Below are positions 1 through 64,000 of a stretch of 64,000 nucleotides of DNA, one piece after another. A model generated the notes under the pieces. The model was not told the DNA's origin, ran no database searches, and worked only from the letters and a program-made list of their open reading frames with translations. The position numbers and the translations under genes are program-made. The stretch lies in contig JAKYXN010000021.1 in NCBI GenBank assembly GCA_022538095.1, positions 1 through 64,000 of the forward strand, in the 5' to 3' direction. This DNA is from Puniceicoccaceae bacterium K14. Its GTDB lineage: Bacteria > Verrucomicrobiota > Verrucomicrobiia > Opitutales > Opitutaceae. Position 1 is the first letter of the stretch; every line of letters begins with the position of its first letter.

Positions 1-165
1 CTGATAACGTTAAGTTTGAGAACCAAGGATACGTCTATCTCAGTAGTGTAACGACGTTGCCTGATAACGTTAAGTTTGAGAACCAAGGATACGTCGATCT
101 CAGTAGTGTAACGACGTTGCCTGATAACGTTAAGTTTGAGAACCAAGGATACGTCTATCTCAGGA
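1..165 (+). repeat. 60-bp tandem repeat, about 2.7 copies in view
   Basis: Copies lie at 1-60, 61-120 and 121-165 and begin CTGATAACGTTAAGTTTGAG. They differ at only one or two positions until the third copy diverges near 163. The period is exactly 20 codons, so copy number can change without breaking the frame of the gene it lies in. The array continues beyond the left edge. Confidence 0.9.
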
Positions 166-650
166 GTGTTGAGGGTGATGTAATTTATCGAGGTCAATCA
201 ATCCACTTAAAGACGATTGATGGCTACACGATGGTGATAGGAGTCGAGCGTGTTTCTGGGGAAATCACGATAATGAATACTCGGTATTTTGGTGGGGGTG
301 AGTTGAGTAAGCTAAAAAAGTGTTTTGTGGCGCAGCGGGGCGAGTATTTCGCTCATGGGGAAAATCTGAGAGAAGCGATCGATGATGTGAATTTCAAGTA
401 CCTTCAATCATCTGAAAATATCGAGGAAGTTGTTCAAGCAGTAAAGGAATCTAAATCTGTAACAGTGATTCAATACAGACTTCTTACTGGAGCGTGTCAG
501 GAGGGGTGTCGTCGATTTATGGAGCAGCATGACTTATCGCCTGAACGGGAGTCTTTTCCTTTGGATCTGATTTTGAAGCTAACGGCGGAGGCGTTTGGTG
601 GCGAGCGAATGCACGAGCTGTTTGGAGAAGAGGTTTTTGCCCACAGATAA
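3..650 (+). CDS. Phage repeat protein with 20-residue LPDN-type repeats, 5' end outside window
   Basis: The reading frame is open to the left edge, so the true start is probably upstream; a TTG at 57 is only the first in-window start. The N-terminal part is a tandem 20-residue repeat (LPDNVKFENQGYVYLSSVTT type). A non-repeat C-terminal domain follows, with the segments FAHGENLREAIDD and YRLLTGACQEGCRRF. From memory this matches a common prophage family in which LRR-like LPDNLxVxGxLDLxGT repeats precede this same C-terminal domain; function is unknown. The last codons and the TAA stop (VFAHR-stop) come from a dispersed CCCACAGATAAC repeat. Confidence 0.75.
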   Translation, partial: DNVKFENQGYVYLSSVTTLPDNVKFENQGYVDLSSVTTLPDNVKFENQGYVYLRSVEGDVIYRGQSIHLKTIDGYTMVIGVERVSGEITIMNTRYFGGGELSKLKKCFVAQRGEYFAHGENLREAIDDVNFKYLQSSENIEEVVQAVKESKSVTVIQYRLLTGACQEGCRRFMEQHDLSPERESFPLDLILKLTAEAFGGERMHELFGEEVFAHR

Positions 651-660
651 CACAGATTTT
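639..660 (+). repeat. Dispersed repeat family B (CCCACAGATAACRCAGAT), copy 1
   Basis: The copy reads GCCCACAGATAACACAGATT. The TAA inside it is the stop codon of the upstream repeat-protein gene. Other copies lie at 11011, 13269 and 15979. Confidence 0.8.
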
Positions 661-704
661 GGGAGATGAGTTCCTAATATTAACAATAATACGAATACAC
701 AAAT

Positions 705-1451
705 ATGAGAATAACAGGGGTTAAGATAAACAAATTCGGTGGCTTGAACATTGACTACGAAACGATGAACGAGGTGGAACAGTCTTGGGAGAAACGAGAC
801 TTTTATAATTGCAAGCAAGCTCCCACGGATGAAATGGCGCAGGCGTTGGATGACTTGACGCCGCTTACGATGGAGCTTGAGGAACTTCCTCATTCTTTGA
901 AGGGGGATGTGACGGTAATCGGCTTTAAGCTGGATTACCAAAAAAATGAACATCAGGCGGTGTCTTTGTGCGCGACGCGTAAGTTGAAAATTGCCGGTCC
1001 AAGCGTTATTAATACGCCGAAGCGCAACATTACGGCGGAATCAGACGATGCTGTGACCTTATCTACTCATGATGCCGTGTTGGTTGATACGGCTCAACGT
1101 CTAGCAGTGGCGTACTTGAATGGAGATCGCAAGGAGACGGACGAAGCTGCGGCTTGTCGTACAGCGAAAGCTAAGGGACGTACTGCTTACGAAGAGGGGA
1201 AGGATCACATGGATAATCCTTATACGTATGAGGATGATGGTGACGATGTGGTGAATTCTTGGCTTGAGGGATATATAGAGGCGAAGAAGGAAAAGAGTGC
1301 TGCTAAGGCGGGAGATTCTGCCCACGAAGATCACGAAGGTGACGAAGAGGAGGCGGGCGCCGCTAAAGCGTCGAATGGTGAAATTGAAGAAGTGAATGGT
1401 GAATCGGATTCTGCGGAAGTCGAAGAGCAAGAAGAGGAGGCGACTGTTTAA
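705..1451 (+). CDS. Conserved early phage protein with RMF-like segment and acidic tail
   Basis: 248 residues. The N-terminal half (MRITGVKINKFGGLNIDYE, then VTVIGFKLDYQ ... INTPKRN) resembles a conserved phage protein of unknown function found in early/recombination modules; this is recognition from memory. Residues about 153-197 (KGRTAYEEGKDHMDNPY ... WLEGY) resemble the short ribosome-modulation-factor-like module (G..A...G.....NPY....W..G). The last 50 residues are very acidic (EEEAGAAKA, EEQEEEATV). Residues from about 205 are encoded by a dispersed CCACGAAG repeat in frame. It heads a tightly packed set of early genes. Confidence 0.75.
   Translation: MRITGVKINKFGGLNIDYETMNEVEQSWEKRDFYNCKQAPTDEMAQALDDLTPLTMELEELPHSLKGDVTVIGFKLDYQKNEHQAVSLCATRKLKIAGPSVINTPKRNITAESDDAVTLSTHDAVLVDTAQRLAVAYLNGDRKETDEAAACRTAKAKGRTAYEEGKDHMDNPYTYEDDGDDVVNSWLEGYIEAKKEKSAAKAGDSAHEDHEGDEEEAGAAKASNGEIEEVNGESDSAEVEEQEEEATV
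1319..1348 (+). repeat. Dispersed repeat family A (CCCACGAAG), copy inside a gene
   Basis: The sequence GCCCACGAAGATCACGAAGG followed by GACGAAG is read in frame within the 705-1451 gene as AHEDHEGDE, so the repeat has become coding sequence for the acidic tail. Confidence 0.7.
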
Positions 1452-1454
1452 GGT

Positions 1455-1778
1455 ATGGATACGTTTACTGTAGAGTCGGTTGTGGTCGTTAAGGAAAATG
1501 GCTTAACGATAATGGAAGCAAGTGCCGAAAGCATTGAGGTAAATAGCCTTTTGGATGTGGCAAAGGAGCTTTTGAGGATTCAAAGAGAGGTCACGTCCAA
1601 GCTATTTGATGAACTCCGAGATCTCGATATTTCTAATAAATTATCGGAGGCAAGTAAGTCTTCAGCTTCTCAAATGTCGCCGGCTTTGAAGGAGATCCTT
1701 AGCAAGATTGTGTTAGGGGCCAAGGATGTGCCTGTCCCAGAGGGATACCCAAACATCAACGTAAAGGAGGAGAGCTGA
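1455..1778 (+). CDS. Small phage protein, unknown
   Basis: 107 residues, starting 3 nt after the preceding stop. I do not recognise the family. The N-terminus (about 1-25) is beta-like (FTVESVVVVKENGLTI) and the middle (30-75) is predicted helical and charged. Its place between two conserved early phage genes, and spacing of a few bases on each side, make it a genuine member of the early operon. Confidence 0.6.
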   Translation: MDTFTVESVVVVKENGLTIMEASAESIEVNSLLDVAKELLRIQREVTSKLFDELRDLDISNKLSEASKSSASQMSPALKEILSKIVLGAKDVPVPEGYPNINVKEES

Positions 1779-1781
1779 GCT

Positions 1782-1988
1782 ATGCTTATGGAAGATTGGA
1801 TGCTAGGCATCAAAAACAACGGCAAGCGCCGCCGTATGCAAAAGTTAATGCGCCAGAAGGAGCGTAGAACAGAGGAGGGTAAGCGTTCTAGCGATGCGGC
1901 TCACGATAAAGTTCAGCGTGTTCGGTACGTGAATACGCGGCTCAACTCGTTGGATCACTTCACTAAAAAGAGAAAGGGATTTTTATGA
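1782..1988 (+). CDS. Small, strongly basic phage protein
   Basis: 68 residues, rich in Arg and Lys (KNNGKRRRMQKLMRQKERR). It could bind nucleic acid but no family is recognised. Its stop overlaps the next start by 4 nt, as expected of translational coupling within the early operon. Confidence 0.55.
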   Translation: MLMEDWMLGIKNNGKRRRMQKLMRQKERRTEEGKRSSDAAHDKVQRVRYVNTRLNSLDHFTKKRKGFL

Positions 1989-2857
1989 AAAATAATCAGA
2001 TAGAAGTTTCTGGAGAGATGGCTCCAGCGGCTGTTTCTGCAGCGCAAATGCAGAAGGCAAGAATAGAGAGCGCTTATACGATCGCTCTTAATAAGCCTCG
2101 GTCTATAGATTCAGTGAGGCAGAATATTTTAAGACACTGCGAGCGTCCAAGGTTTGCGGAAAAGGTAAAGTATTCGAAGCCTGTCGGCGGGAGTAGCGTT
2201 ACAGGGCCTACGGTCCGATTCGCTGAAATGGCTCTGCGTGAAATGACTAACATATTCACGAACATACAAGTGATCCATGAGGACGATAAAAAGAAGCAAA
2301 TCCAAGTAATTCTTTGCGATCTTGAAACGAATACGCAGTTCACGAAGGAGGTCACCTTAAACAAGACAGTAGAGCGAAAGAATAAGAAGGGTCGAGATGT
2401 TGTATCCGAACGGAAGAACACAAAAGGAGAAACTGTTTACGTCGTTGTTGCGACTGAAGATGAGCTTCTAAATAAGGAGGCGGCTTTGATTTCCAAGGCC
2501 CTAAGAAACGAAGGGCTAAGACTGATTCCTCAGGATATTATTGAAGAGGCAATGGACATAGCTGAGGCTACGATGAAGAGAGCCGATGCCAAGGACCCGG
2601 AAGGAGCCAAGAACAGGCTTATTGATGCATTCTTTAAGGTAGGCGTGAAAGTGGGAGACTTAATCGAATATCTAGGTCATCCAATTGATACGATTACGCC
2701 CGCTGAGCTTGATGAGTTAAGAGCAATGCACTCCGCGTTGAGAGAAGGATCGTCAAAGTGGAGCGATTATGTCGAATCGCCCACGAAGGTCGCTGAGGCG
2801 AAGGAAAAGCGCGCCGCTGTTAAGGCTACCGAAAAGAAGGGTGAGAAGCTACCGTGA
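1985..2857 (+). CDS. Phage recombination/annealing-type protein
   Basis: 290 residues. The segments SVRQNILRHCERPRFAEKVKYSKP, GPTVRFAEMALREM and LLNKEAALISKALRNEGLRLIP are characteristic of a conserved phage protein that sits beside RecB-like nucleases and SSB and is thought to act in single-strand annealing or recombination. The family recognition is from memory and the biochemical role is inferred. It overlaps the following nuclease-ATPase gene by 4 nt. The C-terminal tail (residues about 265-290, ESPTKVAEAKEK onward) is basic and starts within a dispersed CCCACGAAGG repeat. Confidence 0.7.
   Translation: MKNNQIEVSGEMAPAAVSAAQMQKARIESAYTIALNKPRSIDSVRQNILRHCERPRFAEKVKYSKPVGGSSVTGPTVRFAEMALREMTNIFTNIQVIHEDDKKKQIQVILCDLETNTQFTKEVTLNKTVERKNKKGRDVVSERKNTKGETVYVVVATEDELLNKEAALISKALRNEGLRLIPQDIIEEAMDIAEATMKRADAKDPEGAKNRLIDAFFKVGVKVGDLIEYLGHPIDTITPAELDELRAMHSALREGSSKWSDYVESPTKVAEAKEKRAAVKATEKKGEKLP
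2779..2804 (+). repeat. Dispersed repeat family A, degenerate copy inside a gene
   Basis: GCCCACGAAGGTCGCTGAGG is read in frame as the SPTKVAEAK tail of the recombination protein at 1985-2857. The second half is degenerate relative to intergenic copies. Confidence 0.55.
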
Positions 2858-4896
2858 GCGAGTGTTTAATAGATCATTGGTCGCACTCTATGGTGCAGAC
2901 CTACCAGCGTAATCCGTTGGCGTTTTGTCGCTCTTATATTGCTCGAATAAAGGACTACAAGAGCTCTCCTTCGTCTTTGATAGGAACGGGCTATGATGAA
3001 GCGTTGCAAGCGTTTTTCGTGCTCTATAGCGAAGGCAGGGAAATAACCTTAGAGGAGATGGTTAAGGTTGGAATGGAGGCGGTTTATAATACTCCAGCAA
3101 ACCGAATAAAAACAGGGAGTAAAACGCCTACAGTTGAGTCGGTATTTCAGTTTGTGGCTGCTAAGCTTCCTTTTGTAATCCGGAGCTTCCTTGAGGAGGC
3201 GGACACGTACCTTTCGAATATTTCCGAGATACTTTTTGTTAATAAGTTTTTTCGCGAAGTAGTCTCATTGAATGGAGTAGAAATACCGATTCCTTGTGTA
3301 TTTGTTCCAGACTTGGTTTATCGCAACAATGAGGGCGGAGTAGGAGTACTCGACCATAAGGCGGTTTACTCTTATACGCCGAAGGATGCAGTGATTTATA
3401 AATACGCTGGGCAAGCGACGACTTACCTTGTCGGAATTGAAAAGGTTTTGGGAGAGCCAGTAGTGGAATTTGGCTTTTTCGAAAACAAGACTACGAAAAA
3501 CTCGGGTGGCTCCAACAAGGGAATGGCTCAAATCCAGAATGTGCCAATTCCTTTAAAAGCAGAGAATAGGCGCCTCTACGAATCGATGCTCTACGAAGGA
3601 GCTAGAGAGGTATACAACGCTGCCTGCGATCCCGATAAGGTGTATTTAGCTAACCCTAACGATATGTTTATTCAGGGAGAGGAAAAGGCGGCTTTACTCG
3701 ACTTCTGGATAGCTTGGCAGACGCAGGAAGTTGAAGAAATCAACCCTGAAATCTCACCTGAAAAATCTGCTCTACTTGCAAAGCGAAAGCGAAAGATTCG
3801 CGATTCCAACCTTTCGGCTATCGATCCTCAGGTGATCAAAAAATTCAAGGCCGAAGCAACCCGATTTATCAATTATTCATCTATGGAAAATTTAAACCCT
3901 TCAGAAAGAATCGAGACCCGCCTAATGACATTGGGTCTACCTGTGAAAGTATCGCATTGTTTGAATGGATACAGCAGCGACACCTATTTATTGGAGTTGC
4001 AGAATGGTCGAAGGATTAACGATATCTTTAAGTTTAAGCTCGATATCGCAAACGCTCTCAATTTGGAGGCTATTCGAATAGGGCAAAAACTAACGGTGTT
4101 CGAGGAGCGGTCTTATGTGGCTGTTGATGCAAATCGCATGCAGTCGGAACGCAAGCCTTTGTACTGGAATGCGAAATACTTGGAGAAGGGGCGTTTGCTT
4201 GTTCCTATGGGAATGGATAATTTTGGAAACGTTGTTCAGTGGGATTTATCCAATCCTTCTACGCCTCACATGTTGGTTTGCGGGGCTACAGGGAGTGGGA
4301 AGAGTGTCCACATTCGTTCCATAATCGAAAGTGTAAGAACTCTTGGAGTATTTGATATAGAAGTGTTCGATCCAAAGTACGAGTTTATGGAGTTTGATTC
4401 GTTAAACGAAATTCAGGAGATAGAGGATCGTATCGAAGAATTGGTTGTCTTAATGAACGAAGCTGTGGCGAACAGATCGCGACTAAACAAGTTGATCATA
4501 TTCGATGAATTTGCGGATGCGGTTGCTCAATCGAGAAGCGGGAAGGAGCTCGATGTTCGTGATGCTGAAGGAAGGGTTATTGGCAAAAAGAAGAGTTTAG
4601 AAGAGAACCTCAAAATCCTTTTACAAAAAGGTCGTTCTAGCGGCATTAGAATTGTTGCTGCAACGCAGCGAGCGTCTGTGAAGGTGATTACTGGAGACGC
4701 AAAGGCGAACTTTCCCGTTCAAGTTTGTTTTCGGGTGCCGAAGGCGATCGATTCTCGCGTTGTATTGGACGAGGATGGAGCGGAGTCACTTGGAGGAAAG
4801 GGAGACGGTCTTTTTCGATCTCCTGATTATTTGGATACTGTTAGGTTCCAGTCATTTATGGTTAGGAATGAAACACCTGCCCACGAAGGACACTAA
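2854..4896 (+). CDS. RecB/Cas4-like PD-(D/E)XK nuclease fused to an FtsK/HerA-like DNA motor
   Basis: 680 residues in one frame. Residues about 10-270 carry a RecB/Cas4-type nuclease pattern: E125, D153, D167-H-K169 and the helix residue Q187 (YAGQATTYL). Residues about 355-430 resemble the FtsK beta region (GLPVKVSHCL, LDIANALNLEAIRIG). Residues 470-670 form a P-loop motor with Walker A CGATGSGKSV (K483), Walker B KLIIFDEFAD (D561-E562), a ring-type GRSSGIRIVAATQRAS segment and a degraded FtsK-like end (GDGLFRSP). No FtsK membrane domain or DNA-reading gamma domain is present. A role in end-processing plus duplex translocation during phage recombination or replication is inferred. The C-terminus and TAA stop (TPAHEGH-stop) come from a dispersed repeat. 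Confidence 0.8.
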   Translation: MSECLIDHWSHSMVQTYQRNPLAFCRSYIARIKDYKSSPSSLIGTGYDEALQAFFVLYSEGREITLEEMVKVGMEAVYNTPANRIKTGSKTPTVESVFQFVAAKLPFVIRSFLEEADTYLSNISEILFVNKFFREVVSLNGVEIPIPCVFVPDLVYRNNEGGVGVLDHKAVYSYTPKDAVIYKYAGQATTYLVGIEKVLGEPVVEFGFFENKTTKNSGGSNKGMAQIQNVPIPLKAENRRLYESMLYEGAREVYNAACDPDKVYLANPNDMFIQGEEKAALLDFWIAWQTQEVEEINPEISPEKSALLAKRKRKIRDSNLSAIDPQVIKKFKAEATRFINYSSMENLNPSERIETRLMTLGLPVKVSHCLNGYSSDTYLLELQNGRRINDIFKFKLDIANALNLEAIRIGQKLTVFEERSYVAVDANRMQSERKPLYWNAKYLEKGRLLVPMGMDNFGNVVQWDLSNPSTPHMLVCGATGSGKSVHIRSIIESVRTLGVFDIEVFDPKYEFMEFDSLNEIQEIEDRIEELVVLMNEAVANRSRLNKLIIFDEFADAVAQSRSGKELDVRDAEGRVIGKKKSLEENLKILLQKGRSSGIRIVAATQRASVKVITGDAKANFPVQVCFRVPKAIDSRVVLDEDGAESLGGKGDGLFRSPDYLDTVRFQSFMVRNETPAHEGH

Positions 4897-4909
4897 GGGG
4901 CACGAAGGG
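4879..4909 (+). repeat. Dispersed repeat family A, copy supplying a stop codon
   Basis: GCCCACGAAGGACACTAAGG followed by GGCACGAAGGG. The TAA in ACTAAGG is the stop of the nuclease-FtsK gene, and the repeat encodes its last residues (AHEGH). Confidence 0.8.
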
Positions 4910-4914
4910 TTATT

Positions 4915-5190
4915 ATGAATACAGCATTTCAAACGGGGCCGGGGGTGTATGCCTTGGCGACCGACACTATAGATGAGAATATTTCCAAGGACACGGTTCG
5001 GGTGTATTTCGCGCGTTTGGAGGCGTACGACATGCCAAAGGAAGATGCTCACAATAATTCTAAGTATCGATTGCTCGTGAGCATGGCAGAAGACAGTCCT
5101 GAGATCGCTCAAGCTCTTTTGCGATTAAGCGAGTCGATCGAGATAAACCGAGACAATCTCGAGGATATGGCAAAGGGGGCTTCTGAATGA
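4915..5190 (+). CDS. Small phage protein between motor-nuclease and SSB, unknown
   Basis: 91 residues, ATG directly after a family A repeat. Predicted mostly helical and acidic (EDSPEIAQALLRLSESIEI). No family recognised. The stop overlaps the SSB start by 4 nt (ATGA), so it is probably co-translated with SSB and belongs to the recombination/replication module. Confidence 0.6.
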   Translation: MNTAFQTGPGVYALATDTIDENISKDTVRVYFARLEAYDMPKEDAHNNSKYRLLVSMAEDSPEIAQALLRLSESIEINRDNLEDMAKGASE

Positions 5191-5588
5191 ATATCTCTAT
5201 GTTTACGGGAAATGTCGGCAATGTGCGCTCTTTGAAGACTGTGGGGAGCGACTCGGTTTTGTCGTTCTCGGTAGCGGTTAAGAATGGCTTCAAAAAGGAG
5301 ACTCCGCCGATTTGGAAGGAGTGTTCTATTTGGGGTAGGCGTGCGGAGGCTCTCTCTCGCTATATTGAAAAGGGTACGTCTGTGACAGTTACGGCGAATG
5401 AGACGGAAGAGCATTGGATGGCTAAAGATGGCGCGGAGCGTAGTAAGCTGAAGTTTTCTGTAGTGGAAATTGCCTTGCATCCAAAGGGAGCTGCCAGCTC
5501 GCATGCTCAGCCTAGCGCTGCAACGCAATCGACTGAAACCACGAGCTCTTCACCGGGGGATGATATAGAGGAGGATGTGCCGTTTTGA
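5187..5588 (+). CDS. ssb: Single-stranded DNA-binding protein
   Basis: 133 residues. The N-terminal OB-fold (about 1-98) has typical SSB features: MNISMFTGNVGNV start, VLSFSVAV, ECSIWGRRAEALSRYIEKG. A Ser/Thr/Pro-rich linker (100-122) leads to an acidic tip ending DDIEEDVPF, the motif through which SSBs recruit partner proteins. It coats single-stranded DNA during phage replication and recombination. The start overlaps the previous stop. Confidence 0.9.
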   Translation: MNISMFTGNVGNVRSLKTVGSDSVLSFSVAVKNGFKKETPPIWKECSIWGRRAEALSRYIEKGTSVTVTANETEEHWMAKDGAERSKLKFSVVEIALHPKGAASSHAQPSAATQSTETTSSSPGDDIEEDVPF

Positions 5589-5776
5589 AGCTTTTGAAGG
5601 AGATGTTTCCGTGTCCTTACTTTGCGGGGTCAAGTCTTTTATTAGCATGGCTCTGTTTCCTAATAGGAGAGCTAGAACTAGCATTCATCTTCTTTTTCCT
5701 ATGCGGAATTTACCAATTAACAGAAACGATTTTTAGAGGCTACGAGGCTTCGAAAAACAATAAGAACAAAAAATAA
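5585..5776 (+). CDS. Small two-helix membrane protein
   Basis: 63 residues from a TTG start overlapping the ssb stop. Two hydrophobic stretches, about residues 12-28 and 30-46 (LELAFIFFFLCGIYQL), then a short basic tail ending NKNKK. Function unknown; an inner-membrane phage protein is inferred. Confidence 0.5.
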   Translation: MKLLKEMFPCPYFAGSSLLLAWLCFLIGELELAFIFFFLCGIYQLTETIFRGYEASKNNKNKK

Positions 5777-5785
5777 ATAATAAAA

Positions 5786-6088
5786 ATGACGACAAAAAAG
5801 AGTGAAGCGATAAGCGTGAGCCATAAATCAGAATCGATGCCGAATTATCCGGTAAAGATTGTACAGTGGAATGGTGGCTATGCCATAAAATTGAATACGG
5901 GGGCGATTGTTAAAGACAAGGACCTGCTTGAGTCGGTTGACGCTGCAAAGGCCCGTTGGGATAACTTGAGCGCGTTTGAGGTGACTCGACGTGGAGGCGA
6001 ACAAGCGGCAATCCAGCGTTTCAACAAATTGCCTATTCCGGAAGAGAAGAAGGAAGAGGCTAAGGGAGCTGAGGAGGCTGCTAAGTGA
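5786..6088 (+). CDS. Small phage protein, unknown
   Basis: 100 residues. A compact N-terminal part (YPVKIVQWNGGYAIKLNTG) is followed by helices and a Lys/Glu/Ala-rich tail (PEEKKEEAKGAEEAAK). No family recognised. It overlaps the next start by 4 nt. Confidence 0.55.
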   Translation: MTTKKSEAISVSHKSESMPNYPVKIVQWNGGYAIKLNTGAIVKDKDLLESVDAAKARWDNLSAFEVTRRGGEQAAIQRFNKLPIPEEKKEEAKGAEEAAK

Positions 6089-6366
6089 GTGTGCCTAAAA
6101 CAGATCTTTGGCAGCGACGCGGGATATTTAGTATCAATAAGGACGTGATTGATTTGTATGCCCTAAAACTTTCCGACTATATAGGAGTTTTCGATAGATG
6201 CTTTGTTACAAGATGTGAATACATATTTAGCGAACGTAGATTCGAATATCATGCTGTAAGTCCTCGTTTCGATATCGTGGAAGAATGTCAACCTTGTCCT
6301 GAATATGAAATCATCTTTGATGAAAAAGAAGGAATTTCCTACGAACGAAAGGAGGCTGCTAAATGA
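6085..6366 (+). CDS. Small phage protein, unknown
   Basis: 93 residues. Contains three Cys (FVTRCEY, EECQPCPEYE) and ends ERKEAAK, a tail similar to the gene before it (EEAAK), which suggests the two share a tail by duplication or repeat spread. Coupled to both neighbours by 4-nt overlaps. Confidence 0.55.
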   Translation: MSVPKTDLWQRRGIFSINKDVIDLYALKLSDYIGVFDRCFVTRCEYIFSERRFEYHAVSPRFDIVEECQPCPEYEIIFDEKEGISYERKEAAK

Positions 6367-6716
6367 TCAAGGGCTTGGGTGAGTTTTATCCGAGGGTTGG
6401 AGATGGCAAACGAGAGGCGAGCCCTTCAAAGGGGTTTGTCTTTTCCATCCCTTTTGAAAAGGAGGAGGATGCGGCGAAGTATGCGGGCTTGGGTGAGTTC
6501 ATTATTCACTATGTGGCTTTTGAAAAGGATATGATTACCTATCAGGTTTCGCATAGAGAAACGGGTGCTGGGTTCAAGGATACGATCGCGGTATGCATCT
6601 TTAAGTGTTACGCGACGGCGTGTTTTATAATTGGGCAGAAAGCGGACGCTATCATGGTGCAGTTGGAGAAAATGCGAGAGCAGGACGCCAAGAAAGTGGA
6701 GGTTGTTGGATCATGA
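6363..6716 (+). CDS. Small phage protein, unknown
   Basis: 117 residues. The phrase GLGEF occurs at residues about 4-8 and again at 42-46, hinting at an internal repeat. No family recognised. The stop overlaps the resolvase start (ATGA). Confidence 0.55.
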   Translation: MIKGLGEFYPRVGDGKREASPSKGFVFSIPFEKEEDAAKYAGLGEFIIHYVAFEKDMITYQVSHRETGAGFKDTIAVCIFKCYATACFIIGQKADAIMVQLEKMREQDAKKVEVVGS

Positions 6717-7213
6717 AATTGGTTACGTTTGATTTGGCGACTGTAACAGGGTGGACGGATTACGATTCGGATACGGGCGAGCTGAAGTCGGGGGCTAAGA
6801 GTTTTCGAGCAGACAGGGATCAGCCTGAGGGAGCGCGTTGGTTTAATGCGTATCGGTTTATGTCTCCTATGGTGGTTGAAGCGGATTGCGTCGGTTACGA
6901 GCGTATCGACTTTACTCATAAGTCTACAATGGCGGCACGGTGTTACTTCTCTTTGGAGTCGCAGTTGTCGAGAGCGTGTTTTGCCCACAAAACCCCATTG
7001 CTTCCTTTTTCGCCGAGCGATGTGAAGAAGATGGCTTTGCATCGTGGAGCGGGCAAGGGGACGGACAAGGAGGCTATGTTGGATGCGGCTAAGCATCAAT
7101 GGCCGGATAGGCATATCGTGGATCACAATGAAGCGGATGCTTTGTGGATACTGGCGTGCTTGATGCGGTTTAAGGGCTTGGCGTTTCAGCATTTTGATGA
7201 ACTGGCAGTGTAG
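6713..7213 (+). CDS. RuvC-like Holliday junction resolvase (phage type)
   Basis: 166 residues from the ATG at 6713, which overlaps the upstream stop. RNase H-like fold signatures: first Asp in KLVTFDLATVTGW (D7), Glu in VGYERIDFTH, and the final acidic cluster HNEADALWILACL. The segment SPSDVKKMALHRGAGKGTD is typical of phage RuvC-like resolvases. It would cleave branched recombination intermediates before packaging. A longer frame upstream is open but lacks conserved sequence. Confidence 0.85.
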   Translation: MKLVTFDLATVTGWTDYDSDTGELKSGAKSFRADRDQPEGARWFNAYRFMSPMVVEADCVGYERIDFTHKSTMAARCYFSLESQLSRACFAHKTPLLPFSPSDVKKMALHRGAGKGTDKEAMLDAAKHQWPDRHIVDHNEADALWILACLMRFKGLAFQHFDELAV

Positions 7214-7222
7214 TTTTATTTC

Positions 7223-7251
7223 GCCCACGAAGATCACAGAGGGACACGAAG
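7223..7251 (+). repeat. Dispersed repeat family A, intergenic copy
   Basis: GCCCACGAAGATCACAGAGG followed by GACACGAAG, ending directly before the ATG of the next gene. Confidence 0.75.
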
Positions 7252-7252
7252 A

Positions 7253-7471
7253 ATGACTAGTTTGAATATTACTTATTGTGGGAATTCGGAGTGTCCGTTG
7301 CGGTTTGTTTGCCGTCTTGGGCAACCGAATTGGCCGAAGGTGGAGAAGGATTGGGAACCGCGTGTTCCTGCTTTGAAGTTTGGTTGGTTTGGGGAACGGA
7401 TTGCGAGTGGTGGACAACGTAAGGTAGCGACTGATTGGTACTGTGATCGGTTTGAGGAAATAGAGTTGTAA
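7253..7471 (+). CDS. Small Cys-containing phage protein
   Basis: 72 residues with an N-terminal CGNSECPLRFVC cluster and a C-terminal Cys (WYCDRF), a possible four-Cys zinc site. The segment PLRFVC..G is seen in small phage proteins of unknown role; recognition is weak. Preceded by a family A repeat. Confidence 0.5.
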   Translation: MTSLNITYCGNSECPLRFVCRLGQPNWPKVEKDWEPRVPALKFGWFGERIASGGQRKVATDWYCDRFEEIEL

Positions 7472-7485
7472 AGGGTGAAAAGTGA

Positions 7486-7668
7486 ATGGTGAAGAGTGAA
7501 ATGAAGAAGACTAAGAAACAGCAATTGCGGGGAAAGGCTCATACGTTTAAATCGAAACTGGATAAGCGTTTGGAGGAAGAACGAATGGAGTTGGCTGGGC
7601 AACGGTTGAGAGCGATTGGCCTTGTGGTTCCACCAGCTCATAAGGACTTAACCCCTAAGTACAATTGA
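7486..7668 (+). CDS. Small basic phage protein
   Basis: 60 residues, Lys/Arg-rich (MKKTKKQQLRGKAHTFKSKL). The sequence around its start (GTGAATGGTGAAGAGTGAAA) is itself a simple GTGAA-type repeat, so the true start could be the ATG at 7501. It ends inside the methyltransferase start (TTGA overlap). Confidence 0.45.
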   Translation: MVKSEMKKTKKQQLRGKAHTFKSKLDKRLEEERMELAGQRLRAIGLVVPPAHKDLTPKYN

Positions 7669-9026
7669 ACTACTATAATGAATACGATCTTAAGGCGGTC
7701 GCTTGGTTGGAACAGTTGATTAAGCTTGGACTTATACCAAATGGAGACATTGACACACGAAGTATTGCCGAAGTGCGAGCAGATGACCTTGTTGGGTATC
7801 GGCAGTGCCACTTCTTTGCTGGAATTGGAGGATGGTCAGAGGCCCTTCGAATTGCCAATTGGCCAAGGGATGGGGAAGTATGGACGGGGTCTTGTCCGTG
7901 CCAGCCTTTCAGTGTGGCGGGAAAAGGAAAGGGAGAAGCGGACGAACGCCACCTCTGGCCGGTCTTTGCTCAGCTCATTGACAAGCGTAGACCTGCAACA
8001 GTCTTTGGAGAGCAAGTTGCGAGCAAGGCTGGGCGCGAATGGCTCGACCGAGTACGTCTTGACTTGGAAGCTATGGGATATGCCGTCGGGGCCGCCGATT
8101 TGTGCGCTGCGAGCGCGGGCGCCCCGCACATCCGACAACGTCTGTGGTGGGTGGCCCACTACACGGGCTCAAGAACCGGGCTCGACCAGTCCGGGCTACG
8201 GCAAGGGCCTGCAGGTAGTGGCGCGGTCAGCCAGTTGGGCAACCCCTTGTTCTGGAGACGGCAAAGGCATCTCGAAATTCAAGGGCAAGGCGACAGATCA
8301 AATTGTTGCCCTGCCCAATCAAGCAGCAACAGCCGGTTGGGGGACGCCAAGAGTGACGACCAATTGCGGGATTCCATCTCCCCAGAGCACGGGGAAGGGA
8401 TCAAGGCTAGAGGACCAAGCAGGGATAGCAGGGTATCCAACGCCGGTCGTATCGGACATCAACGGGGAGAGGAAGCCGAACGGGAAACGCGGTCTTTGCA
8501 TGAAGACGGTAGCGGGGTATGCGACCCCAACAGTAACGGACGCCAGGGGGAGCAGGAACCAAACGTGCAAACGATCGAATCCCAACAGCAAGCATCACGC
8601 GGGGCAGACTTTTACGGATCAGGCGAGCTTGACGGTGGGGCCCTGGGTAACGCCTCTGGCGAGCGATTCAAGGGGATCGGCCGGGAAGGGAAAAAAGGAG
8701 CTCCCGAACATAGTGAAGCTCTGCGAAAGTCTGGGCCCTGGGAACACTTCGACCTCATCCCCTGTAGCGACGGAAAAGCCAGACGTATTGAACGCGGGAC
8801 TGAGCCGTTGGTTAATGGGTTACCGCGTGGCGTGGTGCCTAGCGGGGATATTAGCTTGGAGAGCGACATCAAAAACAGTCCGGAGGGCCGCAACATGAGG
8901 CTTAAGGGATATGGGAATGCGATTGTTCCGCAAGTGGGGGCGGAGTTTGTTTCAGCGTATTTGGAGAGTGTTGGTTCGCCCACTAAGGACACAGAGGTTC
9001 ACGAAGATGGAGGTGATATTTTATGA
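7665..9026 (+). CDS. dcm: DNA C5-cytosine methyltransferase (phage Dcm)
   Basis: 453 residues from a TTG start coupled to the previous stop. Motif I FFAGIGGWSEAL (about 50-61), motif IV SCPCQPFSVAGKG with catalytic C79, motif VI GEQV (Q replaces the usual N), motif VIII HIRQRLWWVA, and motif X MRLKGYGNAIVPQVGAEF near the C-terminus. It would methylate cytosine in phage DNA, protecting it from host restriction. The middle (about 165-400), where target recognition lies, is low in hydrophobic residues and punctuated by LGNP, LGDA, VSNA, VCDP and LGNA phrases. This stretch overlaps a second long open frame (7741-8898). The tail SPTKDTEVHEDGG is repeat-derived. Confidence 0.85.
   Translation: MNYYNEYDLKAVAWLEQLIKLGLIPNGDIDTRSIAEVRADDLVGYRQCHFFAGIGGWSEALRIANWPRDGEVWTGSCPCQPFSVAGKGKGEADERHLWPVFAQLIDKRRPATVFGEQVASKAGREWLDRVRLDLEAMGYAVGAADLCAASAGAPHIRQRLWWVAHYTGSRTGLDQSGLRQGPAGSGAVSQLGNPLFWRRQRHLEIQGQGDRSNCCPAQSSSNSRLGDAKSDDQLRDSISPEHGEGIKARGPSRDSRVSNAGRIGHQRGEEAERETRSLHEDGSGVCDPNSNGRQGEQEPNVQTIESQQQASRGADFYGSGELDGGALGNASGERFKGIGREGKKGAPEHSEALRKSGPWEHFDLIPCSDGKARRIERGTEPLVNGLPRGVVPSGDISLESDIKNSPEGRNMRLKGYGNAIVPQVGAEFVSAYLESVGSPTKDTEVHEDGGDIL
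7741..8898 (+). CDS. Nested gene overlapping the methyltransferase (+1 frame), WxTP-repeat protein
   Basis: A 385-residue frame (ATG at 7741, in-frame TTG at 7726) lies wholly inside the methyltransferase gene. It contains SLESKLRARLGANGS, EYVLTWKLWDMPSGPPICAL, GGWPTT, then repeated phrases ATPCSGD, GTPRVTT, PTPVVSD, ATPTVTD, VTPLASD, and ends LNAGLSRWLMGYRVAWCLAG. These match, from memory, proteins found separately in many phages (WPTPxAxDxxxG repeats and LNPxFxxWLMGxP end), so this is probably a real dual-coded protein. Biochemical role unknown. Alternative: the peptide similarity reflects only the other frame's constraint. Confidence 0.6.
   Translation: METLTHEVLPKCEQMTLLGIGSATSLLELEDGQRPFELPIGQGMGKYGRGLVRASLSVWREKEREKRTNATSGRSLLSSLTSVDLQQSLESKLRARLGANGSTEYVLTWKLWDMPSGPPICALRARAPRTSDNVCGGWPTTRAQEPGSTSPGYGKGLQVVARSASWATPCSGDGKGISKFKGKATDQIVALPNQAATAGWGTPRVTTNCGIPSPQSTGKGSRLEDQAGIAGYPTPVVSDINGERKPNGKRGLCMKTVAGYATPTVTDARGSRNQTCKRSNPNSKHHAGQTFTDQASLTVGPWVTPLASDSRGSAGKGKKELPNIVKLCESLGPGNTSTSSPVATEKPDVLNAGLSRWLMGYRVAWCLAGILAWRATSKTVRRAAT
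8978..9006 (+). repeat. Dispersed repeat family A, copy encoding a methyltransferase tail
   Basis: GCCCACTAAGGACACAGAGG followed by TTCACGAAG, read in frame as SPTKDTEVHED at the C-terminus of the methyltransferase. Confidence 0.75.
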
Positions 9027-9286
9027 AACTGATAATTGAGAGTAATCGTGTAGAATTGGTTAATGAGCTTGGTGTTGTTTTGGATGATTCAATTGAGACT
9101 AGCCGAACCTGCTATCTTGAAATTGAGGATACGCATGACATGCCTGCGATCGATCGGTTTGGCCTGATGATAAAGTCGGCTCTTTTAGATGCCCGATGTA
9201 ATCCGCCTAGTAAGATTCGAATAAATCTGGGAAGCGGACTAAACATTGAGACAAAGGAAAACACTACACAGGAGGTTGTATTTTAA
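9023..9286 (+). CDS. Small phage protein, unknown
   Basis: 87 residues, overlapping the methyltransferase stop by 4 nt and ending immediately before the initiator's ATG. Mixed alpha/beta sequence (KLIIESNRVELVNELG). No family recognised. Confidence 0.55.
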   Translation: MKLIIESNRVELVNELGVVLDDSIETSRTCYLEIEDTHDMPAIDRFGLMIKSALLDARCNPPSKIRINLGSGLNIETKENTTQEVVF

Positions 9287-10165
9287 ATGGCTAAGATGCC
9301 GGCGTTTCAGTTTTACCCTGCGGATTGGCGTAAGGATCCGGGGGTACAGGCTTTGTCTTTTCATGATCGTGGTGTCTGGTTTGAGATTCTCTGCCTTATG
9401 CATGAATCTTGTGAACGCGGAAAGTTGATGTTGAAGGAAGGCACTCCGATGCCCGAAGACGCGCTTTCCCGTCTCCTTGGTTTGGATAAGCAAAATCTAA
9501 CCAACACCCTAAGCACACTTATAAATTATGGTGTCGCTTCGTATTGTGAGGAAACGGGCGCGTTGATGTGTCGGCGAATGGTTAAGGATGAGAGTATCCG
9601 AAAAATTAGGGCAAATGCGGGTAAAAAAGGTGGAAACCCAAATTTGCTTAACCAAAACACCAAGCAAAGCTCCAACCAAACCACCAAGCAAAAAGCAACC
9701 CCTTCATCTTCATCTTCTACTTCGGTTAAAGAGAATGATAAATCATTCTCTCTTGGGGACGAGGTGCCTCCTCCGAAAGACTTAGTGTCGGGAAGGGACC
9801 GATTGTGCACGCCAGGAGAAGTTATCAATGTCGTCGCTAAGGCGTCTAGAGATCTTAGGAAGCAGCAGTGCGAGGCGATCTACCAGCTGTACCCGAAGAA
9901 GGTGGCTAAGCCGAAGGCGTTGCAAGCGATCGAGAAGGCATTGAAGGATACGGCGTTTGAGAAGTTGGAAACGGCTACGCGGAATTTTGCGGTAGCGGTG
10001 AGTGATTGGGCGATGGAGGATCAGAAGCGGTTTTGTCCGCATCCGTCTACGTGGTTTAACCAGCGTCGCTTTGAGGATGATCCGACTACTTGGGCGCGAG
10101 GGGGTAGCGGTGGTAAGTCTTCGGGTCGAGAGTCAGTCGCAAGTGGATATGGAGATCGGTTTTAG
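9287..10165 (+). CDS. Phage replication initiator / replisome organiser-like protein
   Basis: 292 residues. The N-terminal domain (1-115; MPAFQFYPADWRKDPGVQALS ... RGVWFEILCLMHE) is the DUF1376-like winged-helix type found in phage replication initiators. A low-complexity linker (NQTTKQ ... SSSSSTS, about 120-150) follows, then a C-terminal helical domain with LYPKKVAKPKALQAIEKAL and HPSTWFNQRRFEDDP, common in initiators that recruit helicase. It sits directly upstream of the DnaC-like loader, as expected of an origin-binding protein and loader pair. Confidence 0.8.
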   Translation: MAKMPAFQFYPADWRKDPGVQALSFHDRGVWFEILCLMHESCERGKLMLKEGTPMPEDALSRLLGLDKQNLTNTLSTLINYGVASYCEETGALMCRRMVKDESIRKIRANAGKKGGNPNLLNQNTKQSSNQTTKQKATPSSSSSTSVKENDKSFSLGDEVPPPKDLVSGRDRLCTPGEVINVVAKASRDLRKQQCEAIYQLYPKKVAKPKALQAIEKALKDTAFEKLETATRNFAVAVSDWAMEDQKRFCPHPSTWFNQRRFEDDPTTWARGGSGGKSSGRESVASGYGDRF

Positions 10166-10170
10166 GAATT

Positions 10171-10977
10171 ATGGAAAACGGGACGGAGTATCAGGCGCCT
10201 AGCGTATCGGAAATGATGAGCGTAGGCATGCAGGAAGACGATAACGCGGTATTGCATGGGCAATGTAATCAACCGGGGTGCGAAAACACCGTAGAGACGA
10301 CTGTGGGGCTTCATCGTGTGTTCGGATTTCCTACGTGTCAGAATTGCATTGATAATTTTGTGCCTGCGGGGCGTCGCAAGGTTGCGGTGGAGGAGGTCAT
10401 TGAGAAGCGTTGGCGTACGATCGCTGGCGAGGATTTCGTGGGTACGCGGATTGAGCATAAGGAGTTTCCTAAGCATGTGTGGCAGGAAGATGTTTCTGGC
10501 TGGCGTCCTGATGGGAGTGGTCAGGGGTTGCTGTTTATTGGCGACTCTGGCAAGTGTAAGACGCGTACGGCTATGCTTTTGATGCGTGAGCTTATGTTGG
10601 CTCGCATTGAGTGTCATGTGGTGTGGCGGCGGGATTTGCGGTACGTAAAGCAGATGATCGGGCAGCAACGCGACTTCGAGCTTTTGAATACACTGGCTCA
10701 GAAAGAGGTGCTTTTCTTGGATGATTTTTTAAAGCAGGGGGCGGCGGATGAGCGTATCCTGACTTTTCTGGATGATTTGTTGGATGCTCGAAAGTCTGCG
10801 AGGCGTCCTGTGGTGGCGACTACACAGTTGAGCGCTAAGGACATGATCGATAGTGTGAATATGTATGGTACAGCGCAGGAGGCGGATAGGCTGCGGGCGG
10901 AGAGTTTTGTGAGAAAGTTGGGGGATATGTGCGAGCCGGTGCGCTTTGGGCGGGATACTATGGAAATGGGGATTTAG
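10171..10977 (+). CDS. dnaC: DnaC-like helicase loader with zinc-finger N-terminus and variant P-loop
   Basis: 268 residues. The N-terminal CNQPGCENTV ... FPTCQNCIDNF cluster probably binds zinc. The AAA+ core has a P-loop at LLFIGDSGKCKTRTA, a Walker B at EVLFLDDFLKQG and a sensor-like VVATTQLSA. The P-loop reads GDSGKCKT, so Cys replaces the conserved Gly before Lys. It would load the replicative helicase at the phage origin together with the upstream initiator. The change may lower nucleotide affinity; this is inference. Confidence 0.8.
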   Translation: MENGTEYQAPSVSEMMSVGMQEDDNAVLHGQCNQPGCENTVETTVGLHRVFGFPTCQNCIDNFVPAGRRKVAVEEVIEKRWRTIAGEDFVGTRIEHKEFPKHVWQEDVSGWRPDGSGQGLLFIGDSGKCKTRTAMLLMRELMLARIECHVVWRRDLRYVKQMIGQQRDFELLNTLAQKEVLFLDDFLKQGAADERILTFLDDLLDARKSARRPVVATTQLSAKDMIDSVNMYGTAQEADRLRAESFVRKLGDMCEPVRFGRDTMEMGI

Positions 10978-11010
10978 GTTTTTTTGCCTGTAATGAGCTT
11001 GTTGAATGTT

Positions 11011-11043
11011 CCCACAGATAACGCAGATGAAAGACAGGATTTT
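11011..11043 (+). repeat. Dispersed repeat family B, copy 2
   Basis: CCCACAGATAACGCAGATGA followed by AAGACAGGATTTT. It abuts a family A copy on its right, so the two families lie head to tail in the 119-nt gap after the loader gene. Confidence 0.85.
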
Positions 11044-11072
11044 GCCCACTAAGGGCACGAAGTTTCACGAAG
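11044..11072 (+). repeat. Dispersed repeat family A, abutting a family B copy
   Basis: GCCCACTAAGGGCACGAAGT followed by TTCACGAAGG. It lies between the loader gene and the next small gene, about 25 nt before its ATG. Confidence 0.85.
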
Positions 11073-11096
11073 GAAAATAGAAAAAAAGGGTTAATT

Positions 11097-11372
11097 ATGG
11101 ATACGTTTAATTATAGGAAGAATTATTTGGTGAGTCCTAATCGGGAAGGTTTGGAGAAGTTTAAGAAGAATGAGCTGATTGAAATTATTGAGACGCTGCG
11201 AGGTGATTATCGATCGCTGGATAATGTTTTGCAGATGGAGCGCACTGCTCACGCGGCAGAAATAAAGGAGCGTTTGGCGGTGGAGAATGTTTATAAAATA
11301 AACATGCTGATAAAGGCCAAGGAGGTCGGCTTGCCAGTTGATACGCCGATCATTGAAGAGCTTCCGTTTTGA
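11097..11372 (+). CDS. Small coiled-coil-prone phage protein
   Basis: 91 residues, charged and helical in the middle (KKNELIEIIETLRGDYRSLDNVLQ). No family recognised. The ending EELPF resembles an SSB-type acidic tip, but that may be chance. It is separated from its neighbours by dispersed repeats on both sides. Confidence 0.55.
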   Translation: MDTFNYRKNYLVSPNREGLEKFKKNELIEIIETLRGDYRSLDNVLQMERTAHAAEIKERLAVENVYKINMLIKAKEVGLPVDTPIIEELPF

Positions 11373-11376
11373 TTTC

Positions 11377-11398
11377 GCCTACGAAGGTTCACGAAGGA
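11377..11398 (+). repeat. Dispersed repeat family A, short copy
   Basis: GCCTACGAAGGTTCACGAAG then GA, about 20 nt before the ATG at 11421. Only the core of the longer copies is present. Confidence 0.65.
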
Positions 11399-11420
11399 AT
11401 ATTTAATAAGGAAATAGATT

Positions 11421-11624
11421 ATGGATACGGTGAAATTTGCATTGGGAGAAATCGTGTACCTCAAGGTGAAAACGGAAGAGGCTGGAATGGTAACGGGGCT
11501 GTTGTTTCGACAGACTGGCGTGATCTATATGGTAACGTGGCCGGATCGCAATGAGCAGTATCACCAAGAGATGGAACTTACTACAGAGAAGACCTATTCT
11601 CTATCTTACTACGAAATTCTTTAA
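11421..11624 (+). CDS. Small conserved phage protein (GEIVYLK..TEE type)
   Basis: 67 residues. The layout KFALGEIVYLKVKTEEAGMV, then a VTGLLFR segment and a VIYMVTWPDR segment, with YEI at the end, resembles small phage proteins of unknown function with the pattern VYLxTDPEQLPRxVTGxxxRPGG. Recognition is from memory. The frame at 11369-11554 overlaps it and looks like a shadow. Confidence 0.6.
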   Translation: MDTVKFALGEIVYLKVKTEEAGMVTGLLFRQTGVIYMVTWPDRNEQYHQEMELTTEKTYSLSYYEIL

Positions 11625-11656
11625 CCACGGAACACACAGAATGCACTGAATTTTTG
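11623..11656 (+). repeat. Dispersed repeat family C (ACCACGGAACACACAGAAT)
   Basis: Single copy of a related CCACGGAA/CACAGAA type, ending CACTGAATTTTTG, in the gap between two small phage genes. Its TAA overlaps the stop of the gene before it. Confidence 0.5.
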
Positions 11657-11678
11657 AATAACTAAACAAATACATAAT

Positions 11679-12185
11679 ATGGGAAGAGAAGTTAGAATGG
11701 TGCCGGAAAATTGGGAACACCCAAAAAGTGACAAGGGGAATTTTATTCCTCTTTTAGATAACTATGGCAATTTTGAAGAATGCGATAAGGAGTGGATGGA
11801 AGGTTGGAGGAAATGGCAGTTGGGTCTTTGTCAGTCCTATGGCTCAGAAATGGAATGGAAGCCGATAAAAAAAGAGTATTTAAATACGAGATACACGGAT
11901 TACGTTGGAGATAGGCCAAATCCTGATGATTATATGCCAAATTGGCCGGAGTCTGAGAGAACACACCTAATGATGTACGAAAATACATCTGAAGGAACTC
12001 CTATTTCGCCTGCATTTAAATCTGCGGAAGAGTTAGCCAGATGGCTAGCTGATAACAAGGCATCAGCCTTTGCAGACATGACAGCAACCTATGAACAATG
12101 GTTGTCTACGTGCCAAAGTGGGTCGGCGATAAGCATGGTAATTAGCAATGAAGGAATGAAGTCAGGTGTTGAGGCTCTTGCTTAG
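11679..12185 (+). CDS. Conserved phage protein (VPxxWEHP ... TEGTPISP type)
   Basis: 168 residues. REVRMVPENWEHPK at the N-terminus, then DYMPNWPESERTHLMMYE and TSEGTPISPAFKSAEELARW with ASAFADMTATYEQWL, are hallmarks of a widespread phage and mobile-element protein of unknown function. The recognition is from memory. It is encoded by a single stand-alone gene with repeats upstream. Confidence 0.7.
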   Translation: MGREVRMVPENWEHPKSDKGNFIPLLDNYGNFEECDKEWMEGWRKWQLGLCQSYGSEMEWKPIKKEYLNTRYTDYVGDRPNPDDYMPNWPESERTHLMMYENTSEGTPISPAFKSAEELARWLADNKASAFADMTATYEQWLSTCQSGSAISMVISNEGMKSGVEALA

Positions 12186-12247
12186 GACAGTAATTTATCG
12201 GTGAGCATTGCTCGCAGTCCCACGGACCATAAATATATGAATACGAG

Positions 12248-12319
12248 CGCTCCCTTGCTTTAATAATAAACTTAGAAAGTAAGTTTTATATTTGGTTAGA
12301 ACAAAAGAGTGAGGGAGCG
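12248..12319 (+). promoter_or_regulatory. Possible structured leader upstream of a zinc-finger gene
   Basis: CGCTCCCT (12248-12255) can pair with AGGGAGCG (12312-12319). Inside the loop a perfect 7-bp hairpin, AAACTTA / TAAGTTT (12268-12286), forms. The element ends about 22 nt before the ATG at 12342, so it could be a regulatory RNA leader or an operator pair. Function is not known. Confidence 0.35.
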
Positions 12320-12341
12320 TTTGGAATATCGAGGAGGAATT

Positions 12342-12551
12342 ATGAAGTATAAATCCGTAAAAATCAGAACAGAGCGCACCTGTCCGGCATGTGACAGGGT
12401 GCACGCTAAGGGCTCTCTAATGAAACTCGCGGAGTGGAGAGACCCGAAGTATGACCAATGGGGATTCCAAGACGGAATCGAATATGTGAAGGTGTGGATG
12501 TGTGAGGACGTGGACGCCTGTAACGAACGAATCCTCGCGACTTATGATTAA
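12342..12551 (+). CDS. Small zinc-ribbon-like phage protein
   Basis: 69 residues from the ATG at 12342, chosen because GGAGGAATT sits just upstream; a GTG at 12309 is also in frame. CPACDRVH near the N-terminus and C..DVDAC near the end could form a zinc site. Ordered segment KLAEWRDPKYDQWGFQ. No family recognised. Confidence 0.5.
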   Translation: MKYKSVKIRTERTCPACDRVHAKGSLMKLAEWRDPKYDQWGFQDGIEYVKVWMCEDVDACNERILATYD

Positions 12552-12596
12552 CCCCCGCCATGTGGGACGACCGACTAGAACCGAAATATCAATACA

Positions 12597-12908
12597 ATGA
12601 GTGGATCACAATCAACTGAAACCAGAGCGGCTAAGGGTCGTTCCAACAATGGCGTTGTTATGCCTGATGGACACCTTCCAGCATTCGACGGTGAGCCAAT
12701 ACTAGCATCATGTAAAAACTGCGGGTGGTGCACAGATCAATCTGATGGATACGAATATGGTCCGCCGTGGTACACCTGCGAAAAAAAGGGGAAAGAGCAT
12801 ATGTCGAACCTCAAGGGATTTCCGTTTAAGACGGCTCAGAAATGCTGTGAACTAGATATAACCTATCTCGTCGATTGGGCAGCTGAGGCAAGGAAGGAAT
12901 TTGTATAA
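12597..12908 (+). CDS. Cys-rich phage protein, putative zinc binding
   Basis: 103 residues. The core CKNCGWCTDQSDGYEYGPPW followed by YTCEKKGKEHMSNLKGFPF and KCCE contains at least six Cys and suggests metal binding. The first 20 residues are polar and may not belong to the domain; a second in-frame ATG at 12660 is a possible start. Similar small proteins occur in phage accessory regions; function unknown. Confidence 0.5.
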   Translation: MSGSQSTETRAAKGRSNNGVVMPDGHLPAFDGEPILASCKNCGWCTDQSDGYEYGPPWYTCEKKGKEHMSNLKGFPFKTAQKCCELDITYLVDWAAEARKEFV

Positions 12909-12960
12909 CACGTTGTTATCCATCCTGTGCACAAAAGGAGGAAAAATTTGCCGGGTGGGT

Positions 12961-12976
12961 GGTGTAAATTTGGCAC
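12961..12976 (+). promoter_or_regulatory. Operator-like element GGTGTAAATTTGGCAC, copy 1
   Basis: Matches an element upstream of the methylase-type gene (35745-35761) and, inverted, one upstream of the small terminase (38987-39003). It lies 41 nt before the gene at 13017. A shared phage regulator site is inferred. Confidence 0.4.
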
Positions 12977-13016
12977 TATAAACGGGTTGCATTTTGGATG
13001 AGTTGCTTTCTTATTG

Positions 13017-13280
13017 GTGAGCGGTTTGGCGGTTTTGAAGGATAAGTATGGCGAGGAATTTGATCCGAGTGAAGCGGTTGAGGTAAAGCTCTTGGCGGCT
13101 CGGTTGAATGTGTGTCCGTGGTATGTGCGGGCTATGGTGATGGCTGGATTGAGTATGCCTTTTGGTAGAGCATCGTATCAGGATGCGTATGATTGGATGG
13201 TGGACAACCCGGGCTTCAGCGCTAAAGAGCAGTATAGAAAACGGAAAGAAGAATTGAGAAGAGGGGTCGCCCACAGATAA
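13017..13280 (+). CDS. Small phage protein with helix-turn-helix-like segment
   Basis: 87 residues from the GTG at 13017 (a TTG lies one codon earlier). The segment VKLLAARLNVCPWYVRAMVMAG resembles a winged helix or excisionase-type HTH; YQDAYDWMVDNPGF follows. It may regulate or direct recombination, but I cannot assign a family. An operator-like element lies 41 nt upstream. The last residues and the TAA stop (GVAHR-stop) come from a family B repeat, as in the first gene of the window. Confidence 0.5.
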   Translation: MSGLAVLKDKYGEEFDPSEAVEVKLLAARLNVCPWYVRAMVMAGLSMPFGRASYQDAYDWMVDNPGFSAKEQYRKRKEELRRGVAHR

Positions 13281-13302
13281 CGCAGATCAAAGACAGGATT
13301 TT
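13269..13302 (+). repeat. Dispersed repeat family B, copy 3
   Basis: GCCCACAGATAACGCAGATC followed by AAAGACAGGATTTT. Its TAA is the stop of the gene before it. The first 31 nt are identical to the copy at 15979. Confidence 0.85.
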
Positions 13303-13395
13303 GAGACTTAGGGGCTTTGTGCTCTGGACGCTGAGCTGAGGGATATGTCCGCAAGAAAAGGATAGCCGCTAACTTGTTAAGTTTCTTTTTTTCAT

Positions 13396-13425
13396 TGCCC
13401 ACCAAGGACACTAAGATTCACGAAG
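13396..13425 (+). repeat. Dispersed repeat family A, left arm of an inverted pair
   Basis: TGCCCACCAAGGACACTAAG followed by ATTCACGAAG. Its near-perfect reverse complement (one mismatch in 30 nt) lies at 13689-13718, enclosing the small gene at 13446. Confidence 0.85.
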
Positions 13426-13445
13426 AAGCTTGAGTTTATATAAAT

Positions 13446-13682
13446 ATGAAAATTGGAAAAGTGTTAGACGAGCTAGGTAAAAGATTTCATGGGATTGACC
13501 TGCAATGTCGTGATGACTGGAGATGGGGGCACGGTGGAAGATGGAGGGCTCGAACTATAATAAACAGCGACGAAGGCGATGCATACCGCTTAACTGTTTT
13601 CGGAGCAACTTCAGAAGAGGCATTACGCAATCTCACTAATCAAGTGAACAAACTTGATGAGGCGAATGAAAGCTTTGGGTAA
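13446..13682 (+). CDS. Small protein enclosed by inverted repeats, unknown
   Basis: 78 residues (KVLDELGKRFHGIDLQCRDDWRWGHGG ... ATSEEALRNLTNQV). No family recognised. It is the only gene between two inverted copies of the family A repeat, about 20 nt from the left arm and 6 nt from the right, which makes it a candidate cargo of a small mobile cassette. Confidence 0.5.
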   Translation: MKIGKVLDELGKRFHGIDLQCRDDWRWGHGGRWRARTIINSDEGDAYRLTVFGATSEEALRNLTNQVNKLDEANESFG

Positions 13683-13688
13683 TTTAAC

Positions 13689-13718
13689 TTCGTGAATCTT
13701 AGTGTCCTTGATGGGCAC
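13689..13718 (-). repeat. Dispersed repeat family A, right arm of an inverted pair
   Basis: CTTCGTGAATCTTAGTGTCC followed by TTGATGGGCA, the reverse complement of the 13396-13425 copy with one mismatch. It is the only minus-oriented copy I found. Confidence 0.85.
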
Positions 13719-13765
13719 ATTCGGCGGGCTCAGTGCAGGCATTGCTACACCTTCCAGAAAAGAAA

Positions 13766-13797
13766 AAGCCGATACGTTATTGTATCGGCTTTTTTTT
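13766..13797 (+). terminator. Intrinsic terminator ending the early region
   Basis: Perfect 10-bp stem AAGCCGATAC / GTATCGGCTT with a 6-nt loop, followed by eight T's in all. It separates the early and accessory genes from the late structural genes. Confidence 0.9.
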
Positions 13798-13916
13798 GAC
13801 GGTTGAACGCTGGTTAATCTTGTTCGGGGTTTAGAGTGGGTTGGTTTTTGGGGTTCGCAAGGTTTTTGTACTGTTTTTGTGGATATATAGCGTTCTAATT
13901 TCATGCCAATTTCTCC

Positions 13917-13979
13917 TTGGCCAAACTTCGCCTAAAATCGCCAGAGTTCGCCTAATTTGGCCAAACTTTGCCAGAATCG
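13917..13979 (+). repeat. Imperfect GGCCAAACTTYGCC direct repeats upstream of late genes
   Basis: TTGGCCAAACTTCGCC at 13917 recurs as TTGGCCAAACTTTGCC at 13957. Between them are two TTCGCCTAA units at 13927 and 13946. It lies just before the first late gene. Confidence 0.6.
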
Positions 13980-14022
13980 GTTTGTTTGTATTTGGTGTGT
14001 GAATGCTGCGTTTTTGCACCAG

Positions 14023-14385
14023 ATGGCAATCACAGCAGCGTATAAGCGGGAATTTATTCGAAAGGTATTTCGGGATGCGGCGGGAGATCCGCCTTCTAAC
14101 ACTGAATTGATTGCGGTGTTGGATGATCTTTCGGATGCGGCTTTGAGTGTAGCTAATAGCAACCGGGGCGCGGGTAAGATTTTGATTGGTTCGAGCTCTC
14201 CGGAGGGTAGCGCGAGCTGGCAAGCCCTGGGCAATGTCAAGGGCGGCTTGGATGCGCAGATTGAATTGATCGATGCGGTTCGGTCTCTGATCGGAACTGA
14301 TAGTGATTTGGATACGATCCTGAATCGCGCGAATGGAATTAAAAGCTTCGGGGTGAGCTTTTCTAAAACGAATCCGTTTAGCTGA
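14023..14385 (+). CDS. Small late-operon protein upstream of portal (gpW-position)
   Basis: 120 residues from the ATG at 14023; a TTG at 13957 is also in frame, but the extra 22 residues are translated repeat. Helical, with a Gly/Ser-rich middle (RGAGKILIGSSSPEGSASW) and C-terminal LDAQIELIDAVRSLIG. Its place directly before the portal gene (1-nt overlap) is where gpW-like head-tail joining proteins lie in lambda-type phages. The sequence match is not strong enough to be sure. Confidence 0.5.
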   Translation: MAITAAYKREFIRKVFRDAAGDPPSNTELIAVLDDLSDAALSVANSNRGAGKILIGSSSPEGSASWQALGNVKGGLDAQIELIDAVRSLIGTDSDLDTILNRANGIKSFGVSFSKTNPFS

Positions 14386-15971
14386 TGGCGAGGAAATCTA
14401 AAAGGAAATCTCGCAAGAAGAGCGTCTCTAATAAGCAGGCAAAGACCTTGCCGGCAGTGAGCAAGCCTGCGGTTACGAATCGCTATGAGGCGGCTTTCCC
14501 TTCCAAGAAACGCGGTACTATTGGGAATCGACCGGTATCGGCCCGCAAGGACATAACGCCTTACACGCGTACGGCGGGTATTTCTAAAGGGCGGGCCCTG
14601 GAACAGAATTCTGGCTTTGCTCAGATGATTTTGGAGACGGTGTCTAAGTACACTATAGGCACGGGCATTAACCCGATTCCGGCGACTGAGGATGAGGAGT
14701 TTAATAAGCGGGCGCTGCAGAGCTGGAATCAGTGGTGCGCGGTGTGTTGCGTGGATTCGCGGGAGCATTTTTATGAGATAGAGGCGAAGCTTGATAATCG
14801 TGAGTTCGTGGATGGGGACATCTTTACGCTTCTGGTTACGAATGAGCGTGGCTTGCCGCGGATACAGGTGATCGAGGGTCACATGTGTGGCAGTGTGTAT
14901 AATCACTCAAAGAAGACGGGCGAGCTTAAAGAGGTAGATGGCATCGAGTACGATGATCGCGGACGGGCTATCAAGTATCGATTCTTTGAGGACTTTAGTG
15001 ATTCGCTAAACGTATTGGCCGGGAAACGGGCGAAGAGCGTAGGTATCCAGAAGGATGCGGAGTATGTGGTCCACCACGTAACGCAGAAGCGGGCTAGCCA
15101 GGGCCGTGGAATTTCCGCCTTCATGGCGGTGCTCAAGGATTTTCAGGATCTCGAGGAGCTGCTGGATGCAGAGATGCAGACGCAAAAGGCGAATGCGAAG
15201 TTGCGTGACGTTATCACCAATGAGAACGGCGAGGTAGATCCTGATCCGACTAAGAGTAGGTACAATCTCGAGGAAGATACTGTCACGGTAGGAGAGGACG
15301 AGGTTACGCGCCAGAGCTACTATGAAGAGCAGATCGATGCCAAGACGGTGGTGTTGAAGCATGGCGATAAGCATGAGCTGGCTTATGTGAATCGTCCGGG
15401 TGGCAATTGGTTGCCGTATGTGAAGCTGAATATGCAGCGCATTTGCGGGGGCTGTGGAGTGAGCTATGACTTGGTAGTCGAGGGCGGCACCAATGGAGTG
15501 GCCTTGCGTTTGGCTATGGAGAAGGATGCTCGCTTTTTTGAGAAGCGGGCGGCGCGACGGATTAACGAGTTTCGTCGTATTTATGAATTTGTGATCGGGC
15601 GGCATATCGACTTGGGGCTTTTGAAGCTGCCGAGCAAGGGATTTGATTGGAAGCCGGCTACTTGGAGCCCTCCTAGGCAGGCAAAGATTGATGTTGGGCG
15701 TGATCCGAAGGCGATCACATCTGGCTTACTGCATGGGTATCGATCTTTGCATGACGTGTGTGGCGAGGTGCAAGTGGATTGGCGCAAGAAGCTTCGCGAG
15801 AAAGCGGAGAATATGGCGGAAGCGGCCAAGCTGGCTGCTGAGTTTAGCAAGGATGGAATCGAGATAACGGCAGAGCAAATCTTGGCGCTGGATCCGAACG
15901 AGATCAGCGCGAAAGCGGGAGAAGAGGAGAGTTCGCCCACGAAGGGCACGAAGGAGCCCGAAGAGGATTAA
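14385..15971 (+). CDS. Phage portal protein (lambda GpB family)
   Basis: 528 residues. After a basic N-terminus (MARKSKRKSRKKS), the segments NSGFAQMILETVSKYTIGTGI, FNKRALQSWNQWC and FVDGDIFTLLVTNERG ... RIQVIEGHMC are typical of lambda-type portals. It forms the dodecameric ring at the capsid vertex through which DNA enters and leaves. Length matches the family. The C-terminus is a charged tail (SSPTKGTKEPEED) encoded by a dispersed repeat. Confidence 0.88.
   Translation: MARKSKRKSRKKSVSNKQAKTLPAVSKPAVTNRYEAAFPSKKRGTIGNRPVSARKDITPYTRTAGISKGRALEQNSGFAQMILETVSKYTIGTGINPIPATEDEEFNKRALQSWNQWCAVCCVDSREHFYEIEAKLDNREFVDGDIFTLLVTNERGLPRIQVIEGHMCGSVYNHSKKTGELKEVDGIEYDDRGRAIKYRFFEDFSDSLNVLAGKRAKSVGIQKDAEYVVHHVTQKRASQGRGISAFMAVLKDFQDLEELLDAEMQTQKANAKLRDVITNENGEVDPDPTKSRYNLEEDTVTVGEDEVTRQSYYEEQIDAKTVVLKHGDKHELAYVNRPGGNWLPYVKLNMQRICGGCGVSYDLVVEGGTNGVALRLAMEKDARFFEKRAARRINEFRRIYEFVIGRHIDLGLLKLPSKGFDWKPATWSPPRQAKIDVGRDPKAITSGLLHGYRSLHDVCGEVQVDWRKKLREKAENMAEAAKLAAEFSKDGIEITAEQILALDPNEISAKAGEEESSPTKGTKEPEED
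15935..15954 (+). repeat. Dispersed repeat family A, copy encoding the portal tail
   Basis: GCCCACGAAGGGCACGAAGG read in frame as SPTKGTK at the portal C-terminus. Confidence 0.75.
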
Positions 15972-15978
15972 GCTTTTT

Positions 15979-16009
15979 GCCCACAGATAACGCAGATCAA
16001 AGACAGGAT
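15979..16009 (+). repeat. Dispersed repeat family B, copy 4
   Basis: GCCCACAGATAACGCAGATC followed by AAAGACAGGAT, identical over 31 nt to the copy at 13269. It ends 5 nt before the protease ATG, so its AGGA may act as the ribosome binding site. Confidence 0.85.
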
Positions 16010-16014
16010 AATTT

Positions 16015-17091
16015 ATGAAAAAGTCTTGGTATAAAATTAAGAATGCAAAGTCGGATAAAGCGGATGTTTACATTTATGGTGAAATTGGTTGGGAGGTAAC
16101 GGCCAATAGTTTTGCCAAGGATTTCGCTGAGATCACAGCAAGCTCTGTAGATATTCACATCAATAGCCAAGGCGGCTTTGTGAATGATGGAGTGGCAATC
16201 TACACTTTGCTTCGTGGAAGTGGAAAAACCATCAATACGATTATAGATGGAAATGCGTTGTCGATCGCTGCTTATATAGCGATGGCTGGAAGTACGGTCT
16301 CTATGGCTCAGGATGGATTCTTCCTGGTTCATAAAGCGTCAGGAGGGACGTATGGAAATTCTGATGAGTTACAAGAAACGATAGAGTTTCTTGAGATGGT
16401 GGATACGAATCTTGCGAATCGTTTCGCAGAAAAGACCGGAAAGACTGCAGAGGAGATGTATAACCTCATGAAGGAGGACCGTTTCCTAACGGCGGATGAA
16501 GCTAAAGAATTAGGTTTTGTGGATACGATTTTAGATGCTCTGGAAGTGGCTGCGTATTCACCTGCCGTTAATAAATTTCGTAAGCCTGCTGTGGCGAACA
16601 GCACGCCTGTAACGGAAATTGAAAAAGAAAAAACAAAGGAGAATAAAATGGATATCAAAGATCTATTAGTGTCCCGAGGCGTTGTCAAAAATTCGGCAAG
16701 CGATGCGGATGTGATTACTCAGCTGACTGAATTTATTCAGAATGCTGTTACAAATGAAGCCAAGGCTGTGAAAGCCGATGAGCTTATGAAGGAGGCGGAC
16801 GAGGAGATTAAAAACCTCAAGGCTGAACGCGACGAGGCTGAAGAGGCTTTGCTTACCCAAAAGGTGAGTAACGCGGTCGAGACGAAGGTGATTAATGAAG
16901 ACCAGAAGGAATTCTATACCCGATTGCTTAAGGCGGATCCTGAAGCGGCTGAAGCGTTTGCAAACAAGCGTACGGAGCCCGTGGCGCCTACAAAGGGTAC
17001 GGATGCGGTTAATAACAGCAAGGGCGGCAAGCAGCCATCTGAGATGAGCTATCAAGAGCGCCTGGATAATAAGAGAGCGCAAGGCAAGTAA
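16015..17091 (+). CDS. ClpP-type head maturation protease with C-terminal scaffold
   Basis: 358 residues. The N-terminal half (1-180) is a ClpP/S49-like serine protease: INSQGGFVNDGVAIYTLLR, catalytic Ser in GNALSIAAYIAMAG (S83) and His in FFLVHKASGG (H106). The C-terminal part (about 212-358) is a charged coiled coil (DELMKEADEEIKNLKAERDE) that looks like a scaffold. The protease would cleave the scaffold and capsid during head assembly. An internal start at 16648 could produce the scaffold alone. The gene begins right after a family B repeat. Confidence 0.85.
   Translation: MKKSWYKIKNAKSDKADVYIYGEIGWEVTANSFAKDFAEITASSVDIHINSQGGFVNDGVAIYTLLRGSGKTINTIIDGNALSIAAYIAMAGSTVSMAQDGFFLVHKASGGTYGNSDELQETIEFLEMVDTNLANRFAEKTGKTAEEMYNLMKEDRFLTADEAKELGFVDTILDALEVAAYSPAVNKFRKPAVANSTPVTEIEKEKTKENKMDIKDLLVSRGVVKNSASDADVITQLTEFIQNAVTNEAKAVKADELMKEADEEIKNLKAERDEAEEALLTQKVSNAVETKVINEDQKEFYTRLLKADPEAAEAFANKRTEPVAPTKGTDAVNNSKGGKQPSEMSYQERLDNKRAQGK
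16648..17091 (+). CDS. Nested scaffold protein from internal in-frame start
   Basis: ATG at codon 212 of the protease gene is preceded by AAAGGAGAATAAA, a good ribosome binding site at proper spacing. The product (147 residues, MDIKDLLVSRGVV ...) is the coiled-coil scaffold without the protease. This mirrors lambda C/Nu3, where the scaffold is made from an internal start. The arrangement is inferred from sequence only. Confidence 0.6.
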   Translation: MDIKDLLVSRGVVKNSASDADVITQLTEFIQNAVTNEAKAVKADELMKEADEEIKNLKAERDEAEEALLTQKVSNAVETKVINEDQKEFYTRLLKADPEAAEAFANKRTEPVAPTKGTDAVNNSKGGKQPSEMSYQERLDNKRAQGK

Positions 17092-17119
17092 GGAATCTTT
17101 AAAATAGGAGGAAAAAGAA

Positions 17120-18127
17120 ATGGCTAAATATACTATTGGTGATCTTTGGGATCCAGAAATTTGGAAGCAGGCGATGGAAGAGTTGCCGCATACATTTGCT
17201 CACTTGATGAATAGTCGGGCATTCACACACGATGATGAATTGCTCGATGATCTTTGTAATGGGCCTGGGGTGGGTGTTATCATGCCTTTCCTTAAGGATA
17301 TTACGGACCAGAAGGATGCGGCTCAACGTGAAGGCGTTCCGATCGCAAAGCAAGGTGGTGGATCGGGCGTAGCGTATGCGATCTCACTGGAGCGTGAAAT
17401 TGCGAATTCTTCTACTGCGATGGCGGCTCAGCGTTCTGGAACACAACCGCTTGATCATGTATTGAAATACTTGGTGTTGCGTCGACTGAAGAATCGTCAG
17501 GAGACTTTTCTTTCTATGCTTCGGGGTATGTTTGATACTGCGTTGGAGGACAATGTGACGACTGCCTTCAATGAAGCAGGATCGAATCCTTCAGCGGATC
17601 AGATGATCGATGAGCATAAGATTATAGATACAGCGGCGTTGACTGGCGAGATTATCACAGAGACGGCGGGCACAAGTGTTTGGATGCACACTCTTATCCG
17701 AGCGGCTCTACGTAAACTGGATAAAGATTCTTTCAAAACGGAGTCTACTGATGGGGGGCTTACTATTCCGACTTATAAGGGTATGCCGATTTATGCGAGT
17801 GACAAACTTGCTCGAGCAGGCACGACTGATGGTATCGTATTCGACACTTACTTGTTAAAAGATGGCGTTGTACGAGCGGGTGAAAAAGAGCAAGTCGTTG
17901 ACAAAGTGGATGTGGCTTCTCTCCAGTACGATCCTGACTTTAGTCTAAATGAAGAGTCAGTCAATGACCGTACACGCTTTGCTTATCACGTAGATGGAAT
18001 GAAGTATAACGGACCTGTTTCTTCTGAAACTCCAGAGGATGCGACTTTGGCAGATGGTTCCAACTGGAGTTTGGAGTATGGTACGGCTGCTCTCGTTGGA
18101 GCTCTTTGTATCAAGACTAACGGTTAA
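17120..18127 (+). CDS. Major capsid protein
   Basis: 335 residues, right after a consensus AGGAGGAAAA ribosome site, in the expected place after the protease/scaffold. Contains VLKYLVLRRLKNRQETFLSML and LTIPTYKGMPIYASDKLARAG, a phrase typical of a major coat protein's P-domain. It would form the icosahedral head shell. The name relies on position, length and these phrases; I did not see a GpD-like decoration gene between protease and capsid. Confidence 0.75.
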   Translation: MAKYTIGDLWDPEIWKQAMEELPHTFAHLMNSRAFTHDDELLDDLCNGPGVGVIMPFLKDITDQKDAAQREGVPIAKQGGGSGVAYAISLEREIANSSTAMAAQRSGTQPLDHVLKYLVLRRLKNRQETFLSMLRGMFDTALEDNVTTAFNEAGSNPSADQMIDEHKIIDTAALTGEIITETAGTSVWMHTLIRAALRKLDKDSFKTESTDGGLTIPTYKGMPIYASDKLARAGTTDGIVFDTYLLKDGVVRAGEKEQVVDKVDVASLQYDPDFSLNEESVNDRTRFAYHVDGMKYNGPVSSETPEDATLADGSNWSLEYGTAALVGALCIKTNG

Positions 18128-18144
18128 CCTTGGGGGGTCTAATA

Positions 18145-18561
18145 ATGAGTGAATCAAAAATTAGCGACCAAGAGGCGTTGGAGATCGCAGAACGCGGTCA
18201 ACGCTTGCTTGAGGAAAAACAGAAAAAGGATCGTGATCGTAATCGCGTATCGACTCTGACTGTAAAGCAAGCGCGTGGTGTTTTGAATACGCAAAACAAG
18301 GTGAATCGTCGCCGTAAAGTTGAGGAGATTCTTGGAAATTTCCCACGCGGCACCGATTCCAATGTGATTGATGATATTCGCACCGACTTGGATGATGAGA
18401 AGCCAAGCGATTCCGGGGACTCTGAAAACGACAGTGTGTCAGAAAAGACTGATACGCCAGAGACTCCGAAAGAGCTGGATGTTAAAAACGAGAAGGATGA
18501 AACTCCAAAAGCTTCTGAGAAGCCAAAGGAGTCTGCTCGTAAGACGGTATCTAAGAAGTAG
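18145..18561 (+). CDS. Small charged late protein, unknown (head region)
   Basis: 138 residues from the ATG at 18145 (GGGGGGTCT upstream). Helical N-terminal half (ALEIAERGQRLLEEKQKKDRDR), then a very polar Asp/Ser/Glu/Lys-rich tail (SDSGDSENDSVSEKTDTPETPK). It lies between capsid and connector genes. Possibly a head completion or capsid accessory protein; no family recognised. Confidence 0.5.
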   Translation: MSESKISDQEALEIAERGQRLLEEKQKKDRDRNRVSTLTVKQARGVLNTQNKVNRRRKVEEILGNFPRGTDSNVIDDIRTDLDDEKPSDSGDSENDSVSEKTDTPETPKELDVKNEKDETPKASEKPKESARKTVSKK

Positions 18562-18597
18562 AACAAGTTTGTTCGTGTAGTTAGTTAAAGGATAATA

Positions 18598-18897
18598 ATG
18601 GGGGTGCAGCGGGAGACTTTTGTTGAGTTGTTGACGGTTCACGGGAAACCGATGAGCTTTGGCGACAAGACGGTGGATGTTCTTTTTGGCAAGGCGGATG
18701 ATCTTGATGTGGATGTCCAATTGTCTGGGGGAGAACGTACGTTGTTTTCCGTTCGCGCCCTTCGTTCTGCTTGGGGGAATAAGGATCCTGAGAGGGATGA
18801 TTATTTGGTAAACCCTACGAGCAATACGAAGCATAGAATCGTGCACGCGCCGAATGATCAGGTGTCTGATACGCGGGTGTATTTCCTTGTTGGATAA
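18598..18897 (+). CDS. Head-tail connector-like protein (FII position)
   Basis: 99 residues. A compact beta-rich sequence (KTVDVLFGKADDLDVDVQL ... DTRVYFLVG) with no recognised family. Its place two genes after the capsid and just before a gp10-like basic protein is where head-tail connector genes lie. It abuts the following start. Confidence 0.45.
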   Translation: MGVQRETFVELLTVHGKPMSFGDKTVDVLFGKADDLDVDVQLSGGERTLFSVRALRSAWGNKDPERDDYLVNPTSNTKHRIVHAPNDQVSDTRVYFLVG

Positions 18898-19725
18898 ATG
18901 GTAAAACTAGAACGCAGTGACTTGAGCTCTAAGGTGACGGGATTGACCCGTGGCTTGAAAGCGTATGTGCAGGCGTCTGGCAAGGATCGGGATGAGGCGC
19001 TGCAGAAGCAGGTGCCTAAGTTCAATTTCTTCGTTAAGCGACAGTTGCGGTTGGTTGCTCCGAGCAAGGAGGATATTTCGCTGCAAGCGTTGTCGGCTCA
19101 ACAAAAACGCGGTTCTCGAAAGGGAGCGGGCAAGGTAATTGCGGAAGCGTCTACTACGGACTTGGCTAGCGGGGCGGTATTGGGGCTTAAAATACGTCCT
19201 ACTGTGGTTGCTGAGGCTCGAGTGAAGTTTGGACAAGCGTCTCCTTTGCAAGGGACACGATCGTTCTCTAAACGGGCAAATACGGCTCGAGCGTTTCACA
19301 ATAAGCATTCCGGAAGTAAGACGAAGAAGGTGCGGCGTTATGGCACAGTGAAGCGGGGTGGCAAGGATTTGAGTATTTCTGCTTGGATGATTTCGCGAGA
19401 GATCGCGGTACGTCGTAGCGGGCGAATGTACTTGGCTCATGGTTTTGGGTTTAAGGGTTTCAAGGCTTCTGACAAACCGACGAACAAGAAGATTGTGCAG
19501 AAGGATAAGTTTAACCGGTTCGCGTCGAAACTAGAGGCGCGTTTTGGGAAAACGGAAAGTAGTGTACGCATAGTAGACAGTATACCTGGAACGGTGACGG
19601 TGGATAAGCGTAGGCGAATTATAACGACGGGTGTGAATCAGGTGAGGGCGGATATTACGACTTACCTTGCGCGTAAGTTGTTGAACAATACGAAGCGTAT
19701 TCGAAGTGGACGCGCTTTGAGGTGA
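18898..19725 (+). CDS. Basic neck/tail-joining protein (gp10/Z-position)
   Basis: 275 residues, strongly basic (RRYGTVKRGGKDLSISAWM, KDKFNRFASKLEARFGKTES). The position between the connector and tail terminator genes matches lambda Z / HK97 gp10-type minor tail proteins, which help join the tail to the head. The central KKVRRYGTVKRGGKD is unusual for that family, so the call is by position. Confidence 0.5.
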   Translation: MVKLERSDLSSKVTGLTRGLKAYVQASGKDRDEALQKQVPKFNFFVKRQLRLVAPSKEDISLQALSAQQKRGSRKGAGKVIAEASTTDLASGAVLGLKIRPTVVAEARVKFGQASPLQGTRSFSKRANTARAFHNKHSGSKTKKVRRYGTVKRGGKDLSISAWMISREIAVRRSGRMYLAHGFGFKGFKASDKPTNKKIVQKDKFNRFASKLEARFGKTESSVRIVDSIPGTVTVDKRRRIITTGVNQVRADITTYLARKLLNNTKRIRSGRALR

Positions 19726-19750
19726 TTTTTTTTAGAAAGAGGAGATAGAT

Positions 19751-20077
19751 ATGAGAAGGCGAATTTATCATTACAGTTTGGCCACAGATCAACAAGAGGT
19801 TGCGATTGGCAATGGGGATGACGTGGGCGACAACGACTTTGTCGAAATAAAAGGAGAGCACAAGGGCGGTAAGGTGACGCTAGACAGCACTGGCGCGATG
19901 ACGGTGGTTGTTGAAATCTTGGACGGTCAGGGACGGACAATACCGCAGTACGAAGTTGTTTTTACGTCGGCGGATCAACAAACAATCGACCTAGAGGAAA
20001 TCCCGTTTAGCCATATCCGCGTGAATGTGACTGCTCACACGGATGGAGCTCTCTGGGCAACGTATCAGGAATTTTGA
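19751..20077 (+). CDS. Small beta-rich structural protein, unknown
   Basis: 108 residues, after a GAGGAGATAGATATG ribosome site. Alternating beta pattern (KVTLDSTGAMTVVVEILDGQ, HIRVNVTAHTDGALWATY) suggests a beta-sandwich, possibly an adaptor or neck-fiber protein for the tailspikes that follow. No family recognised. Confidence 0.5.
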   Translation: MRRRIYHYSLATDQQEVAIGNGDDVGDNDFVEIKGEHKGGKVTLDSTGAMTVVVEILDGQGRTIPQYEVVFTSADQQTIDLEEIPFSHIRVNVTAHTDGALWATYQEF

Positions 20078-20081
20078 GGTT

Positions 20082-20873
20082 ATGAGCACGACTTTAACGA
20101 GCAAGGTGGTTAAGCCGTATGCCAATTCGGTGAATGAAAATGCCGATCCAGCGTCCCGCGAATGGGCAGACCTTTTATCCCCGATGGGATGGGCTGTTCT
20201 GGCGGGTTGGAGCGATGGCCAATCTATGGATGACGCATTGGGAAATGGGCCAACACTTAGCAATGGCGGAAGCGTATCGACAGAATCCGAGGACATGGTA
20301 TTGACTTATGAGGGCATCGATGGAGTCTCTTATGTTGCCAACGGAACTAATCAATTTGCAGAGGCTCCCAGCGACCCAATCTTTGGTGTTGGCGCGGGCG
20401 AGAGTGCCACATATGCGTGGTTGGGCACAACCGACAAAGTCACGGACGTGAGCGGTATTTACCAGCGGTTATTGGCAACCGGTGATGAGACCGGCGATGA
20501 TGGTGCTTCAATTTACATTACTCCGGCATCTGGAGTATTAACATTCGCAATCGCCAATGGATCATCACGGAGCTCCGTAAACTTATCCCACGATTATTCA
20601 TTTTCGAGAATTTTGGCGCTGCTGGAAGTGACACCAACCACATTAACCGCCAAGGTTCTTAGAGATGGAGTTTGGACGTCTAGCTCCGTTGCTAATAATT
20701 TATCTACTGTCCCGCAAAACGCCCTACGTGTTATGGATGCGCGTGGTGGCAACCGTAATCTAATAGGTAAATTTGATGGAGCATTTGTAACTCCGAGCAT
20801 ACTGCCAACCAGCGAGTGGGAAATAGTAGTATCTAAAGCGTACCGTCAAAACGGAAAGGGTGTTTTTTTTTGA
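20082..20873 (+). CDS. Lectin-like (LamG/ConA-type) tailspike protein
   Basis: 263 residues from the ATG at 20082. The segments WAVLAGWSDGQSMDDALGNG, YVANGTNQFAEAP and GVLTFAIANGSS look like a concanavalin A/LamG-type carbohydrate-binding beta-sandwich. The gene ends GVFF-stop in a run of nine T's (20863-20871). The next gene starts on the same T's in the -1 frame, so a frameshift fusion with the beta-helix protein is possible. The alternative is simple start-stop coupling. Confidence 0.6.
   Translation: MSTTLTSKVVKPYANSVNENADPASREWADLLSPMGWAVLAGWSDGQSMDDALGNGPTLSNGGSVSTESEDMVLTYEGIDGVSYVANGTNQFAEAPSDPIFGVGAGESATYAWLGTTDKVTDVSGIYQRLLATGDETGDDGASIYITPASGVLTFAIANGSSRSSVNLSHDYSFSRILALLEVTPTTLTAKVLRDGVWTSSSVANNLSTVPQNALRVMDARGGNRNLIGKFDGAFVTPSILPTSEWEIVVSKAYRQNGKGVFF
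20863..20872 (+). promoter_or_regulatory. T9 tract positioned for -1 frameshift
   Basis: Nine T's followed by GAAA. Read in the lectin frame, the codons are GTT TTT TTT TGA, so T-TTT-TTT is a slippery heptamer immediately before the stop. Slipping by -1 gives TTG AAA CTC, the start of the beta-helix frame. Confidence 0.4.
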
Positions 20874-22195
20874 AACTCTACGTTGATGCACTAAATGGCG
20901 ACGATGCTGCGGATGGGCGATCTGAAGCGACCGCGTGGCAGTCGTTGGCTAAATTGAATTCCACTGAGCTACGAGGTGGGGAACAGATCAATTTAGCTAG
21001 AGATTCGGTGTGGACAGAGCAACTAAAGCCGCTGGCCGCGCGGACTCGCAGCAGTCGTATCGAAATTTTACCATACGGATCTGGCAATAAACCAATTATA
21101 GACGGAGTAGGAAGCGATGCAGCGATTTTACTGCATAATATTGACCGGATTACCGTGAGAGGTCTCGGCGTGCGGAACATTGGACCATCTGGCAATAGTC
21201 CTCGAAGCGGAATCCTATTAACTCTCAGCGACTTTGGAACTGCCCGAGATATTGAAATAATTGATAATGAGATAGAACAAGTTAATGGCTCGCTCCAGCG
21301 TTTTAACGGACTTAATGCGGGCATCGCTTATTACAATAAATCAGGGACAAGCAGAGTATCCGCGTTTGCCGGGCTTAAAATTCGGAAAAACAAAATTATT
21401 GGAACCGATCGCGACGGCATAAAGGGGCGATCTGACTACTGGCAGCGAAATAATTGGTATCCTAATACGGGCGTTGAAATTAGCGACAATTATTTGGAGG
21501 ACATTGCCGGGGATGGAATTGTAACATATGGATGTATTGGGGCGGTAATCGAACGTAATCGTATAAACGGAGCTCGTACGCGGGTCGTCGATGAGACTGC
21601 AGTTGGTATTTGGCCGTGGAGTTGCGACGACACTATCGTAAGATTCAATGAGGTCTCAGGAGTGACTGGGCAATTGGACGGTCAACCGATTGATGCGGAC
21701 TACAACTGTATCAACACTATTTTTGAAGACAACTATACGCATGATAATGATGGAGGATTTATACTGATTACAAATGCCTACCTTCCAAATGATGAAAATG
21801 TTGGCAATCAGAGCGCGATATTCCGCCGAAACATTAGTGTTAACGACGGCATCCCTAACAATGTAGACGGTAAAGGATCGAGCATTATACTATCAGGGCA
21901 AATCGATGGAGCCAGTATCATCGATAATATAATCTATCGCGATACGAATGAAGCGATACATATCGTATTTGTCTGGGGGACAGAAGAAATTGGTAGGGCC
22001 ACAAATGTGCGGGTCTCTGACAATACTATAATCTTCAATGATGCTAACATCGGGCAGTACGATACTGCGCGAGCAAACAGTGTTGTAATTGAGGATAATA
22101 ATTATGTCTACGCCAGCGATCCAAATCGCGCTACGGCTCTGCAGCTTATGAATACACAGATAGAGTTAATACAAGCGTTGGTCGCATCAAACTAA
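20870..22195 (+). CDS. Right-handed beta-helix tailspike (pectate-lyase-like fold)
   Basis: 441 residues from a TTG at 20870, overlapping the previous stop. Repeated turns of the type xxVRDIEIIDNEIEQ, LKIRKNKIIGTDRDGIKG, VEISDNYLEDIAGDGIV and TIFEDNYTHDNDGGF are diagnostic of a parallel beta-helix like phage polysaccharide lyases and tailspikes. It would bind or cleave host surface polysaccharide. Catalytic residues cannot be named from sequence. Possibly made as a frameshift fusion to the lectin-like protein. Confidence 0.7.
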   Translation: MKLYVDALNGDDAADGRSEATAWQSLAKLNSTELRGGEQINLARDSVWTEQLKPLAARTRSSRIEILPYGSGNKPIIDGVGSDAAILLHNIDRITVRGLGVRNIGPSGNSPRSGILLTLSDFGTARDIEIIDNEIEQVNGSLQRFNGLNAGIAYYNKSGTSRVSAFAGLKIRKNKIIGTDRDGIKGRSDYWQRNNWYPNTGVEISDNYLEDIAGDGIVTYGCIGAVIERNRINGARTRVVDETAVGIWPWSCDDTIVRFNEVSGVTGQLDGQPIDADYNCINTIFEDNYTHDNDGGFILITNAYLPNDENVGNQSAIFRRNISVNDGIPNNVDGKGSSIILSGQIDGASIIDNIIYRDTNEAIHIVFVWGTEEIGRATNVRVSDNTIIFNDANIGQYDTARANSVVIEDNNYVYASDPNRATALQLMNTQIELIQALVASN

Positions 22196-22201
22196 ATTAT
22201 C

Positions 22202-23062
22202 ATGAAAAACTTAATACTAATCACGCTAATCGCCCTGAGCGCTTACTCGGGCTTTGGGGCGGATTCGATAAAACTTTCGTGGCAGGATAATTCGGACAAT
22301 GAGGACGGGTTTATCGTTGAGCGGTCGGTGGATGGCGTGGTGTTTGAGGAGTACGATCTTGTAGACGTAAACGTGAGCGAGTATGAAGATACCGTAATAT
22401 CCCCGAAAACAGAGTATTGGTATCGAATCGCTGCGTACAACGACATTGGCAAGAGTGACTACACAAATACGGTTAACGTGGTGACCCGCCCGTACTCCGA
22501 TGCGGACGAGGTGCAGACTGTGCCGATTGCTCCGAGCAATTTGCAAATACGGTATGGTACGGTGTTTTTGACTCAGGGATATGATTCGGATGGTGCTACT
22601 GATTATCGAGTTTTTGAAGATCGAGAGGTTTTTCAAAGGGAGTCCGGCGTCGTATCGATTGGGTTTCGCCTCGATGTGTTGGATAGTAAAATGTGTTTGT
22701 ATTCACGCGATGCTAGCGAGTTTGGAGCAGGTGGTCACAATACTGTTTGGGTGATGGAGGATGGGTCTCTGGATGTACGCTTCCAATCGGACGAGGCTAG
22801 TTTTGAGGTGGTTTCTGATCCTGGCCTGATCGTAGCTGGGTCGAGCCACTGGGTTGAGGTTAGCTTTGGATCGTCGGGCTTTTATGCATACGTGGATGGC
22901 GTGCAGGTGATCGCAAACGATCAACCTGTGAGCTGGCTGAGCAACAATGAGCCCCTGACGATTGGGGCTTCGCAGATGCAGAGCTCTGAAGGTAAAGCGG
23001 ATAACTTGGAGGATTTTTTTCGGGGGGAGATATTTCTCTTCCTGATCGAGGCGGTGGAATGA
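22202..23062 (+). CDS. Secreted Fn3 plus lectin-like protein in the phage late operon
   Basis: 286 residues. A Sec signal peptide, MKNLILITLIALSAYSGFGA, occupies residues 1-20. A fibronectin type III domain follows (about 22-97: IKLSWQDNSDNEDGFIVER ... YWYRIAAYNDIG ... TNTVNVVTRP), then a LamG-like domain (110-286: VVSIGFRLDVLDSKMCLYSR ... SSHWVEVSFGSSGFYAYVDG). A signal peptide is unexpected for a virion protein; it could be an exported lysogen surface protein or a borrowed host gene. The stop overlaps the next start. Confidence 0.6.
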   Translation: MKNLILITLIALSAYSGFGADSIKLSWQDNSDNEDGFIVERSVDGVVFEEYDLVDVNVSEYEDTVISPKTEYWYRIAAYNDIGKSDYTNTVNVVTRPYSDADEVQTVPIAPSNLQIRYGTVFLTQGYDSDGATDYRVFEDREVFQRESGVVSIGFRLDVLDSKMCLYSRDASEFGAGGHNTVWVMEDGSLDVRFQSDEASFEVVSDPGLIVAGSSHWVEVSFGSSGFYAYVDGVQVIANDQPVSWLSNNEPLTIGASQMQSSEGKADNLEDFFRGEIFLFLIEAVE

Positions 23063-23556
23063 TGACATTGGATACAAAGAAATCCATTTTGCGGAGCATA
23101 TCTCGCAAGTACGGCAGAATTGCGAACAGCCTGGGGCATAGCTCTGTGGATGCAGACGACTTCTTTTTTATTGGGTTGGGTTACGTGCTAAACGATACTG
23201 GGATTGGGCTGCGAAAAGCGAAATGTCGCATGATAGACCAGTTGCGCAAAACCGTAGGTGATCGGCGATATGGACCCTATCGGGTCAACGTGCCGGGAGA
23301 CAGTCTCGCAGAAATATCTTATCCGAATTCTAGTAGATACGACGACGCGAAGGAAATGGTTTTAGACATAGCGGAGGACGTGTTGACGAATAAACAGCTA
23401 TACGTAGTCAACGCATTATTACAGGGACGCACATTAACTGAAATCGGCAATGAGTTGGGCACGACTACGCAGAATATCTGCAATGTAAGCAAGTCGGCAA
23501 TCCGGCGGATTCGGCATCGACTTGGAGTACGCGAAGTAAACGGAGAATTAAATTAG
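23059..23556 (+). CDS. Phage-encoded sigma-70-like factor
   Basis: 165 residues, starting within the stop of the previous gene (ATGATG, either Met). Residues about 25-60 (SSVDADDFFFIGLGYVLND ... LRKAKCRMIDQLRK) look like a shortened sigma region 2. Residues 110-155 (DVLTNKQLYVVNALLQG, LTEIGNELGTTTQNICN and AIRRIRHRL) are a region 4-type helix-turn-helix. It probably directs RNA polymerase to phage late or lysis promoters. Its place among tailspike and holin-like genes is unusual. Confidence 0.7.
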   Translation: MMTLDTKKSILRSISRKYGRIANSLGHSSVDADDFFFIGLGYVLNDTGIGLRKAKCRMIDQLRKTVGDRRYGPYRVNVPGDSLAEISYPNSSRYDDAKEMVLDIAEDVLTNKQLYVVNALLQGRTLTEIGNELGTTTQNICNVSKSAIRRIRHRLGVREVNGELN

Positions 23557-23561
23557 AAATT

Positions 23562-23759
23562 ATGACGAATCCACTGAAAGATAAGGACGGTAAGACAGGA
23601 CTACTGCGTTGTAGTGTGGTGGTTGTGTTGTTGTGTGTAATGACAGTTTGGGTGCGTACTAGCTGGGTGAATAATGAAATGACGCCTTTGAGTCTTGAGG
23701 ATGTGATTTTGATACTGGGGGTATTGGGGGCCAAGACGGTGCAGACGGTTAAGGACTAA
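23562..23759 (+). CDS. Small single-helix membrane protein
   Basis: 65 residues with one hydrophobic helix, about residues 16-30 (RCSVVVVLLCVMTVWVR), and a second weak one near 45-55 (DVILILGVLGA). It begins 5 nt after the sigma gene and sits next to other small membrane proteins, so a holin or lysis role is likely but unproven. Confidence 0.45.
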   Translation: MTNPLKDKDGKTGLLRCSVVVVLLCVMTVWVRTSWVNNEMTPLSLEDVILILGVLGAKTVQTVKD

Positions 23760-23761
23760 TT

Positions 23762-23791
23762 GCCCACTAAGGACACAAAGTGACACGAAGG
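23762..23791 (+). repeat. Dispersed repeat family A, last copy seen
   Basis: GCCCACTAAGGACACAAAGT followed by GACACGAAGG, 9 nt before the next ATG. I saw no copies in the tail genes or the chromosome to the right of this point. Confidence 0.8.
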
Positions 23792-23799
23792 GAATTTAT

Positions 23800-24189
23800 A
23801 TGGATGATTTAACTACAATGGGGATTTCTGGGTCTTTGGGCTTTTTGTTTCGGCATATTACAGAGCTGAGAAACGATAATCGTAGGAATTCTCAGGAGAA
23901 TCAAAAATCTCATGAGGAGAGTAAAGACGCAGCGGCGAAGCGTGTCGGCGGAACAATGATGCGTCGCTGGATTTATGCCTTGGTGGCGTTTGCTTTTATC
24001 TCGGTGATAATCGCAGGGTTCTTTAAGTATCCTGTTGTTTTAGAGCATCAACTTGATCGTAATTTTTTGGGAATCATTCATTGGGAAAAAATAAAATATG
24101 TAACAGTGAATGGCGTGGTGATGCTTAAAGAAAACCGACAGGCGTTTTTATCTCTAATTAGTTTTTATCTCGGGCAAGGAGTTAAGTAG
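23800..24189 (+). CDS. Holin-like membrane protein
   Basis: 129 residues. N-terminal charged, probably coiled stretch (LRNDNRRNSQENQKSHEESK), one strong membrane helix around residues 56-73 (WIYALVAFAFISVIIAGFF), and a C-terminal soluble part. It lies within a cluster of small membrane proteins between tailspike and tail genes, which suggests lysis. No endolysin was found beside it. Confidence 0.45.
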   Translation: MDDLTTMGISGSLGFLFRHITELRNDNRRNSQENQKSHEESKDAAAKRVGGTMMRRWIYALVAFAFISVIIAGFFKYPVVLEHQLDRNFLGIIHWEKIKYVTVNGVVMLKENRQAFLSLISFYLGQGVK

Positions 24190-24203
24190 AAGCATAAGTA
24201 AGT

Positions 24204-24449
24204 ATGGTGAATAAGAATACAATTGGGGTTTTAGCGTCGTGGGTGAGTTTAGTGACTTTGCCGGTTTTGTTGGCTCTTTGCTCATGGGCATTGCTGCAAA
24301 TCGTAAGTCACGGGGAGCGAATCACACGCTTAGAAGCTTTGCTTAATGTAGAACCTTTGGTGACTCGTCGGGAATTTCGTCATGAGTTGGATAGAGTAAG
24401 CTCTTCAATCCGTGATCACGAAGACCGGATACGGAAAGGAGGGATGTAA
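24204..24449 (+). CDS. Membrane-anchored coiled-coil protein (spanin- or holin-like)
   Basis: 81 residues. One N-terminal membrane helix (about 8-33, VLASWVSLVTLPVLLALCSW) followed by a charged helix (HGERITRLEALL ... RHELDRVSSSIRDHEDRIR). The layout resembles an inner-membrane spanin or a holin accessory protein. Context only; no family match. Confidence 0.4.
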   Translation: MVNKNTIGVLASWVSLVTLPVLLALCSWALLQIVSHGERITRLEALLNVEPLVTRREFRHELDRVSSSIRDHEDRIRKGGM

Positions 24450-24451
24450 GA

Positions 24452-24907
24452 ATGACTGATTTGAATGAAATCCAGCCTACCGCGATTGAGCTTTTGAATG
24501 GGAGCGCTTATTTCTCTGACTTGGGCATGACTTTTAATGAGTCGATCTTTGCTCGTTCGGAAAATGTGGGTGCGATTCCTTCTGAAATGGAGGGGGTTTT
24601 GAATTCGAAGGGCGTGTATGGCTCTGTACTGGTTCCGAATGGGGGTGTGAGCGAGCAGGCTGTATCGGGCGTAGCGGACATGAGATTTGTGCTTGGAGTA
24701 GCTATTTTTGAAAATCCTAAGACGAATCGGGATGGGAATGACGGATACAAGGCGATGCCGATGGATTTAGTGCAAGAAACGATCGTGGCGGTAAAGGAGC
24801 ACTCTAATTTTAAGTTGCTGGAGGGAGAATTTTATAAGACGCGCTGGGATGATGGTCTGAGCGTATGGGTATACGAAGTATTTTTTATGGTGGATGTGTT
24901 GCTTTGA
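24452..24907 (+). CDS. Tail terminator-like protein (lambda U position)
   Basis: 151 residues. Sequence such as VLGVAIFENPKTNRDGNDGYK and LVQETIVAVKEHSNFKLLEG fits small alpha/beta tail-completion proteins. It lies just before the tail tube gene, the usual place of the tail terminator. Called by position. Confidence 0.5.
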   Translation: MTDLNEIQPTAIELLNGSAYFSDLGMTFNESIFARSENVGAIPSEMEGVLNSKGVYGSVLVPNGGVSEQAVSGVADMRFVLGVAIFENPKTNRDGNDGYKAMPMDLVQETIVAVKEHSNFKLLEGEFYKTRWDDGLSVWVYEVFFMVDVLL

Positions 24908-24978
24908 CGGGGCGCATTTCACGGGAAGTTTAGGACGCTGGCTAATCTCCAAATAGATAAAAAAGGAGTTAGCAAAAA

Positions 24979-25446
24979 ATGGCATTACCAACTAAAGCAA
25001 ACGTAGCTGCGGATACGTTTAAACCAGTACATATGTGGGCGGTTATAACGCCTGATGGTGGTTCGGCGATCGAGGCCAAACCAAAAAAAATGACGCGTAA
25101 TTTTTCTATCAGTACGATTGATAGAAAGGTTCCACAAGGGGATTTCCTAGTTGCAGATGTGACATTCCCAACAACCAAGGAAGATTCGTTCACCTTGGAA
25201 TTTGAGGAATTTAACCAAGATGTATATGATTTGGCATTTGGTGGAAGTTTCACGGTGGGAACGTGTCAAATCTTCGCTACGGATCCACGGGATGCGGCTG
25301 GAGATGTGAAATACAAAACGGATGTATTCCCTTGTCAGGTTTTACCGGAATCTGGTGAGAGCTTGGACGCGGAAGCATTATCTGGATTTTCGATCAAAGT
25401 CGTACCTGGAACCAATGCGGTTGTAACCTGGAATGGACTTGCTTAA
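24979..25446 (+). CDS. Major tail tube protein
   Basis: 155 residues after an AAAAGGAGTTAGC ribosome site. Beta-rich sequence (RNFSISTIDRKVPQGDFLVA ... SFTLEFEEFNQDVYDLAFGG) typical in length and composition of lambda V-type tail tube subunits. It polymerises around the tape measure protein. Its place directly before the chaperone and tape measure genes supports the call. Confidence 0.65.
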   Translation: MALPTKANVAADTFKPVHMWAVITPDGGSAIEAKPKKMTRNFSISTIDRKVPQGDFLVADVTFPTTKEDSFTLEFEEFNQDVYDLAFGGSFTVGTCQIFATDPRDAAGDVKYKTDVFPCQVLPESGESLDAEALSGFSIKVVPGTNAVVTWNGLA

Positions 25447-25856
25447 TGAGCGAGGGGGTAGATAGCGATCTGCTCGAGCGTATTGAGAAACGCCGGAACC
25501 TTCTACAGCATGAGGAGGTTTCGGTGGAGTACCTGGATGGAGAGAGGGAGACTGTGACTGTGTGGCAATTGCCGATACGGGTAGTGGAGTCTCAGGCTTT
25601 CCAGGCTAACTGGCATTTGGAGTCTTATCTTTTGTGGGTAGCTACTAAGCTGAAAGGTGGCGTGGCAGCTCCGGAGGAGTGGGGCGATGGGCTTACGGGG
25701 GATAGTCATGATAGGGTGGTGGATCTCGCGCGAGAGCTGAACCGCCCGTCCTGGCTCCGGAGGAACCTTCGAAGGGTGAGATGGTTGACGGACATTGGGT
25801 TCCTCGACGCAAAATCTGCTTCTTCGACTGGATCCTCGACGCCGCCGGAGAGTTAG
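25446..25856 (+). CDS. Tail assembly chaperone-like protein (G position)
   Basis: 136 residues, overlapping the tube gene stop by 1 nt. Predicted alpha/beta N-terminus and a basic, Trp-containing C-terminus (RELNRPSWLRRNLRRVRWL). Lambda G and GT occupy this position and bind the tape measure protein. The next gene starts inside this one in the -1 frame. I found no canonical slippery heptamer in the shared stretch, so frameshifting is uncertain. Confidence 0.5.
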   Translation: MSEGVDSDLLERIEKRRNLLQHEEVSVEYLDGERETVTVWQLPIRVVESQAFQANWHLESYLLWVATKLKGGVAAPEEWGDGLTGDSHDRVVDLARELNRPSWLRRNLRRVRWLTDIGFLDAKSASSTGSSTPPES

Positions 25857-26170
25857 GACGCGAGATTGAAGAGATCAGGGATATGTCCCTGCAGCACGTA
25901 AAGATGCGGCTTAGGAGCGTGGATCGCCTACGGGCAAGACGCGAGTTGGAGAGATTGAATACGCTGGTCCGTATCCAAGATGCGGTAAATGACGGGAAGA
26001 AGGGCAATAAGAAACTAATGAAGTATGCCAAGAAATTGGAAAAGAACGCGGGATGGGGTCTTGCACCTGAGCAGGAACGAGAAGAGGCAGCGGTGAACGC
26101 GGTCGATTTCATCGAAAGCATGAAAAAAGCCGAGAAACGCAAGGCGATGGCTGAGCGGACGGGCAAGTAG
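25781..26170 (+). CDS. Second tail chaperone-like protein (T position), -1 frame overlap
   Basis: 129 residues if started at the ATG at 25781; the frame is open back to about 25715. Helical and charged (LGREIEEIRDMSLQHVKMRL ... KKLEKNAGWG). It overlaps the previous gene by 76 nt in the -1 frame, the geometry of lambda G/GT. It ends 2 nt before the tape measure start. Confidence 0.5.
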   Translation: MVDGHWVPRRKICFFDWILDAAGELGREIEEIRDMSLQHVKMRLRSVDRLRARRELERLNTLVRIQDAVNDGKKGNKKLMKYAKKLEKNAGWGLAPEQEREEAAVNAVDFIESMKKAEKRKAMAERTGK

Positions 26171-26172
26171 AG

Positions 26173-29100
26173 ATGGCTGATAAGAAGGAGATAGTCGATA
26201 TCCTGCTGAAGATCCGAGAGGATCAGGCGGAGCGTAAGCGTTTGTTGAATGGTTTCATCGAAATGCAGACGCAGGTGAACAAGCTGCAGGGCTCGCTGGA
26301 GAAGACGCTGAATAACCAATATGGGGGCGGTCTGGTAAAGGGTTTGTTGACGGCTACGGGTATTACTGTGGGACTGAATGAGGCGTTCCAGGCGACGAAG
26401 CGTTTTGTAGAGCGTGGTATCGATTTCTCGGCTACTATTGAGCAAAACCAGGTAGCGTTTGAAACGTTGCTAGGTGGAGCGGATGAAGCGCAAACGCGGG
26501 TTGCGGAGTTGGTAGACTTTGCGGCGGTGACGCCGTTCCGTTTTGCGGGTGTAGTGGATGCAAACCGACAGTTGCAAGTTTTGACGGATGGGGCTTTGGC
26601 AACGACGGATGGCTTGCGTATTGTGGGTGATGCAGCGGCGGCTACGGGGCGCGACTTTAGCCAAGTGGCGTTTTGGGTGGGTCGTGTGTATGCGGGTCTT
26701 AAGAGTGGCGAACCGATTGGTGAGGCGACGCTTCGCTTGATTGAGATGGGTCTAATATCGGGCGAGACATCGCGCGAGTTGCAACGACTGGCGACGAGCT
26801 CGCACTCTGCGGATGATGCGTTCCAGATAATCGAGCGTACCTTTGAAAATACGTCTGGTGCGATGGAGAAGCAGAGTCGTACGTTTAAGGGCTTGAGCGC
26901 TACGGTAGCGGACACGCTTGATGTGATGGCGAGCGATTTGACGCGACCGATATTTGACCACCTCAAGAACACAATGGAGGAAGTGCTTGAGCTGATTGGG
27001 GCGTTGCCTTCTGAGGTAGAGGTAGCTCGCAAGAAGTTGCGTTCTATTGGTGGTGACGTAGTGAGCTCGATCGATAACCTTACGAATGCAGAGGATCTGC
27101 CAAAGACACTGGAAGAGGTGAGCCGGCAGATGGATATTGCTCGCAAGAAGGCGAACTCGTTGGAGTTGGCTTTGAGAAGTTCTTTGGAGGTGAAGGGGTT
27201 CCAGCCTACTGGCAATGAGCAGACATCGCTAGCCGGCGATATCGCTCGTGGAGCGGGTAATGCTGCTATAGCGACGGGCGATGCGCTTAAGAGTTTGGTG
27301 GGTGTAGACAGTAGTCCGTACTCTGATGAATCTATAGAGCGAACGCGTGAGATAACGAAGAATTTGCGGGCGGTTAAAAGCGCCTTGGCTGAGTTGGAAT
27401 TTCGTGAGGAGCAGTTGCAGGGGCTGCTTGGTCCTAGAACTCAGGAGAGAATCGATGCGTTGGAGGAGCGTATTCAACGGTTGAATGAGACGGGTCAACG
27501 TAGGCTGAGTATTGGCAGCAAGGCGGAACTGGTACGGGCGGATGCGACTACTGGTCTTTTGAAAACGGAAGAGAATCGATTGAGAGTGGCTGAAGAGCAG
27601 CTCCGAATCGTCCGGGAAGGGATTACGACCAAGATTGAAGAAAACGCGTTGGCTAAAGAGGAGGAAACGCGCCTGAATACGGCGAAGACGCGTAATAGTG
27701 AACTGCTTGAGGGGTCTCAAAAGATAATCGAAGCGGCGGTAAAGGCTGCGGATGCGTATGAATTGCAGAATGGCTCCTTGGAAGAGCAGCAGGGTCGATT
27801 GCAGGAGCGTTTGACTTTGCTTGGGCTTGAGCAGGAAACCGAGCTTGAGAATTTGAAGCTTTTGGGTGAGCAGGCTGCTATCGATGAATCGAATGCTGAA
27901 TTCACGGTAAAGCGTCTTGATTTGGTGAAGCAAATTGAAGCGGTAGCTGGACGTATCCAGCGACGTGATTCGCAGGCGGCGGATAAAGCGAAGAGCGACT
28001 CCGAAAAAATCGCAAGGGAAGAGAAGAGGCTTGAACGTGAACGGCTGCGGGCGCAGAGGGAGAATTTTGATACACAAGAGTTGAGCTTGCGATTGGTGAT
28101 CGACCGTATCCAGCACGAGAGGCAATTGCTGGAGTTGAATGGTGTGACTGCGGATGAGCGTAGGAAGCAAGGAGAGTTGCTTGAAGCGGAACAATTGGCC
28201 CTAGCGAAGATAATTGCTTTAAAGAGGGAGGAGCTTTCTTTGGCATCGACTCCGCGCGAGAAGGTAACGATCGAGACGGAAATCCAAAACCTGGAACAGG
28301 AGAGTGTGATAAATGAGCGTAGCAATGAAGTGACTACGCGGGCGCAGGAAAGTCAGGAGGCGTTTGATACGCGGGGTGACCCGGATGTGAGTTTTCAGAA
28401 TTTGGGCGAGGCGCGGTTGGCGGCTTTGCAAGACTATGTGACGCAGGCGGGGACGTTGAATGATAATTTTTACCAGTCGCTTCTGGAGATAAATAACACT
28501 CTGGAAAGCAGTATTGCGGAATCGATCGAGGGGTTGATCTTGGGTACGGAGTCTTGGGGGGAGGCGTTGCAGAATATCGCTGCGACTTTTGGGACGAGTA
28601 TTGTACAGAGTATTGCTCAAATGGCGGCGAAGTGGATAACCTCGCGCATTGCGATGGCGGCGGTGGATAACACGCTGCGAGCGCAATCTACGGCTGCAAG
28701 CGCAGCGGAAGCGGGGACATTAACGGCTACTTGGGCGGCTCCGGCGGCTCTAGCTTCTGTAGGATCTTATGGGTCTGCGTTGGCGTTTATCCCATTGATG
28801 TTGGCTGCTGTTGCGGGTGCTGTTGCTGCGTTTGAGACGGGTGGTGGAATCGATGGGGGCGAGCAATTGATTCGGGTGAACGAGAAGGGGCGTGAGTTTG
28901 TGATAAACAACCCGACTTTAATCCGGTTTGGCGAGCAGGTGTTCAAAGATATGCAGAGTGGTAAGATAACGCCGCAAAACTTGGCGGAAGCGGGTGTTTC
29001 TAGCGGGGGGACGAGCTTTGCTAGTAGTTCGCCTAGGCTTTCTCAGAGCTCGGCAGAGGGCTCGAGTGCCAATAATGGTACCGGGGCGAATGAGGCGGCT

Positions 29101-29244
29101 CAGTCTGAAGGAGTTGCTGCCAATGTAAACGTTGGCGTTTTCGGTACAAAGGAAGAAACGATGAATTGGCTAAAGGGACAGGAAGGCGAGAAGGTAATTG
29201 TGGATACGTTTAATCGTAACTCGGAGGTACTAAGCAAAGAATAG
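26173..29244 (+). CDS. Tape measure protein
   Basis: 1023 residues, the second largest gene in the prophage. The N-terminal domain (about 70-270) carries the tape measure signature: ATIEQNQVAFETLLGGADEA, FAAVTPFRFAGVVDANRQLQ and SGLMSG-like GEATLRLIEMGLISG. Long coiled coils (about 380-720) follow, with hydrophobic helices at 870-920 (AAPAALASVGSYGSALAFIP) that probably insert in the host membrane. It sets tail length; by common scaling a long, flexible tail is expected. The many Arg/Glu/Leu-rich heptads explain the long open frames on the opposite strand. Confidence 0.88.
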   Translation: MADKKEIVDILLKIREDQAERKRLLNGFIEMQTQVNKLQGSLEKTLNNQYGGGLVKGLLTATGITVGLNEAFQATKRFVERGIDFSATIEQNQVAFETLLGGADEAQTRVAELVDFAAVTPFRFAGVVDANRQLQVLTDGALATTDGLRIVGDAAAATGRDFSQVAFWVGRVYAGLKSGEPIGEATLRLIEMGLISGETSRELQRLATSSHSADDAFQIIERTFENTSGAMEKQSRTFKGLSATVADTLDVMASDLTRPIFDHLKNTMEEVLELIGALPSEVEVARKKLRSIGGDVVSSIDNLTNAEDLPKTLEEVSRQMDIARKKANSLELALRSSLEVKGFQPTGNEQTSLAGDIARGAGNAAIATGDALKSLVGVDSSPYSDESIERTREITKNLRAVKSALAELEFREEQLQGLLGPRTQERIDALEERIQRLNETGQRRLSIGSKAELVRADATTGLLKTEENRLRVAEEQLRIVREGITTKIEENALAKEEETRLNTAKTRNSELLEGSQKIIEAAVKAADAYELQNGSLEEQQGRLQERLTLLGLEQETELENLKLLGEQAAIDESNAEFTVKRLDLVKQIEAVAGRIQRRDSQAADKAKSDSEKIAREEKRLERERLRAQRENFDTQELSLRLVIDRIQHERQLLELNGVTADERRKQGELLEAEQLALAKIIALKREELSLASTPREKVTIETEIQNLEQESVINERSNEVTTRAQESQEAFDTRGDPDVSFQNLGEARLAALQDYVTQAGTLNDNFYQSLLEINNTLESSIAESIEGLILGTESWGEALQNIAATFGTSIVQSIAQMAAKWITSRIAMAAVDNTLRAQSTAASAAEAGTLTATWAAPAALASVGSYGSALAFIPLMLAAVAGAVAAFETGGGIDGGEQLIRVNEKGREFVINNPTLIRFGEQVFKDMQSGKITPQNLAEAGVSSGGTSFASSSPRLSQSSAEGSSANNGTGANEAAQSEGVAANVNVGVFGTKEETMNWLKGQEGEKVIVDTFNRNSEVLSKE

Positions 29245-29245
29245 T

Positions 29246-31054
29246 ATGGCGAATGTTTTTGATATAGATGTTGGTGGTTTCCAAGCGAAGGCGTTGATTT
29301 TCCTAGCGGACTGGAAAAATTCCGGACCTAAGATTCAGCACAGGCGTGAATCGCAGATAAAGGAAGGAGACAGCGGAAAGGAGCGTAGGAAGAATTCAGA
29401 TGCATCGATGCTGCTTACGCAGTACTATGACTTGCTAATGAATGAGGATCAGGCGGAAGAGATGCGCCAGTTGATTGGCGAGGTGGCAGAGGATCCTGAT
29501 TTAAAAATAGCGGTGCCGATAATGGCAGATGCGTGGAAAGTGGATGATTTTGAATCCAATCGAATTTACGATGCTGAGTATATAATAAATTTCGACGAAG
29601 ATTTGGGCTGCGACGTATATCATAAAGATGATACGTTGCCTAGTCCGTTGCAATACACGCTTATAGCTCCTTTGATGTTTGGCACGTTTGTCGTCGAACC
29701 AAGAGTAAAGCCGGTAAATGGAAAATCGGGGAAATGTCGATTGAGCGTGGTGGAGGATAGTCCTTATACTCATCGCATTGAATGGGTGGATGCGGGTGTC
29801 GGCGGAGATTGGCCAGTGAGTTTAGTTCCTGATTGGACCTCTGAGATTACGGAAGTTTCGAAGAATGGAATTCGCAGAACAAGCCTAGGCGCGATGCGAG
29901 AGAAGATGACGGACGGTCATGAGTACGCTCCCCGTTATGAACGGACTGGAAAGTTCCTGATGGATCGTGATCAAATGAAAAAGCTTTTGAGCTTTTGGAA
30001 CGAGAAAAAGGGGCGCAATAAGAGTTTTGATGCTCCGCTTTGGTTTGATCCAGGGCTGCCTACAGAGGAGGCTCCGCATGGATATATAAGCCGGTTTAAT
30101 TCTGAAAACCTGATTTTTGAATTTAGAACTAGATCTGCCGCGAATTGCGGTGTCCAGTTGGCAACGCTGCCTTGGGAAGGGGAAGGCAGTGAAGAGTTTG
30201 AACTGGATGAAGAGGTGGTCTTGTTTAAATTCACATACAAGAGTCCTACGCCCTATGTTTGGTTGTATACAAACTATGAGCACGATATCGTAAACTCTGA
30301 GGGCACGTGGGAGAAGGCTCCCTTTGAGTTGAACGACAGGATTATAAGTAATATAAAGCTGCAGATTCGAAATTTTAACTTGAGCTCCCATAGGTTCGAG
30401 GGAAATCCCCTCGAATTATTCATGCCGCATGGGGCTGACGCGGACATGGGTATAGAGGTTTTTACGGCTCCCTATAATGATTTAGATAACATGACCTTGC
30501 AACTACGTGGGGAGGTGGATCCAAATAGTGTTGAGAGTGAGGGGCGTAGCATTAATGCGGAGTGTTCTCCTTTGGCTAATTTTCTAAATTCTCCATTTCC
30601 CAATTTTTACGTTAGCGTTAAGTGCAATTGGAATTTGTTTTCTAGTCAGTGCGGGGTGAATAAGGCTGATTTTTTGAGGGAGGGCACGATTTCCAGCATC
30701 ACGGATACTGAGATTGTTGTCGCTCCTGTGCCTTTAAGTGGGGGAGTTCTCACGTACTCGAATGAGGATTACTATGGTGGAGGGTACTTGTGGATTGGAG
30801 ACGGATTGACTTATGAACGGAGGGAGATCTTGAGCTCTTCTGAATCGTCTGGAGATCAATACCTGAACATAGAACGGCCATTGCGTTTCCACGGCGTAGG
30901 CGATACGGTTTACTACCTGCCAGGATGCGACAAGACCGCTACGCAATGCAGGGATAAGTTTAATAATTTTGCGAATTGCAGCGCGTTTGAGTTCTTCCCA
31001 ATCGAGGGACCGACAAACGAGCCGCTTGATGGTCCTTCTGGGACAAAGAAATAG
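29246..31054 (+). CDS. Distal tail / baseplate hub protein (BR0599/DUF2163-like C-terminus)
   Basis: 602 residues. The C-terminal part (about 495-590) has the pattern FSSQCGVNKADF ... YYLPGCDKTATQCRDKFNN then FANCSAFEFF, a Cys-rich signature I know from GTA-like tail proteins (BR0599 family). The N-terminal 200 residues look like a separate distal tail domain (QYTLIAPLMFGTFVVEPRVK). This suggests two tail tip functions in one chain, with the NlpC-like and J-like genes downstream in GTA order. Confidence 0.65.
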   Translation: MANVFDIDVGGFQAKALIFLADWKNSGPKIQHRRESQIKEGDSGKERRKNSDASMLLTQYYDLLMNEDQAEEMRQLIGEVAEDPDLKIAVPIMADAWKVDDFESNRIYDAEYIINFDEDLGCDVYHKDDTLPSPLQYTLIAPLMFGTFVVEPRVKPVNGKSGKCRLSVVEDSPYTHRIEWVDAGVGGDWPVSLVPDWTSEITEVSKNGIRRTSLGAMREKMTDGHEYAPRYERTGKFLMDRDQMKKLLSFWNEKKGRNKSFDAPLWFDPGLPTEEAPHGYISRFNSENLIFEFRTRSAANCGVQLATLPWEGEGSEEFELDEEVVLFKFTYKSPTPYVWLYTNYEHDIVNSEGTWEKAPFELNDRIISNIKLQIRNFNLSSHRFEGNPLELFMPHGADADMGIEVFTAPYNDLDNMTLQLRGEVDPNSVESEGRSINAECSPLANFLNSPFPNFYVSVKCNWNLFSSQCGVNKADFLREGTISSITDTEIVVAPVPLSGGVLTYSNEDYYGGGYLWIGDGLTYERREILSSSESSGDQYLNIERPLRFHGVGDTVYYLPGCDKTATQCRDKFNNFANCSAFEFFPIEGPTNEPLDGPSGTKK

Positions 31055-31071
31055 TGGGGGTATTTTTAAAC

Positions 31072-31545
31072 ATGGCTATGTATTTTGGAAATGAGGAAAG
31101 CAGGGAGCGCTTACTGCTTGAGGGGCGTTCGTGGCTTGGTACTCCATTTTTTAAAAGGTCCAAAGCAAAGGGGGTTGGAGGTGGTGTTGATTGCGTGAAT
31201 CTGGCGCAAATAATATATTACAACATTGGGGTCATTGATGAAATAAAGGATATGCCTGAATATAATCTTGATTGGCATTTTCATCAAGAGGATAGCTTAT
31301 TGGAGAGGATTTTTAAAGAAATGTATCCAAATGAATTTGTCGAAATTGATATTTCTGATGGATTAATGGTCGGAGACTTGATGCTTTTTAATCCTATGGG
31401 GGCGTGTATTCATCATTGCGGTATACTATATAGAGATAATTGGGTACTGCATGCGATGGTTGAAAGAGGGGTCATTGAGACACATATAAGTACAAGTGAG
31501 AGGGCTTTTACATTGGAAAAAGTCTTTAGACCAATTAAGTTATGA
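31072..31545 (+). CDS. NlpC/P60-type peptidase, tail-associated
   Basis: 157 residues from the ATG at 31072 (GGGGG upstream); a GTG at 31054 that overlaps the previous stop is the alternative. Pattern: GVDCVNLAQI (Cys nucleophile, C41), then HHCGILYRDNWVLHAM with the His. It would cut peptidoglycan during DNA entry and is placed as in gene transfer agent and siphophage tail tips (GTA gp14-like). It is the only peptidoglycan hydrolase I see in the window. Confidence 0.7.
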   Translation: MAMYFGNEESRERLLLEGRSWLGTPFFKRSKAKGVGGGVDCVNLAQIIYYNIGVIDEIKDMPEYNLDWHFHQEDSLLERIFKEMYPNEFVEIDISDGLMVGDLMLFNPMGACIHHCGILYRDNWVLHAMVERGVIETHISTSERAFTLEKVFRPIKL

Positions 31546-34500
31546 GCGCCTCGACAAAACCAGTAACAGAAACAGAGGAGCCTGAATTGTTTGGAGTTGA
31601 GGCGGATAGCACCGTATCGGCTCAGGAAAACATTCCGCTGCCTTGGTTCATTGGGCAGGCTCGATTGCCTTTAAGGTATATCACAGATGTTTTTTATCGA
31701 TACACTAAGTCTTCTAGCAGTGGCGGAGGAAAAGGAAAGTCTGGTGGGGCGCGAACATTGAATTACGGCTCTTTTGCTGCAGTGTTTGGGGTTGGTCCGA
31801 TTGATAAGATAAGCACGATCCTGTTTAATAACCGAATCGTTTGGTCTGGTTCGATTAGTAGGGATGAGTCGAACCCTGTTTATGCAGATATTTCTACGGC
31901 TGATGGGAATTTTCGAATTTATTGGGGAACCGCGGCGCAGGAGAAGGATACTGTGCTTTTTGATAACTTAGAAGTGGATGAAGGTATGGAGTTTCCTCCA
32001 TATAAAAACATCCCTTACTTGGTTTGCACTAAGGTTGCTTTTGGAACGGGGCTTAGACCGGAAAACATTGAAGTTCTTGTATGGAGAGCTCCGCATGCCG
32101 CCCCTGATTCGCTAGTCAAGAACTTAAGCTGGGAGGGTGGAAATGCCGTATCTGGTGTATCGGAAATATTGCTTAGTCCAATCTTTGGGGCTGGCATGAG
32201 CGAAGGCGATATAATCGATTTGGATAGCTGGGAGGATGCTTCAAGCAACACAGTTTATGCGGAAGCTTACGCGACGGACAGCAACCCGAGCCATGTTGCA
32301 CTCTATGGTCATATCTCTCCAAAGTTCACGCGAGTGACGACTTTTAAGCGGGCGATTTTGGATATTTTTAGTTACATAGACGCCTTCCTGAGTGTTCGTG
32401 AAGGGCGGTTCCACGTAGGTATCGTGAGACACGATGGGAGTCCTCATACGGGGTTGTCTGAGTTGACGCATCATGAGTTTACGAGCACGCCTAGGGTGGG
32501 AGCTGTTGAAAAGGACAATGTATCAAGAATAGTGACGAGCTACTATGATGCTGAACTGAAGTTCAAAAAGTCTATATCGGTAGGCGAATTGTCTAGTGAG
32601 TATGAGCGAAGTGATGGAAAACGTAAGACTCTGAAGCTTGAATTGGATCATTTTGTGACGTCTTGGCAGTCGGAACGTTACTCAAAAAAAGCAGCTCTCA
32701 TCCAAAAACTGCGTATAAACGAAATTACGGGGCGCGTTTTCTCGGATGCCCTTCAAGGAAGGACTATAGGAGACTTTGTTACTATAAATCTGCCAGCTAG
32801 CGAACTGAATGTGGATTGCTTTATATCGCGAGTGGAGCGACGTATAGGCGATGTGGATATGCTGGTGACTTTAACGCAGGATTTTAGCAGTATTCCGAAG
32901 CCATATGTTGAACCGCATAATTTGCGGCCGTCTATCAATATTGATACTCCAACTCCAATATTGAACTACAAGTTGATGCAAGTGGTTTATTTTGCGACAA
33001 TGACGCGGCCACAGGTTTTTTTATTGGCAGAAAAACCGCAATCCGATGCGATTGGATTCAATGTTCACTATAGTGATGACGACACGACTTTTGATGAGAT
33101 CGGAAACCAGGAAGTATACTCGTTGCGAGGGTCGGTCGTGAATGTGGTTGCTGATACTGACACGACTGTGAGAGTGAATGCGTCTGGGTTTGATATCAAT
33201 ATTCTGCAGAGTCGGAGTGGATCCAGCCAAAAGGCTGATGATCTAATACTTGTAATTGAAAATGAGATACTTAGTGTCGGGGATGTTGTAGCACTGGGGA
33301 ATGATGAGTATGATGTAAGCGTATTGCGAGGGCGGCAGAACACGGGTGCGGCTAACCATAGTATTGCTGATGAGGTGTGGATTGCTTTCAGGCCAAATTT
33401 GACAGTGATCGACTACACGGGGTTTCCTGATGGAGATGAAGACGGATATTTTAAACTTCAGCCATACAGCTTTCGAGGTCCGTCGAGCCTAGCGGAGGCG
33501 ACGAGCTTTGTGCATACATTCTTAGATACTGTCCTTGAATCAGCACAGAATGTGACGATTGAAAGTGGAAGCGAGTGGCTGACTCGGCACAATTCAAGTG
33601 TCTTAAGCGGCGCGTATGTGACTTGGGATGAATCTATTGACCCGGTGAGGAGCGGTTGGGAAGTTCAATGGGCAAAAACGGCGGATGTTGGCTTGGATAT
33701 TTGGTCGAGCGTATTTACGCAAACACCTGGAATATTAATAAACCCTGTTTCTGATAGAGTAGACTATACGTTTCGAATCAGACCACTGGCTTTTGGAGAA
33801 TTTGAATACAATTGGGTCTCGGAAACTCACACGATTATAGGTAAAACGTCTCGGCCTGCGAATCCAACAAACTTGAAAGTTACTCCGATCGTAGGGGGCT
33901 TGAATGTGACGTTTACGCCTGCTCCGGACTTGGATTTGAATTACACATGGTTGCAAATTCAGACTTCGCCTAACTTTAGTTTCTTTGCTGGGTACCTAAC
34001 TGCCGTATATGGTAGCAGTCATACATACCACGGATTGAGCCCCGACAATACGTATTATATATGGGCTACTAGTATAGATACGAGTGGCAATCCTGCTAGT
34101 GGTTTTATTGGGTCTGTATCTGGAAAACCAGAGGCTCAAGCAGTTGGAGTTATTGAGAAGTTTGCCGCCATCAAACCGAAAAGTGAGTTCTCATCGATTG
34201 CAGCAGGGGCATACGAAGAGATCGAGGTGGATATGCCGGGGGCACAGGTGGGCGATATTGTGAAGGCGACTTCGCGTAATGCTTTGATTCCGCATAATCT
34301 GCGTGTTGAAGAAGTGGCGACGGTTGATAAGGTCATCATTTATATAAAAAATGAAGGCACTGCCGTGTTTGATGCGTTTGACTTAGAGTTCGATGGAACA
34401 TGGACACCGGGCGATGGAATTAATACCGGAGCGCCGGAAGAGCCTATTCCGGATGTGGAAGGGGAAGCGCAGTATGGATGGTTGGATTTGTCGGCGGGCA

Positions 34501-34583
34501 CAGAGGAGTCTTTAGGCTACGTTCACACAACATCCGAATGGTTGGATTTGTCGGCGGGTACAGAGGAAACGGGAGATAGTTAA
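31542..34583 (+). CDS. Tail tip / host-specificity protein (J- or GTA gp15-like) with Fn3-like domains
   Basis: 1013 residues. The N-terminal half fits the conserved phage tail hub (NIPLPWFIGQARLPLRYITD, GPIDKISTILFNNRIVWSG, NIPYLVCTKVAFGTG). Residues about 740-890 look like fibronectin-type domains (RPANPTNLKVTPIVGGLNVT ... TYHGLSPDNTYYIWATSID). The C-terminus holds two copies of WLDLSAGTEE 21 residues apart, from a 30-nt direct DNA repeat. It determines which host receptor is used; the repeats may be a fiber attachment or variable region. Confidence 0.7.
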   Translation: MSASTKPVTETEEPELFGVEADSTVSAQENIPLPWFIGQARLPLRYITDVFYRYTKSSSSGGGKGKSGGARTLNYGSFAAVFGVGPIDKISTILFNNRIVWSGSISRDESNPVYADISTADGNFRIYWGTAAQEKDTVLFDNLEVDEGMEFPPYKNIPYLVCTKVAFGTGLRPENIEVLVWRAPHAAPDSLVKNLSWEGGNAVSGVSEILLSPIFGAGMSEGDIIDLDSWEDASSNTVYAEAYATDSNPSHVALYGHISPKFTRVTTFKRAILDIFSYIDAFLSVREGRFHVGIVRHDGSPHTGLSELTHHEFTSTPRVGAVEKDNVSRIVTSYYDAELKFKKSISVGELSSEYERSDGKRKTLKLELDHFVTSWQSERYSKKAALIQKLRINEITGRVFSDALQGRTIGDFVTINLPASELNVDCFISRVERRIGDVDMLVTLTQDFSSIPKPYVEPHNLRPSINIDTPTPILNYKLMQVVYFATMTRPQVFLLAEKPQSDAIGFNVHYSDDDTTFDEIGNQEVYSLRGSVVNVVADTDTTVRVNASGFDINILQSRSGSSQKADDLILVIENEILSVGDVVALGNDEYDVSVLRGRQNTGAANHSIADEVWIAFRPNLTVIDYTGFPDGDEDGYFKLQPYSFRGPSSLAEATSFVHTFLDTVLESAQNVTIESGSEWLTRHNSSVLSGAYVTWDESIDPVRSGWEVQWAKTADVGLDIWSSVFTQTPGILINPVSDRVDYTFRIRPLAFGEFEYNWVSETHTIIGKTSRPANPTNLKVTPIVGGLNVTFTPAPDLDLNYTWLQIQTSPNFSFFAGYLTAVYGSSHTYHGLSPDNTYYIWATSIDTSGNPASGFIGSVSGKPEAQAVGVIEKFAAIKPKSEFSSIAAGAYEEIEVDMPGAQVGDIVKATSRNALIPHNLRVEEVATVDKVIIYIKNEGTAVFDAFDLEFDGTWTPGDGINTGAPEEPIPDVEGEAQYGWLDLSAGTEESLGYVHTTSEWLDLSAGTEETGDS
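34475..34570 (+). repeat. Direct repeat encoding WLDLSAGTEE twice at the J-like C-terminus
   Basis: ATGGTTGGATTTGTCGGCGG starts at 34475 and again at 34538, exactly 63 nt apart (21 codons). About 29 of the first 30 nt are identical. It lies in the last 35 codons of the tail tip gene. Confidence 0.85.
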
Positions 34584-34600
34584 CAAAGGAGATTTATACA

Positions 34601-35425
34601 ATGCCGTATCAAAATGGGAATCGAGAATTGGTTGGAAACGGGGCTGGGTGGGCTCGCTATAGTAAGGCGCTTCAAAGTGCTCCAGCTGGAACGAATCAGG
34701 CGATTTATATAATGCAGGGATGGTTTGACACGTATGCTACTGGCGTGACCGATAATGTGAATTGGAAAAATGGCCAATGCTTTGGACTATGCTTTAATTC
34801 AATATTTCCGGTCGCGGGCTATGGAGAAGATAGTTTATTTAAAGATTTTTTTGGACCCTATGGATTGGCGCACTCCTCGGGTTTAGGGAGCGATAATGCA
34901 GAAATCAATGTGACTTCGGATGGTAGGTGGGCTACGATGGACGCCTCTTATGGGTATTCGCTTGGTACTGGCGTGGATGATCCATCTAACTACAGTAGCA
35001 GCGATGTGGATGTTACTAATGGTGGCGGATACAACTATAATTCATCAGATATTCAACGGGCGGGCTTTGCGGCGAATCCATCCGATGGTGCGAATACAGT
35101 AATTGTAATACAGGTGTATCAGGGCACAGCTCCAAGGGATGTGAAATACAATATTTGGAGATGTGATACGGGGGTTGATTTGAGTAGTTTTGATTTAGGT
35201 ACAGATTTAGATCCTAATGATCCTGGAGCAGCCATTCCAAAGTCATACAACTGGTTTACCGAGCTCCCCTTGGCGACCGAAGGAGATACAGACAACAATT
35301 GGTTAGATCCTGTTTCTGGTGATGTGCGTTTTCCTACTCATTTCATGTCTGTATACGCTATGGCTAGTCAGAAGTTGGTCATTCACAGGGTGGGAGTGCA
35401 TTACAGCGAGTTGACAATATCGTAA
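34601..35425 (+). CDS. Putative tail fiber/receptor-binding protein
   Basis: 274 residues, last gene of the late operon, after an AAAGGAG ribosome site. Rich in Gly, Ser, Asn, Tyr and Trp (GLGSDNAEINVTSDGRWATM, NYSSSDVDVTNGGGYNYNSS), as in fiber-tip proteins. C-terminus KLVIHRVGVHYSELTIS is beta-like. No family recognised. Confidence 0.5.
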   Translation: MPYQNGNRELVGNGAGWARYSKALQSAPAGTNQAIYIMQGWFDTYATGVTDNVNWKNGQCFGLCFNSIFPVAGYGEDSLFKDFFGPYGLAHSSGLGSDNAEINVTSDGRWATMDASYGYSLGTGVDDPSNYSSSDVDVTNGGGYNYNSSDIQRAGFAANPSDGANTVIVIQVYQGTAPRDVKYNIWRCDTGVDLSSFDLGTDLDPNDPGAAIPKSYNWFTELPLATEGDTDNNWLDPVSGDVRFPTHFMSVYAMASQKLVIHRVGVHYSELTIS

Positions 35426-35462
35426 CTTAACTCAATTTGGAAAAACTTTCCACGATTTTGAG

Positions 35463-35495
35463 AAGTCGAGCATCGATGAGGTGTTCGGCTTTTTT
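35463..35495 (+). terminator. Intrinsic terminator of the late operon
   Basis: Stem AAGTCGAGCA / TGTTCGGCTT (10 pairs, two G-T) with a 9-nt loop followed by TTTTATTTTT. It lies 40 nt after the last fiber gene. Confidence 0.7.
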
Positions 35496-35619
35496 ATTTT
35501 TGTTGGGGACGGTTGAGCGAAGGCTCTAAAAACATATTGTCTCTAAGCCGCCTTGGGGCAGGAAATTGGAGGGTGTTGAGCCTAAATTTGGGATTGGGAA
35601 ATTTTGGGCTTTTTTACAT

Positions 35620-35633
35620 TTTACATCTGTAAA
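35620..35633 (+). promoter_or_regulatory. Palindrome TTTACATCTGTAAA
   Basis: Perfect 6-bp arms around TC. The shape suggests a dimeric repressor operator. No second copy was seen. Confidence 0.35.
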
Positions 35634-35678
35634 CCGTATTAGGGTAAAAACTACGGGTCAACGTGTCACAAAAAAGCT

Positions 35679-35705
35679 GATACTAGGCAAATATTTCCTA
35701 GTATC
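35679..35705 (+). promoter_or_regulatory. Inverted repeat GATACTAGG / CCTAGTATC
   Basis: Perfect 9-bp arms around CAAATATTT, about 135 nt before the methylase-type gene. No T tract follows, so it is more likely an operator or RNA structure than a terminator. Confidence 0.4.
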
Positions 35706-35744
35706 GGAAAAATAGCGACAAAAAAGCGAAAAAACTTGTTTCGT

Positions 35745-35761
35745 GGTGTAAATATGGAACC
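35745..35761 (+). promoter_or_regulatory. Operator-like element GGTGTAAATATGGAACC, copy 2
   Basis: Close to copy 1 at 12961 (GGTGTAAATTTGGCAC) and to the inverted copy 3 at 38987. It is 78 nt upstream of the ATG at 35839. ATTG follows it here and also flanks copy 3. Confidence 0.4.
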
Positions 35762-35838
35762 ATTGAAGACGTTCTAAATAAAAGCGCCGCCACGGTGGAG
35801 GCGCTACAAATCGATTACACAAAAAGGAAAATATAAAA

Positions 35839-37977
35839 ATGAATACAAAAGAATATGGCCTAGATAGGGTTGATGATATCCGCGAACACATTGACGCCGG
35901 AACAATAAGCGCCAGCGAATTGAAAAACGAGTTCGGCGCGTACATGAGCTCTAGAGAGTCTATTATAGCAGATTTAAACAAGATGACTAAAAAAGTTTTA
36001 ATTCGCCGCGCTGGCTATGGCTCGAGGCTAAGCGATAAAAAAGAAAGTTTAGTTGCAAGCGTTTTGCATCGCTTGGATATGGGTTTTGTGCCTGGTAGCG
36101 GCATTACTTACGGCATGGGGGCGGGATCATGGGAAAATGCAGTAATTGAAAAGGTTGCGACTTGGACCGATGATAAAATCATTGATCACGCGAACGCTAT
36201 AAAAGAGCGAAGAGAAGCGTTTTTGCAATCGGTCGAAAATCCGCAAACAATAGCGGATTTTGAAAAGAGTATTGAATACAGGGGGGCGCGAAATTTAAAC
36301 GATCAAGACCGCGCTGAACTCAAAACGGTAAAAGCGGAAAATATAGAGCAATGGGTAAGAGAGCGCGGATTGCGTTTGCTAACTCAAGAGCAGCGTGAAC
36401 GCTTTGACGCATTGCGGGCTGAAAAAACGTTTGAAGCGGAAAAAGAGAAACGGGCGCAAAAAGCAAGTGTGAGCGCGTCGAGTGTGAGCGCAGAGTTTGA
36501 AATCGTGGAAACGGTACACACTAAGAAAGGGCATGCTCTTTACGTTGCTCAAATTAAAAAGAGGGTTGATCGTTCGGATTTCGTCGAATTGAAAGCTCGA
36601 GCAAAAAAACTCGGTGGATATTACTCGAGCTATTCAAGAGGGGGCGCCGTTCCTGGCTTTCAATTTACAGAGAGAGAAAGCGCGGTTGAATTTGCAGGGC
36701 TTGAAAAAGTCGACGGTGAAGAAAAGGCGCAAGCAAGCGAAGAGGAAAAGCAAGCGAATGCTGCGAGTAAATTGCGGACTCAAGCGCAACGCATGCAAGA
36801 CAAGGCAGAAGATTCGTTGAATAGTGATAGGAAAACGAATACAGTTAAAAGAGCGCGTGAAGCAGCAAGCGCAATTGAAAGCGCAGAACGAGAAAAGGCG
36901 TTTGCCCTTACTCTTGAGCGTATAGCTGATTTAATGGAAAGGGGCGAATGCGTGTTTTTGCAAAACATCAGACACGCAACGGAAATCGCAACACTTGATA
37001 AGGTTTTGCGGATCGCGCGAAGTAAGCGGAAAGAAAATTTGAGTAGGGACGAACGCAAAGCAATCGATTCCGAAACTATCGGAGAAAAGGAAATTGAAGC
37101 AGCACGTTTGCCGTATCCGTTATTTTATGCGGATCAGTTAGCGGATTTTGCAAAGATTGGAAGCGAAATAAAAGGCTGTAAGTCTATTGCAAATAAAGTG
37201 AGAAAAGGCGCTGATTATTTAAGTACGTTGCCAAAAAAATATGCTTACTTGAGTAATGCGGATTGGCGGGAAATGGTTAGGGAATTATTGAAGCGTATTA
37301 AACATGTTTACGGGAACGCCGGCTATATGTTGGAACGTTTTGAGGATTTTGACCGATTGGCGCGTATAGGTATTACGAATTTACCTACACTGAGAACCGC
37401 GTTGCGGGAATATTTGAGCTTGCGGGAAACTGCAAAAGAATTGGATCCGATAAAAGCAAAGGAATTGGCTCTTGTTGGCAGAAAGATTGATGGATTTTTT
37501 CCAACGCCGGAAAATATAGCTAGGCAAGTGATTGAACTAGCAGAAATAGAAGACGGTATGAACATTCTAGAGCCTAGCGCGGGAACTGGTAGACTTGTAA
37601 GTGAAGCTTTGCTTGCGGGCGCCGAGTCAATAACGGCAATTGAAGTTAATCATGATTTGTCAATGATCCTGCGCGAAAAGTTCAAGGGCTTGCCGGTTGT
37701 GGTGAGTATGGTGGATTTCATGAATATAGAACCCTACGCCACGTTTGACCGTGTTGTCATGAATCCGCCGTTTGAAAAGAGACAGGATATTGACCATATA
37801 TTGAAAGCAGTAAAGCACCTGAAAACGGGCGGGCGTTTAGTCGCAATCTGCGCGAACGGTCCAAAGCAAAGAGAAGTGCTTGAGCCTATAGCAACGGCTT
37901 GGATCGATTTACCGGCAAATTCGTTTGCTGAAAGTGGAACCGGCGTAAATGCCGCAATTGTGGTGATCGACGTATGA
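35839..37977 (+). CDS. Polyvalent-type protein with C-terminal N6-adenine methyltransferase domain
   Basis: 712 residues. The N-terminal 220 residues are of unknown fold. A middle domain (about 222-295: VHTKKGHALYVAQIKKRVDR ... KKLGGYYSSYSRGGAVPGFQ) matches, from memory, a domain found in large polyvalent phage and conjugative-element proteins. The C-terminal 160 residues are a SAM-dependent methylase: GFFPTPENIARQVIELAEIE, MNILEPSAGTGRLVSEALL (SAM motif), VVMNPPFEKRQDIDHI (NPPF, amino-methylation). It is likely an anti-restriction factor, perhaps delivered with the DNA; this is inference. The gene has its own control region after the late terminator. Confidence 0.7.
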   Translation: MNTKEYGLDRVDDIREHIDAGTISASELKNEFGAYMSSRESIIADLNKMTKKVLIRRAGYGSRLSDKKESLVASVLHRLDMGFVPGSGITYGMGAGSWENAVIEKVATWTDDKIIDHANAIKERREAFLQSVENPQTIADFEKSIEYRGARNLNDQDRAELKTVKAENIEQWVRERGLRLLTQEQRERFDALRAEKTFEAEKEKRAQKASVSASSVSAEFEIVETVHTKKGHALYVAQIKKRVDRSDFVELKARAKKLGGYYSSYSRGGAVPGFQFTERESAVEFAGLEKVDGEEKAQASEEEKQANAASKLRTQAQRMQDKAEDSLNSDRKTNTVKRAREAASAIESAEREKAFALTLERIADLMERGECVFLQNIRHATEIATLDKVLRIARSKRKENLSRDERKAIDSETIGEKEIEAARLPYPLFYADQLADFAKIGSEIKGCKSIANKVRKGADYLSTLPKKYAYLSNADWREMVRELLKRIKHVYGNAGYMLERFEDFDRLARIGITNLPTLRTALREYLSLRETAKELDPIKAKELALVGRKIDGFFPTPENIARQVIELAEIEDGMNILEPSAGTGRLVSEALLAGAESITAIEVNHDLSMILREKFKGLPVVVSMVDFMNIEPYATFDRVVMNPPFEKRQDIDHILKAVKHLKTGGRLVAICANGPKQREVLEPIATAWIDLPANSFAESGTGVNAAIVVIDV

Positions 37978-38054
37978 CAGCGATAATTTTAGGCTTAATC
38001 GCTTTTGCATTTTATATGCTCACACGAATTTTTATTAACGAATTAGAAAACTGA
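37974..38054 (+). CDS. 26-residue membrane peptide
   Basis: ATG overlapping the previous stop (TATGAC), sequence MTAIILGLIAFAFYMLTRIF then INELEN. One hydrophobic helix covers most of it. Too short to identify. Coupling to the methylase-type gene makes it plausible as a real membrane peptide. Confidence 0.35.
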   Translation: MTAIILGLIAFAFYMLTRIFINELEN

Positions 38055-38073
38055 ATACAAATATACTAGAAAA

Positions 38074-38496
38074 ATGAAAACAGGAAAATTAGCACTGAAT
38101 ACGATATTACTAGCTCTGAGATGTTTACAGGAGAACGTACATTTTCGAAATAAGGAAGATTTCGGCGAATTATTAAGCAATAATGAAATCGATACGCTTT
38201 GCGAAGATCTTAATGCACCGGTTTTGAATAGCTCACTCACTCCTAACCTAGAAAAGATGCTCGATAACTGCAGCGAGCGAGCAAAGGAACTGTTGCCATA
38301 TTATCGGCATCATTCCGCGCTCTATCTGTTTTTTGGACAAATCGATGATTTAGAAATGGAGCTAGCGGAATGTACAAACGAGACAGAGCACAAACACCTT
38401 GCAAATCGTGTGGCGTTCTTTCGGACATTAATAAGCCTTCTAATCCAGACGGCAAAGGAAGTGGCGGAACTAAAACGAGATAACAAAGCCGCTTAA
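38074..38496 (+). CDS. Helical protein, unknown
   Basis: 140 residues, mostly helical (LDNCSERAKELLPYYRHHSA ... RVAFFRTLISLLIQTAKEVA). No family recognised. It follows the membrane peptide by 19 nt and ends before a pair of terminators, so it closes this small operon. Confidence 0.5.
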   Translation: MKTGKLALNTILLALRCLQENVHFRNKEDFGELLSNNEIDTLCEDLNAPVLNSSLTPNLEKMLDNCSERAKELLPYYRHHSALYLFFGQIDDLEMELAECTNETEHKHLANRVAFFRTLISLLIQTAKEVAELKRDNKAA

Positions 38497-38522
38497 AGAT
38501 CGCTCAATATACAACTCTAAAT

Positions 38523-38552
38523 AGCCGGATGTTTAAAGCATCCGGCTTTTTT
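38523..38552 (+). terminator. Intrinsic terminator 1 after the methylase-type operon
   Basis: Perfect 9-bp stem AGCCGGATG / CATCCGGCT with loop TTTAAAG and a run of six T's. Confidence 0.92.
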
Positions 38553-38562
38553 ACGTCCACTC

Positions 38563-38585
38563 ACCGCCACTTAAGGCGGTTTTTT
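38563..38585 (+). terminator. Intrinsic terminator 2, in tandem
   Basis: Stem ACCGCC / GGCGGT with loop ACTTAA, then five T's. Only 10 nt after the first terminator. Confidence 0.8.
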
Positions 38586-38986
38586 AATGCCATTTTAAGA
38601 CGCTTTGAGGTGCCGATTCATTGCAAATGGTATTGATCATCAAACGCTTAAATGCCGCCAAACATTCGCCCGTTGACGACTCTCAACGCCGACATTACAA
38701 GCGAGTGAGCGCAGCGAAAGAGCGATTATTGATAGAGCTTAGGTTGCGTTGGATGCATAGCAGGACCTAGAGCCAAGCCAGCAACCGAGAACGCCGCTAA
38801 AACGCTCTCAATCCGGCCATTCATGATACATGGTGATTGTAAAAAATGGCGGTTTTTGAGTCGTTTTCACCCTTTCGGCGATAGACTCGCGCCTGATGCC
38901 CTGTCTCAGTGCGACAATTGTATTAGGGTTTTCTTTGAGGTCCTCAAATCGCCTAGGATTGGTCGCACTCTTTTACCTTGGCAATT

Positions 38987-39003
38987 GGTGCCAAATTTAC
39001 ACC
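38987..39003 (-). promoter_or_regulatory. Operator-like element, copy 3 (inverted)
   Basis: GGTGCCAAATTTACACC on the + strand, which is GGTGTAAATTTGGCACC on the minus strand. It matches copy 1 over 16 nt and copy 2 at 14 of 17. It lies 266 nt before terS. Confidence 0.4.
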
Positions 39004-39268
39004 ATTCAATACAGTGGCAATTGATATGCAAATAGACACAACGAGCGACATGAGAATCAGGCTCTCAGATGACGCTCAGGACGTCGATAGTTTTGAATAT
39101 GAGTGGCTTAGGTCTCTTCATGATCGACTCACACGCCTCACAAGGCACAGCCTAAAAGGCCCCCCGATAAGGAATCTCTTTCGATTTTTGACTTCCTTTG
39201 CGGGTTTCCGCGTCTGCGCGCTGTTTTCGTCAAAATCGCTGAAAAATCTAAAACCCACTTATTGAGGT

Positions 39269-39820
39269 ATGGCGAGTAAGACTCGGTTCACTAACCAGAT
39301 GGATTTAGCGAAGTACTTGGGGTGCTCTCGTGATGCTCTGAAAAAGTGGCTGAAAATGGAGAAGTTCGCTAAGGGAAGGCCGAAACGGACGGCGAACAGC
39401 ACTTACGATGGTCCGGCTTACAAGAAGTGGATGAACCTGCATGGTCTTCGTGGACGTGGATCGAGTGGTGATAGAACGGTGGTGACAATAGATGACTTAT
39501 CACCATTGGATAGGCAGAAACACAGGCAAGGTGAGTTGAAGATTGCTCAAATGGAAGAGGCTTTGGAGCAGCAAAAAAGGTCTGCAGTGGATCCGGTTCA
39601 TGCATATGAAGTAATGGTCAAATCGATTTCCTCGTTTGTAACGGATATGGAGAAATTGATGGGCGTCGAGCTGCCGCCAATGAGCGAGGGGCTTACTTCG
39701 AAACAGCAATCAGCTTTGAATCTAAAGCGGTTTCGTGAGGTTTTGAAGGATTGGAAGACGAGAAGCCAATCGGAGTTTTTTGAATTAAGGAAGAAGAGTG
39801 TTCATAGAAGAAATAACTGA
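39269..39820 (+). CDS. Terminase small subunit-like protein
   Basis: 183 residues, after TTGAGGT. N-terminal helix-turn-helix, TNQMDLAKYLGCSRDALKKW (residues about 8-27), for packaging-site recognition. The C-terminal helices (QKRSAVDPVHAYEVMVKSIS) could oligomerise. It overlaps the large terminase gene by 23 nt, the usual TerS-TerL arrangement. Confidence 0.7.
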   Translation: MASKTRFTNQMDLAKYLGCSRDALKKWLKMEKFAKGRPKRTANSTYDGPAYKKWMNLHGLRGRGSSGDRTVVTIDDLSPLDRQKHRQGELKIAQMEEALEQQKRSAVDPVHAYEVMVKSISSFVTDMEKLMGVELPPMSEGLTSKQQSALNLKRFREVLKDWKTRSQSEFFELRKKSVHRRNN

Positions 39821-41618
39821 AGAATTCGTAATCGAGTCCTTGGCTGAGATTATTCCAGATCTCCAAGGGTTGAATATGGTCGACTGGTGCGAAGAGAATG
39901 TGGTTCTCGAGGGTTCGGTCATATCTGAAAAGTTCCGAATCGATTTCACTCCTTGGCTTCGAAAAGCCTACGAAGCGTTGGATCATCCTGACGTCGACTC
40001 GGTAACTTTGGTTATGTGCGCTCAGTCTGGAAAATCAACCTGGGGAGAGAATGCGATTTGCTATCTAATTTGTACAAAGCCGAAGGGTGATATCCAGTAC
40101 AATTGGGAGAGTGACAAGAAGGGTGAACAGCGATTAAAAAAGCGTGTTTTCCCAATTTTCAAAGCGACACCTGCAGTTGCATTGAAGCTTCCAAAGGGTG
40201 CTGGTCCGTCAAATCCGGTTATTCGTTTTCCGCATTTGTCGTTCACGATGCAGGGTGTTGCCGTCGCTGAGAATGTAGAGTCCGATTCGATTACTTTCCA
40301 ATTTAATGAAGAGCTTCACTCTTGGAAATTGGGTAGAAAGAAGCTAGCTGATGCTAGACAGGATATGGTGGAGTTTCCGTTTCAAGGAAACATTTCAACC
40401 GGTGGAATAATTGGAGATCAGCTTCATCTGCAGTGGCAAAAAACGTCTCAAGAGAAATACGAAGAGCCGTGCGATTCCTGCGGGCATTATCAATATTTTC
40501 GAATGCAGACTTTCGATGAAAAACTCGGAGGCTTGAAATACGAAACGATAAAAAAGCCAGACGGCACTTACGACTTCGATGCGATAGAGCCTACGATTCA
40601 TTATGAGTGTGAAGAATGTGGGCACAAAATGTTTGACGATAAGATTTTACGCCGACAGCGATCGCTAAAAGGCCGATACCCAAACCCAAATTTTTCAAAA
40701 CACATTGGTCTTCACGTTGGAGGACTTTCGATTCCAAGGCGATCTTATCGTAAGATGCTCGAGAATAGACTTCTTGCCCTAACTGCTTTGCGGAATGGAG
40801 ATAGCAAGCCTTGGATACAGTATATCCAGCGCGATGAAGGCTTTTTCTACGATCCTCGAAAGCGTCCATTAGCTGATGCTTTGAAGCGAAACAAAGAATT
40901 CCGAATGGGTGAGGGGCTCAAGGATCGAAAAGCTCGATTCATGACAGTCGATAAACAGGCCGGATCCCTGGAAAAAGGTGAGCTCTCACACTATTGGGTG
41001 ATCATTCGCGATTGGGCTTCGGCTTCACGATCGAGGTTAGTCTATGCCGGTAAGGTTGTGTTTAATGAGGATGTCGAAAATCTAAGGAAAGAGTTCAACG
41101 TACAAAGTCGGTTTGTGCTTGTAGATTCTGGTGATGACACGAAGCGGGTTTATCAAATGTGTGGAGATTACGGTTATACGGCCATCAAGGGAGAGGGGCG
41201 TTTACTCTGGACACACAGACTGAACGATAAGAATCGAACGAAAGTGGAACGAATTTATTCGCCGATTCAAAACACAGACGTCTACAAGGGCACAAAAAAT
41301 AGCGGACGAGTATTTGTTGACCGCATCCATTATTCCAAACACTCCATTCGCGATGCATTGAACGATGTTAGAACCGGTTCCCATTGTAATTGGGAGGTTC
41401 CGGAAGATGTTCCTGAGTTTTATAAAGAGCATATGTCTACGGAATCTCTAGAGGCTCAAGTTCAGAGCGATGGAACGACTCGAATGATTTGGAAACAGAT
41501 TCCAGGAAGCCGAAATGATCTATTCGTCTGCGAGTGTTACCAAATGATCCTTGTCGATCTCACAAATTTAAAAGACGAAGAATTGCCACCTATCCACACA
41601 GAACAAAATGAAGATTGA
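39798..41618 (+). CDS. Terminase large subunit (lambda GpA family)
   Basis: 606 residues. P-loop at VMCAQSGKST (about 72-81); a Walker B-like strand ITFQFNEELHSW in which Asn stands where Asp is usual; two Zn-ribbon CxxC pairs (PCDSCGHY, YECEECGHKMF); nuclease-domain phrases RFMTVDKQAG, FVLVDSGDDTK and HYSKHSIRDAL. It cuts concatemeric DNA and pumps it into the head. GpA-type matches the lambda-type portal at 14.4 kb, but it lies about 24 kb away from it. The last 11 nt overlap the next gene. Confidence 0.85.
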   Translation: MFIEEITEEFVIESLAEIIPDLQGLNMVDWCEENVVLEGSVISEKFRIDFTPWLRKAYEALDHPDVDSVTLVMCAQSGKSTWGENAICYLICTKPKGDIQYNWESDKKGEQRLKKRVFPIFKATPAVALKLPKGAGPSNPVIRFPHLSFTMQGVAVAENVESDSITFQFNEELHSWKLGRKKLADARQDMVEFPFQGNISTGGIIGDQLHLQWQKTSQEKYEEPCDSCGHYQYFRMQTFDEKLGGLKYETIKKPDGTYDFDAIEPTIHYECEECGHKMFDDKILRRQRSLKGRYPNPNFSKHIGLHVGGLSIPRRSYRKMLENRLLALTALRNGDSKPWIQYIQRDEGFFYDPRKRPLADALKRNKEFRMGEGLKDRKARFMTVDKQAGSLEKGELSHYWVIIRDWASASRSRLVYAGKVVFNEDVENLRKEFNVQSRFVLVDSGDDTKRVYQMCGDYGYTAIKGEGRLLWTHRLNDKNRTKVERIYSPIQNTDVYKGTKNSGRVFVDRIHYSKHSIRDALNDVRTGSHCNWEVPEDVPEFYKEHMSTESLEAQVQSDGTTRMIWKQIPGSRNDLFVCECYQMILVDLTNLKDEELPPIHTEQNED

Positions 41619-41865
41619 ACTAACAACCGAACACCCAGATAGCCACGATGGTCGACCTATATTTTTGGTCGATGGAGAACCTGTCAAAGATCACGAAGGG
41701 CTCCATGCTCTTTGTAAGCATTTGAATTGGACTCAACCAGTTTTCGCAAAAGCTACGGGTGTGAAACTCTCTACTGCAAAGAAATGGCTTTCCAGCTCAG
41801 GTGTTTATCCAGTACCTTTGTATGCATTGAGATTGGCTCATTATATTTTGTTGATAGAGGAATAA
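41608..41865 (+). CDS. Small helix-turn-helix-like protein, last prophage gene
   Basis: 85 residues, overlapping terL by 11 nt. The N-terminal 30 residues are beta-like (HDGRPIFLVDGEPVKDHEGL). The rest is HTH-like: NWTQPVFAKATGVKLSTAKK then WLSSSGVYPVPLYALR. It could be a DNA-binding regulator. It marks the last phage-like gene before chromosomal genes. Confidence 0.5.
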   Translation: MKIELTTEHPDSHDGRPIFLVDGEPVKDHEGLHALCKHLNWTQPVFAKATGVKLSTAKKWLSSSGVYPVPLYALRLAHYILLIEE

Positions 41866-42234
41866 TCGTTCCAAGATCGTTCCAGATTTAGACAACAAAA
41901 TATTAAAGTGCTGATGTTTAAAGGTTTGTGTTTATAGCCTTTAGGTTGTGGGAGCCGCCGGGTCATTCTTTTTTAAGGAAAACGCGTGTTGGAAAGGGCA
42001 ATTGTAAGCTGCTAAATCAGCTCATGTGATTGTTATGATAAAACAATGTTTTATCGCAGAAAAATGAGCGATATCCGTTGACCTAAAGGCTACTTTGAGT
42101 AGCTTCTTTCGTATAGCGAAGCGATGCCTGGCACTGTTGATATCAGACGTGAGCATCCAGGGTATGATAGCTTCCTTTGGGCGGTAACACCGCCCTTTTT
42201 TTGTGGATACACGAAGCCTACTCCGAGGCTAAAT
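41866..42234. other. 369-nt gap at the right prophage border
   Basis: No gene. It holds a duplicated ATCGTTCCA (41869-41888), a short hairpin GGCTAC / GTAGCT (near 42088) followed by TTCTTT, an imperfect inverted repeat GAAGCGATGCCTGG / CCAGGG-GAAGC-type (42118-42174) and the terminator at 42179. The attachment site is expected here, but without the left end I cannot fix its core. Confidence 0.5.
42179..42201 (+). terminator. Intrinsic terminator at the prophage-chromosome border
   Basis: Perfect stem GGGCGGT / ACCGCCC with loop AAC, then seven T's, oriented to stop rightward transcription before the convergent aroQ gene. Confidence 0.88.
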
Positions 42235-42660
42235 CTATCGGTTTAACAGGAAGTCGATCGCGTATTCGTATCCTTTTTGGCCCATGCCTGTGATTACTGC
42301 GAGAGAGGCGCCGGCGGTGTAGGAGTGATGGCGAAATTCTTCCCGCACGTGGATGTTGCTGATGTGGACTTCCACAGTTGGAATTCCGGCTCCGCTTAGG
42401 GCATCTAAAAGAGCGATGCTAGTGTGGGAATAGGCAGCTGGGTTGAAAACGATGCCGCTGTAGTTGCTGTCAGCGAGTTGGCTGATCTTGTCAACCAGCG
42501 CCCCCTCTGAATTGGATTGGAAGAATTCGAATTCTACTTTGGGGAATCTTTCGCGAAGCGTATTTTCTAGATCGAGGAGAGTAGCGGAGCCATAGATTTC
42601 TGGCTCTCGCTTGCCGAGGCGATCGAGATTGGGGCCATTGAGTACTGCGATGCGTGTCAT
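42235..42660 (-). CDS. aroQ: 3-dehydroquinate dehydratase, type II
   Basis: 141 residues. IAVLNGPNLDRLGKREPEIYG at the N-terminus with the catalytic Tyr (Y23), FNPAAYSHTSIALLDAL and EVHISNIHVREEFRHHS are type II DHQase motifs. It converts 3-dehydroquinate to 3-dehydroshikimate in the shikimate pathway. Length is usual for the dodecameric enzyme. It lies 22 nt after the Nif3-like gene on the same strand, so they are probably co-transcribed. Confidence 0.95.
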   Translation of the reverse strand: MTRIAVLNGPNLDRLGKREPEIYGSATLLDLENTLRERFPKVEFEFFQSNSEGALVDKISQLADSNYSGIVFNPAAYSHTSIALLDALSGAGIPTVEVHISNIHVREEFRHHSYTAGASLAVITGMGQKGYEYAIDFLLNR

Positions 42661-42681
42661 GATGCGTTGAGTGGTTCTTTT

Positions 42682-43437
42682 TTATAGAGGACAATCGGTG
42701 CTAATGAATTCGAAGTCTAGATTGAACTTTGCTGCCGCTTCCTTAGCGAGGGCTTCGACGCCGAAGGTTTCGGTGGCATAGTGGCCACAGCAGTAGAGGT
42801 TGAGTCCGAGTTCTTGGGCTTGGTTGAAATGTTGCTGGCGAAGTTCGCCGGTAATGAGGGTGTCGGCGCCGGTCGACTTTACAAGATCGACCACGCTGGC
42901 GCCGCTTCCGGTTACTACGCAGATTTTTTCTGGAGTGTCGGAACCGAACTCTATTCTAGAGTATTTGGCTCCGAATAGTTCGGTGAGGGCGTCGTTGAGT
43001 TGAATCCTTGATTTTTGCCATGAACCGACAAATCCGATGTCGACTCCTTCGTAGGGGGCAAACGTGCCGCAGGCTTCGATTCCTAGCTTGGTTGCTAGGA
43101 TAGCACTGTTGCCTATCTCTGGATGGGCATCCAGTGGAAGGTGACAGGAGTAGACTGCGAGGTTTCCTTCGATGAGTGCCTTGATTTTTTGGTACTCGAC
43201 GCCAACTGCGGGGCGAACGCCATTCCAGTGCATTCCGTGATGAACGATTAGGAAGTCGATTCCAGCAGCGATTGATTTTTGAAAGGGAATCAATCCGGAG
43301 TCTACGGCTGCGCCGATTTTTGTTACTTGGCCGCTGTTTTCGAATTGGAGGCCGTTGTATGCGCCAGGGAAATCCTTAACTCGACTTATTTGGGAACGTT
43401 CGTTGCAGAAATTTACTAAATCGCTCAGTTGGGTCAT
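42682..43437 (-). CDS. Nif3-like dinuclear metal-centre protein
   Basis: 251 residues from the ATG at 43437 (a GTG eight codons earlier is in frame). Metal ligand motifs: FLIVHHGMHW, YSCHLPLDAHPEIGN and CCGHYATETFGVEALAK. Members form hexameric rings with two metals per site; their cellular role is poorly defined and the old GTP cyclohydrolase label is doubtful. It is upstream of aroQ. Confidence 0.9.
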   Translation of the reverse strand: MTQLSDLVNFCNERSQISRVKDFPGAYNGLQFENSGQVTKIGAAVDSGLIPFQKSIAAGIDFLIVHHGMHWNGVRPAVGVEYQKIKALIEGNLAVYSCHLPLDAHPEIGNSAILATKLGIEACGTFAPYEGVDIGFVGSWQKSRIQLNDALTELFGAKYSRIEFGSDTPEKICVVTGSGASVVDLVKSTGADTLITGELRQQHFNQAQELGLNLYCCGHYATETFGVEALAKEAAAKFNLDFEFISTDCPL

Positions 43438-43545
43438 ATTAGAAGAGACGTTTTCACACACTGTTTCTTATTTCAAGCAATCGCTGTTTTTCTCACTTGC
43501 GTTGCGGGGTTATCGAATAGACTGCTATCGATACTAATTTGACTC

Positions 43546-44109
43546 ATGTTCGACGATTCCAAGTCTGATTTTCCTGATATGGCGGGGTTGCTCCTTTTAG
43601 CGCATCCACATTTGAAGGACCCTAATTTTCTCCACAGTGTTATTTTGATGACGACGCATGAGGAGAATGGCTCGTTGGGGGTTGTTTTGAATAAGAATTC
43701 TGGAATGAGGCTCAGCGAAGTGAATACCGAATTTGTCGATTACGGGTTGGGCGAAGTTCCGCTTTATAACGGAGGGCCCGTTGGAACAGATCAGATTATC
43801 CTGGCAGGTTGGGAACTCTTAATAGAGACGAACCGATTTAGGCTGTCCTTTGGGATGGATCCGAAGATCGCTCAGCAAAAGATGTTGGAGACTCCCTCTA
43901 TAAATATGAGGGCGTTTCGCGGTTATGCTGGTTGGGAAGCAGGGCAGCTCGCGGGTGAGTTGGAGTCAAACACATGGGTGCAGTCGCAAATGAATGGCCA
44001 AGCGATTACGGATATGGAAGGCGAATCGCTTTGGCGGCATTTGATGCTGGATATCGATCCGGATTTGGCTCTTTTGGCCTTTGCTCCGGAAAAAGATGGG
44101 GAGAATTAG
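43546..44109 (+). CDS. YqgE/AlgH family protein
   Basis: 187 residues. MAGLLLLAHPHLKDPNFLHS, ENGSLGVVLNK and LYNGGPVGTDQII are hallmarks of the YqgE/AlgH (DUF179) family, and the C-terminus AGWEAGQLAGELESNTW fits too. Members are widespread; function is unclear, with links to transcription regulation in Pseudomonas. Divergent from the Nif3-like gene. Confidence 0.92.
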   Translation: MFDDSKSDFPDMAGLLLLAHPHLKDPNFLHSVILMTTHEENGSLGVVLNKNSGMRLSEVNTEFVDYGLGEVPLYNGGPVGTDQIILAGWELLIETNRFRLSFGMDPKIAQQKMLETPSINMRAFRGYAGWEAGQLAGELESNTWVQSQMNGQAITDMEGESLWRHLMLDIDPDLALLAFAPEKDGEN

Positions 44110-44203
44110 TCGTGTTTCCTGGCTGATTTGCCTCTAGAGTAGGCCTGCTCCAGGGGAGTTCAGCGTTTTTTCAAATTTTTAAGCAATGATTTCAGTAATG
44201 ATG

Positions 44204-44230
44204 TTGACAGGGGTTAGGGCGACGTATCTT
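44204..44230 (+). promoter_or_regulatory. Possible promoter for the bL36-bL31B pair
   Basis: A consensus TTGACA at 44204-44209 is followed after 15 nt by TATCTT. The -35 is good, the -10 and spacing are poor. It lies just before the bL36 start. Confidence 0.3.
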
Positions 44231-44242
44231 TTTACGCCCCTT

Positions 44243-44368
44243 ATGAAAGTAGTTTCATCGCTCAAGTCAGCAAAGACCCGTCACCCCGACTGCCAAGTGG
44301 TACGTCGCAAGGGCCGCGTCTATGTAATCTGCAAGACAAACCCACGCTTCAAAGCGCGTCAGGGTTAA
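44243..44368 (+). CDS. rpmJ: 50S ribosomal protein bL36, zinc-independent type
   Basis: 41 residues from the ATG at 44243. [19 protein letters not shown] and [18 protein letters not shown] match the YkgO-type paralogue, which lacks the complete zinc-binding Cys/His set. It binds the large ribosomal subunit. It is followed within 20 nt by bL31 type B, the same pairing as E. coli ykgO-ykgM. Confidence 0.93.
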
Positions 44369-44388
44369 TTAAACCATTTTTTCTAACC

Positions 44389-44640
44389 GTGAAGCAAGGC
44401 ATTCATCCCGAATACAATCCAACCGTCTTCATAGACGTATCTACTGGTAAGAAGTTTATCACTAACTCGTCTATCAAGGCCAAAGGTGCGGATAGCGAAG
44501 AGATCGACGGTGTAAAACACATTAAGCTTGTTCGTGACATCACAATGGACTCGCATCCAGTGTACACAGGCGAAAAGCGTTTTGTTGATACAGCAGGTCG
44601 CGTGGAAAAGTTCCAAAACAAGTTCCGCCGTCGTCGCTAA
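44389..44640 (+). CDS. rpmE2: 50S ribosomal protein bL31 type B
   Basis: 83 residues from a GTG start. MKQGIHPEYNPTVFIDVSTG and SHPVYTGEKRFVDTAGRVEK are bL31 hallmarks. There are no cysteines, so this is the zinc-independent B type. With bL36 upstream it may be the zinc-sparing pair; a Zur site was not evident. Confidence 0.95.
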   Translation: MKQGIHPEYNPTVFIDVSTGKKFITNSSIKAKGADSEEIDGVKHIKLVRDITMDSHPVYTGEKRFVDTAGRVEKFQNKFRRRR

Positions 44641-44668
44641 TCCGAAACGGTACGCTTTTTTCAATTTT

Positions 44669-44698
44669 AGTCCTCGAGGAAACTCGAGGACTTTTTTT
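44669..44698 (+). terminator. Intrinsic terminator after bL31B
   Basis: Perfect 10-bp stem AGTCCTCGAG / CTCGAGGACT with a GAAA tetraloop and seven T's. Confidence 0.95.
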
Positions 44699-44794
44699 GT
44701 CTCTTTACCTGGCTCGGAACGAAAAACGCTTTATAAATATTAATAAAAGTTTCCTTTTCCGCGTTGGCTGACTTAAAACAGGTGGAAATCATAA

Positions 44795-45598
44795 ATGAAT
44801 GACGTCCACCCCAAGTTAAGCGAACTGAGCGAATGGTTTTCTGAATGTCCCGGAGCCTTGGTGGCTTTCAGTGGGGGTGTCGATAGTTCGCTGGTTGCCT
44901 GGCTTGCCCGGCATTTTTTGGGTAAGGAAAAATCATTAGCGGTGATTTCAGCTTCTTCGAGTCTGAAACTTTCTGAGTTAGATGGAGCAAAGGAGTTTTG
45001 TCTTGAGCACGATGTAGCACTGAAAGTTATCCGTACCCAAGAATTGTTAAACCCGAACTACTTTGAGAATCCGAGCAATCGCTGCTATTTTTGCAAATCG
45101 ACTTTGTATGATGATTTGGAAAAATTGCAGAAAGAGTATCCGGAATATTGGGTTTTGAATGGCACAAACGTGGATGATCTGGGTGATTATAGGCCAGGAT
45201 TGGAAGCGGCCAATGAGTATAATGTTCGTAGCCCTTTGATGGAGACTCGTTTGAATAAAGACGGAGTTCGCTCTTTGGCTTTGGCCCTCGATTTGCGATG
45301 TTGGGATAAACCAGCAAGTCCCTGCCTGAGCTCACGGATTCCTTATGGAGAGAAGGTTACTGAAGCGAAATTGAGGCGTATTGAAAACGCTGAAGAATGG
45401 CTGAATTCGATGAACTTTTCGGTCAATCGCGTGAGACATGTTGGAGATGCTGCTCGAATCGAAGTGCCGCAGGATCGCATTCAAGAATTGCCGCCTCTGG
45501 AGGAAATGAAAAAAGTCATGAGAGGATTTGGTTTTACCAATGCCGAGATAGATCGAGAAGGGTTTGCCTCTGGAAAACTAAACCGGGCGTTAATATGA
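44795..45598 (+). CDS. larE: LarE, ATP-dependent sacrificial sulfur transferase
   Basis: 267 residues. PP-loop ATPase motif AFSGGVDSSLVAW (SGGVDSS at 26-32). The sulfur-donating Cys matches C177 in DKPASPCLSSRIPYG. A further CYFCKS pair lies at 97-100. LarE adds sulfur to the nicotinate-derived precursor of the nickel-pincer nucleotide by giving up its own Cys. First gene of larE-larB-larC-larA; 4-nt overlap with larB. Confidence 0.93.
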   Translation: MNDVHPKLSELSEWFSECPGALVAFSGGVDSSLVAWLARHFLGKEKSLAVISASSSLKLSELDGAKEFCLEHDVALKVIRTQELLNPNYFENPSNRCYFCKSTLYDDLEKLQKEYPEYWVLNGTNVDDLGDYRPGLEAANEYNVRSPLMETRLNKDGVRSLALALDLRCWDKPASPCLSSRIPYGEKVTEAKLRRIENAEEWLNSMNFSVNRVRHVGDAARIEVPQDRIQELPPLEEMKKVMRGFGFTNAEIDREGFASGKLNRALI

Positions 45599-46251
45599 AA
45601 GAGGAAATTAATTTGGATTTCGATCGAGATAAACGAATCGGCCAACCGGAGATCATTTATGGTGAGTCAAAGTCGGTTGAGCAATTGCTTGAGATCGCTT
45701 TGCAACTGAGCGAAGCCGGTCGAAACGGTTTGTATACTCGAGTTTCTGAAGAAAAAGCAGCGGTTGTTTGTAATCAATTTTCGGATATCGAATATAATTC
45801 AGTTGCGAAATGCTTGTCGCAGAAATCGGCTCCGCCCTTTGGAGAACGCGGAGAGATCGCCTTAGTTTGTGGTGGAACTTCGGACATACCAATTTTACGC
45901 GAAGCAGAGTGTACCGCTGATTTCTTGGGTTTCGATACGAAAGTGTATGCCGATGTGGGAGTTGCTGGACTGGATCGGCTCTTGAAGTGTTTACCGGATA
46001 TTCGAAAGGCGAAGGTTGTGATCGTGTTTGCTGGATTTGAAGGAGCCTTGGCATCGGTCCTAGCAGGACAAATATCAGTGCCTATTATTGGTGTGCCAAC
46101 TAGCGTCGGGTATGGAGTAGCTGCGGGAGGAATGGCGGCATTGAATGCAATGCTTACTAGCTGTTCAAACGGACTTTTGGTTACTAATATTGACAATGGG
46201 TGTGGTGCAGTGATGGCTGCGGCTCGTATTTGCCCATTGATGACAAAATGA
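45595..46251 (+). CDS. larB: LarB, carboxylase/hydrolase of nickel-pincer cofactor synthesis
   Basis: 218 residues from the ATG at 45595, which overlaps the larE stop. The PurE-like core is seen in IALVCGGTSDIPILREAECT, YADVGVAGLDRLL, VVIVFAGFEGALASVLAGQI and PIIGVPTSVGYGVAAGG. It carboxylates nicotinic acid adenine dinucleotide and releases AMP. Longer upstream frame rejected as it only shadows larE. Confidence 0.93.
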   Translation: MKEEINLDFDRDKRIGQPEIIYGESKSVEQLLEIALQLSEAGRNGLYTRVSEEKAAVVCNQFSDIEYNSVAKCLSQKSAPPFGERGEIALVCGGTSDIPILREAECTADFLGFDTKVYADVGVAGLDRLLKCLPDIRKAKVVIVFAGFEGALASVLAGQISVPIIGVPTSVGYGVAAGGMAALNAMLTSCSNGLLVTNIDNGCGAVMAAARICPLMTK

Positions 46252-47411
46252 GTATTCTACGAATAGAACCGTTTTCGGGTGTCAGTGGAGATCTGTTTGC
46301 AGGAGCATTGGCTCAGCTTGCGGATGGAGAGGGAATGGTATCGGAGTTACCTGTTTTACTTGGATTGAAAGACGTTCGAGTTGTATGGGAAACAGTGGAT
46401 AAATGCGGTGTTTCTTGTAGAAAAGTATCGTTTCATAATGATGGCGGAGTAGAGTGTGGTCACCGTCATTTGAGTGATATCCAGGAATTGATTGCGAATT
46501 CTAAGATCGACTCTTCTGCAAAAAAACGAGCACTTGAAATCTTTCAATTACTTGGAGAAGCCGAGGCGAATGTGCATGGGATTCCTCTAGAAAAAGTGCA
46601 CTTTCATGAAGTAGGCGCAGTCGATTCAATTATGGATATCGTAGCGTCTGCAGTGCTTTTAGAAAAACTGGGGGTTCGTAAAGCGTACAGTGATACGGTG
46701 GTGACGGGCAAAGGCTTTGTTCAGATGGCTCACGGGCGTTATCCAATTCCGGCGCCTGCGACGCATCAACTACTTCAAGGGATGGTGACCGAGCCAGGTC
46801 CAGAGACGGGTGAGATGTCTACTCCGACAGGAGCTGCTATTTTGCGGCATTTATCGCCTTCGTTTTCTGTGCCTACACTTTGTTTACTCTCTTCTGGAGT
46901 TGCGGGTGCAACAAAGGATTTTTCTCACCCCAACATACTACGTTTGAGCCTTTGCGAAGAAATCAATGAGAAGGCGAGTGAGTATTTTTTGATACAGGCG
47001 AATATCGATGACATGACGAGCGAGTTGCTAGGGAGTGACTTGATCGATTCAATTTTAGAAATCGGGGCGCGTGATGCGTGGCTGAATCAAATTGTAATGA
47101 AAAGGGGGCGGCCCGCGATAAAATTGGAAGCTATTTGCGTAGAAGCGGATGTCGAGGTTGTTTCGGATTTTGTATTGGAAAATACAACGACGATTGGGCT
47201 TCGTATCTCCCCAGTCTCTCGCAAGGAATTACCGAGGAAGGCGATCGTTTTGGATACAGAATGGGGGATGATTGAAGCAAAAGAAGTTGTCTTACCAAGT
47301 GGAGGAATCCGAATTACTCCAGAGTATGCGGCTTGTTTACGAGTAGCCCGCCAGAAGGGGCGTCCGGTTAATGAAATTTACCAATCAGCAATAAAAGGAA
47401 CGAAACAATGA
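46248..47411 (+). CDS. larC: LarC, nickel insertion protein, single uninterrupted frame
   Basis: 387 residues from the ATG at 46248, overlapping larB by 4 nt. RIEPFSGVSGDLFAGALAQL, VHFHEVGAVDSIMDIVASAV, STPTGAAIL and the C-terminal IQANIDDMTSELLGSDLIDS are LarC motifs. It uses CTP to insert nickel in the pincer nucleotide. In Lactiplantibacillus plantarum LarC is made by a frameshift from two frames; here it is one frame. Confidence 0.93.
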   Translation: MSILRIEPFSGVSGDLFAGALAQLADGEGMVSELPVLLGLKDVRVVWETVDKCGVSCRKVSFHNDGGVECGHRHLSDIQELIANSKIDSSAKKRALEIFQLLGEAEANVHGIPLEKVHFHEVGAVDSIMDIVASAVLLEKLGVRKAYSDTVVTGKGFVQMAHGRYPIPAPATHQLLQGMVTEPGPETGEMSTPTGAAILRHLSPSFSVPTLCLLSSGVAGATKDFSHPNILRLSLCEEINEKASEYFLIQANIDDMTSELLGSDLIDSILEIGARDAWLNQIVMKRGRPAIKLEAICVEADVEVVSDFVLENTTTIGLRISPVSRKELPRKAIVLDTEWGMIEAKEVVLPSGGIRITPEYAACLRVARQKGRPVNEIYQSAIKGTKQ

Positions 47412-48682
47412 GTACATATTACGCAAAGGGATCGCCGACTACGTCATTGAGTGATGACGAGCTTAAGGCTGCAATGCATGAAATATTTGAGAAATTGGGT
47501 GACCGAAAGGCCGTGTTGGCTTTGCCACCAGACTTTACGCGATTTTATAGCAAGGCTGGGTATTTGACAGACGTGACTGCGGAATTTTATGGCGACAGCT
47601 TGATTGATGTTATGCCTGCTTTGGGAACACATAAGCCAATGTCGGATGAGCAATTGGATATTATGTTTCCGAATACACCTAAAGAAAAAGTACGTCCTCA
47701 TGATTGGAGAAACGATGTCGTGACAGTCGGTGAGGTGCCCGCTGAGTATTGTTCTAGTGTAACTGGTGGAATTTGGGATAAAGCTTGGCCGGCACAGATG
47801 AACAAAATGGTTCGTGACGGTGGGCATGACCTAGTACTTTCAATCGGGCAAGTCGTTCCTCACGAAGTGATTGGTATGGCTAACTACAACAAAAATATCT
47901 TTGTTGGAACTGGTGGAGTGAAGGGAATAAACGAAAGTCACTTTATTGGGGCGGCCTATGGCATGGAGCGGATGATGGGGAGGGCGGATACTCCGTTGCG
48001 TCGAATTTTGAATTATGCTCAGGATAATTTTTGTAAAGAAATCCCAATCGTCTATGTATTGACTGTTGTAGGGCCAGGTGAAGATGGGAAGCTCGCTGTA
48101 AGAGGTATTTTTGCTGGGGATGACACAGATTGCTTTGAACAAGCGTGTGAGCTTGCTTTGCAAGCAAATTTTACACTCGTTGAAAAGCCTTTTAAGAAGG
48201 TAGTTGTTTATTTAGACCCGGAAGAATTTCATAGCACATGGCTAGGGAACAAAGCGGTTTACCGTACCCGCATGGCATTGGAGGACGATGCTGAGTTGAT
48301 TATTCTTGGGCCCGAGGTGCAAATGTTTGGAGAGGACGAGGAAATCGACCGCTTGATACGAAAGTATGGTTATCGCACTACGCCAGAGGTTATGAAGATG
48401 GTCGAGGAGAATGAAGAACTGCGCAACAATCTATCCGCAGCCGCTCATTTGATCCATGGTTCGTCGGAAAATCGTTTTAAAATTACCTATTGTCCGGGGC
48501 ATTTATCTAAGGAGGAAATAGAGTCGGTTGGGTTTAGCTATGGTGACATTGAGGCCATGACAAAACGCTACAACGCAGTTGGTTCTTCTACGGGTTGGAA
48601 AACAGATTCAGAGGGTGAGCCTTACTATTACATAGACAACCCAGCTTTGGGCCTTTGGGCTCATCGCGACAGGTTCGAATAA
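47408..48682 (+). CDS. larA: LarA-type nickel-pincer racemase/epimerase
   Basis: 424 residues. Candidate active-site residues match L. plantarum LarA in order and spacing: H75 (ALGTHKPMS), H152 (QVVPHEVIG), K162 (NYNKNIFVGTGG; cofactor-binding Lys, 10 residues on) and H178 (NESHFIGA; 16 residues on). Lactate racemase is the founding activity, but LarA homologues act on various 2-hydroxyacids and sugars, so the substrate is open. 4-nt overlap with larC; terminator 20 nt downstream. Confidence 0.88.
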   Translation: MSTYYAKGSPTTSLSDDELKAAMHEIFEKLGDRKAVLALPPDFTRFYSKAGYLTDVTAEFYGDSLIDVMPALGTHKPMSDEQLDIMFPNTPKEKVRPHDWRNDVVTVGEVPAEYCSSVTGGIWDKAWPAQMNKMVRDGGHDLVLSIGQVVPHEVIGMANYNKNIFVGTGGVKGINESHFIGAAYGMERMMGRADTPLRRILNYAQDNFCKEIPIVYVLTVVGPGEDGKLAVRGIFAGDDTDCFEQACELALQANFTLVEKPFKKVVVYLDPEEFHSTWLGNKAVYRTRMALEDDAELIILGPEVQMFGEDEEIDRLIRKYGYRTTPEVMKMVEENEELRNNLSAAAHLIHGSSENRFKITYCPGHLSKEEIESVGFSYGDIEAMTKRYNAVGSSTGWKTDSEGEPYYYIDNPALGLWAHRDRFE

Positions 48683-48702
48683 TCGGAAGCTTTGTATTAA
48701 TT

Positions 48703-48735
48703 AAAAAGATCACCCATTTGGGTGATCTTTTTTTG
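48703..48735. terminator. Bidirectional intrinsic terminator between larA and the chemoreceptor
   Basis: Stem AAAAAGATCACCCA / TGGGTGATCTTTTT with a TT loop. A's on the left and T's on the right serve both the larA transcript and the convergent receptor gene. Confidence 0.92.
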
Positions 48736-48755
48736 TGAGGATCTGAAAAATAATA

Positions 48756-50708
48756 TTAATTCCTGAAGACTGCTTCGAAGGGATCGTTTTCAGTGGTTGG
48801 TGTGGAAAAAGGTGATGCTTTAGGCGGTGCGGTGTTGGAGGAAGGTCGAGCACCGTTTTCGTCGGTGGTTACGAGTTCTTCCAGCACGCTAACTGTATCC
48901 GTTAGTGAGGCAGCGAGGGCTCTTATATCTGTCGCGTTGGCAGCGTTTTCCTCCGATGAAGAAGCAATGTCTTGCGTTACGGTGTTCAGCTGAGAAATGG
49001 TATCGTTTATTTGAGCGATTGATTCGGTTTGAGCAGCAAGTGCGGTTTCAATTTCGCTAACTGAGGCACGACATCGGTGAGATGTATCTACGATGGAGCC
49101 GAGGTTCTCGTTTACTCCTGCGTTGATTTGGGCTCCTCTATTTGAATTCTGAAGGGCGGCTTGAATTTTTTCCGCTGTTTCTCGTGCAGCATCTGAACTT
49201 CTCAAAGCGAGATTTCGTACCTCATCTGCAACTACGGCGAAGCCAGCTCCTTGCTCGCCAGCTCGAGCGGCTTCTACTGCTGCGTTTAGGGCCAAGATAT
49301 TTGTTTGCGAAGCGATGTCTTCGACTGTCTCCATGATTTTCGCTACTTCTTTACTGGACTCTTGGATACGAGAGACTGCTTCGTTCATAAGGGTCATGGC
49401 TTCAAGTCCGGAGTCTGCTTCGTCACTCGTTTGGCCTGAAGCTTCAGTTGCTTCAGAAATGAGTCGGCCATTGTTTTCGATTTGTCCTGCGATACTTACA
49501 ACTGTTGTGCTAATCTCTTGAAGTGACGCGGCTTCCTTGCTGGACGCGTGGGCTAGGCTTTCGCTGCCTTCCGCTAAACTATTGGCGGCAGCGGAACTGC
49601 GTTCGGATTTATCTTTCAGTGTTTCGACAACGGCTTTGATTGGAGTAATGATTGATTTACCAATCCAGTATGACATGCCCGCAGCAATTGCTATCGCGGA
49701 TATCATCGCTACGGTCGCGAAGAGGCTGGCGGATTGAGACGCCTTTCTCTGTTCTGTTGCGTAGAGACTAGCATTTTCAGCCATTGGTCCAACAGCTCGT
49801 GCGAAGACGTCTTCAATTTTGTAGTAGTGCTCACGCGTTCTTTCTCCGAATCGTGCTTTGTCAACCGGTGCGAACTCTTCGCCATTCTCGAATTGTACAC
49901 CTGTGAGGTTGTCTGCTAATTCTTGAAAATGAGTCATGCCTGCAGTCGAATCGAGAGCTTGAATCAGCGGGAGATTGGTTTTGTTCAGGTTATCCAATAC
50001 GTGATTTTTGTGATTTTGAAAATCATTGAAATGAGCAAGGGCTTTGTTTTGTTCGATGCGATCAACCTTTCCTTTGTGATAGAAGATAGACATGACGAAC
50101 CCTCGATAGAACATGAAGGAACGTTTCATCTTGAGGGATGTTTGGATGGCAGACATTTGTCGGACCAGGTCGGCGTCTTTTGCCTCGCGTATTAGGATGG
50201 CATAGAAATCGATGATCTGGTCTTCGATTTGGACAAATTGCGTACGGTCGGGTTTGATTGCTCTATCTTCTAATTGTCGGAGCCCTTCGATGTATTCAAA
50301 CGCTTCCCCGATGGATCTGGCGATGGTTTCGACTTCATTGAGGGCATGTTGGAAATCCTTAGTGCCGGAATCTTTGTCTACATCTTTTGTGATTTTGTGT
50401 ATCACAGCTAGGCGCTCATTGACCGCTTTCACTTGTTTCGCGTATACATCGGTACGCTGCTGGCTCTTTGAGTCATGTAGGCCTTTGGAACGAGCGTACC
50501 CTGAGGTATAATGCTTCGAATTGTTGAAGCTAGAAAACAAACTGGCGACGTTTTCTGAAAGTTGTCCTAAAATTTCGAATTCCTTTTGTTGAAGACTTCG
50601 ATTCCATGTTTTGGCAACTTGTGTTCCTGCAAAGGCTCCAATTATGAGAATGAGAGCGGATGAAAGGGTTGCTATCTTGGTGTGTATTTTCTTTCCGAGG
50701 AAACTCAT
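48756..50708 (-). CDS. Methyl-accepting chemotaxis protein
   Basis: 650 residues. Membrane helix 1 at about 11-30 ([16 protein letters not shown]), a periplasmic region of about 290 residues rich in helices, and membrane helix 2 around 325-350 ([20 protein letters not shown]). A short HAMP-like stretch leads to a cytoplasmic coiled coil with the conserved tip [20 protein letters not shown] (about 480-500). It senses a signal and controls CheA; no che genes are nearby. The tail after residue 620 is Pro/Thr-rich. Confidence 0.9.
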
Positions 50709-50971
50709 TGGGGTAAGAAACTTTGAGCTATTTAACTGTTTTTTTGGGGGCAGAATGGCTAAGTTTAAATCGTCCTATTTTGTTACCTACTTGAAGCGAG
50801 CATTCTTGATTCTTGTTAATTAATAGTCATATTCACAGGCATTTGTTATGGGGTTATATACCTAATTGGAATCAGTGGAGGGTAATGTAGCTTCCAAATT
50901 TGTGGAATTTTTATTCTCGTGTCTGAAAGCTGAGAAGCTAGGAAGCTTTTCTCTCAATCGTTTACTATTTT

Positions 50972-51625
50972 ATGGCTACAAAACTAATATTCTTAGATTG
51001 CGACAGTACTTTGAGTTCCCTCGAGGGAATTGATGAATTAGCCCGACTTCGGGGGGGGCAGACATTTGAGGCCTGTGCGAACATGACGAACCGAGCAATG
51101 AACGGTGAGATCGAAATAGAAGCGGTCTATGGCGAACGGTTGAAGCTCATCGAACCTAGCCGTAAGGAATGCTTGGAGATTGGTCAGCGTTACATCGAAA
51201 CGATTGAGCCACATGTTCGCGAACTGGTGGCTTGGCTGAATGAGAATGGGTGGACTCCTGTCATTCTAAGTGGCGGCTTGACTCAAGTCATCGAGCCATT
51301 GGGTCTAGAATTGGGAATTGATGGGATAAAGGCGGTCGATTTGGAATTCAATGAGGATGGGAGTTATAAACGTTTTGTATCCGAGTGCCCGACGTCTCGA
51401 ATGGGCGGCAAGATTGAAGTAATCGAAGAAATGAAAGCGGAGGCGAAGGCAGAAACCACTGTAATGGTAGGTGATGGGGTTAGCGATTTGGAGACCAAGC
51501 CAGTTGTTGATCTATTTATTGGATACGGTCGAGTCGTTGCTCGTGATAAGGTGAAGGCGGGAGCGGAAGTATTTGTTAATTCATTGGATAGTATCCCGGA
51601 AATTCTGTCCCAGAAATTTGGATGA
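50972..51625 (+). CDS. HAD-superfamily phosphoserine phosphatase-like protein
   Basis: 217 residues. HAD motif I LIFLDCDSTLSSLEGIDELA (D9, D11), motif II VILSGG, motif IV VMVGDGVSDLETKP. The layout and size match SerB, which makes serine from phosphoserine. A different small phosphomonoester substrate is possible. The stop overlaps the start of a small membrane protein. Confidence 0.85.
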   Translation: MATKLIFLDCDSTLSSLEGIDELARLRGGQTFEACANMTNRAMNGEIEIEAVYGERLKLIEPSRKECLEIGQRYIETIEPHVRELVAWLNENGWTPVILSGGLTQVIEPLGLELGIDGIKAVDLEFNEDGSYKRFVSECPTSRMGGKIEVIEEMKAEAKAETTVMVGDGVSDLETKPVVDLFIGYGRVVARDKVKAGAEVFVNSLDSIPEILSQKFG

Positions 51626-51858
51626 AGAACGACGACGATGAGATTTTTCGCAAAGCAGCTGCAGAGCAACGCCTGTACTTGATTGTTTTTTGGGTGCTGT
51701 TGGTTCAAGTGGCCGCGGTTGGATTGATCTTTTTACTTGGTTACTATGAAGACCTCCGTATTGCAATTCGTTGGATCGTTGGTGTTGAGCTTGGAATTGG
51801 TTTAGTAATTTACGCTTATCAAAACTGGAAGATACCTCCAAGCAATCGTCGTCGCTAG
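51622..51858 (+). CDS. Small two-helix membrane protein
   Basis: 78 residues. Membrane helices at about 20-42 (IVFWVLLVQVAAVGLIFLLG) and 48-66 (RWIVGVELGIGLVIYAY), basic C-terminus SNRRR. Overlaps the phosphatase stop by 4 nt and lies 17 nt before menA, so all three are probably one transcript. Function unknown. Confidence 0.65.
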   Translation: MKNDDDEIFRKAAAEQRLYLIVFWVLLVQVAAVGLIFLLGYYEDLRIAIRWIVGVELGIGLVIYAYQNWKIPPSNRRR

Positions 51859-51875
51859 GACACGTGTGTAGTTAA

Positions 51876-52769
51876 ATGGCTAGGTCTGAAAAAAGTAATT
51901 TAGTCAATTGGTTGGCGGCGACTCGGCCTAAGACTTTAGTAGCTGCGGTTGTTCCGATCGTGGTAGGAGCCGCGGAAGCTCATAGAGTTGGTTTCTTTGA
52001 TTGGTACCCAGTCGTAATTTGTCTGTCGTTCGCTTTGCTGGTGCAGATCGCTACGAATATGGCGAACGATTATTTCGACTTTATTAAGGGAGCGGATACG
52101 GAAGATCGCCTCGGACCTGACCGTATGGTAGCCAAAGGAAATATTTCACCAAGAGCTATGATTGTTGTAGCTGTGTCGCTTTTTGCTCTAGCATTCTTCA
52201 TCGGTTTGGGGTTGATACAGTATCGCGGCTGGGAGCTGTTAGTTGTCGGTATCGTTTCAATACTGTTTGGGTATTGCTATACGGGAGGACCGTACCCGCT
52301 CGCTTACAATGGGTTGGGAGATGTGTTTGTGATTTTCTTTTTTGGGGTCGTGGCAACTGCTGGTACGTACTATGTGATCGTAGGGCAGCTTTCAATTCAT
52401 GTCTTTCTTCTTGGCGGGAGCCTTGGATTACTAGCCAACAATATATTGGTGGCAAATAATTGTCGTGATCGCGAAACGGATGCAAAGGCAGATAAGCGTA
52501 CCTTGATTGTGGTTTGCGGTAGACAATTTGGTACTTACCAATTTGGAGCGCAATTGCTCGGGGCGATAGGATTTATTGTGATTTATGCGGTGATGTCCCA
52601 AAATGCTTGGGCTTTCCTTCCTTTTGCCTCGGGAATACTTGGGTGGAAGAGCTATCGATTTATCGCTGCAAATGATGGGAGCTCTTTGAATCAACTATTA
52701 GAAATGGCTGCCAAAACGCTTGTTTTGTTCGGCCTGCTTGCAGCTATCGGAATTGCTCTGGGGAGTTAG
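51876..52769 (+). CDS. menA: 1,4-dihydroxy-2-naphthoate prenyltransferase
   Basis: 297 residues, UbiA superfamily. TRPKTLVAAVVPIVVG at the N-terminus, first Asp-rich motif NDYFDFIKGADTEDRLGP and second NNCRDRETDAKADKRTL, with eight or nine membrane helices. It attaches the prenyl chain in menaquinone synthesis, which suggests menaquinone-based respiration. No other men genes are in the window. Confidence 0.9.
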   Translation: MARSEKSNLVNWLAATRPKTLVAAVVPIVVGAAEAHRVGFFDWYPVVICLSFALLVQIATNMANDYFDFIKGADTEDRLGPDRMVAKGNISPRAMIVVAVSLFALAFFIGLGLIQYRGWELLVVGIVSILFGYCYTGGPYPLAYNGLGDVFVIFFFGVVATAGTYYVIVGQLSIHVFLLGGSLGLLANNILVANNCRDRETDAKADKRTLIVVCGRQFGTYQFGAQLLGAIGFIVIYAVMSQNAWAFLPFASGILGWKSYRFIAANDGSSLNQLLEMAAKTLVLFGLLAAIGIALGS

Positions 52770-52814
52770 GGATCGGGTCTTGCTTTAAGGTGAGGTTCAA
52801 TAGAGTATTCTCTT

Positions 52815-53516
52815 ATGTCTAACGAAAATTCTAACCCCTTTGTGTGTGTGGCGGAGTCTTCACCGGCCACAAGAGCTGAATTCATTCGCAAAACCTATAC
52901 GCATCTCGCTTTTGCGATTTTGGCGTTCATAGGATTTGAATATTTCCTATTTGCCTCTGGAATTGCTTATACAATCGCTCAATTCGTCTTCTCGTTTCAG
53001 TATGGATTTATGGCTCTTCTCGGTGGCTTTATGCTGGTGGCGTGGTTGAGCCAAAGCATGGCTTCCGGCTCAGCTTCCAAAGGAAAGCAATACGCTGGGA
53101 TGGGGCTTTACGTTGTCGCTGAAGGAATTATTTTTGCTCCCATCCTTCTTCTCGCGGCTACCCAAGCTCCGGGTGTGATTAGTTCTGCCGCAACAATGAC
53201 ACTTCTTTTATTTGGTGGATTGACGGCTACGGCGTTTATTACGCGAAAAGACTTTTCGTTTTTAAAATCAATTTTGACGATGGGTGGTTTCGCAGCGCTG
53301 GGCTTGATCGCATGTTCGTTTATTTTTGGAATAGAACTTGGGACGTGGTTTTCGTTGGCAATGATTGTGTTTGCGAGTGCAGCTATTTTGTACACGACGA
53401 GTAGAATTATGTATACGTATAGAGAAGATCAATACGTGGGAGCATCGGTTGAGCTCTTTGCTTCGGTGGCTATGTTGTTCTGGTATATCTTACGTCTCTT
53501 AATGAGCAGAGATTAA
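52815..53516 (+). CDS. Bax inhibitor-1/YccA family membrane protein
   Basis: 233 residues with seven membrane helices. FIRKTYTHLAFAILAFIGFE, SSAATMTLLLFGGLTATAF and ILYTTSRIMYTYREDQYVGA then SVELFASVAMLFWYIL match the BI-1/YccA family, thought to act as pH-sensitive ion leak channels or partners of membrane proteases. Terminator 30 nt downstream. Confidence 0.9.
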   Translation: MSNENSNPFVCVAESSPATRAEFIRKTYTHLAFAILAFIGFEYFLFASGIAYTIAQFVFSFQYGFMALLGGFMLVAWLSQSMASGSASKGKQYAGMGLYVVAEGIIFAPILLLAATQAPGVISSAATMTLLLFGGLTATAFITRKDFSFLKSILTMGGFAALGLIACSFIFGIELGTWFSLAMIVFASAAILYTTSRIMYTYREDQYVGASVELFASVAMLFWYILRLLMSRD

Positions 53517-53544
53517 TTACTAAACCAAATTTGAAAATATTTTG

Positions 53545-53574
53545 AATGCTCCTGTCTATATGGGAGCATTTTTT
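53545..53574 (+). terminator. Intrinsic terminator after the BI-1 gene
   Basis: Stem AATGCTCC / GGAGCATT, 10-nt loop, then TTTTAT. Confidence 0.82.
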
Positions 53575-53590
53575 ATGGTCGTGTTGCTTT

Positions 53591-54370
53591 CTATCTCAGT
53601 ATTTCAGAGCTCCCATCGTTGATTTTAGTGTTATTAAGGAACCTGGGAATTGCTTTATTATTCATCCAATTCTTTCGAAGATAGATGATGTTTTTTATCT
53701 TTTTGTAATTTTGAAGATGAGTCATTCTACCATCTGACCATGGTTCCGGCTCGACTTCGATCCAATCCGAATATCGTGAGCTTAGGTCGTTTGGATTCGC
53801 CCAAATTTGAGCTTCTACGTACCTGTACCAATCATTACTCCTTTTTCTTTCAGCTAGGTAAGTGCTAATTTTGAGCTCTCGAATTCCATTATGAAGTTCA
53901 TTGTAGGTTAGAAGCTTACCAAAGTATGGATACTTTTCTTGGTCGTAATCATCTGGCACCTGAAATCCGAAAGATTTTTCCGTCTTCACTTTTGAAAGGC
54001 CTACAAGGTGAAAATGATCAGGGCACATGAATGTGACTTCGTGTTCCTCAAATTCTTCGATCGGTATGCATAATTTGTGCGGATCACGGTATAATCCGCC
54101 GATAACATCGGCATCACCGAGGACGGCGTAGTATGGTCTTCTTTCAGGCTTTCTTTTAAACTTCCTCGTGTAAAGTTCGAGAAGGAGGTCATCGGCCAGT
54201 TTTCTAAAATCGAAGAACTCCTTACCGTGTGCAAACCGGTTGAATCCTCTATCTAAATTTTTTTCGCACTGAACGAGTGATTCTGTATCAGTGTCGTCTA
54301 GGTTGCAGATGTTGAGAAGCGGTCCGTACTCCTTCTCAAAGTAGTGGCTGATATGGCGAGCAAGATTCAT
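53591..54370 (-). CDS. Hypothetical protein, unknown
   Basis: 259 residues. Aromatic- and Asp-rich (RRPYYAVLGDADVIGGLYRD, DHFHLVGLSKVKTEKSFGFQ, WSDGRMTHLQNYKKIKNI). No family, signal or membrane segment recognised. The last 25 residues are Asn/Lys-rich, and base composition is more AT-rich than neighbours, which could mean recent acquisition. It stands alone, convergent with the BI-1 gene. Confidence 0.6.
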   Translation of the reverse strand: MNLARHISHYFEKEYGPLLNICNLDDTDTESLVQCEKNLDRGFNRFAHGKEFFDFRKLADDLLLELYTRKFKRKPERRPYYAVLGDADVIGGLYRDPHKLCIPIEEFEEHEVTFMCPDHFHLVGLSKVKTEKSFGFQVPDDYDQEKYPYFGKLLTYNELHNGIRELKISTYLAERKRSNDWYRYVEAQIWANPNDLSSRYSDWIEVEPEPWSDGRMTHLQNYKKIKNIIYLRKNWMNNKAIPRFLNNTKINDGSSEILR

Positions 54371-54505
54371 ATTTGTCCCTCAATTCTTATCTGACCAGTG
54401 ATTGGATAAGGTGCAACAGAGGAACTTGTCATGCTCTTGTGTGTGAGCATTACTTGGGTCGGAATAGACTCTCAGTAGGCTGAGGCCTTACGATGGGTAG
54501 GCACT

Positions 54506-54533
54506 AAAAAGCCTCCTGGATTGCAGGAGGCTT
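54506..54533 (-). terminator. Intrinsic terminator of the lptD-to-trxA operon
   Basis: On the minus strand the stem is AAGCCTCCTG / CAGGAGGCTT with a 5-nt loop followed by T's. It lies 29 nt after trxA. Confidence 0.9.
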
Positions 54534-54561
54534 GGGAAATTCAAAATTAACTCTAGCGAGC

Positions 54562-54885
54562 TTAGATGTTTTCTTCGATCTTCGCTTTTAGGCTGTCTTT
54601 TCCGACCATGCCTACGAATTGCTCAACAACTTCGCCACCTTTGAAGAGGAGGAGTGTTGGAATCGCGCGAATCTGGTACTCAGCTGAGATCCCGCTGGCT
54701 TCGTCTACGTTTACCTTCGTGATCTGGACCTTGCCGTCGAGTTCGCCGGCGAGCTCTTCGAGGATTGGGGCGATCGCTTTACAAGGGCCGCACCAAGGTG
54801 CCCAGAAATCAACCAATACCGGGATGCTTGATCCGGAGATTGCGTCTTTGAAGGATTGTTCAGTTAGATTTATGATTTCAGACAT
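54562..54885 (-). CDS. trxA: Thioredoxin
   Basis: 107 residues from the ATG at 54885. VLVDFWAPWCGPCKAIAPIL carries the redox WCGPC (C32, C35), and the cis-Pro lies in IRAIPTLLLFKGG. A cytoplasmic disulfide reductant. The start overlaps the stop of the upstream small membrane protein by 8 nt; an in-frame upstream extension shows no thioredoxin sequence. Confidence 0.95.
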   Translation of the reverse strand: MSEIINLTEQSFKDAISGSSIPVLVDFWAPWCGPCKAIAPILEELAGELDGKVQITKVNVDEASGISAEYQIRAIPTLLLFKGGEVVEQFVGMVGKDSLKAKIEENI

Positions 54886-55150
54886 GATAATTAGACTTTT
54901 GATATAATAGCCAAAGGAAGTACAAAGATACGGAAGCGTAGATAAGAGCAAGTATGAATGACTTTAAGTATGTCTTACGTTCCCGTAACGCGTATTCTTC
55001 GATGAGGGTTAACGCATCGCCGCCTTGATTGCTTGCAAGGATTGTTTCGCCGCTGGCTTTCGGGCCGCTGGAGATTTCCAATTCTTCGCGTGAAACTTCG
55101 CGACGGGTAGCGAAACGCTTGGATCCTTTTTTATCTGAGGGCTGGTCCAT
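54878..55150 (-). CDS. Small membrane-anchored protein upstream of trxA
   Basis: 90 residues. Charged N-terminal half (SDKKGSKRFATRREVSREEL), then one membrane helix at about 64-84 (SFILALIYASVSLYFLWLLY). Coupled to trxA by overlap. No family recognised. Confidence 0.6.
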   Translation of the reverse strand: MDQPSDKKGSKRFATRREVSREELEISSGPKASGETILASNQGGDALTLIEEYALRERKTYLKSFILALIYASVSLYFLWLLYQKSNYHV

Positions 55151-55175
55151 GGTGGAGTTCAGGTTGAAGGTTTTG

Positions 55176-55418
55176 TTAGGAAGGGCTGTTCTTGCTAATT
55201 ATATCCTTTAGCTCGTTTTGTTCCACTGTGTGGATGCTTTTTCCCTTCTTCTTTATGTCTTCGAAGGTTTTGACTACTGTTTCGGTCATTTTTTCGTGAG
55301 TTTCCTGGGAACCGCCCACGATGGAGAAGTCTTCTGCCCGGGTGATTCGTTTGTGACCGTCTTCATTATCTAGGCCCACGCCTAGAAGGTGGTTTTTTTT
55401 ACCTTGGTTGTCTCTCAC
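55176..55418 (-). CDS. Small soluble protein, unknown
   Basis: 80 residues, charged (GLDNEDGHKRITRAEDFSIV, HEKMTETVVKTFEDIKKKGK). It follows scpA by 15 nt in the same operon. I recall similar short proteins in related bacteria but cannot name a family. Confidence 0.6.
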   Translation of the reverse strand: MRDNQGKKNHLLGVGLDNEDGHKRITRAEDFSIVGGSQETHEKMTETVVKTFEDIKKKGKSIHTVEQNELKDIISKNSPS

Positions 55419-55433
55419 AGTGCCGAAAGTGTT

Positions 55434-56222
55434 TCAATCCATATCGCTTTCAAGCTCGTTTTCTTGGTTTTGCTCTGCCTCGTTGTCTTCGCGACGCTGT
55501 ATAACGAAGTCGCTGAAGGCCTCGTTTTGGGTGACAGTGAGTCGTTTGAGGCGGGTAAGTTCGAGGATTGCGATAAATGTAACGGCGACTACTTTCAGGC
55601 TAGTGATACCTGGGAATAGGGACGAAAATTCAAAGCGAGGCTCTGTCTCTATTCGCGTTATAAGCGTTTCCATTTGATCGACTACGGTAACGGTGTCGTC
55701 TTGGATCTCCCCGAGAACGAGCTTTTCGGAGAGGCGGCGGAGAACGATGTTATACGAGTTCCAAACCGAAATTTTGTCTTCGGGCTTGAGTGGGCGTTCT
55801 TGAGCTTCGGCTTTGTTTACCGATTTGTAGTCGCGAGTGAAGTAGAGGGCGGCGGTGTCTGAAAGAGCATCGATTTTCTGGGCGGCATCCTTGAATTTCT
55901 TATATTCAAGGAGTTGATGGACCAATTCCCAGCGAGGATCGAGGTCTTCGTCTTCTTCCGATTCCACTTGAGCGCGTTGCTGCCTTGGCAGGAGTAGGCG
56001 GCTTTTGATCTCCATGAGGGTGGCCGCCATAACAAAAAAGTCGCCGGCAAGCTCAAGCTTGATTTCCTGCATTTCATCGAGAGTAGACAGATACTGGTCG
56101 AGGATCACATCGATTGGGATGTCGTAGATGTCGATCTCGTGCTTTCGGATGAGAAAGAGGAGCAGGTCCATTGGGCCTTCGAAAACCTGCAATTTGATTT
56201 TGGCTTCTGATTCGGGAATCAC
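55434..56222 (-). CDS. scpA: Segregation and condensation protein A
   Basis: 262 residues. KLQVFEGPMDLLLFLIRKHE, IDIYDIPIDVILDQYL and AGDFFVMAATLMEIKSRLLL are diagnostic of ScpA, the kleisin bridging SMC dimers in the chromosome condensin. The C-terminal winged helix (TFIAILELTRLKRLTVTQNE) contacts the other SMC. ScpB and Smc are not in the window. Confidence 0.95.
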   Translation of the reverse strand: MIPESEAKIKLQVFEGPMDLLLFLIRKHEIDIYDIPIDVILDQYLSTLDEMQEIKLELAGDFFVMAATLMEIKSRLLLPRQQRAQVESEEDEDLDPRWELVHQLLEYKKFKDAAQKIDALSDTAALYFTRDYKSVNKAEAQERPLKPEDKISVWNSYNIVLRRLSEKLVLGEIQDDTVTVVDQMETLITRIETEPRFEFSSLFPGITSLKVVAVTFIAILELTRLKRLTVTQNEAFSDFVIQRREDNEAEQNQENELESDMD

Positions 56223-56292
56223 CCAAAGAGTTCACTCGCTTTTGGGCGTTGCTAGCAATGAAAATTTTAGCGAATACTCCTTTAGCGCCGCG

Positions 56293-57552
56293 TCATTTGA
56301 TTCGTCGCATGGTGGCGACGAAGAGGCCATCGCCGTTGAAATCGTGGGGATAGATTGTGATTCCGAAGCCGCTATCTCTTAATCCAAATGCTGTTTTTGC
56401 CTGGATGTGTTCGAAACCGGATTTGTTCGATTTTAAGAATGAATCAACAACGTGCTCGTTTTCGTACCGGCTTAAAGAACAGGTGGCGTAGACGAGGGTT
56501 CCTCCGATTGCCACATTGCCTGCATATTGCTTTAGAATTGCGAGCTGCCTTTCACTGAATTCCATCACGGTGTTTTCCGAGGTTTGGTCTTTGAGAAAGG
56601 GGTGGCGTCTCCAAGTCCCGCTGCCTGAACAGGGAGCATCGACAAGCACACCATCGAAGAGGCTATTGTCAGGTCGGGAGGTTGTGATTGAGATATTGGG
56701 AAATCGGGCTCTTTTATTGCGTTCTCCCAACTCGCGCAGTGCGGCGGGGCGGGTATCAAAGGCGGTGACCTGACCGTTAGGGCCTAGCATTTTCGCGAGT
56801 TGAAGCGTCTTACCACCAGCTCCGGCGCAGGCGTCTAGCCATTTGCCTTTGATTTCAGTCGGAACGAGTTGGAGTATGAGCTGAGAGCTTATGTCCTGTA
56901 CCTCCAATGCCCCATCTGCGTAAGCGGGTATATTTGCTAGAGCTAAATCTGGTGGGCAGTGTATCGCGTCGGGAATATCGGCGTGAAGTTGGCAATCGTA
57001 TTCTCCTTTGCGTTGAGCTGCCTGGCACTGGTTGAGAAGTGTTGAGGTGTCACCTTTTTGAGCTCGAAGCCAAAGAGGGGGTCTTTGAAGTAGGCTGTGC
57101 ACTTCTTGATCGCTTAGGTGGCGATTGACGTGGGAGAGAAACCAATCCGGGAGTAGCTCTACAAGTTGGCTGTCTTCGAAGCTAAGTAGGCGGTGGCGGT
57201 ATCGTTCCTCCGCATTGGCAAAACGTTTGTCGCTGAGCGACGGGTACAGGCTTTGGACCTCGGAAGTGGGACTCGCGAGTACAATGACTGCTTCCATCAA
57301 TGCGTCTTGATCGCTGGCGAATTCGTTTAACCAATTCCGATAGCGAACATAAGTAAATATGAGTTCGCGATAGAGTTTTCGGTCTTTGGAGCCAAAATTG
57401 CCTTGTTTTTTGAATACTTTAGCGAGCTCTGATGAAAATGGGATACCTGGTTTTAGTAGGTGGCGGCTTTGCTCGATGAGAAGGTAGGCAATGCGTCTTT
57501 GGTTATAGATTCTATGAAGGAGAGCTTCTTTGTTTGAAGGGACGCCGCTCAT
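56293..57552 (-). CDS. RsmB/NOP-family rRNA m5C methyltransferase
   Basis: 419 residues. N-terminal NusB-like helices (about 1-140), then a SAM-binding WLDACAGAGGKTLQLA, motif IV LVDAPCSGSGTWRRHP and the catalytic Cys in LVYATCSLSRYEN. It methylates cytosine in 16S rRNA, by homology position 967. Operon between lptD and scpA. Confidence 0.9.
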   Translation of the reverse strand: MSGVPSNKEALLHRIYNQRRIAYLLIEQSRHLLKPGIPFSSELAKVFKKQGNFGSKDRKLYRELIFTYVRYRNWLNEFASDQDALMEAVIVLASPTSEVQSLYPSLSDKRFANAEERYRHRLLSFEDSQLVELLPDWFLSHVNRHLSDQEVHSLLQRPPLWLRAQKGDTSTLLNQCQAAQRKGEYDCQLHADIPDAIHCPPDLALANIPAYADGALEVQDISSQLILQLVPTEIKGKWLDACAGAGGKTLQLAKMLGPNGQVTAFDTRPAALRELGERNKRARFPNISITTSRPDNSLFDGVLVDAPCSGSGTWRRHPFLKDQTSENTVMEFSERQLAILKQYAGNVAIGGTLVYATCSLSRYENEHVVDSFLKSNKSGFEHIQAKTAFGLRDSGFGITIYPHDFNGDGLFVATMRRIK

Positions 57553-57582
57553 TTAAATATTTTCTAATAGGTATTGTCTGGA

Positions 57583-59727
57583 TCAATCTTCGAAAAGATC
57601 TATTCCTAGACTAAGCCCGAAGTTTGTTTCCCGGCGGTCGCCTTCGTAAAAACGGATTTCGTACTTGATGCCGTAGTCACCTACTGCCCTTTGGAGGAAG
57701 CCGAGCCTTTGTTCGTAAAATGTATTTGAGGCTTCGTCGTATTTGGCAATTCCATACACTTTCCAGTTCTCGTTAAGAACATATTCTCCATGCAAAGAGT
57801 ATTGCTCAAGAAGGTCGCGGTAGAAGTGATTGCCAAATCCGAGCTTCCAGTAGCCTTGATCGACGATCGAGACGCGGGTGTTGAATTCTTCTAGGGTCGA
57901 GTCTGAAAAATCGTAGCGAGAGAAAAGGTCGATTTCGAGCCAAGCGGCTGGAGTGATTTCGAAGTCAGCGTAGAGGTCCGAGTAGTCCCGATTCGTTCCT
58001 TGATCATCGATGAAATAATCCATTGCGAATGAGAAGCGAGCGAGGTTACGAGCGTTGCCGTCTTCGTCTTTGGTTTGAAGGCGGTTGCGGAGTTCGAAAC
58101 GAACTTTGTGCTCTTCGGAGAGAGTGTCGATATCACGACGCTCTTCCAATTCGATTGGCGTTAAGTAGTTAGAAATCGTAGGGCGATCGAGAAGCGATAT
58201 GGTCGCATCGCCTCCATCAAGTTCGGGTGTGTAGCGATACGAAATTACGGGTTCGATTATATGTCGAAGTCCATCGATATCCCAAATGTCGTTTGTGTAA
58301 TCAGATTCAGCATAGGCGACCATTTTAAGGTCTACACCGAGTTCGCCGTAGGAACGAGTTCCTTCGTTGATGGTGAAAAGGTCGCTCGTGACTGCGTCGA
58401 ACGTCGCATCCGGCGTTTGTGTGATAGATTCTTCGTAATGAGTCGAGCGAGCGCCGGTTGTTGTGGTGATGCTGATACCTTTGGCTAGATTTTTGTAAAA
58501 CTTCAAACCATAGTAGGCATCTGCTCGTTCACTTTCGTCTTCGAACTCGAATGAGCTTGGATTGTACCCTTTGAGCTTAGCAACAGATACGAAGCCTTGC
58601 TGATAGATGCCCTTGGCTATCTTGTCGGGAAACAAAGTAAATGTTAGCTCGGGGAGTCGCTCAGTGTAGACTTGAAAGTCGTTTGGGCTGGCGCGGGTGA
58701 AAAGAGTGGCTTGCCAATTATCTCCGTTGTAGCTGGCTTGCAAATACGAGTCCGGATCCTGCATCTGATCGAACGAGTCTTCACGAAAATCGCGTGTGAT
58801 TTCAGAATCTGACCAATAGCGAGCATATGCTTTGATAGATGCTTTGCCTTCCCATCTTTGTATGTGATCCCATTCTGCAAAGTAGCGGTGGTCATCGATC
58901 GGTTGACCTAAATAATCCAGACCGACGCGACTTGCGACATCGTCAATGTATCCGGTGCCTAGAGTCCCCTCCGTATAGTAGCCATTGTCTTCTCTATTGT
59001 AATGAACGATTGGGCCAAATAGAACACCGCGTTTGGTCGTTGGGAGAATGTTGGCGCCGAGTTGGATGTTGTCGCTCCAGGGGAAGCGAAATTCGCCGCC
59101 GATAGAGCCGCCAATGTTTCCGCTGTAGTCGACATCTACGCTAAATAGGTTGGTCTCAGCATCAATTGGCTGGTTTACGCTTGGAAGAAGAAGGAAAGGG
59201 AGAGCTCCGAGGTTAAAGGCGATCTTTCTGCCAACGACTTCGTTTTGATCGACTAGGCCGATTTCGCTCGCTTTGGCTTTGAATAGAAAGGTGCCTGGTT
59301 CGCCAGGTAGGAAACGGACGTCAGTGAAGGAAAAATCATCTGGATTGCCTTCGAGGAGCGCTCCTTGAACGTAGAATTGTCCGTTACCTGCCTTGAAATT
59401 TTCGATACGAGCGAATTGCTTTGAAGGGTTGTACGTTACGCCATCTGCCACGAGACGAATAGGGCCGCGTGTGAAAACGACGTTTCCGCTTGTTTTTGCT
59501 TCTCCGGTTTCATTGCTCAGGCGGATGGAGTCTGCTTTTAAGAGATATTCTCCGTAGCGGATGGTGCCGCCATCTTCCGCGACCGTTTCTTTCGTTTGTT
59601 CGTCGAATGCGACAGTGCCGTTAAATTCGACTTCGAAGGATTCTTCGGCGTCTTGCGAGTAAACGGTTTTGAGTGCCCAGATCGCCAATGAGGCTAGGAA
59701 TAGTCGGAAGGAAACGCGGGTTATCAT
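57583..59727 (-). CDS. lptD: LPS-assembly protein LptD
   Basis: 714 residues. Signal peptide about 1-24 (FRLFLASLAIWALKTVYS), an OstA/LptA-like beta-jellyroll (about 45-140: GGTIRYGEYLLKADSIRLSN ... RLVADGVTYNPSKQFARIEN), then a C-terminal barrel ending GLSLGIDLFED. It inserts lipopolysaccharide in the outer leaflet, showing a diderm, LPS-bearing host. No cysteines are evident, so the E. coli disulfide-controlled assembly does not apply. First gene of the minus-strand operon. Confidence 0.88.
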   Translation of the reverse strand: MITRVSFRLFLASLAIWALKTVYSQDAEESFEVEFNGTVAFDEQTKETVAEDGGTIRYGEYLLKADSIRLSNETGEAKTSGNVVFTRGPIRLVADGVTYNPSKQFARIENFKAGNGQFYVQGALLEGNPDDFSFTDVRFLPGEPGTFLFKAKASEIGLVDQNEVVGRKIAFNLGALPFLLLPSVNQPIDAETNLFSVDVDYSGNIGGSIGGEFRFPWSDNIQLGANILPTTKRGVLFGPIVHYNREDNGYYTEGTLGTGYIDDVASRVGLDYLGQPIDDHRYFAEWDHIQRWEGKASIKAYARYWSDSEITRDFREDSFDQMQDPDSYLQASYNGDNWQATLFTRASPNDFQVYTERLPELTFTLFPDKIAKGIYQQGFVSVAKLKGYNPSSFEFEDESERADAYYGLKFYKNLAKGISITTTTGARSTHYEESITQTPDATFDAVTSDLFTINEGTRSYGELGVDLKMVAYAESDYTNDIWDIDGLRHIIEPVISYRYTPELDGGDATISLLDRPTISNYLTPIELEERRDIDTLSEEHKVRFELRNRLQTKDEDGNARNLARFSFAMDYFIDDQGTNRDYSDLYADFEITPAAWLEIDLFSRYDFSDSTLEEFNTRVSIVDQGYWKLGFGNHFYRDLLEQYSLHGEYVLNENWKVYGIAKYDEASNTFYEQRLGFLQRAVGDYGIKYEIRFYEGDRRETNFGLSLGIDLFED

Positions 59728-59957
59728 AGATATTGGGAGATGCTCTACAGTCGGCGTCAGTCAGAAGCAAGGAATTTGCTTTAGGAGCGGGTGTCTTATT
59801 TTCCCAAGAGGTCGAGGGGATTCGATAAATCCGTAAAGGCGTATCTTGAAATTGGATGGCATGAAGGGGGATTGAAGACACGCCACGGCCTACTGTGTTT
59901 TTCTTTTTTTATTAGTCGCCTTGCAATTCGGCCTAAGGATATCAACATGACCGAGAT

Positions 59958-62168
59958 ATGCTAATCGCCAATAAGGATCTGAAGCGTTTTACTGAATCTT
60001 CTATTAACTGTCCTCACGATTATCTGGGCATCCACCCTGCGACTAAAGGCCGTAAGAAGGGTTTGGTTGCAAGAGCGTTTCTTAGCCAAGCAATCAGTTG
60101 CGAGGTTGTAGATCTGTCCGAGGAGAACGGTCCCCGTTACAAACTTGAGAAGCTAGATGATAACGGCTTTTTCGAGGGAGTTATCGAGGGGCGAAAGGAG
60201 GTGTTTCCTTATCGACTCCGTGTAGAGTTAAAAAACAAAGAGATCCATCAATTTTACGATCCTTACAGTTTCCTACCAACTCTTAGCGAAGAGGATGTGT
60301 ATTTGTTTAATGAAGGCAATGCTCTGGAAATTTACAATAAGATGGGGTCGAGACCCACTGAAGTGAATGGCGTTCCCGGAGTCGCATTTTCTGTTTGGGC
60401 GCCGAACGCAAAGCGCGTTTCCGTAGTCGGTAACTTTAATAATTGGGATGGCCGCTACCACATGATGCGTTTACTGAGTAGCAGTGGAGTCTGGGAAATC
60501 TTTATTCCGGGGTTGAAGCCGGGCCAAATGTATAAGTTCGAGGTGAAGGCCCAGTCGGGCCACAACTATTTAAAGACAGACCCATACGGAACTTACTTCG
60601 AAGCTCCACCGAACAATGCGAGCATCATTTACGACCATTCGAATTACGAGTGGAACGATAGTGAATGGATGGATAAACGGCAAAGCACTCAGTCATTGGA
60701 CCAGCCAATGTCGGTCTACGAAGTTCACTTGGGATCATGGAAGCGTCGTTGGGAAGAAGATAACCGTCTGCTCACCTACGAGGAATTAGCCAATGAATTG
60801 GCGGATTACGTGATCGACCATGGCTTTACACACGTTGAGCTTATGCCTGTGGCCGAGCACCCGTTTGATGGCTCGTGGGGTTATCAGGTAACGGGTTACT
60901 TTGCGCCAACCCAACGTTTTGGCTCTCCGGATGATTTTAAAAAATTCATCGACATTATGCACAACCGAGGAATTGGCGTGCTATTGGATTGGGTGCCGGC
61001 TCACTTCCCGCGCGATGGATTTGCCCTGCCATTTTTCGATGGAACTCACCTATACGAGCATGAAGACCCGCGTCAGGGAGCTCACCAAGACTGGGGAACG
61101 CTTATATTTAACTTTGGACGCAACGAAGTTAGCTTGTTCCTTGTAGCTAATGCTTTGTTTTGGCTAGATAAATTTCATATTGATGGCCTGCGTGTTGATG
61201 CCGTTGCCTCGATGCTTTACTTAGATTATTCCCGTGAAAGTGATCAGTGGATACCGAATAAGTATGGTGGAAACGAGAATTTGGAAGCGATCGAATTTTT
61301 GAAGAAGGTTAACAAAGTCGTGCATGAACGCCACCCAGGCGCTTTGATGATCGCAGAGGAATCCACTTCGTTTGGCGGTGTTACGCGTCCAGTAGATTAT
61401 GGGGGGCTTGGGTTTGACCTCAAGTGGAACATGGGGTGGATGCATGATAACCTTAGTTACTTCTCTAAGAACTCAATTTTCCGTAAGCATCACCAAAGCG
61501 AGCTCACTTTTGGAATGCTGTATCAATATGCTGAGAATTTTATCACAGTATTTTCTCACGATGAGGTGACTCACGGAAAAGGCTCGATGATAATGAAAAT
61601 GGGAGCGGATACGATTAGTGACAAATCTCAGACGCTTCGTTCGCTTTATGGTCACATGTGGGGTTACCCAGGAAAGAAGCTTCTCTTTATGGGCTGCGAG
61701 TTCGGCCAATCCGAAGAGTGGAATCATGCAGCGACGCTCCAGTGGCATCTAAATGAATACAAAGATCACTTCGGGGTCGCTAATTTGATTCGCGACCTTA
61801 ATCGAGTTTATAAGACAGAACCCGCATTGGCCAATACAGATATGGATTCGAATGCGTTTCGCTGGATAGCTTGTTGGGATGCAGATTCGAGCGTTATCAG
61901 CTACTTGCGCAAATCGAAGGATGGTAAGAGCAAAATAATGGTTGTAGCTCACTTCACACCTGTTTTGCGGGAAAACTATCGCATTGGATTGCCAGAGGCT
62001 GGGAACTGGAAAGAAATTATAAATACGAATTCTGAGTTCTATGGAGGAAACAATTTGGGCAATGGAGAAGGAATCATATCTGAGGAAAAGGAGTACGATG
62101 ACTATCCGCAGTCTGCCGAGTTTGTGCTTCCGCCGAATACTACGATGTTCTTCCGCTGGGAAGGGTAA
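59958..62168 (+). CDS. glgB: 1,4-alpha-glucan branching enzyme
   Basis: 736 residues. N-terminal CBM48-like domain (VAFSVWAPNAKRVSVVGNFN, about 140-230), then a GH13 barrel: YEVHLGSWKRRW, catalytic D414 in DGLRVDAVAS, E467 in MIAEEST and D535 in FSHDEVTHG. It makes the alpha-1,6 branches of glycogen. Full length for the family. Terminator 27 nt downstream. No other glg genes nearby. Confidence 0.96.
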   Translation: MLIANKDLKRFTESSINCPHDYLGIHPATKGRKKGLVARAFLSQAISCEVVDLSEENGPRYKLEKLDDNGFFEGVIEGRKEVFPYRLRVELKNKEIHQFYDPYSFLPTLSEEDVYLFNEGNALEIYNKMGSRPTEVNGVPGVAFSVWAPNAKRVSVVGNFNNWDGRYHMMRLLSSSGVWEIFIPGLKPGQMYKFEVKAQSGHNYLKTDPYGTYFEAPPNNASIIYDHSNYEWNDSEWMDKRQSTQSLDQPMSVYEVHLGSWKRRWEEDNRLLTYEELANELADYVIDHGFTHVELMPVAEHPFDGSWGYQVTGYFAPTQRFGSPDDFKKFIDIMHNRGIGVLLDWVPAHFPRDGFALPFFDGTHLYEHEDPRQGAHQDWGTLIFNFGRNEVSLFLVANALFWLDKFHIDGLRVDAVASMLYLDYSRESDQWIPNKYGGNENLEAIEFLKKVNKVVHERHPGALMIAEESTSFGGVTRPVDYGGLGFDLKWNMGWMHDNLSYFSKNSIFRKHHQSELTFGMLYQYAENFITVFSHDEVTHGKGSMIMKMGADTISDKSQTLRSLYGHMWGYPGKKLLFMGCEFGQSEEWNHAATLQWHLNEYKDHFGVANLIRDLNRVYKTEPALANTDMDSNAFRWIACWDADSSVISYLRKSKDGKSKIMVVAHFTPVLRENYRIGLPEAGNWKEIINTNSEFYGGNNLGNGEGIISEEKEYDDYPQSAEFVLPPNTTMFFRWEG

Positions 62169-62194
62169 TTGAGACTGTTTTGTTCAAATTTTTG

Positions 62195-62226
62195 AAGAGG
62201 CTGCTTGGAAGTAGCCTCTTTTTTTA
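62195..62226 (+). terminator. Intrinsic terminator after glgB
   Basis: Stem AAGAGGCTGCT / AGTAGCCTCTT with a TGGA loop (one G-T pair) and T's. Confidence 0.9.
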
Positions 62227-62303
62227 TGGAATTAGAAATGTTGATACGTGTAATTAGATTCTAGATATTATTAGGTTGGTTTTTGGTTTCTTGAAAATTG
62301 ACT

Positions 62304-62309
62304 TATAAT
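62304..62309 (+). promoter_or_regulatory. Candidate -10 element TATAAT upstream of nrdD
   Basis: A consensus TATAAT in ACTTATAATG, 78 nt before the nrdD ATG. The -35 region 17 nt upstream (TTTTGG) is poor. Confidence 0.35.
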
Positions 62310-62320
62310 GTAATTGGTTT

Positions 62321-62367
62321 GTCGATATGTAGTGGTGTTTTGGTTTTCTGTAGCAATATGCTGTGGT
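62321..62367 (+). promoter_or_regulatory. Pair of NrdR-box-like sites upstream of nrdD
   Basis: CGATATGTAGTG (from 62323) and CAATATGCTGTG (from 62354) each fit most of the NrdR consensus CWATATATWGTG. Their like positions are 31 bp apart, about three helical turns, as is common for paired NrdR boxes. They lie between a TATAAT and the ATG at 62387, which fits repression of a ribonucleotide reductase gene. Confidence 0.6.
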
Positions 62368-62386
62368 TTTTCGATCTCTGTAAGCT

Positions 62387-64000
62387 ATGACAAAACAAAA
62401 TACCTCGGAAGAATTAGACCCAGGCTCACTGATTCGCCCTTTCTTTATTACGCCTGACATTCGCTTGCGCCTGCAGCGGGCATTTGATTCCTGCCGGATA
62501 CCCCTCTCTCCGGTTGTTTATTCGAATATCTCGAATGCTATGGAGAGAGAAAGAATCCAGGCATCTGGGAAAAGCGTCGATGGAGTGATCGAGAATGAAT
62601 TGGTGAAGCTAGGGCTTCTAGATGTCGTCAAATCTCTATGGGCGGTCGATCAAGAAGCGCGCAAAAGCGCAGACTCAAAAAAGAATGGGGATACATTAGT
62701 TAGCTGTCGCAATGCGATTGATGAATATATAAATAAGGTTGATTGGCGTATTAATGCGAATGCAAATGTTGGATACAGTCATGCAGGCTTAGTGAATCAA
62801 TCGGCGGGGAAATTGATCGCGAATTATTGGTTGAACGACGTATATTCGCACGAGGAGTCTCAAGCCCATCGCAATGCAGATCTTCACATCCACGATCTGG
62901 ACTGTTTATCTGGTTACTGCGCAGGTTGGAGCCTGCGTGTGTTATTGGACGAAGGTTTTAATGGGGTATCCGGGCGTGTTTCCAGTCGTCCTCCTAGCCA
63001 TCTAAATGAGGCGTTGGGACAGATGTCAAATTTCCTTGGAATTTTGCAATCCGAATGGGCAGGCGCTCAAGCTTTTAGTTCCTTTGATACCTATCTCGCT
63101 CCTTTCGTATTCAAAGACAAACTCGACTTTAAGGAAACGAAGAAGGCACTTCGAAGGTTTATATATAATCTGAATGTACCTGCTCGTTGGGGACAAAGCC
63201 CGTTTACGAATATTACGCTTGATTTCACGGTTCCGAAGGACTTGAAAGAGCAATTCCCTTCAAAGAATTATCGCCATTTGTTTGAAGGTATTGAAGACGA
63301 GGAGTTGTTTACTCTAGCGAGGGAGAGGGGCGTGAATAAGCTTACGGATCTCCGCTACGAACATTTCCAAAAGGAAATGGAAATGATCGATGTCGCTTAC
63401 TACGAGGTCATGACAGCGGGAGACAGCAATGAACAACCATTTACCTTTCCGATTCCTACGGTTAATATAACCGAGAGCTTCGACTGGGATTCCCTAGCTG
63501 CGGAAGCTTTATTCGAAAATACAAGCAAGGTGGGGAATTCATATTTTCAAAACTTTTTGGGGAGTCAATGGATTCATAATGAAAAAGGCGAACGTATCGA
63601 AAACCCAGATGCGTATAAGCCGCATGCCGTTCGTAGCATGTGTTGTCGCCTTCAGTTAGATTTGCGCGAGTTGTTGAAGCGCGGCAATGGACTTTTTGGA
63701 TCAGCTGAGATGACTGGATCGATTGGGGTTGTGACCCTCAATATGGCAAGATTAGGTTTTAAATTCAAAAATGATTTTGAAGGACTGAAAGGAGAAGTTT
63801 GTCGCTTAATGGATATCGCCAAAACAAGTTTGGAAAAGAAACGCGTTTTTGTCCAAGAAATGTTTGATCGCGGACTGTATCCATATTCCAAACGCTACTT
63901 AACAAATTTTAGGAATCATTTCAGTACGATTGGAGTTAATGGGATGAATGAAATGATTCAAAATTTTTCGAGTGATCGATTTGATATTGCGGATGAATTT
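62387..64000 (+). CDS. nrdD: Anaerobic ribonucleoside-triphosphate reductase, 3' end outside window
   Basis: Open from the ATG at 62387 to the right edge (538 codons in view). The segments NANVGYSHAGLVNQSAGKLI, ADLHIHDLDCLSGYCAGWSL and NVPARWGQSPFTNITLDFTV are typical of NrdD. It reduces NTPs to dNTPs anaerobically using a glycyl radical, which would lie near the C-terminus beyond the window. It implies an organism that can live without oxygen. The activase nrdG is not in view. Confidence 0.92.
   Translation, partial: MTKQNTSEELDPGSLIRPFFITPDIRLRLQRAFDSCRIPLSPVVYSNISNAMERERIQASGKSVDGVIENELVKLGLLDVVKSLWAVDQEARKSADSKKNGDTLVSCRNAIDEYINKVDWRINANANVGYSHAGLVNQSAGKLIANYWLNDVYSHEESQAHRNADLHIHDLDCLSGYCAGWSLRVLLDEGFNGVSGRVSSRPPSHLNEALGQMSNFLGILQSEWAGAQAFSSFDTYLAPFVFKDKLDFKETKKALRRFIYNLNVPARWGQSPFTNITLDFTVPKDLKEQFPSKNYRHLFEGIEDEELFTLARERGVNKLTDLRYEHFQKEMEMIDVAYYEVMTAGDSNEQPFTFPIPTVNITESFDWDSLAAEALFENTSKVGNSYFQNFLGSQWIHNEKGERIENPDAYKPHAVRSMCCRLQLDLRELLKRGNGLFGSAEMTGSIGVVTLNMARLGFKFKNDFEGLKGEVCRLMDIAKTSLEKKRVFVQEMFDRGLYPYSKRYLTNFRNHFSTIGVNGMNEMIQNFSSDRFDIADEF

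Follow-up and report, generated by a model that had tools for sequence, protein, structure and literature searches.

A prophage locus in the window (the whole stretch of 64,000 nt analysed here, from contig JAKYXN010000021.1 of Puniceicoccaceae bacterium K14) is, judged by sequence conservation, dual-coding: two conserved genes, A and B, are read from one strand in different frames. With a probability of roughly 0.8, the locus encodes both halves of a single cytosine-5 DNA methyltransferase, A being the catalytic half and B the half carrying motif IX. This reading follows from the conservation of both frames, the lack of motif IX in A, the motif IX-like segment in B, the finding that motif IX never occurred in both frames of a surveyed locus, and the precedent of M.EcoHK31I.

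Overlapping reading frames

Frames A (7665-9026) and B (7726-8898, +1 relative to A) were both open on the same strand, with B wholly inside A. A encodes 453 aa from a TTG start; counted from the ATG at 7741, its first, B is 385 codons long and 1,158 nt are common to both, in agreement with the initial annotation, which had described two long open frames sharing about 1,160 nt. The PCQ and GYGNAIVPQ it had reported in A and the PPICAL and WLMGY it had reported in B were all located in those frames, as were the six W/Y-x-T phrases of B, with D at the eighth residue in four. The features of the locus are as follows.

7486-7668, + strand: 60-aa upstream ORF, the stop of which overlaps the start of A (TTGA)
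7665-9026, + strand: frame A, predicted C5-methyltransferase catalytic subunit (PF00145, phrog_363, motifs I, IV, VI, VIII, X)
7665-7784, + strand: N-terminal segment of A, motif II-III-like, ahead of motif I (VIA-align, spacing)
7741-8898, + strand: frame B, nested +1 gene of up to 385 codons (phrog_1008, absence of stops, synonymous constraint)
7815-7832, + strand: motif I of A (FAGIGG)
7896-7904, + strand: motif IV of A (PCQ, with the catalytic Cys)
7974-8145, + strand: N-terminal conserved block of B, over motifs VI-VIII of A (jump in third-base identity at nt 7974)
8007-8018, + strand: motif VI of A (GEQV, Gln replacing the usual Asn; alignment of 16 sequences)
8127-8141, + strand: motif VIII of A (HIRQR)
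8152-8667, + strand: six W/Y-x-T-x phrases of B (W at 8152, 8236 and 8338; Y at 8434 and 8518; W at 8644)
8166-8729, + strand: linker of A, residues 168-355, encoding the repeats of B in +1 (poorly conserved, mostly low-confidence in AF2)
8788-8835, + strand: motif IX-like segment of B (LNAGLSRWLMGYRVAW; hhalign to canonical motif IX)
8913-8933, + strand: motif X of A (GNAIVPQ), immediately past the end of B (AF2 helix 422-435)
9023-9286, + strand: 87-aa downstream ORF, the start of which overlaps the stop of A (ATGA)

The longest stop-free +1 run within A, 392 codons, was matched by none of 5,000 synonymous shuffles of A (maximum 383) and none of 5,000 codon permutations (maximum 382). The +2 frame was ordinary, its longest run of 64 codons being reached by 2,402 of 5,000 synonymous shuffles.

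Conservation of both frames

Expected numbers of +1 stops were taken from synonymous shuffles preserving the protein and codon usage of A. Among 193 relatives, no +1 stop was observed over nt 7974-8159 (272 expected) and a single one over nt 8160-8738 (211 expected); the pattern that had been named beforehand as speaking against dual coding, B routinely broken with A intact, was not found. Stops in +2 were not depleted over the same intervals (364 vs 379 expected, and 998 vs 1,037). Third-base identity in the synonymous codons of A was mostly near expectation at the N-terminus of A and reached 0.9-0.99, as against about 0.26-0.29, in many columns under B; strong synonymous constraint on A set in at nt 7974 and covered most of B. 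The absence of stops and this constraint bear out the dual coding proposed in the initial annotation. The Gly codon of A under the WLMG of B was GGG in 46 of the 47 Gly-bearing relatives found through A and in 186/187 overall, as against 524 GGG among the 2,429 Gly codons of those A-found genes; this test is non-circular, the site having been picked from the alignment of A.

Openness of the +1 frame could also be a by-product of the conserved residues of A and of codon bias. Such an origin would accord with the little constraint on the N-terminus of B before about nt 7974 and with the weaker stop depletion there (82 observed vs 136 expected over nt 7740-7838; 7 vs 64 over nt 7839-7973). Its probability is negligible, as shuffles that preserve both the protein and the codon usage of A still predict hundreds of stops and fail to reach the open run of the window, and the 51 representatives found through A, taken alone, hold no +1 stop over nt 7974-8825. 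For about that interval, a chance open frame is refuted by the shuffles, the constraint and the A-found representatives.

The two frames were found together in both directions of search. B was carried by 80/80 loci found through A (best 80 of 564 matches), and an overlapping A was present in 160/160 loci found through B (best 80 of 490 viral and best 80 of 204 genome matches); a single A ORF spanned the best B match in 157 of these and was interrupted by one stop in the other three. Loci with A interrupted by one stop were L073, L091, L224 and L167; A in L172 was split in the same way as in L167, and L219 was frame-shifted, with neither A nor B whole. The loci L001-L257 comprised 234 distinct A ORFs, the sets overlapping. 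Matches to B occurred in many phages and in genome contigs titled Proteobacteria, Verrucomicrobia, Planctomycetota and Leptospiraceae. Searches of plasmids for B beside a restriction gene returned 7 and 12 records, and the two regions examined held no annotated restriction gene.

The W-x-TP and WLMGxP phrases had been said to occur in stand-alone phage proteins; no such protein was found, A overlapping B throughout the best 160 B-found loci. Often only one of the two frames is annotated in phages and bacterial genomes, and the nested frame was annotated alone in 6/26 phage records examined, so that seemingly stand-alone proteins can arise in this way. The view that the frames evolve as a locked pair was overstated. 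Under the W-x-T-P phrases the residue of A was Asp in 271/521 cases (52%), which tracks the use of CCG for 2,837 of 5,134 Pro codons of B (55%); B is therefore the constrained frame there and A largely follows.

A phage methylase gene has been described that contains a protein in another frame, the HNH endonuclease of the ShiLan domain (PMC11855218), and B might be a homing element of that kind. This is barely credible here: B overlaps the catalytic core (motifs VI-VIII), is present in every scored locus of the A subfamily among the matches listed, and matches no HNH family. Among the loci examined, no related methyltransferase was without B in the way that a clean insertion would leave it, and B, lying over catalytic motifs, does not fit a clean insertion.

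Frame A

A matched PF00145 (4.3e-14, 53.1 bits; cut-off 22) and phrog_363 (2.5e-69). It has motifs I, IV, VI, VIII and X of the PF00145 family and lacks motif IX in the same chain; motif IX was not found in A, whose profile aligned to canonical enzymes over I-VIII only. Since motif IX lies in +1 and not in A, A is filed as a predicted catalytic subunit and not as a complete enzyme. The motif VI residues G115, E116, Q117 and V118 were invariant in the 16 aligned sequences. The AF2 model was confident over most of residues 1-167 and 420-435 and not over most of 168-355; it consists of the large domain and the motif X helix, with no confidently predicted small domain, and its best fold match was M.HhaI (Z 17.1).

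A appears to be circularly permuted, as structure and spacing suggest. Residue 1 of the model pairs with residue 35 of M.HhaI (VIA-align), and motifs I and IV are 26 aa apart in A vs 63 aa in enzymes of canonical order. Pairwise scores for the permutation were modestly above shuffled ones (mean 22.6 vs 19.3); hhalign of the N-terminal II-III-like segment gave no significant match, the score lying below shuffled controls.

Frame B

B matched phrog_1008 (1.3e-27), as did 7/7 other nested proteins tried. It matched no Pfam family above cut-off, no NCBIfam family and no solved fold, and searching PDB sequences with B, or with the tail of B, gave nothing credible; a weak Pfam match to DUF3515, below cut-off, was disregarded. 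Candidate starts are ATG 7741, TTG 7726 (the frame opening) and ATG 7783, and no single start codon was clear across the 193 relatives. The N-terminal conserved block is predicted to form a helix followed by a beta hairpin around LTWK..SG..CALRA; AF2 of B alone was mostly low-confidence (mean pLDDT 55.7), with confident prediction at helix 81-100 and strands 106-114 and 117-126. VIA-align of this model gave a best Z of 3.3, and the small domain of M.HhaI was absent among the matches listed, a result that excludes nothing. The W/Y-x-T-x phrases number 0-6 per protein in the 193 relatives.

Location of motif IX

The end of B (LNPxxxxWLMGYPxxW) has the spacing of C5-methyltransferase motif IX (LTPRECARLMGFPDxF). 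When the B profile was compared by hhalign with seven canonical C5-methyltransferases, chosen for having motif IX in frame, it aligned at motif IX only; the alignment was short, with probabilities of 11.4% and 1.7% (E 0.0026 and 0.029), and the segment was undetected by Pfam and by profile search of PDB sequences.

The position of motif IX was surveyed in 160 further viral loci (157 distinct cores), found by catalytic motifs only (best 80 of 593, twice). With a strict pattern, motif IX lay in the nested +1 frame in 99 loci, in the frame of A in 22 and in a +1 gene past the end of A in 5, and 34/160 were missed; it was found neither in both A and the nested frame nor in +2 inside A in any of the 160. 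A looser pattern, devised after inspection of the 34 missed loci, placed motif IX in +1 in 22 of them and in the frame of A in 7, never in both, with 5 unplaced. One of the 99 nested hits (L394) looks false, as probably does a second hit in L467, downstream of A in +2. In a control of canonical genes (best 30 of 56 PF00145 matches, window excluded), a sample that favours complete one-chain enzymes, no match to B occurred at E < 0.01; 21 were left unclassified by the motif IX pattern, and motif IX was in frame in 7/9 of those classified. Motif IX is placed on the smaller polypeptide by weak profile statistics plus the exclusion between frames in the 160 loci. The initial annotation did not raise the point that B looks to be the portion missing from the enzyme encoded by A.

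In all 22 loci with motif IX in the frame of A, motif VI is still covered by nested +1 ORFs, each 100 aa or longer (22/22); these ORFs lack motif IX and show the same constraint, so B would do more than supply motif IX. B might instead be a real nested protein, overprinted on A, that serves a separate purpose (as a regulator or counter-defence protein, say) and resembles motif IX by coincidence. The retention of its N-terminal block and repeats where motif IX is in A, the short profile evidence, and the lack of an explanation from Pfam above cut-off, NCBIfam or a solved fold would all suit such a protein. It is considered unlikely: motif IX falls in one frame or the other and never both in the survey, the +1 gene of Gordonia phage Upyo holds motifs IX and X, both absent from its A, and B never occurs without an overlapping A in the best 160 B-found loci.

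Programmed frameshifting, with ribosomes leaving A for B past motif VIII and returning ahead of X, would yield one canonical chain (I-VIII, IX, X). The order of VIII, IX and X in the DNA is indeed canonical across the two frames, and the frame in which motif IX is read, that of A or +1, varies among relatives. Against this, the constraint on B begins over VI-VIII (nt 7974), where a shift past VIII does not call for it, and each of the 193 B ORFs contains an ATG, within 236 nt of the start of A in 95%; this reading is accordingly held to be highly improbable.

Proposed model

In the preferred reading, that of one methyltransferase split between A and B, A would be the large catalytic domain, with the AdoMet site, the Pro-Cys loop and motifs VI, VIII and X, and would have a flexible linker in place of the small domain of ordinary enzymes. 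B would be a second polypeptide, initiated within A at a start of its own in the +1 frame; it would carry motif IX and most likely, in its W/Y-x-T-P units, the part that recognizes the target, and the two would associate into an active enzyme methylating phage DNA, lysogen DNA or both. We infer the expression of B, its binding to A, the action of motif IX in trans and the setting of specificity by B.

A broader proposal is offered tentatively and is somewhat doubtful as a whole: the W-x-T-P units (0-6 per protein) might be interchangeable target-recognition modules, nested coding might be the normal state in a large phage branch, and the branch of the window might be permuted (II-III, I, IV, VI, VIII, X). 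Phages would then change methylation specificity by gain and loss of units in one frame, the frame of A staying a tolerant linker.

No report of the nested arrangement in phages was found in the literature searched, of which coverage was incomplete. Its breadth in phages, the W-x-T-P repeats of B and the apparently permuted catalytic subunit are apparently new, and we judge dual-coding DNA of up to 1.2 kb to be unusual among overlaps in both its length and its spread. Should B be a subunit, annotation has so far captured one half of such phage methyltransferases, and specificity predictions from A alone would fail. One-chain, overlapping-split and fully nested forms make a natural series for testing, in laboratory phages such as N15, how dual coding and split enzymes evolve.

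Comparison with known systems

M.EcoHK31I is a two-polypeptide C5-methyltransferase recognizing YGGCCR. Its small polypeptide was reportedly described in 1995 as encoded in another frame inside the gene of the large one, as B is inside A, and is said to be 176 aa long, vs 385 aa for B. Motif IX alone is on the smaller polypeptide and I-VIII plus X are on the larger (PMC3404938); A likewise has I, IV, VI, VIII and X without IX, the content of such a large chain, with II-III present only as a displaced segment. The comparison is one of published descriptions. The predicted recognition domain of M.EcoHK31I is placed in its larger subunit, whereas B is proposed here, a difference that counts against our reading. 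The distance between motifs VIII and X in A ranges from 66 to 537 aa in 184 relatives, and its median of 174 aa, compared with 141-146 aa in six canonical enzymes, leaves room by length for a recognition domain in A; the span is mostly low-confidence in AF2 and appears as a variable linker, with the W-x-T-P repeats in B.

M.AquI is split within the variable region and its second subunit carries motif IX (PMC3404938). A similar layout is seen in gp54/gp53 of Gordonia phage Upyo. The present locus differs in that B is nested and X stays on A, the small subunit being the one that has X in M.AquI. The ShiLan domain HNH likewise occupies a second frame of a phage methylase gene but is an actively homing insertion of disjunct distribution and not part of the enzyme (PMC11855218).

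With M.HhaI and other one-chain PF00145 enzymes, A shares the large-domain fold and motifs I, IV, VI, VIII and X; it differs in having no motif IX or confident small domain, in the EQV of motif VI and in the II-III-like segment before motif I. Both phrog_1008 and phrog_31772 ('DNA methyltransferase') match the nested frame and are named methyltransferases, yet no catalytic motif was seen in that frame. In the methyltransferases of Mycobacterium phage Yorick and Gordonia phage Neville, the catalytic chain itself has a motif IX like that of B (WMMGxPxGW), between VIII and X, and the nested ORFs (178 and 193 aa) differ from B in lacking it; the B-like N-terminal block is still present in +1 in both.

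Locus and surroundings

The catalytic frame (A) and the frame nested in it (B) overlap over 1,158 nt of the forward strand, with the following limits.

7665-9026, forward strand: frame A, open reading frame
7726-8898 (open), first ATG at 7741, forward strand: frame B, in the +1 frame, wholly within A

A is joined to both adjoining ORFs by 4-nt stop/start overlaps (TTGA, ATGA). Phage families were matched by 9 of 10 neighbouring ORFs scanned, including replication initiation, DnaC-like loader, portal, head protease, major head, tape measure and tail proteins, and the assembly containing the window is 5.7 Mb in size; on these grounds the locus is taken for part of a prophage. Antisense to the tape measure gene (window 26173-29244), several long ORFs of up to 330 aa were observed, which are probably composition effects.

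A matched PF00145 (53.1 bits, cut-off 22) and phrog_363 (2.5e-69). B matched phrog_1008 (1.3e-27), which with PHROG 31772 is a library family made of the nested frame; an NCBIfam scan of B matched no family and a Pfam scan none above cut-off. In the AF2 model of A, the large domain and the helix of motif X are confident, the linker between them is mostly of low confidence, and the best structural likeness is to M.HhaI (Z 17.1). When B was modeled alone, confidence was limited to the C-terminal helices and to one helix and a hairpin lying over motifs VI-VIII of A, and a fold search with this model returned no convincing match.

Conservation of the nested frame

The +1 frame of the window's gene is open for 392 codons, a run reached by none of 5,000 synonymous shuffles and none of 5,000 codon permutations; its +2 frame was ordinary by the same shuffling test. 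Relatives were retrieved as 80 viral loci via B, 80 viral loci via A and 80 genome loci via B, each the best 80 of more; loci L001-L257 comprise 234 distinct A ORFs. Profiles of A and B both matched in all 260 stretches scored, and the best B match was +1 relative to that of A in 259, the exception (L153) having two gene copies with B in +1 in each. The copies of this duplicated A/B pair lie ~2.1 kb apart on one strand. Among the A-found loci (best 80 of more), a +1 B ORF was present in 80 of 80, overlapping A by 494-1,389 nt (median 981). A single A ORF spanned the best B match in 157 of 160 B-found loci (best 80 of more, twice), L219 among them being frame-shifted with neither frame whole, and A carried one stop in the other three; a stop likewise interrupts A in two A-found loci, L167 and L172. 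The A genes of L004 (1393-2982) and L014 (2284-3912) contain a lengthy additional stretch past the point where B ends and ahead of motif X. B nonetheless terminates after motif IX as it does elsewhere, which indicates that its end is set by B and not by A.

Stops and third-base identity were analyzed in 193 representatives of 240 loci with complete A, with expectations from synonymous shuffling within each gene and codons numbered from nt 7659 (codon 106 = nt 7974). Over codons 106-167, 168-360 and 361-389, the +1 stops seen numbered 0, 1 and 3 against 272, 211 and 69 expected, and none occurred across codons 106-389 in the 51 A-found representatives taken alone. The +2 frame was not depleted over the same three intervals (364/379, 998/1,037 and 391/229 seen/expected) and was somewhat depleted at the two ends of the gene (168/262 and 138/184). 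Third-base identity at synonymous codons rose sharply at nt 7974, reaching at least 0.9 against 0.26-0.29 at many columns, was still raised around motif X and came near expectation only past ~nt 8943. Upstream of nt 7974 it was near expectation in most columns and moderately raised in some, as expected from relatedness of the sequences. The Gly of A lying under WLMG of B, a site picked by the alignment of A, was encoded by GGG in 186 of 187 Gly-bearing sequences (A-found set, 46 of 47), whereas GGG made up 524 of the 2,429 Gly codons of these genes. These sequence comparisons give firm support to B being a conserved gene.

Upstream, +1 stops were partly depleted (codons 61-105, 7 seen against 64 expected; codons 28-60, 82 against 136) and +1 ATGs were common around codons 28-45 (52% at codon 38). 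Together these fit a start of B around codons 28-45, the data leaving the exact codon unfixed.

Often one frame alone is annotated: 26 phage records listed A in 15, both frames in 4, A plus a piece in the third frame in 1, and only B in 6 (L014, L015, L017, L267, L271 and L274), where the catalytic frame is unannotated and three are named methyltransferase.

Position of motif IX

Conservation in B is highest at its C-terminal end, LNPxxxxWLMGYPxxW. At motif IX, canonical C5-methyltransferases of related bacterial genomes have sequences such as LTPRECARLMGFPDTF, with identical spacing and L, P, L, M, G and P in common. By hhalign, the B profile had a single local match to an alignment of seven canonical enzymes, exactly at motif IX (E 0.0026, probability 11.4% with the tail; E 0.029, probability 1.7% with all of B), these weak statistics reflecting the shortness of the match. 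The A profile aligned with the same seven enzymes over motifs I-VIII only.

A further 160 viral loci (157 distinct cores) were retrieved by catalytic motifs only. The motif IX pattern was found in a nested +1 ORF in 99, one of which (L394) looks spurious, in A's own frame in 22, and in a +1 gene extending beyond the end of A in 5, A then being without motif X; it was missed in 34. In none of the 160 did it occur both in A's frame and nested, or in the +2 frame inside A; an extra downstream match in L467, one of the 99, is probably false. A looser pattern, devised after inspection of the 34 missed loci, assigned 22 of them to +1, 7 to A's frame and 0 to both, and did not find the motif in 5. 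Read by eye, motif IX was in a +1 ORF in 23 of 26 named phage records, including Salmonella phage epsilon15, Escherichia phages N15 and K1ind2, Synechococcus phage S-H1, Paenibacillus phage Bert, Lactobacillus phage Lc-Nu, Rhodobacter phage RcWata and, as overlapping splits, Gordonia phages Upyo and Camerico; it was in A's frame in Mycobacterium phage Yorick and Gordonia phage Neville, and in the remaining frame in Gordonia phage Getalong. Thirty other PF00145 loci, taken from the window's own genome and from its relatives, gave no B match at E < 0.01; these were the best 30 of 56 matches listed, a choice that favours one-chain enzymes.

Taken at the level of sequence, A and B are strongly supported as two subunits of one methyltransferase (probability roughly 0.8).

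B beyond motif IX

Where motif IX is in A's frame, 22 of 22 loci retained over motif VI a nested +1 ORF 100 aa or more in length, which had the N-terminal block of B and LPTP repeats and lacked motif IX. Between motifs VI and VIII of this group, 0 +1 stops were seen against 56 expected, and third-base identity was 0.530 against 0.354, the same constraint as in nested loci. A nested ORF so constrained without motif IX argues that B is not merely a motif IX carrier. SWKT...SG...LPTP-like repeats were observed in most nested +1 ORFs of in-frame loci (22 among L310-L370 and L450; L264, L276). Motif IX may have changed frames through indels. In L331 and L264, LPTP-type repeats lie downstream in A's frame and the N-terminal block of B in +1, as though the array of repeats ran from one frame into the other.

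The shortest spans of A between motifs VIII and X were 57 aa among nested loci (median 113, n=97) and 66 aa in the window's subfamily (median 174, n=184); the in-frame group ranged over 75-234 aa (median 121.5, n=22) and six canonical enzymes over 141-146 aa. At their shortest, A chains seem to lack room for a recognition domain, from which we infer that B carries it; longer chains do not decide. Conjecturally, the repeats of B would be modular specificity units.

Motif order in A

A segment resembling motifs II-III (YYNExD...GDVDERSI) precedes motif I in the subfamily (window 7665-7835, the N-terminus of A), motifs I and IV are separated by 26 aa (median of 68), compared with 63 aa in enzymes of canonical order (median of 14), and residue 1 of A paired structurally with M.HhaI residue 35. 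These features suggest that the catalytic domain is circularly permuted; for the short segment itself, hhalign was not significant and pairwise scores were only modestly above shuffled ones. Motif VI (window 8007-8018 and relatives) reads EQV, not the usual ENV, its Gln being invariant in 16 aligned subfamily sequences.

Comparison with M.EcoHK31I

A passage in PMC3404938 places motifs I-VIII and X and the predicted recognition domain of M.EcoHK31I on its larger subunit, and motif IX only on the smaller polypeptide. The window locus is not filed as an M.EcoHK31I system, both because it was compared by description and not by sequence and because its recognition domain is seemingly located elsewhere than the one predicted for that enzyme. 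The small polypeptide of M.EcoHK31I is reportedly coded in another frame within the gene of the large one, and the window locus would work like that enzyme.
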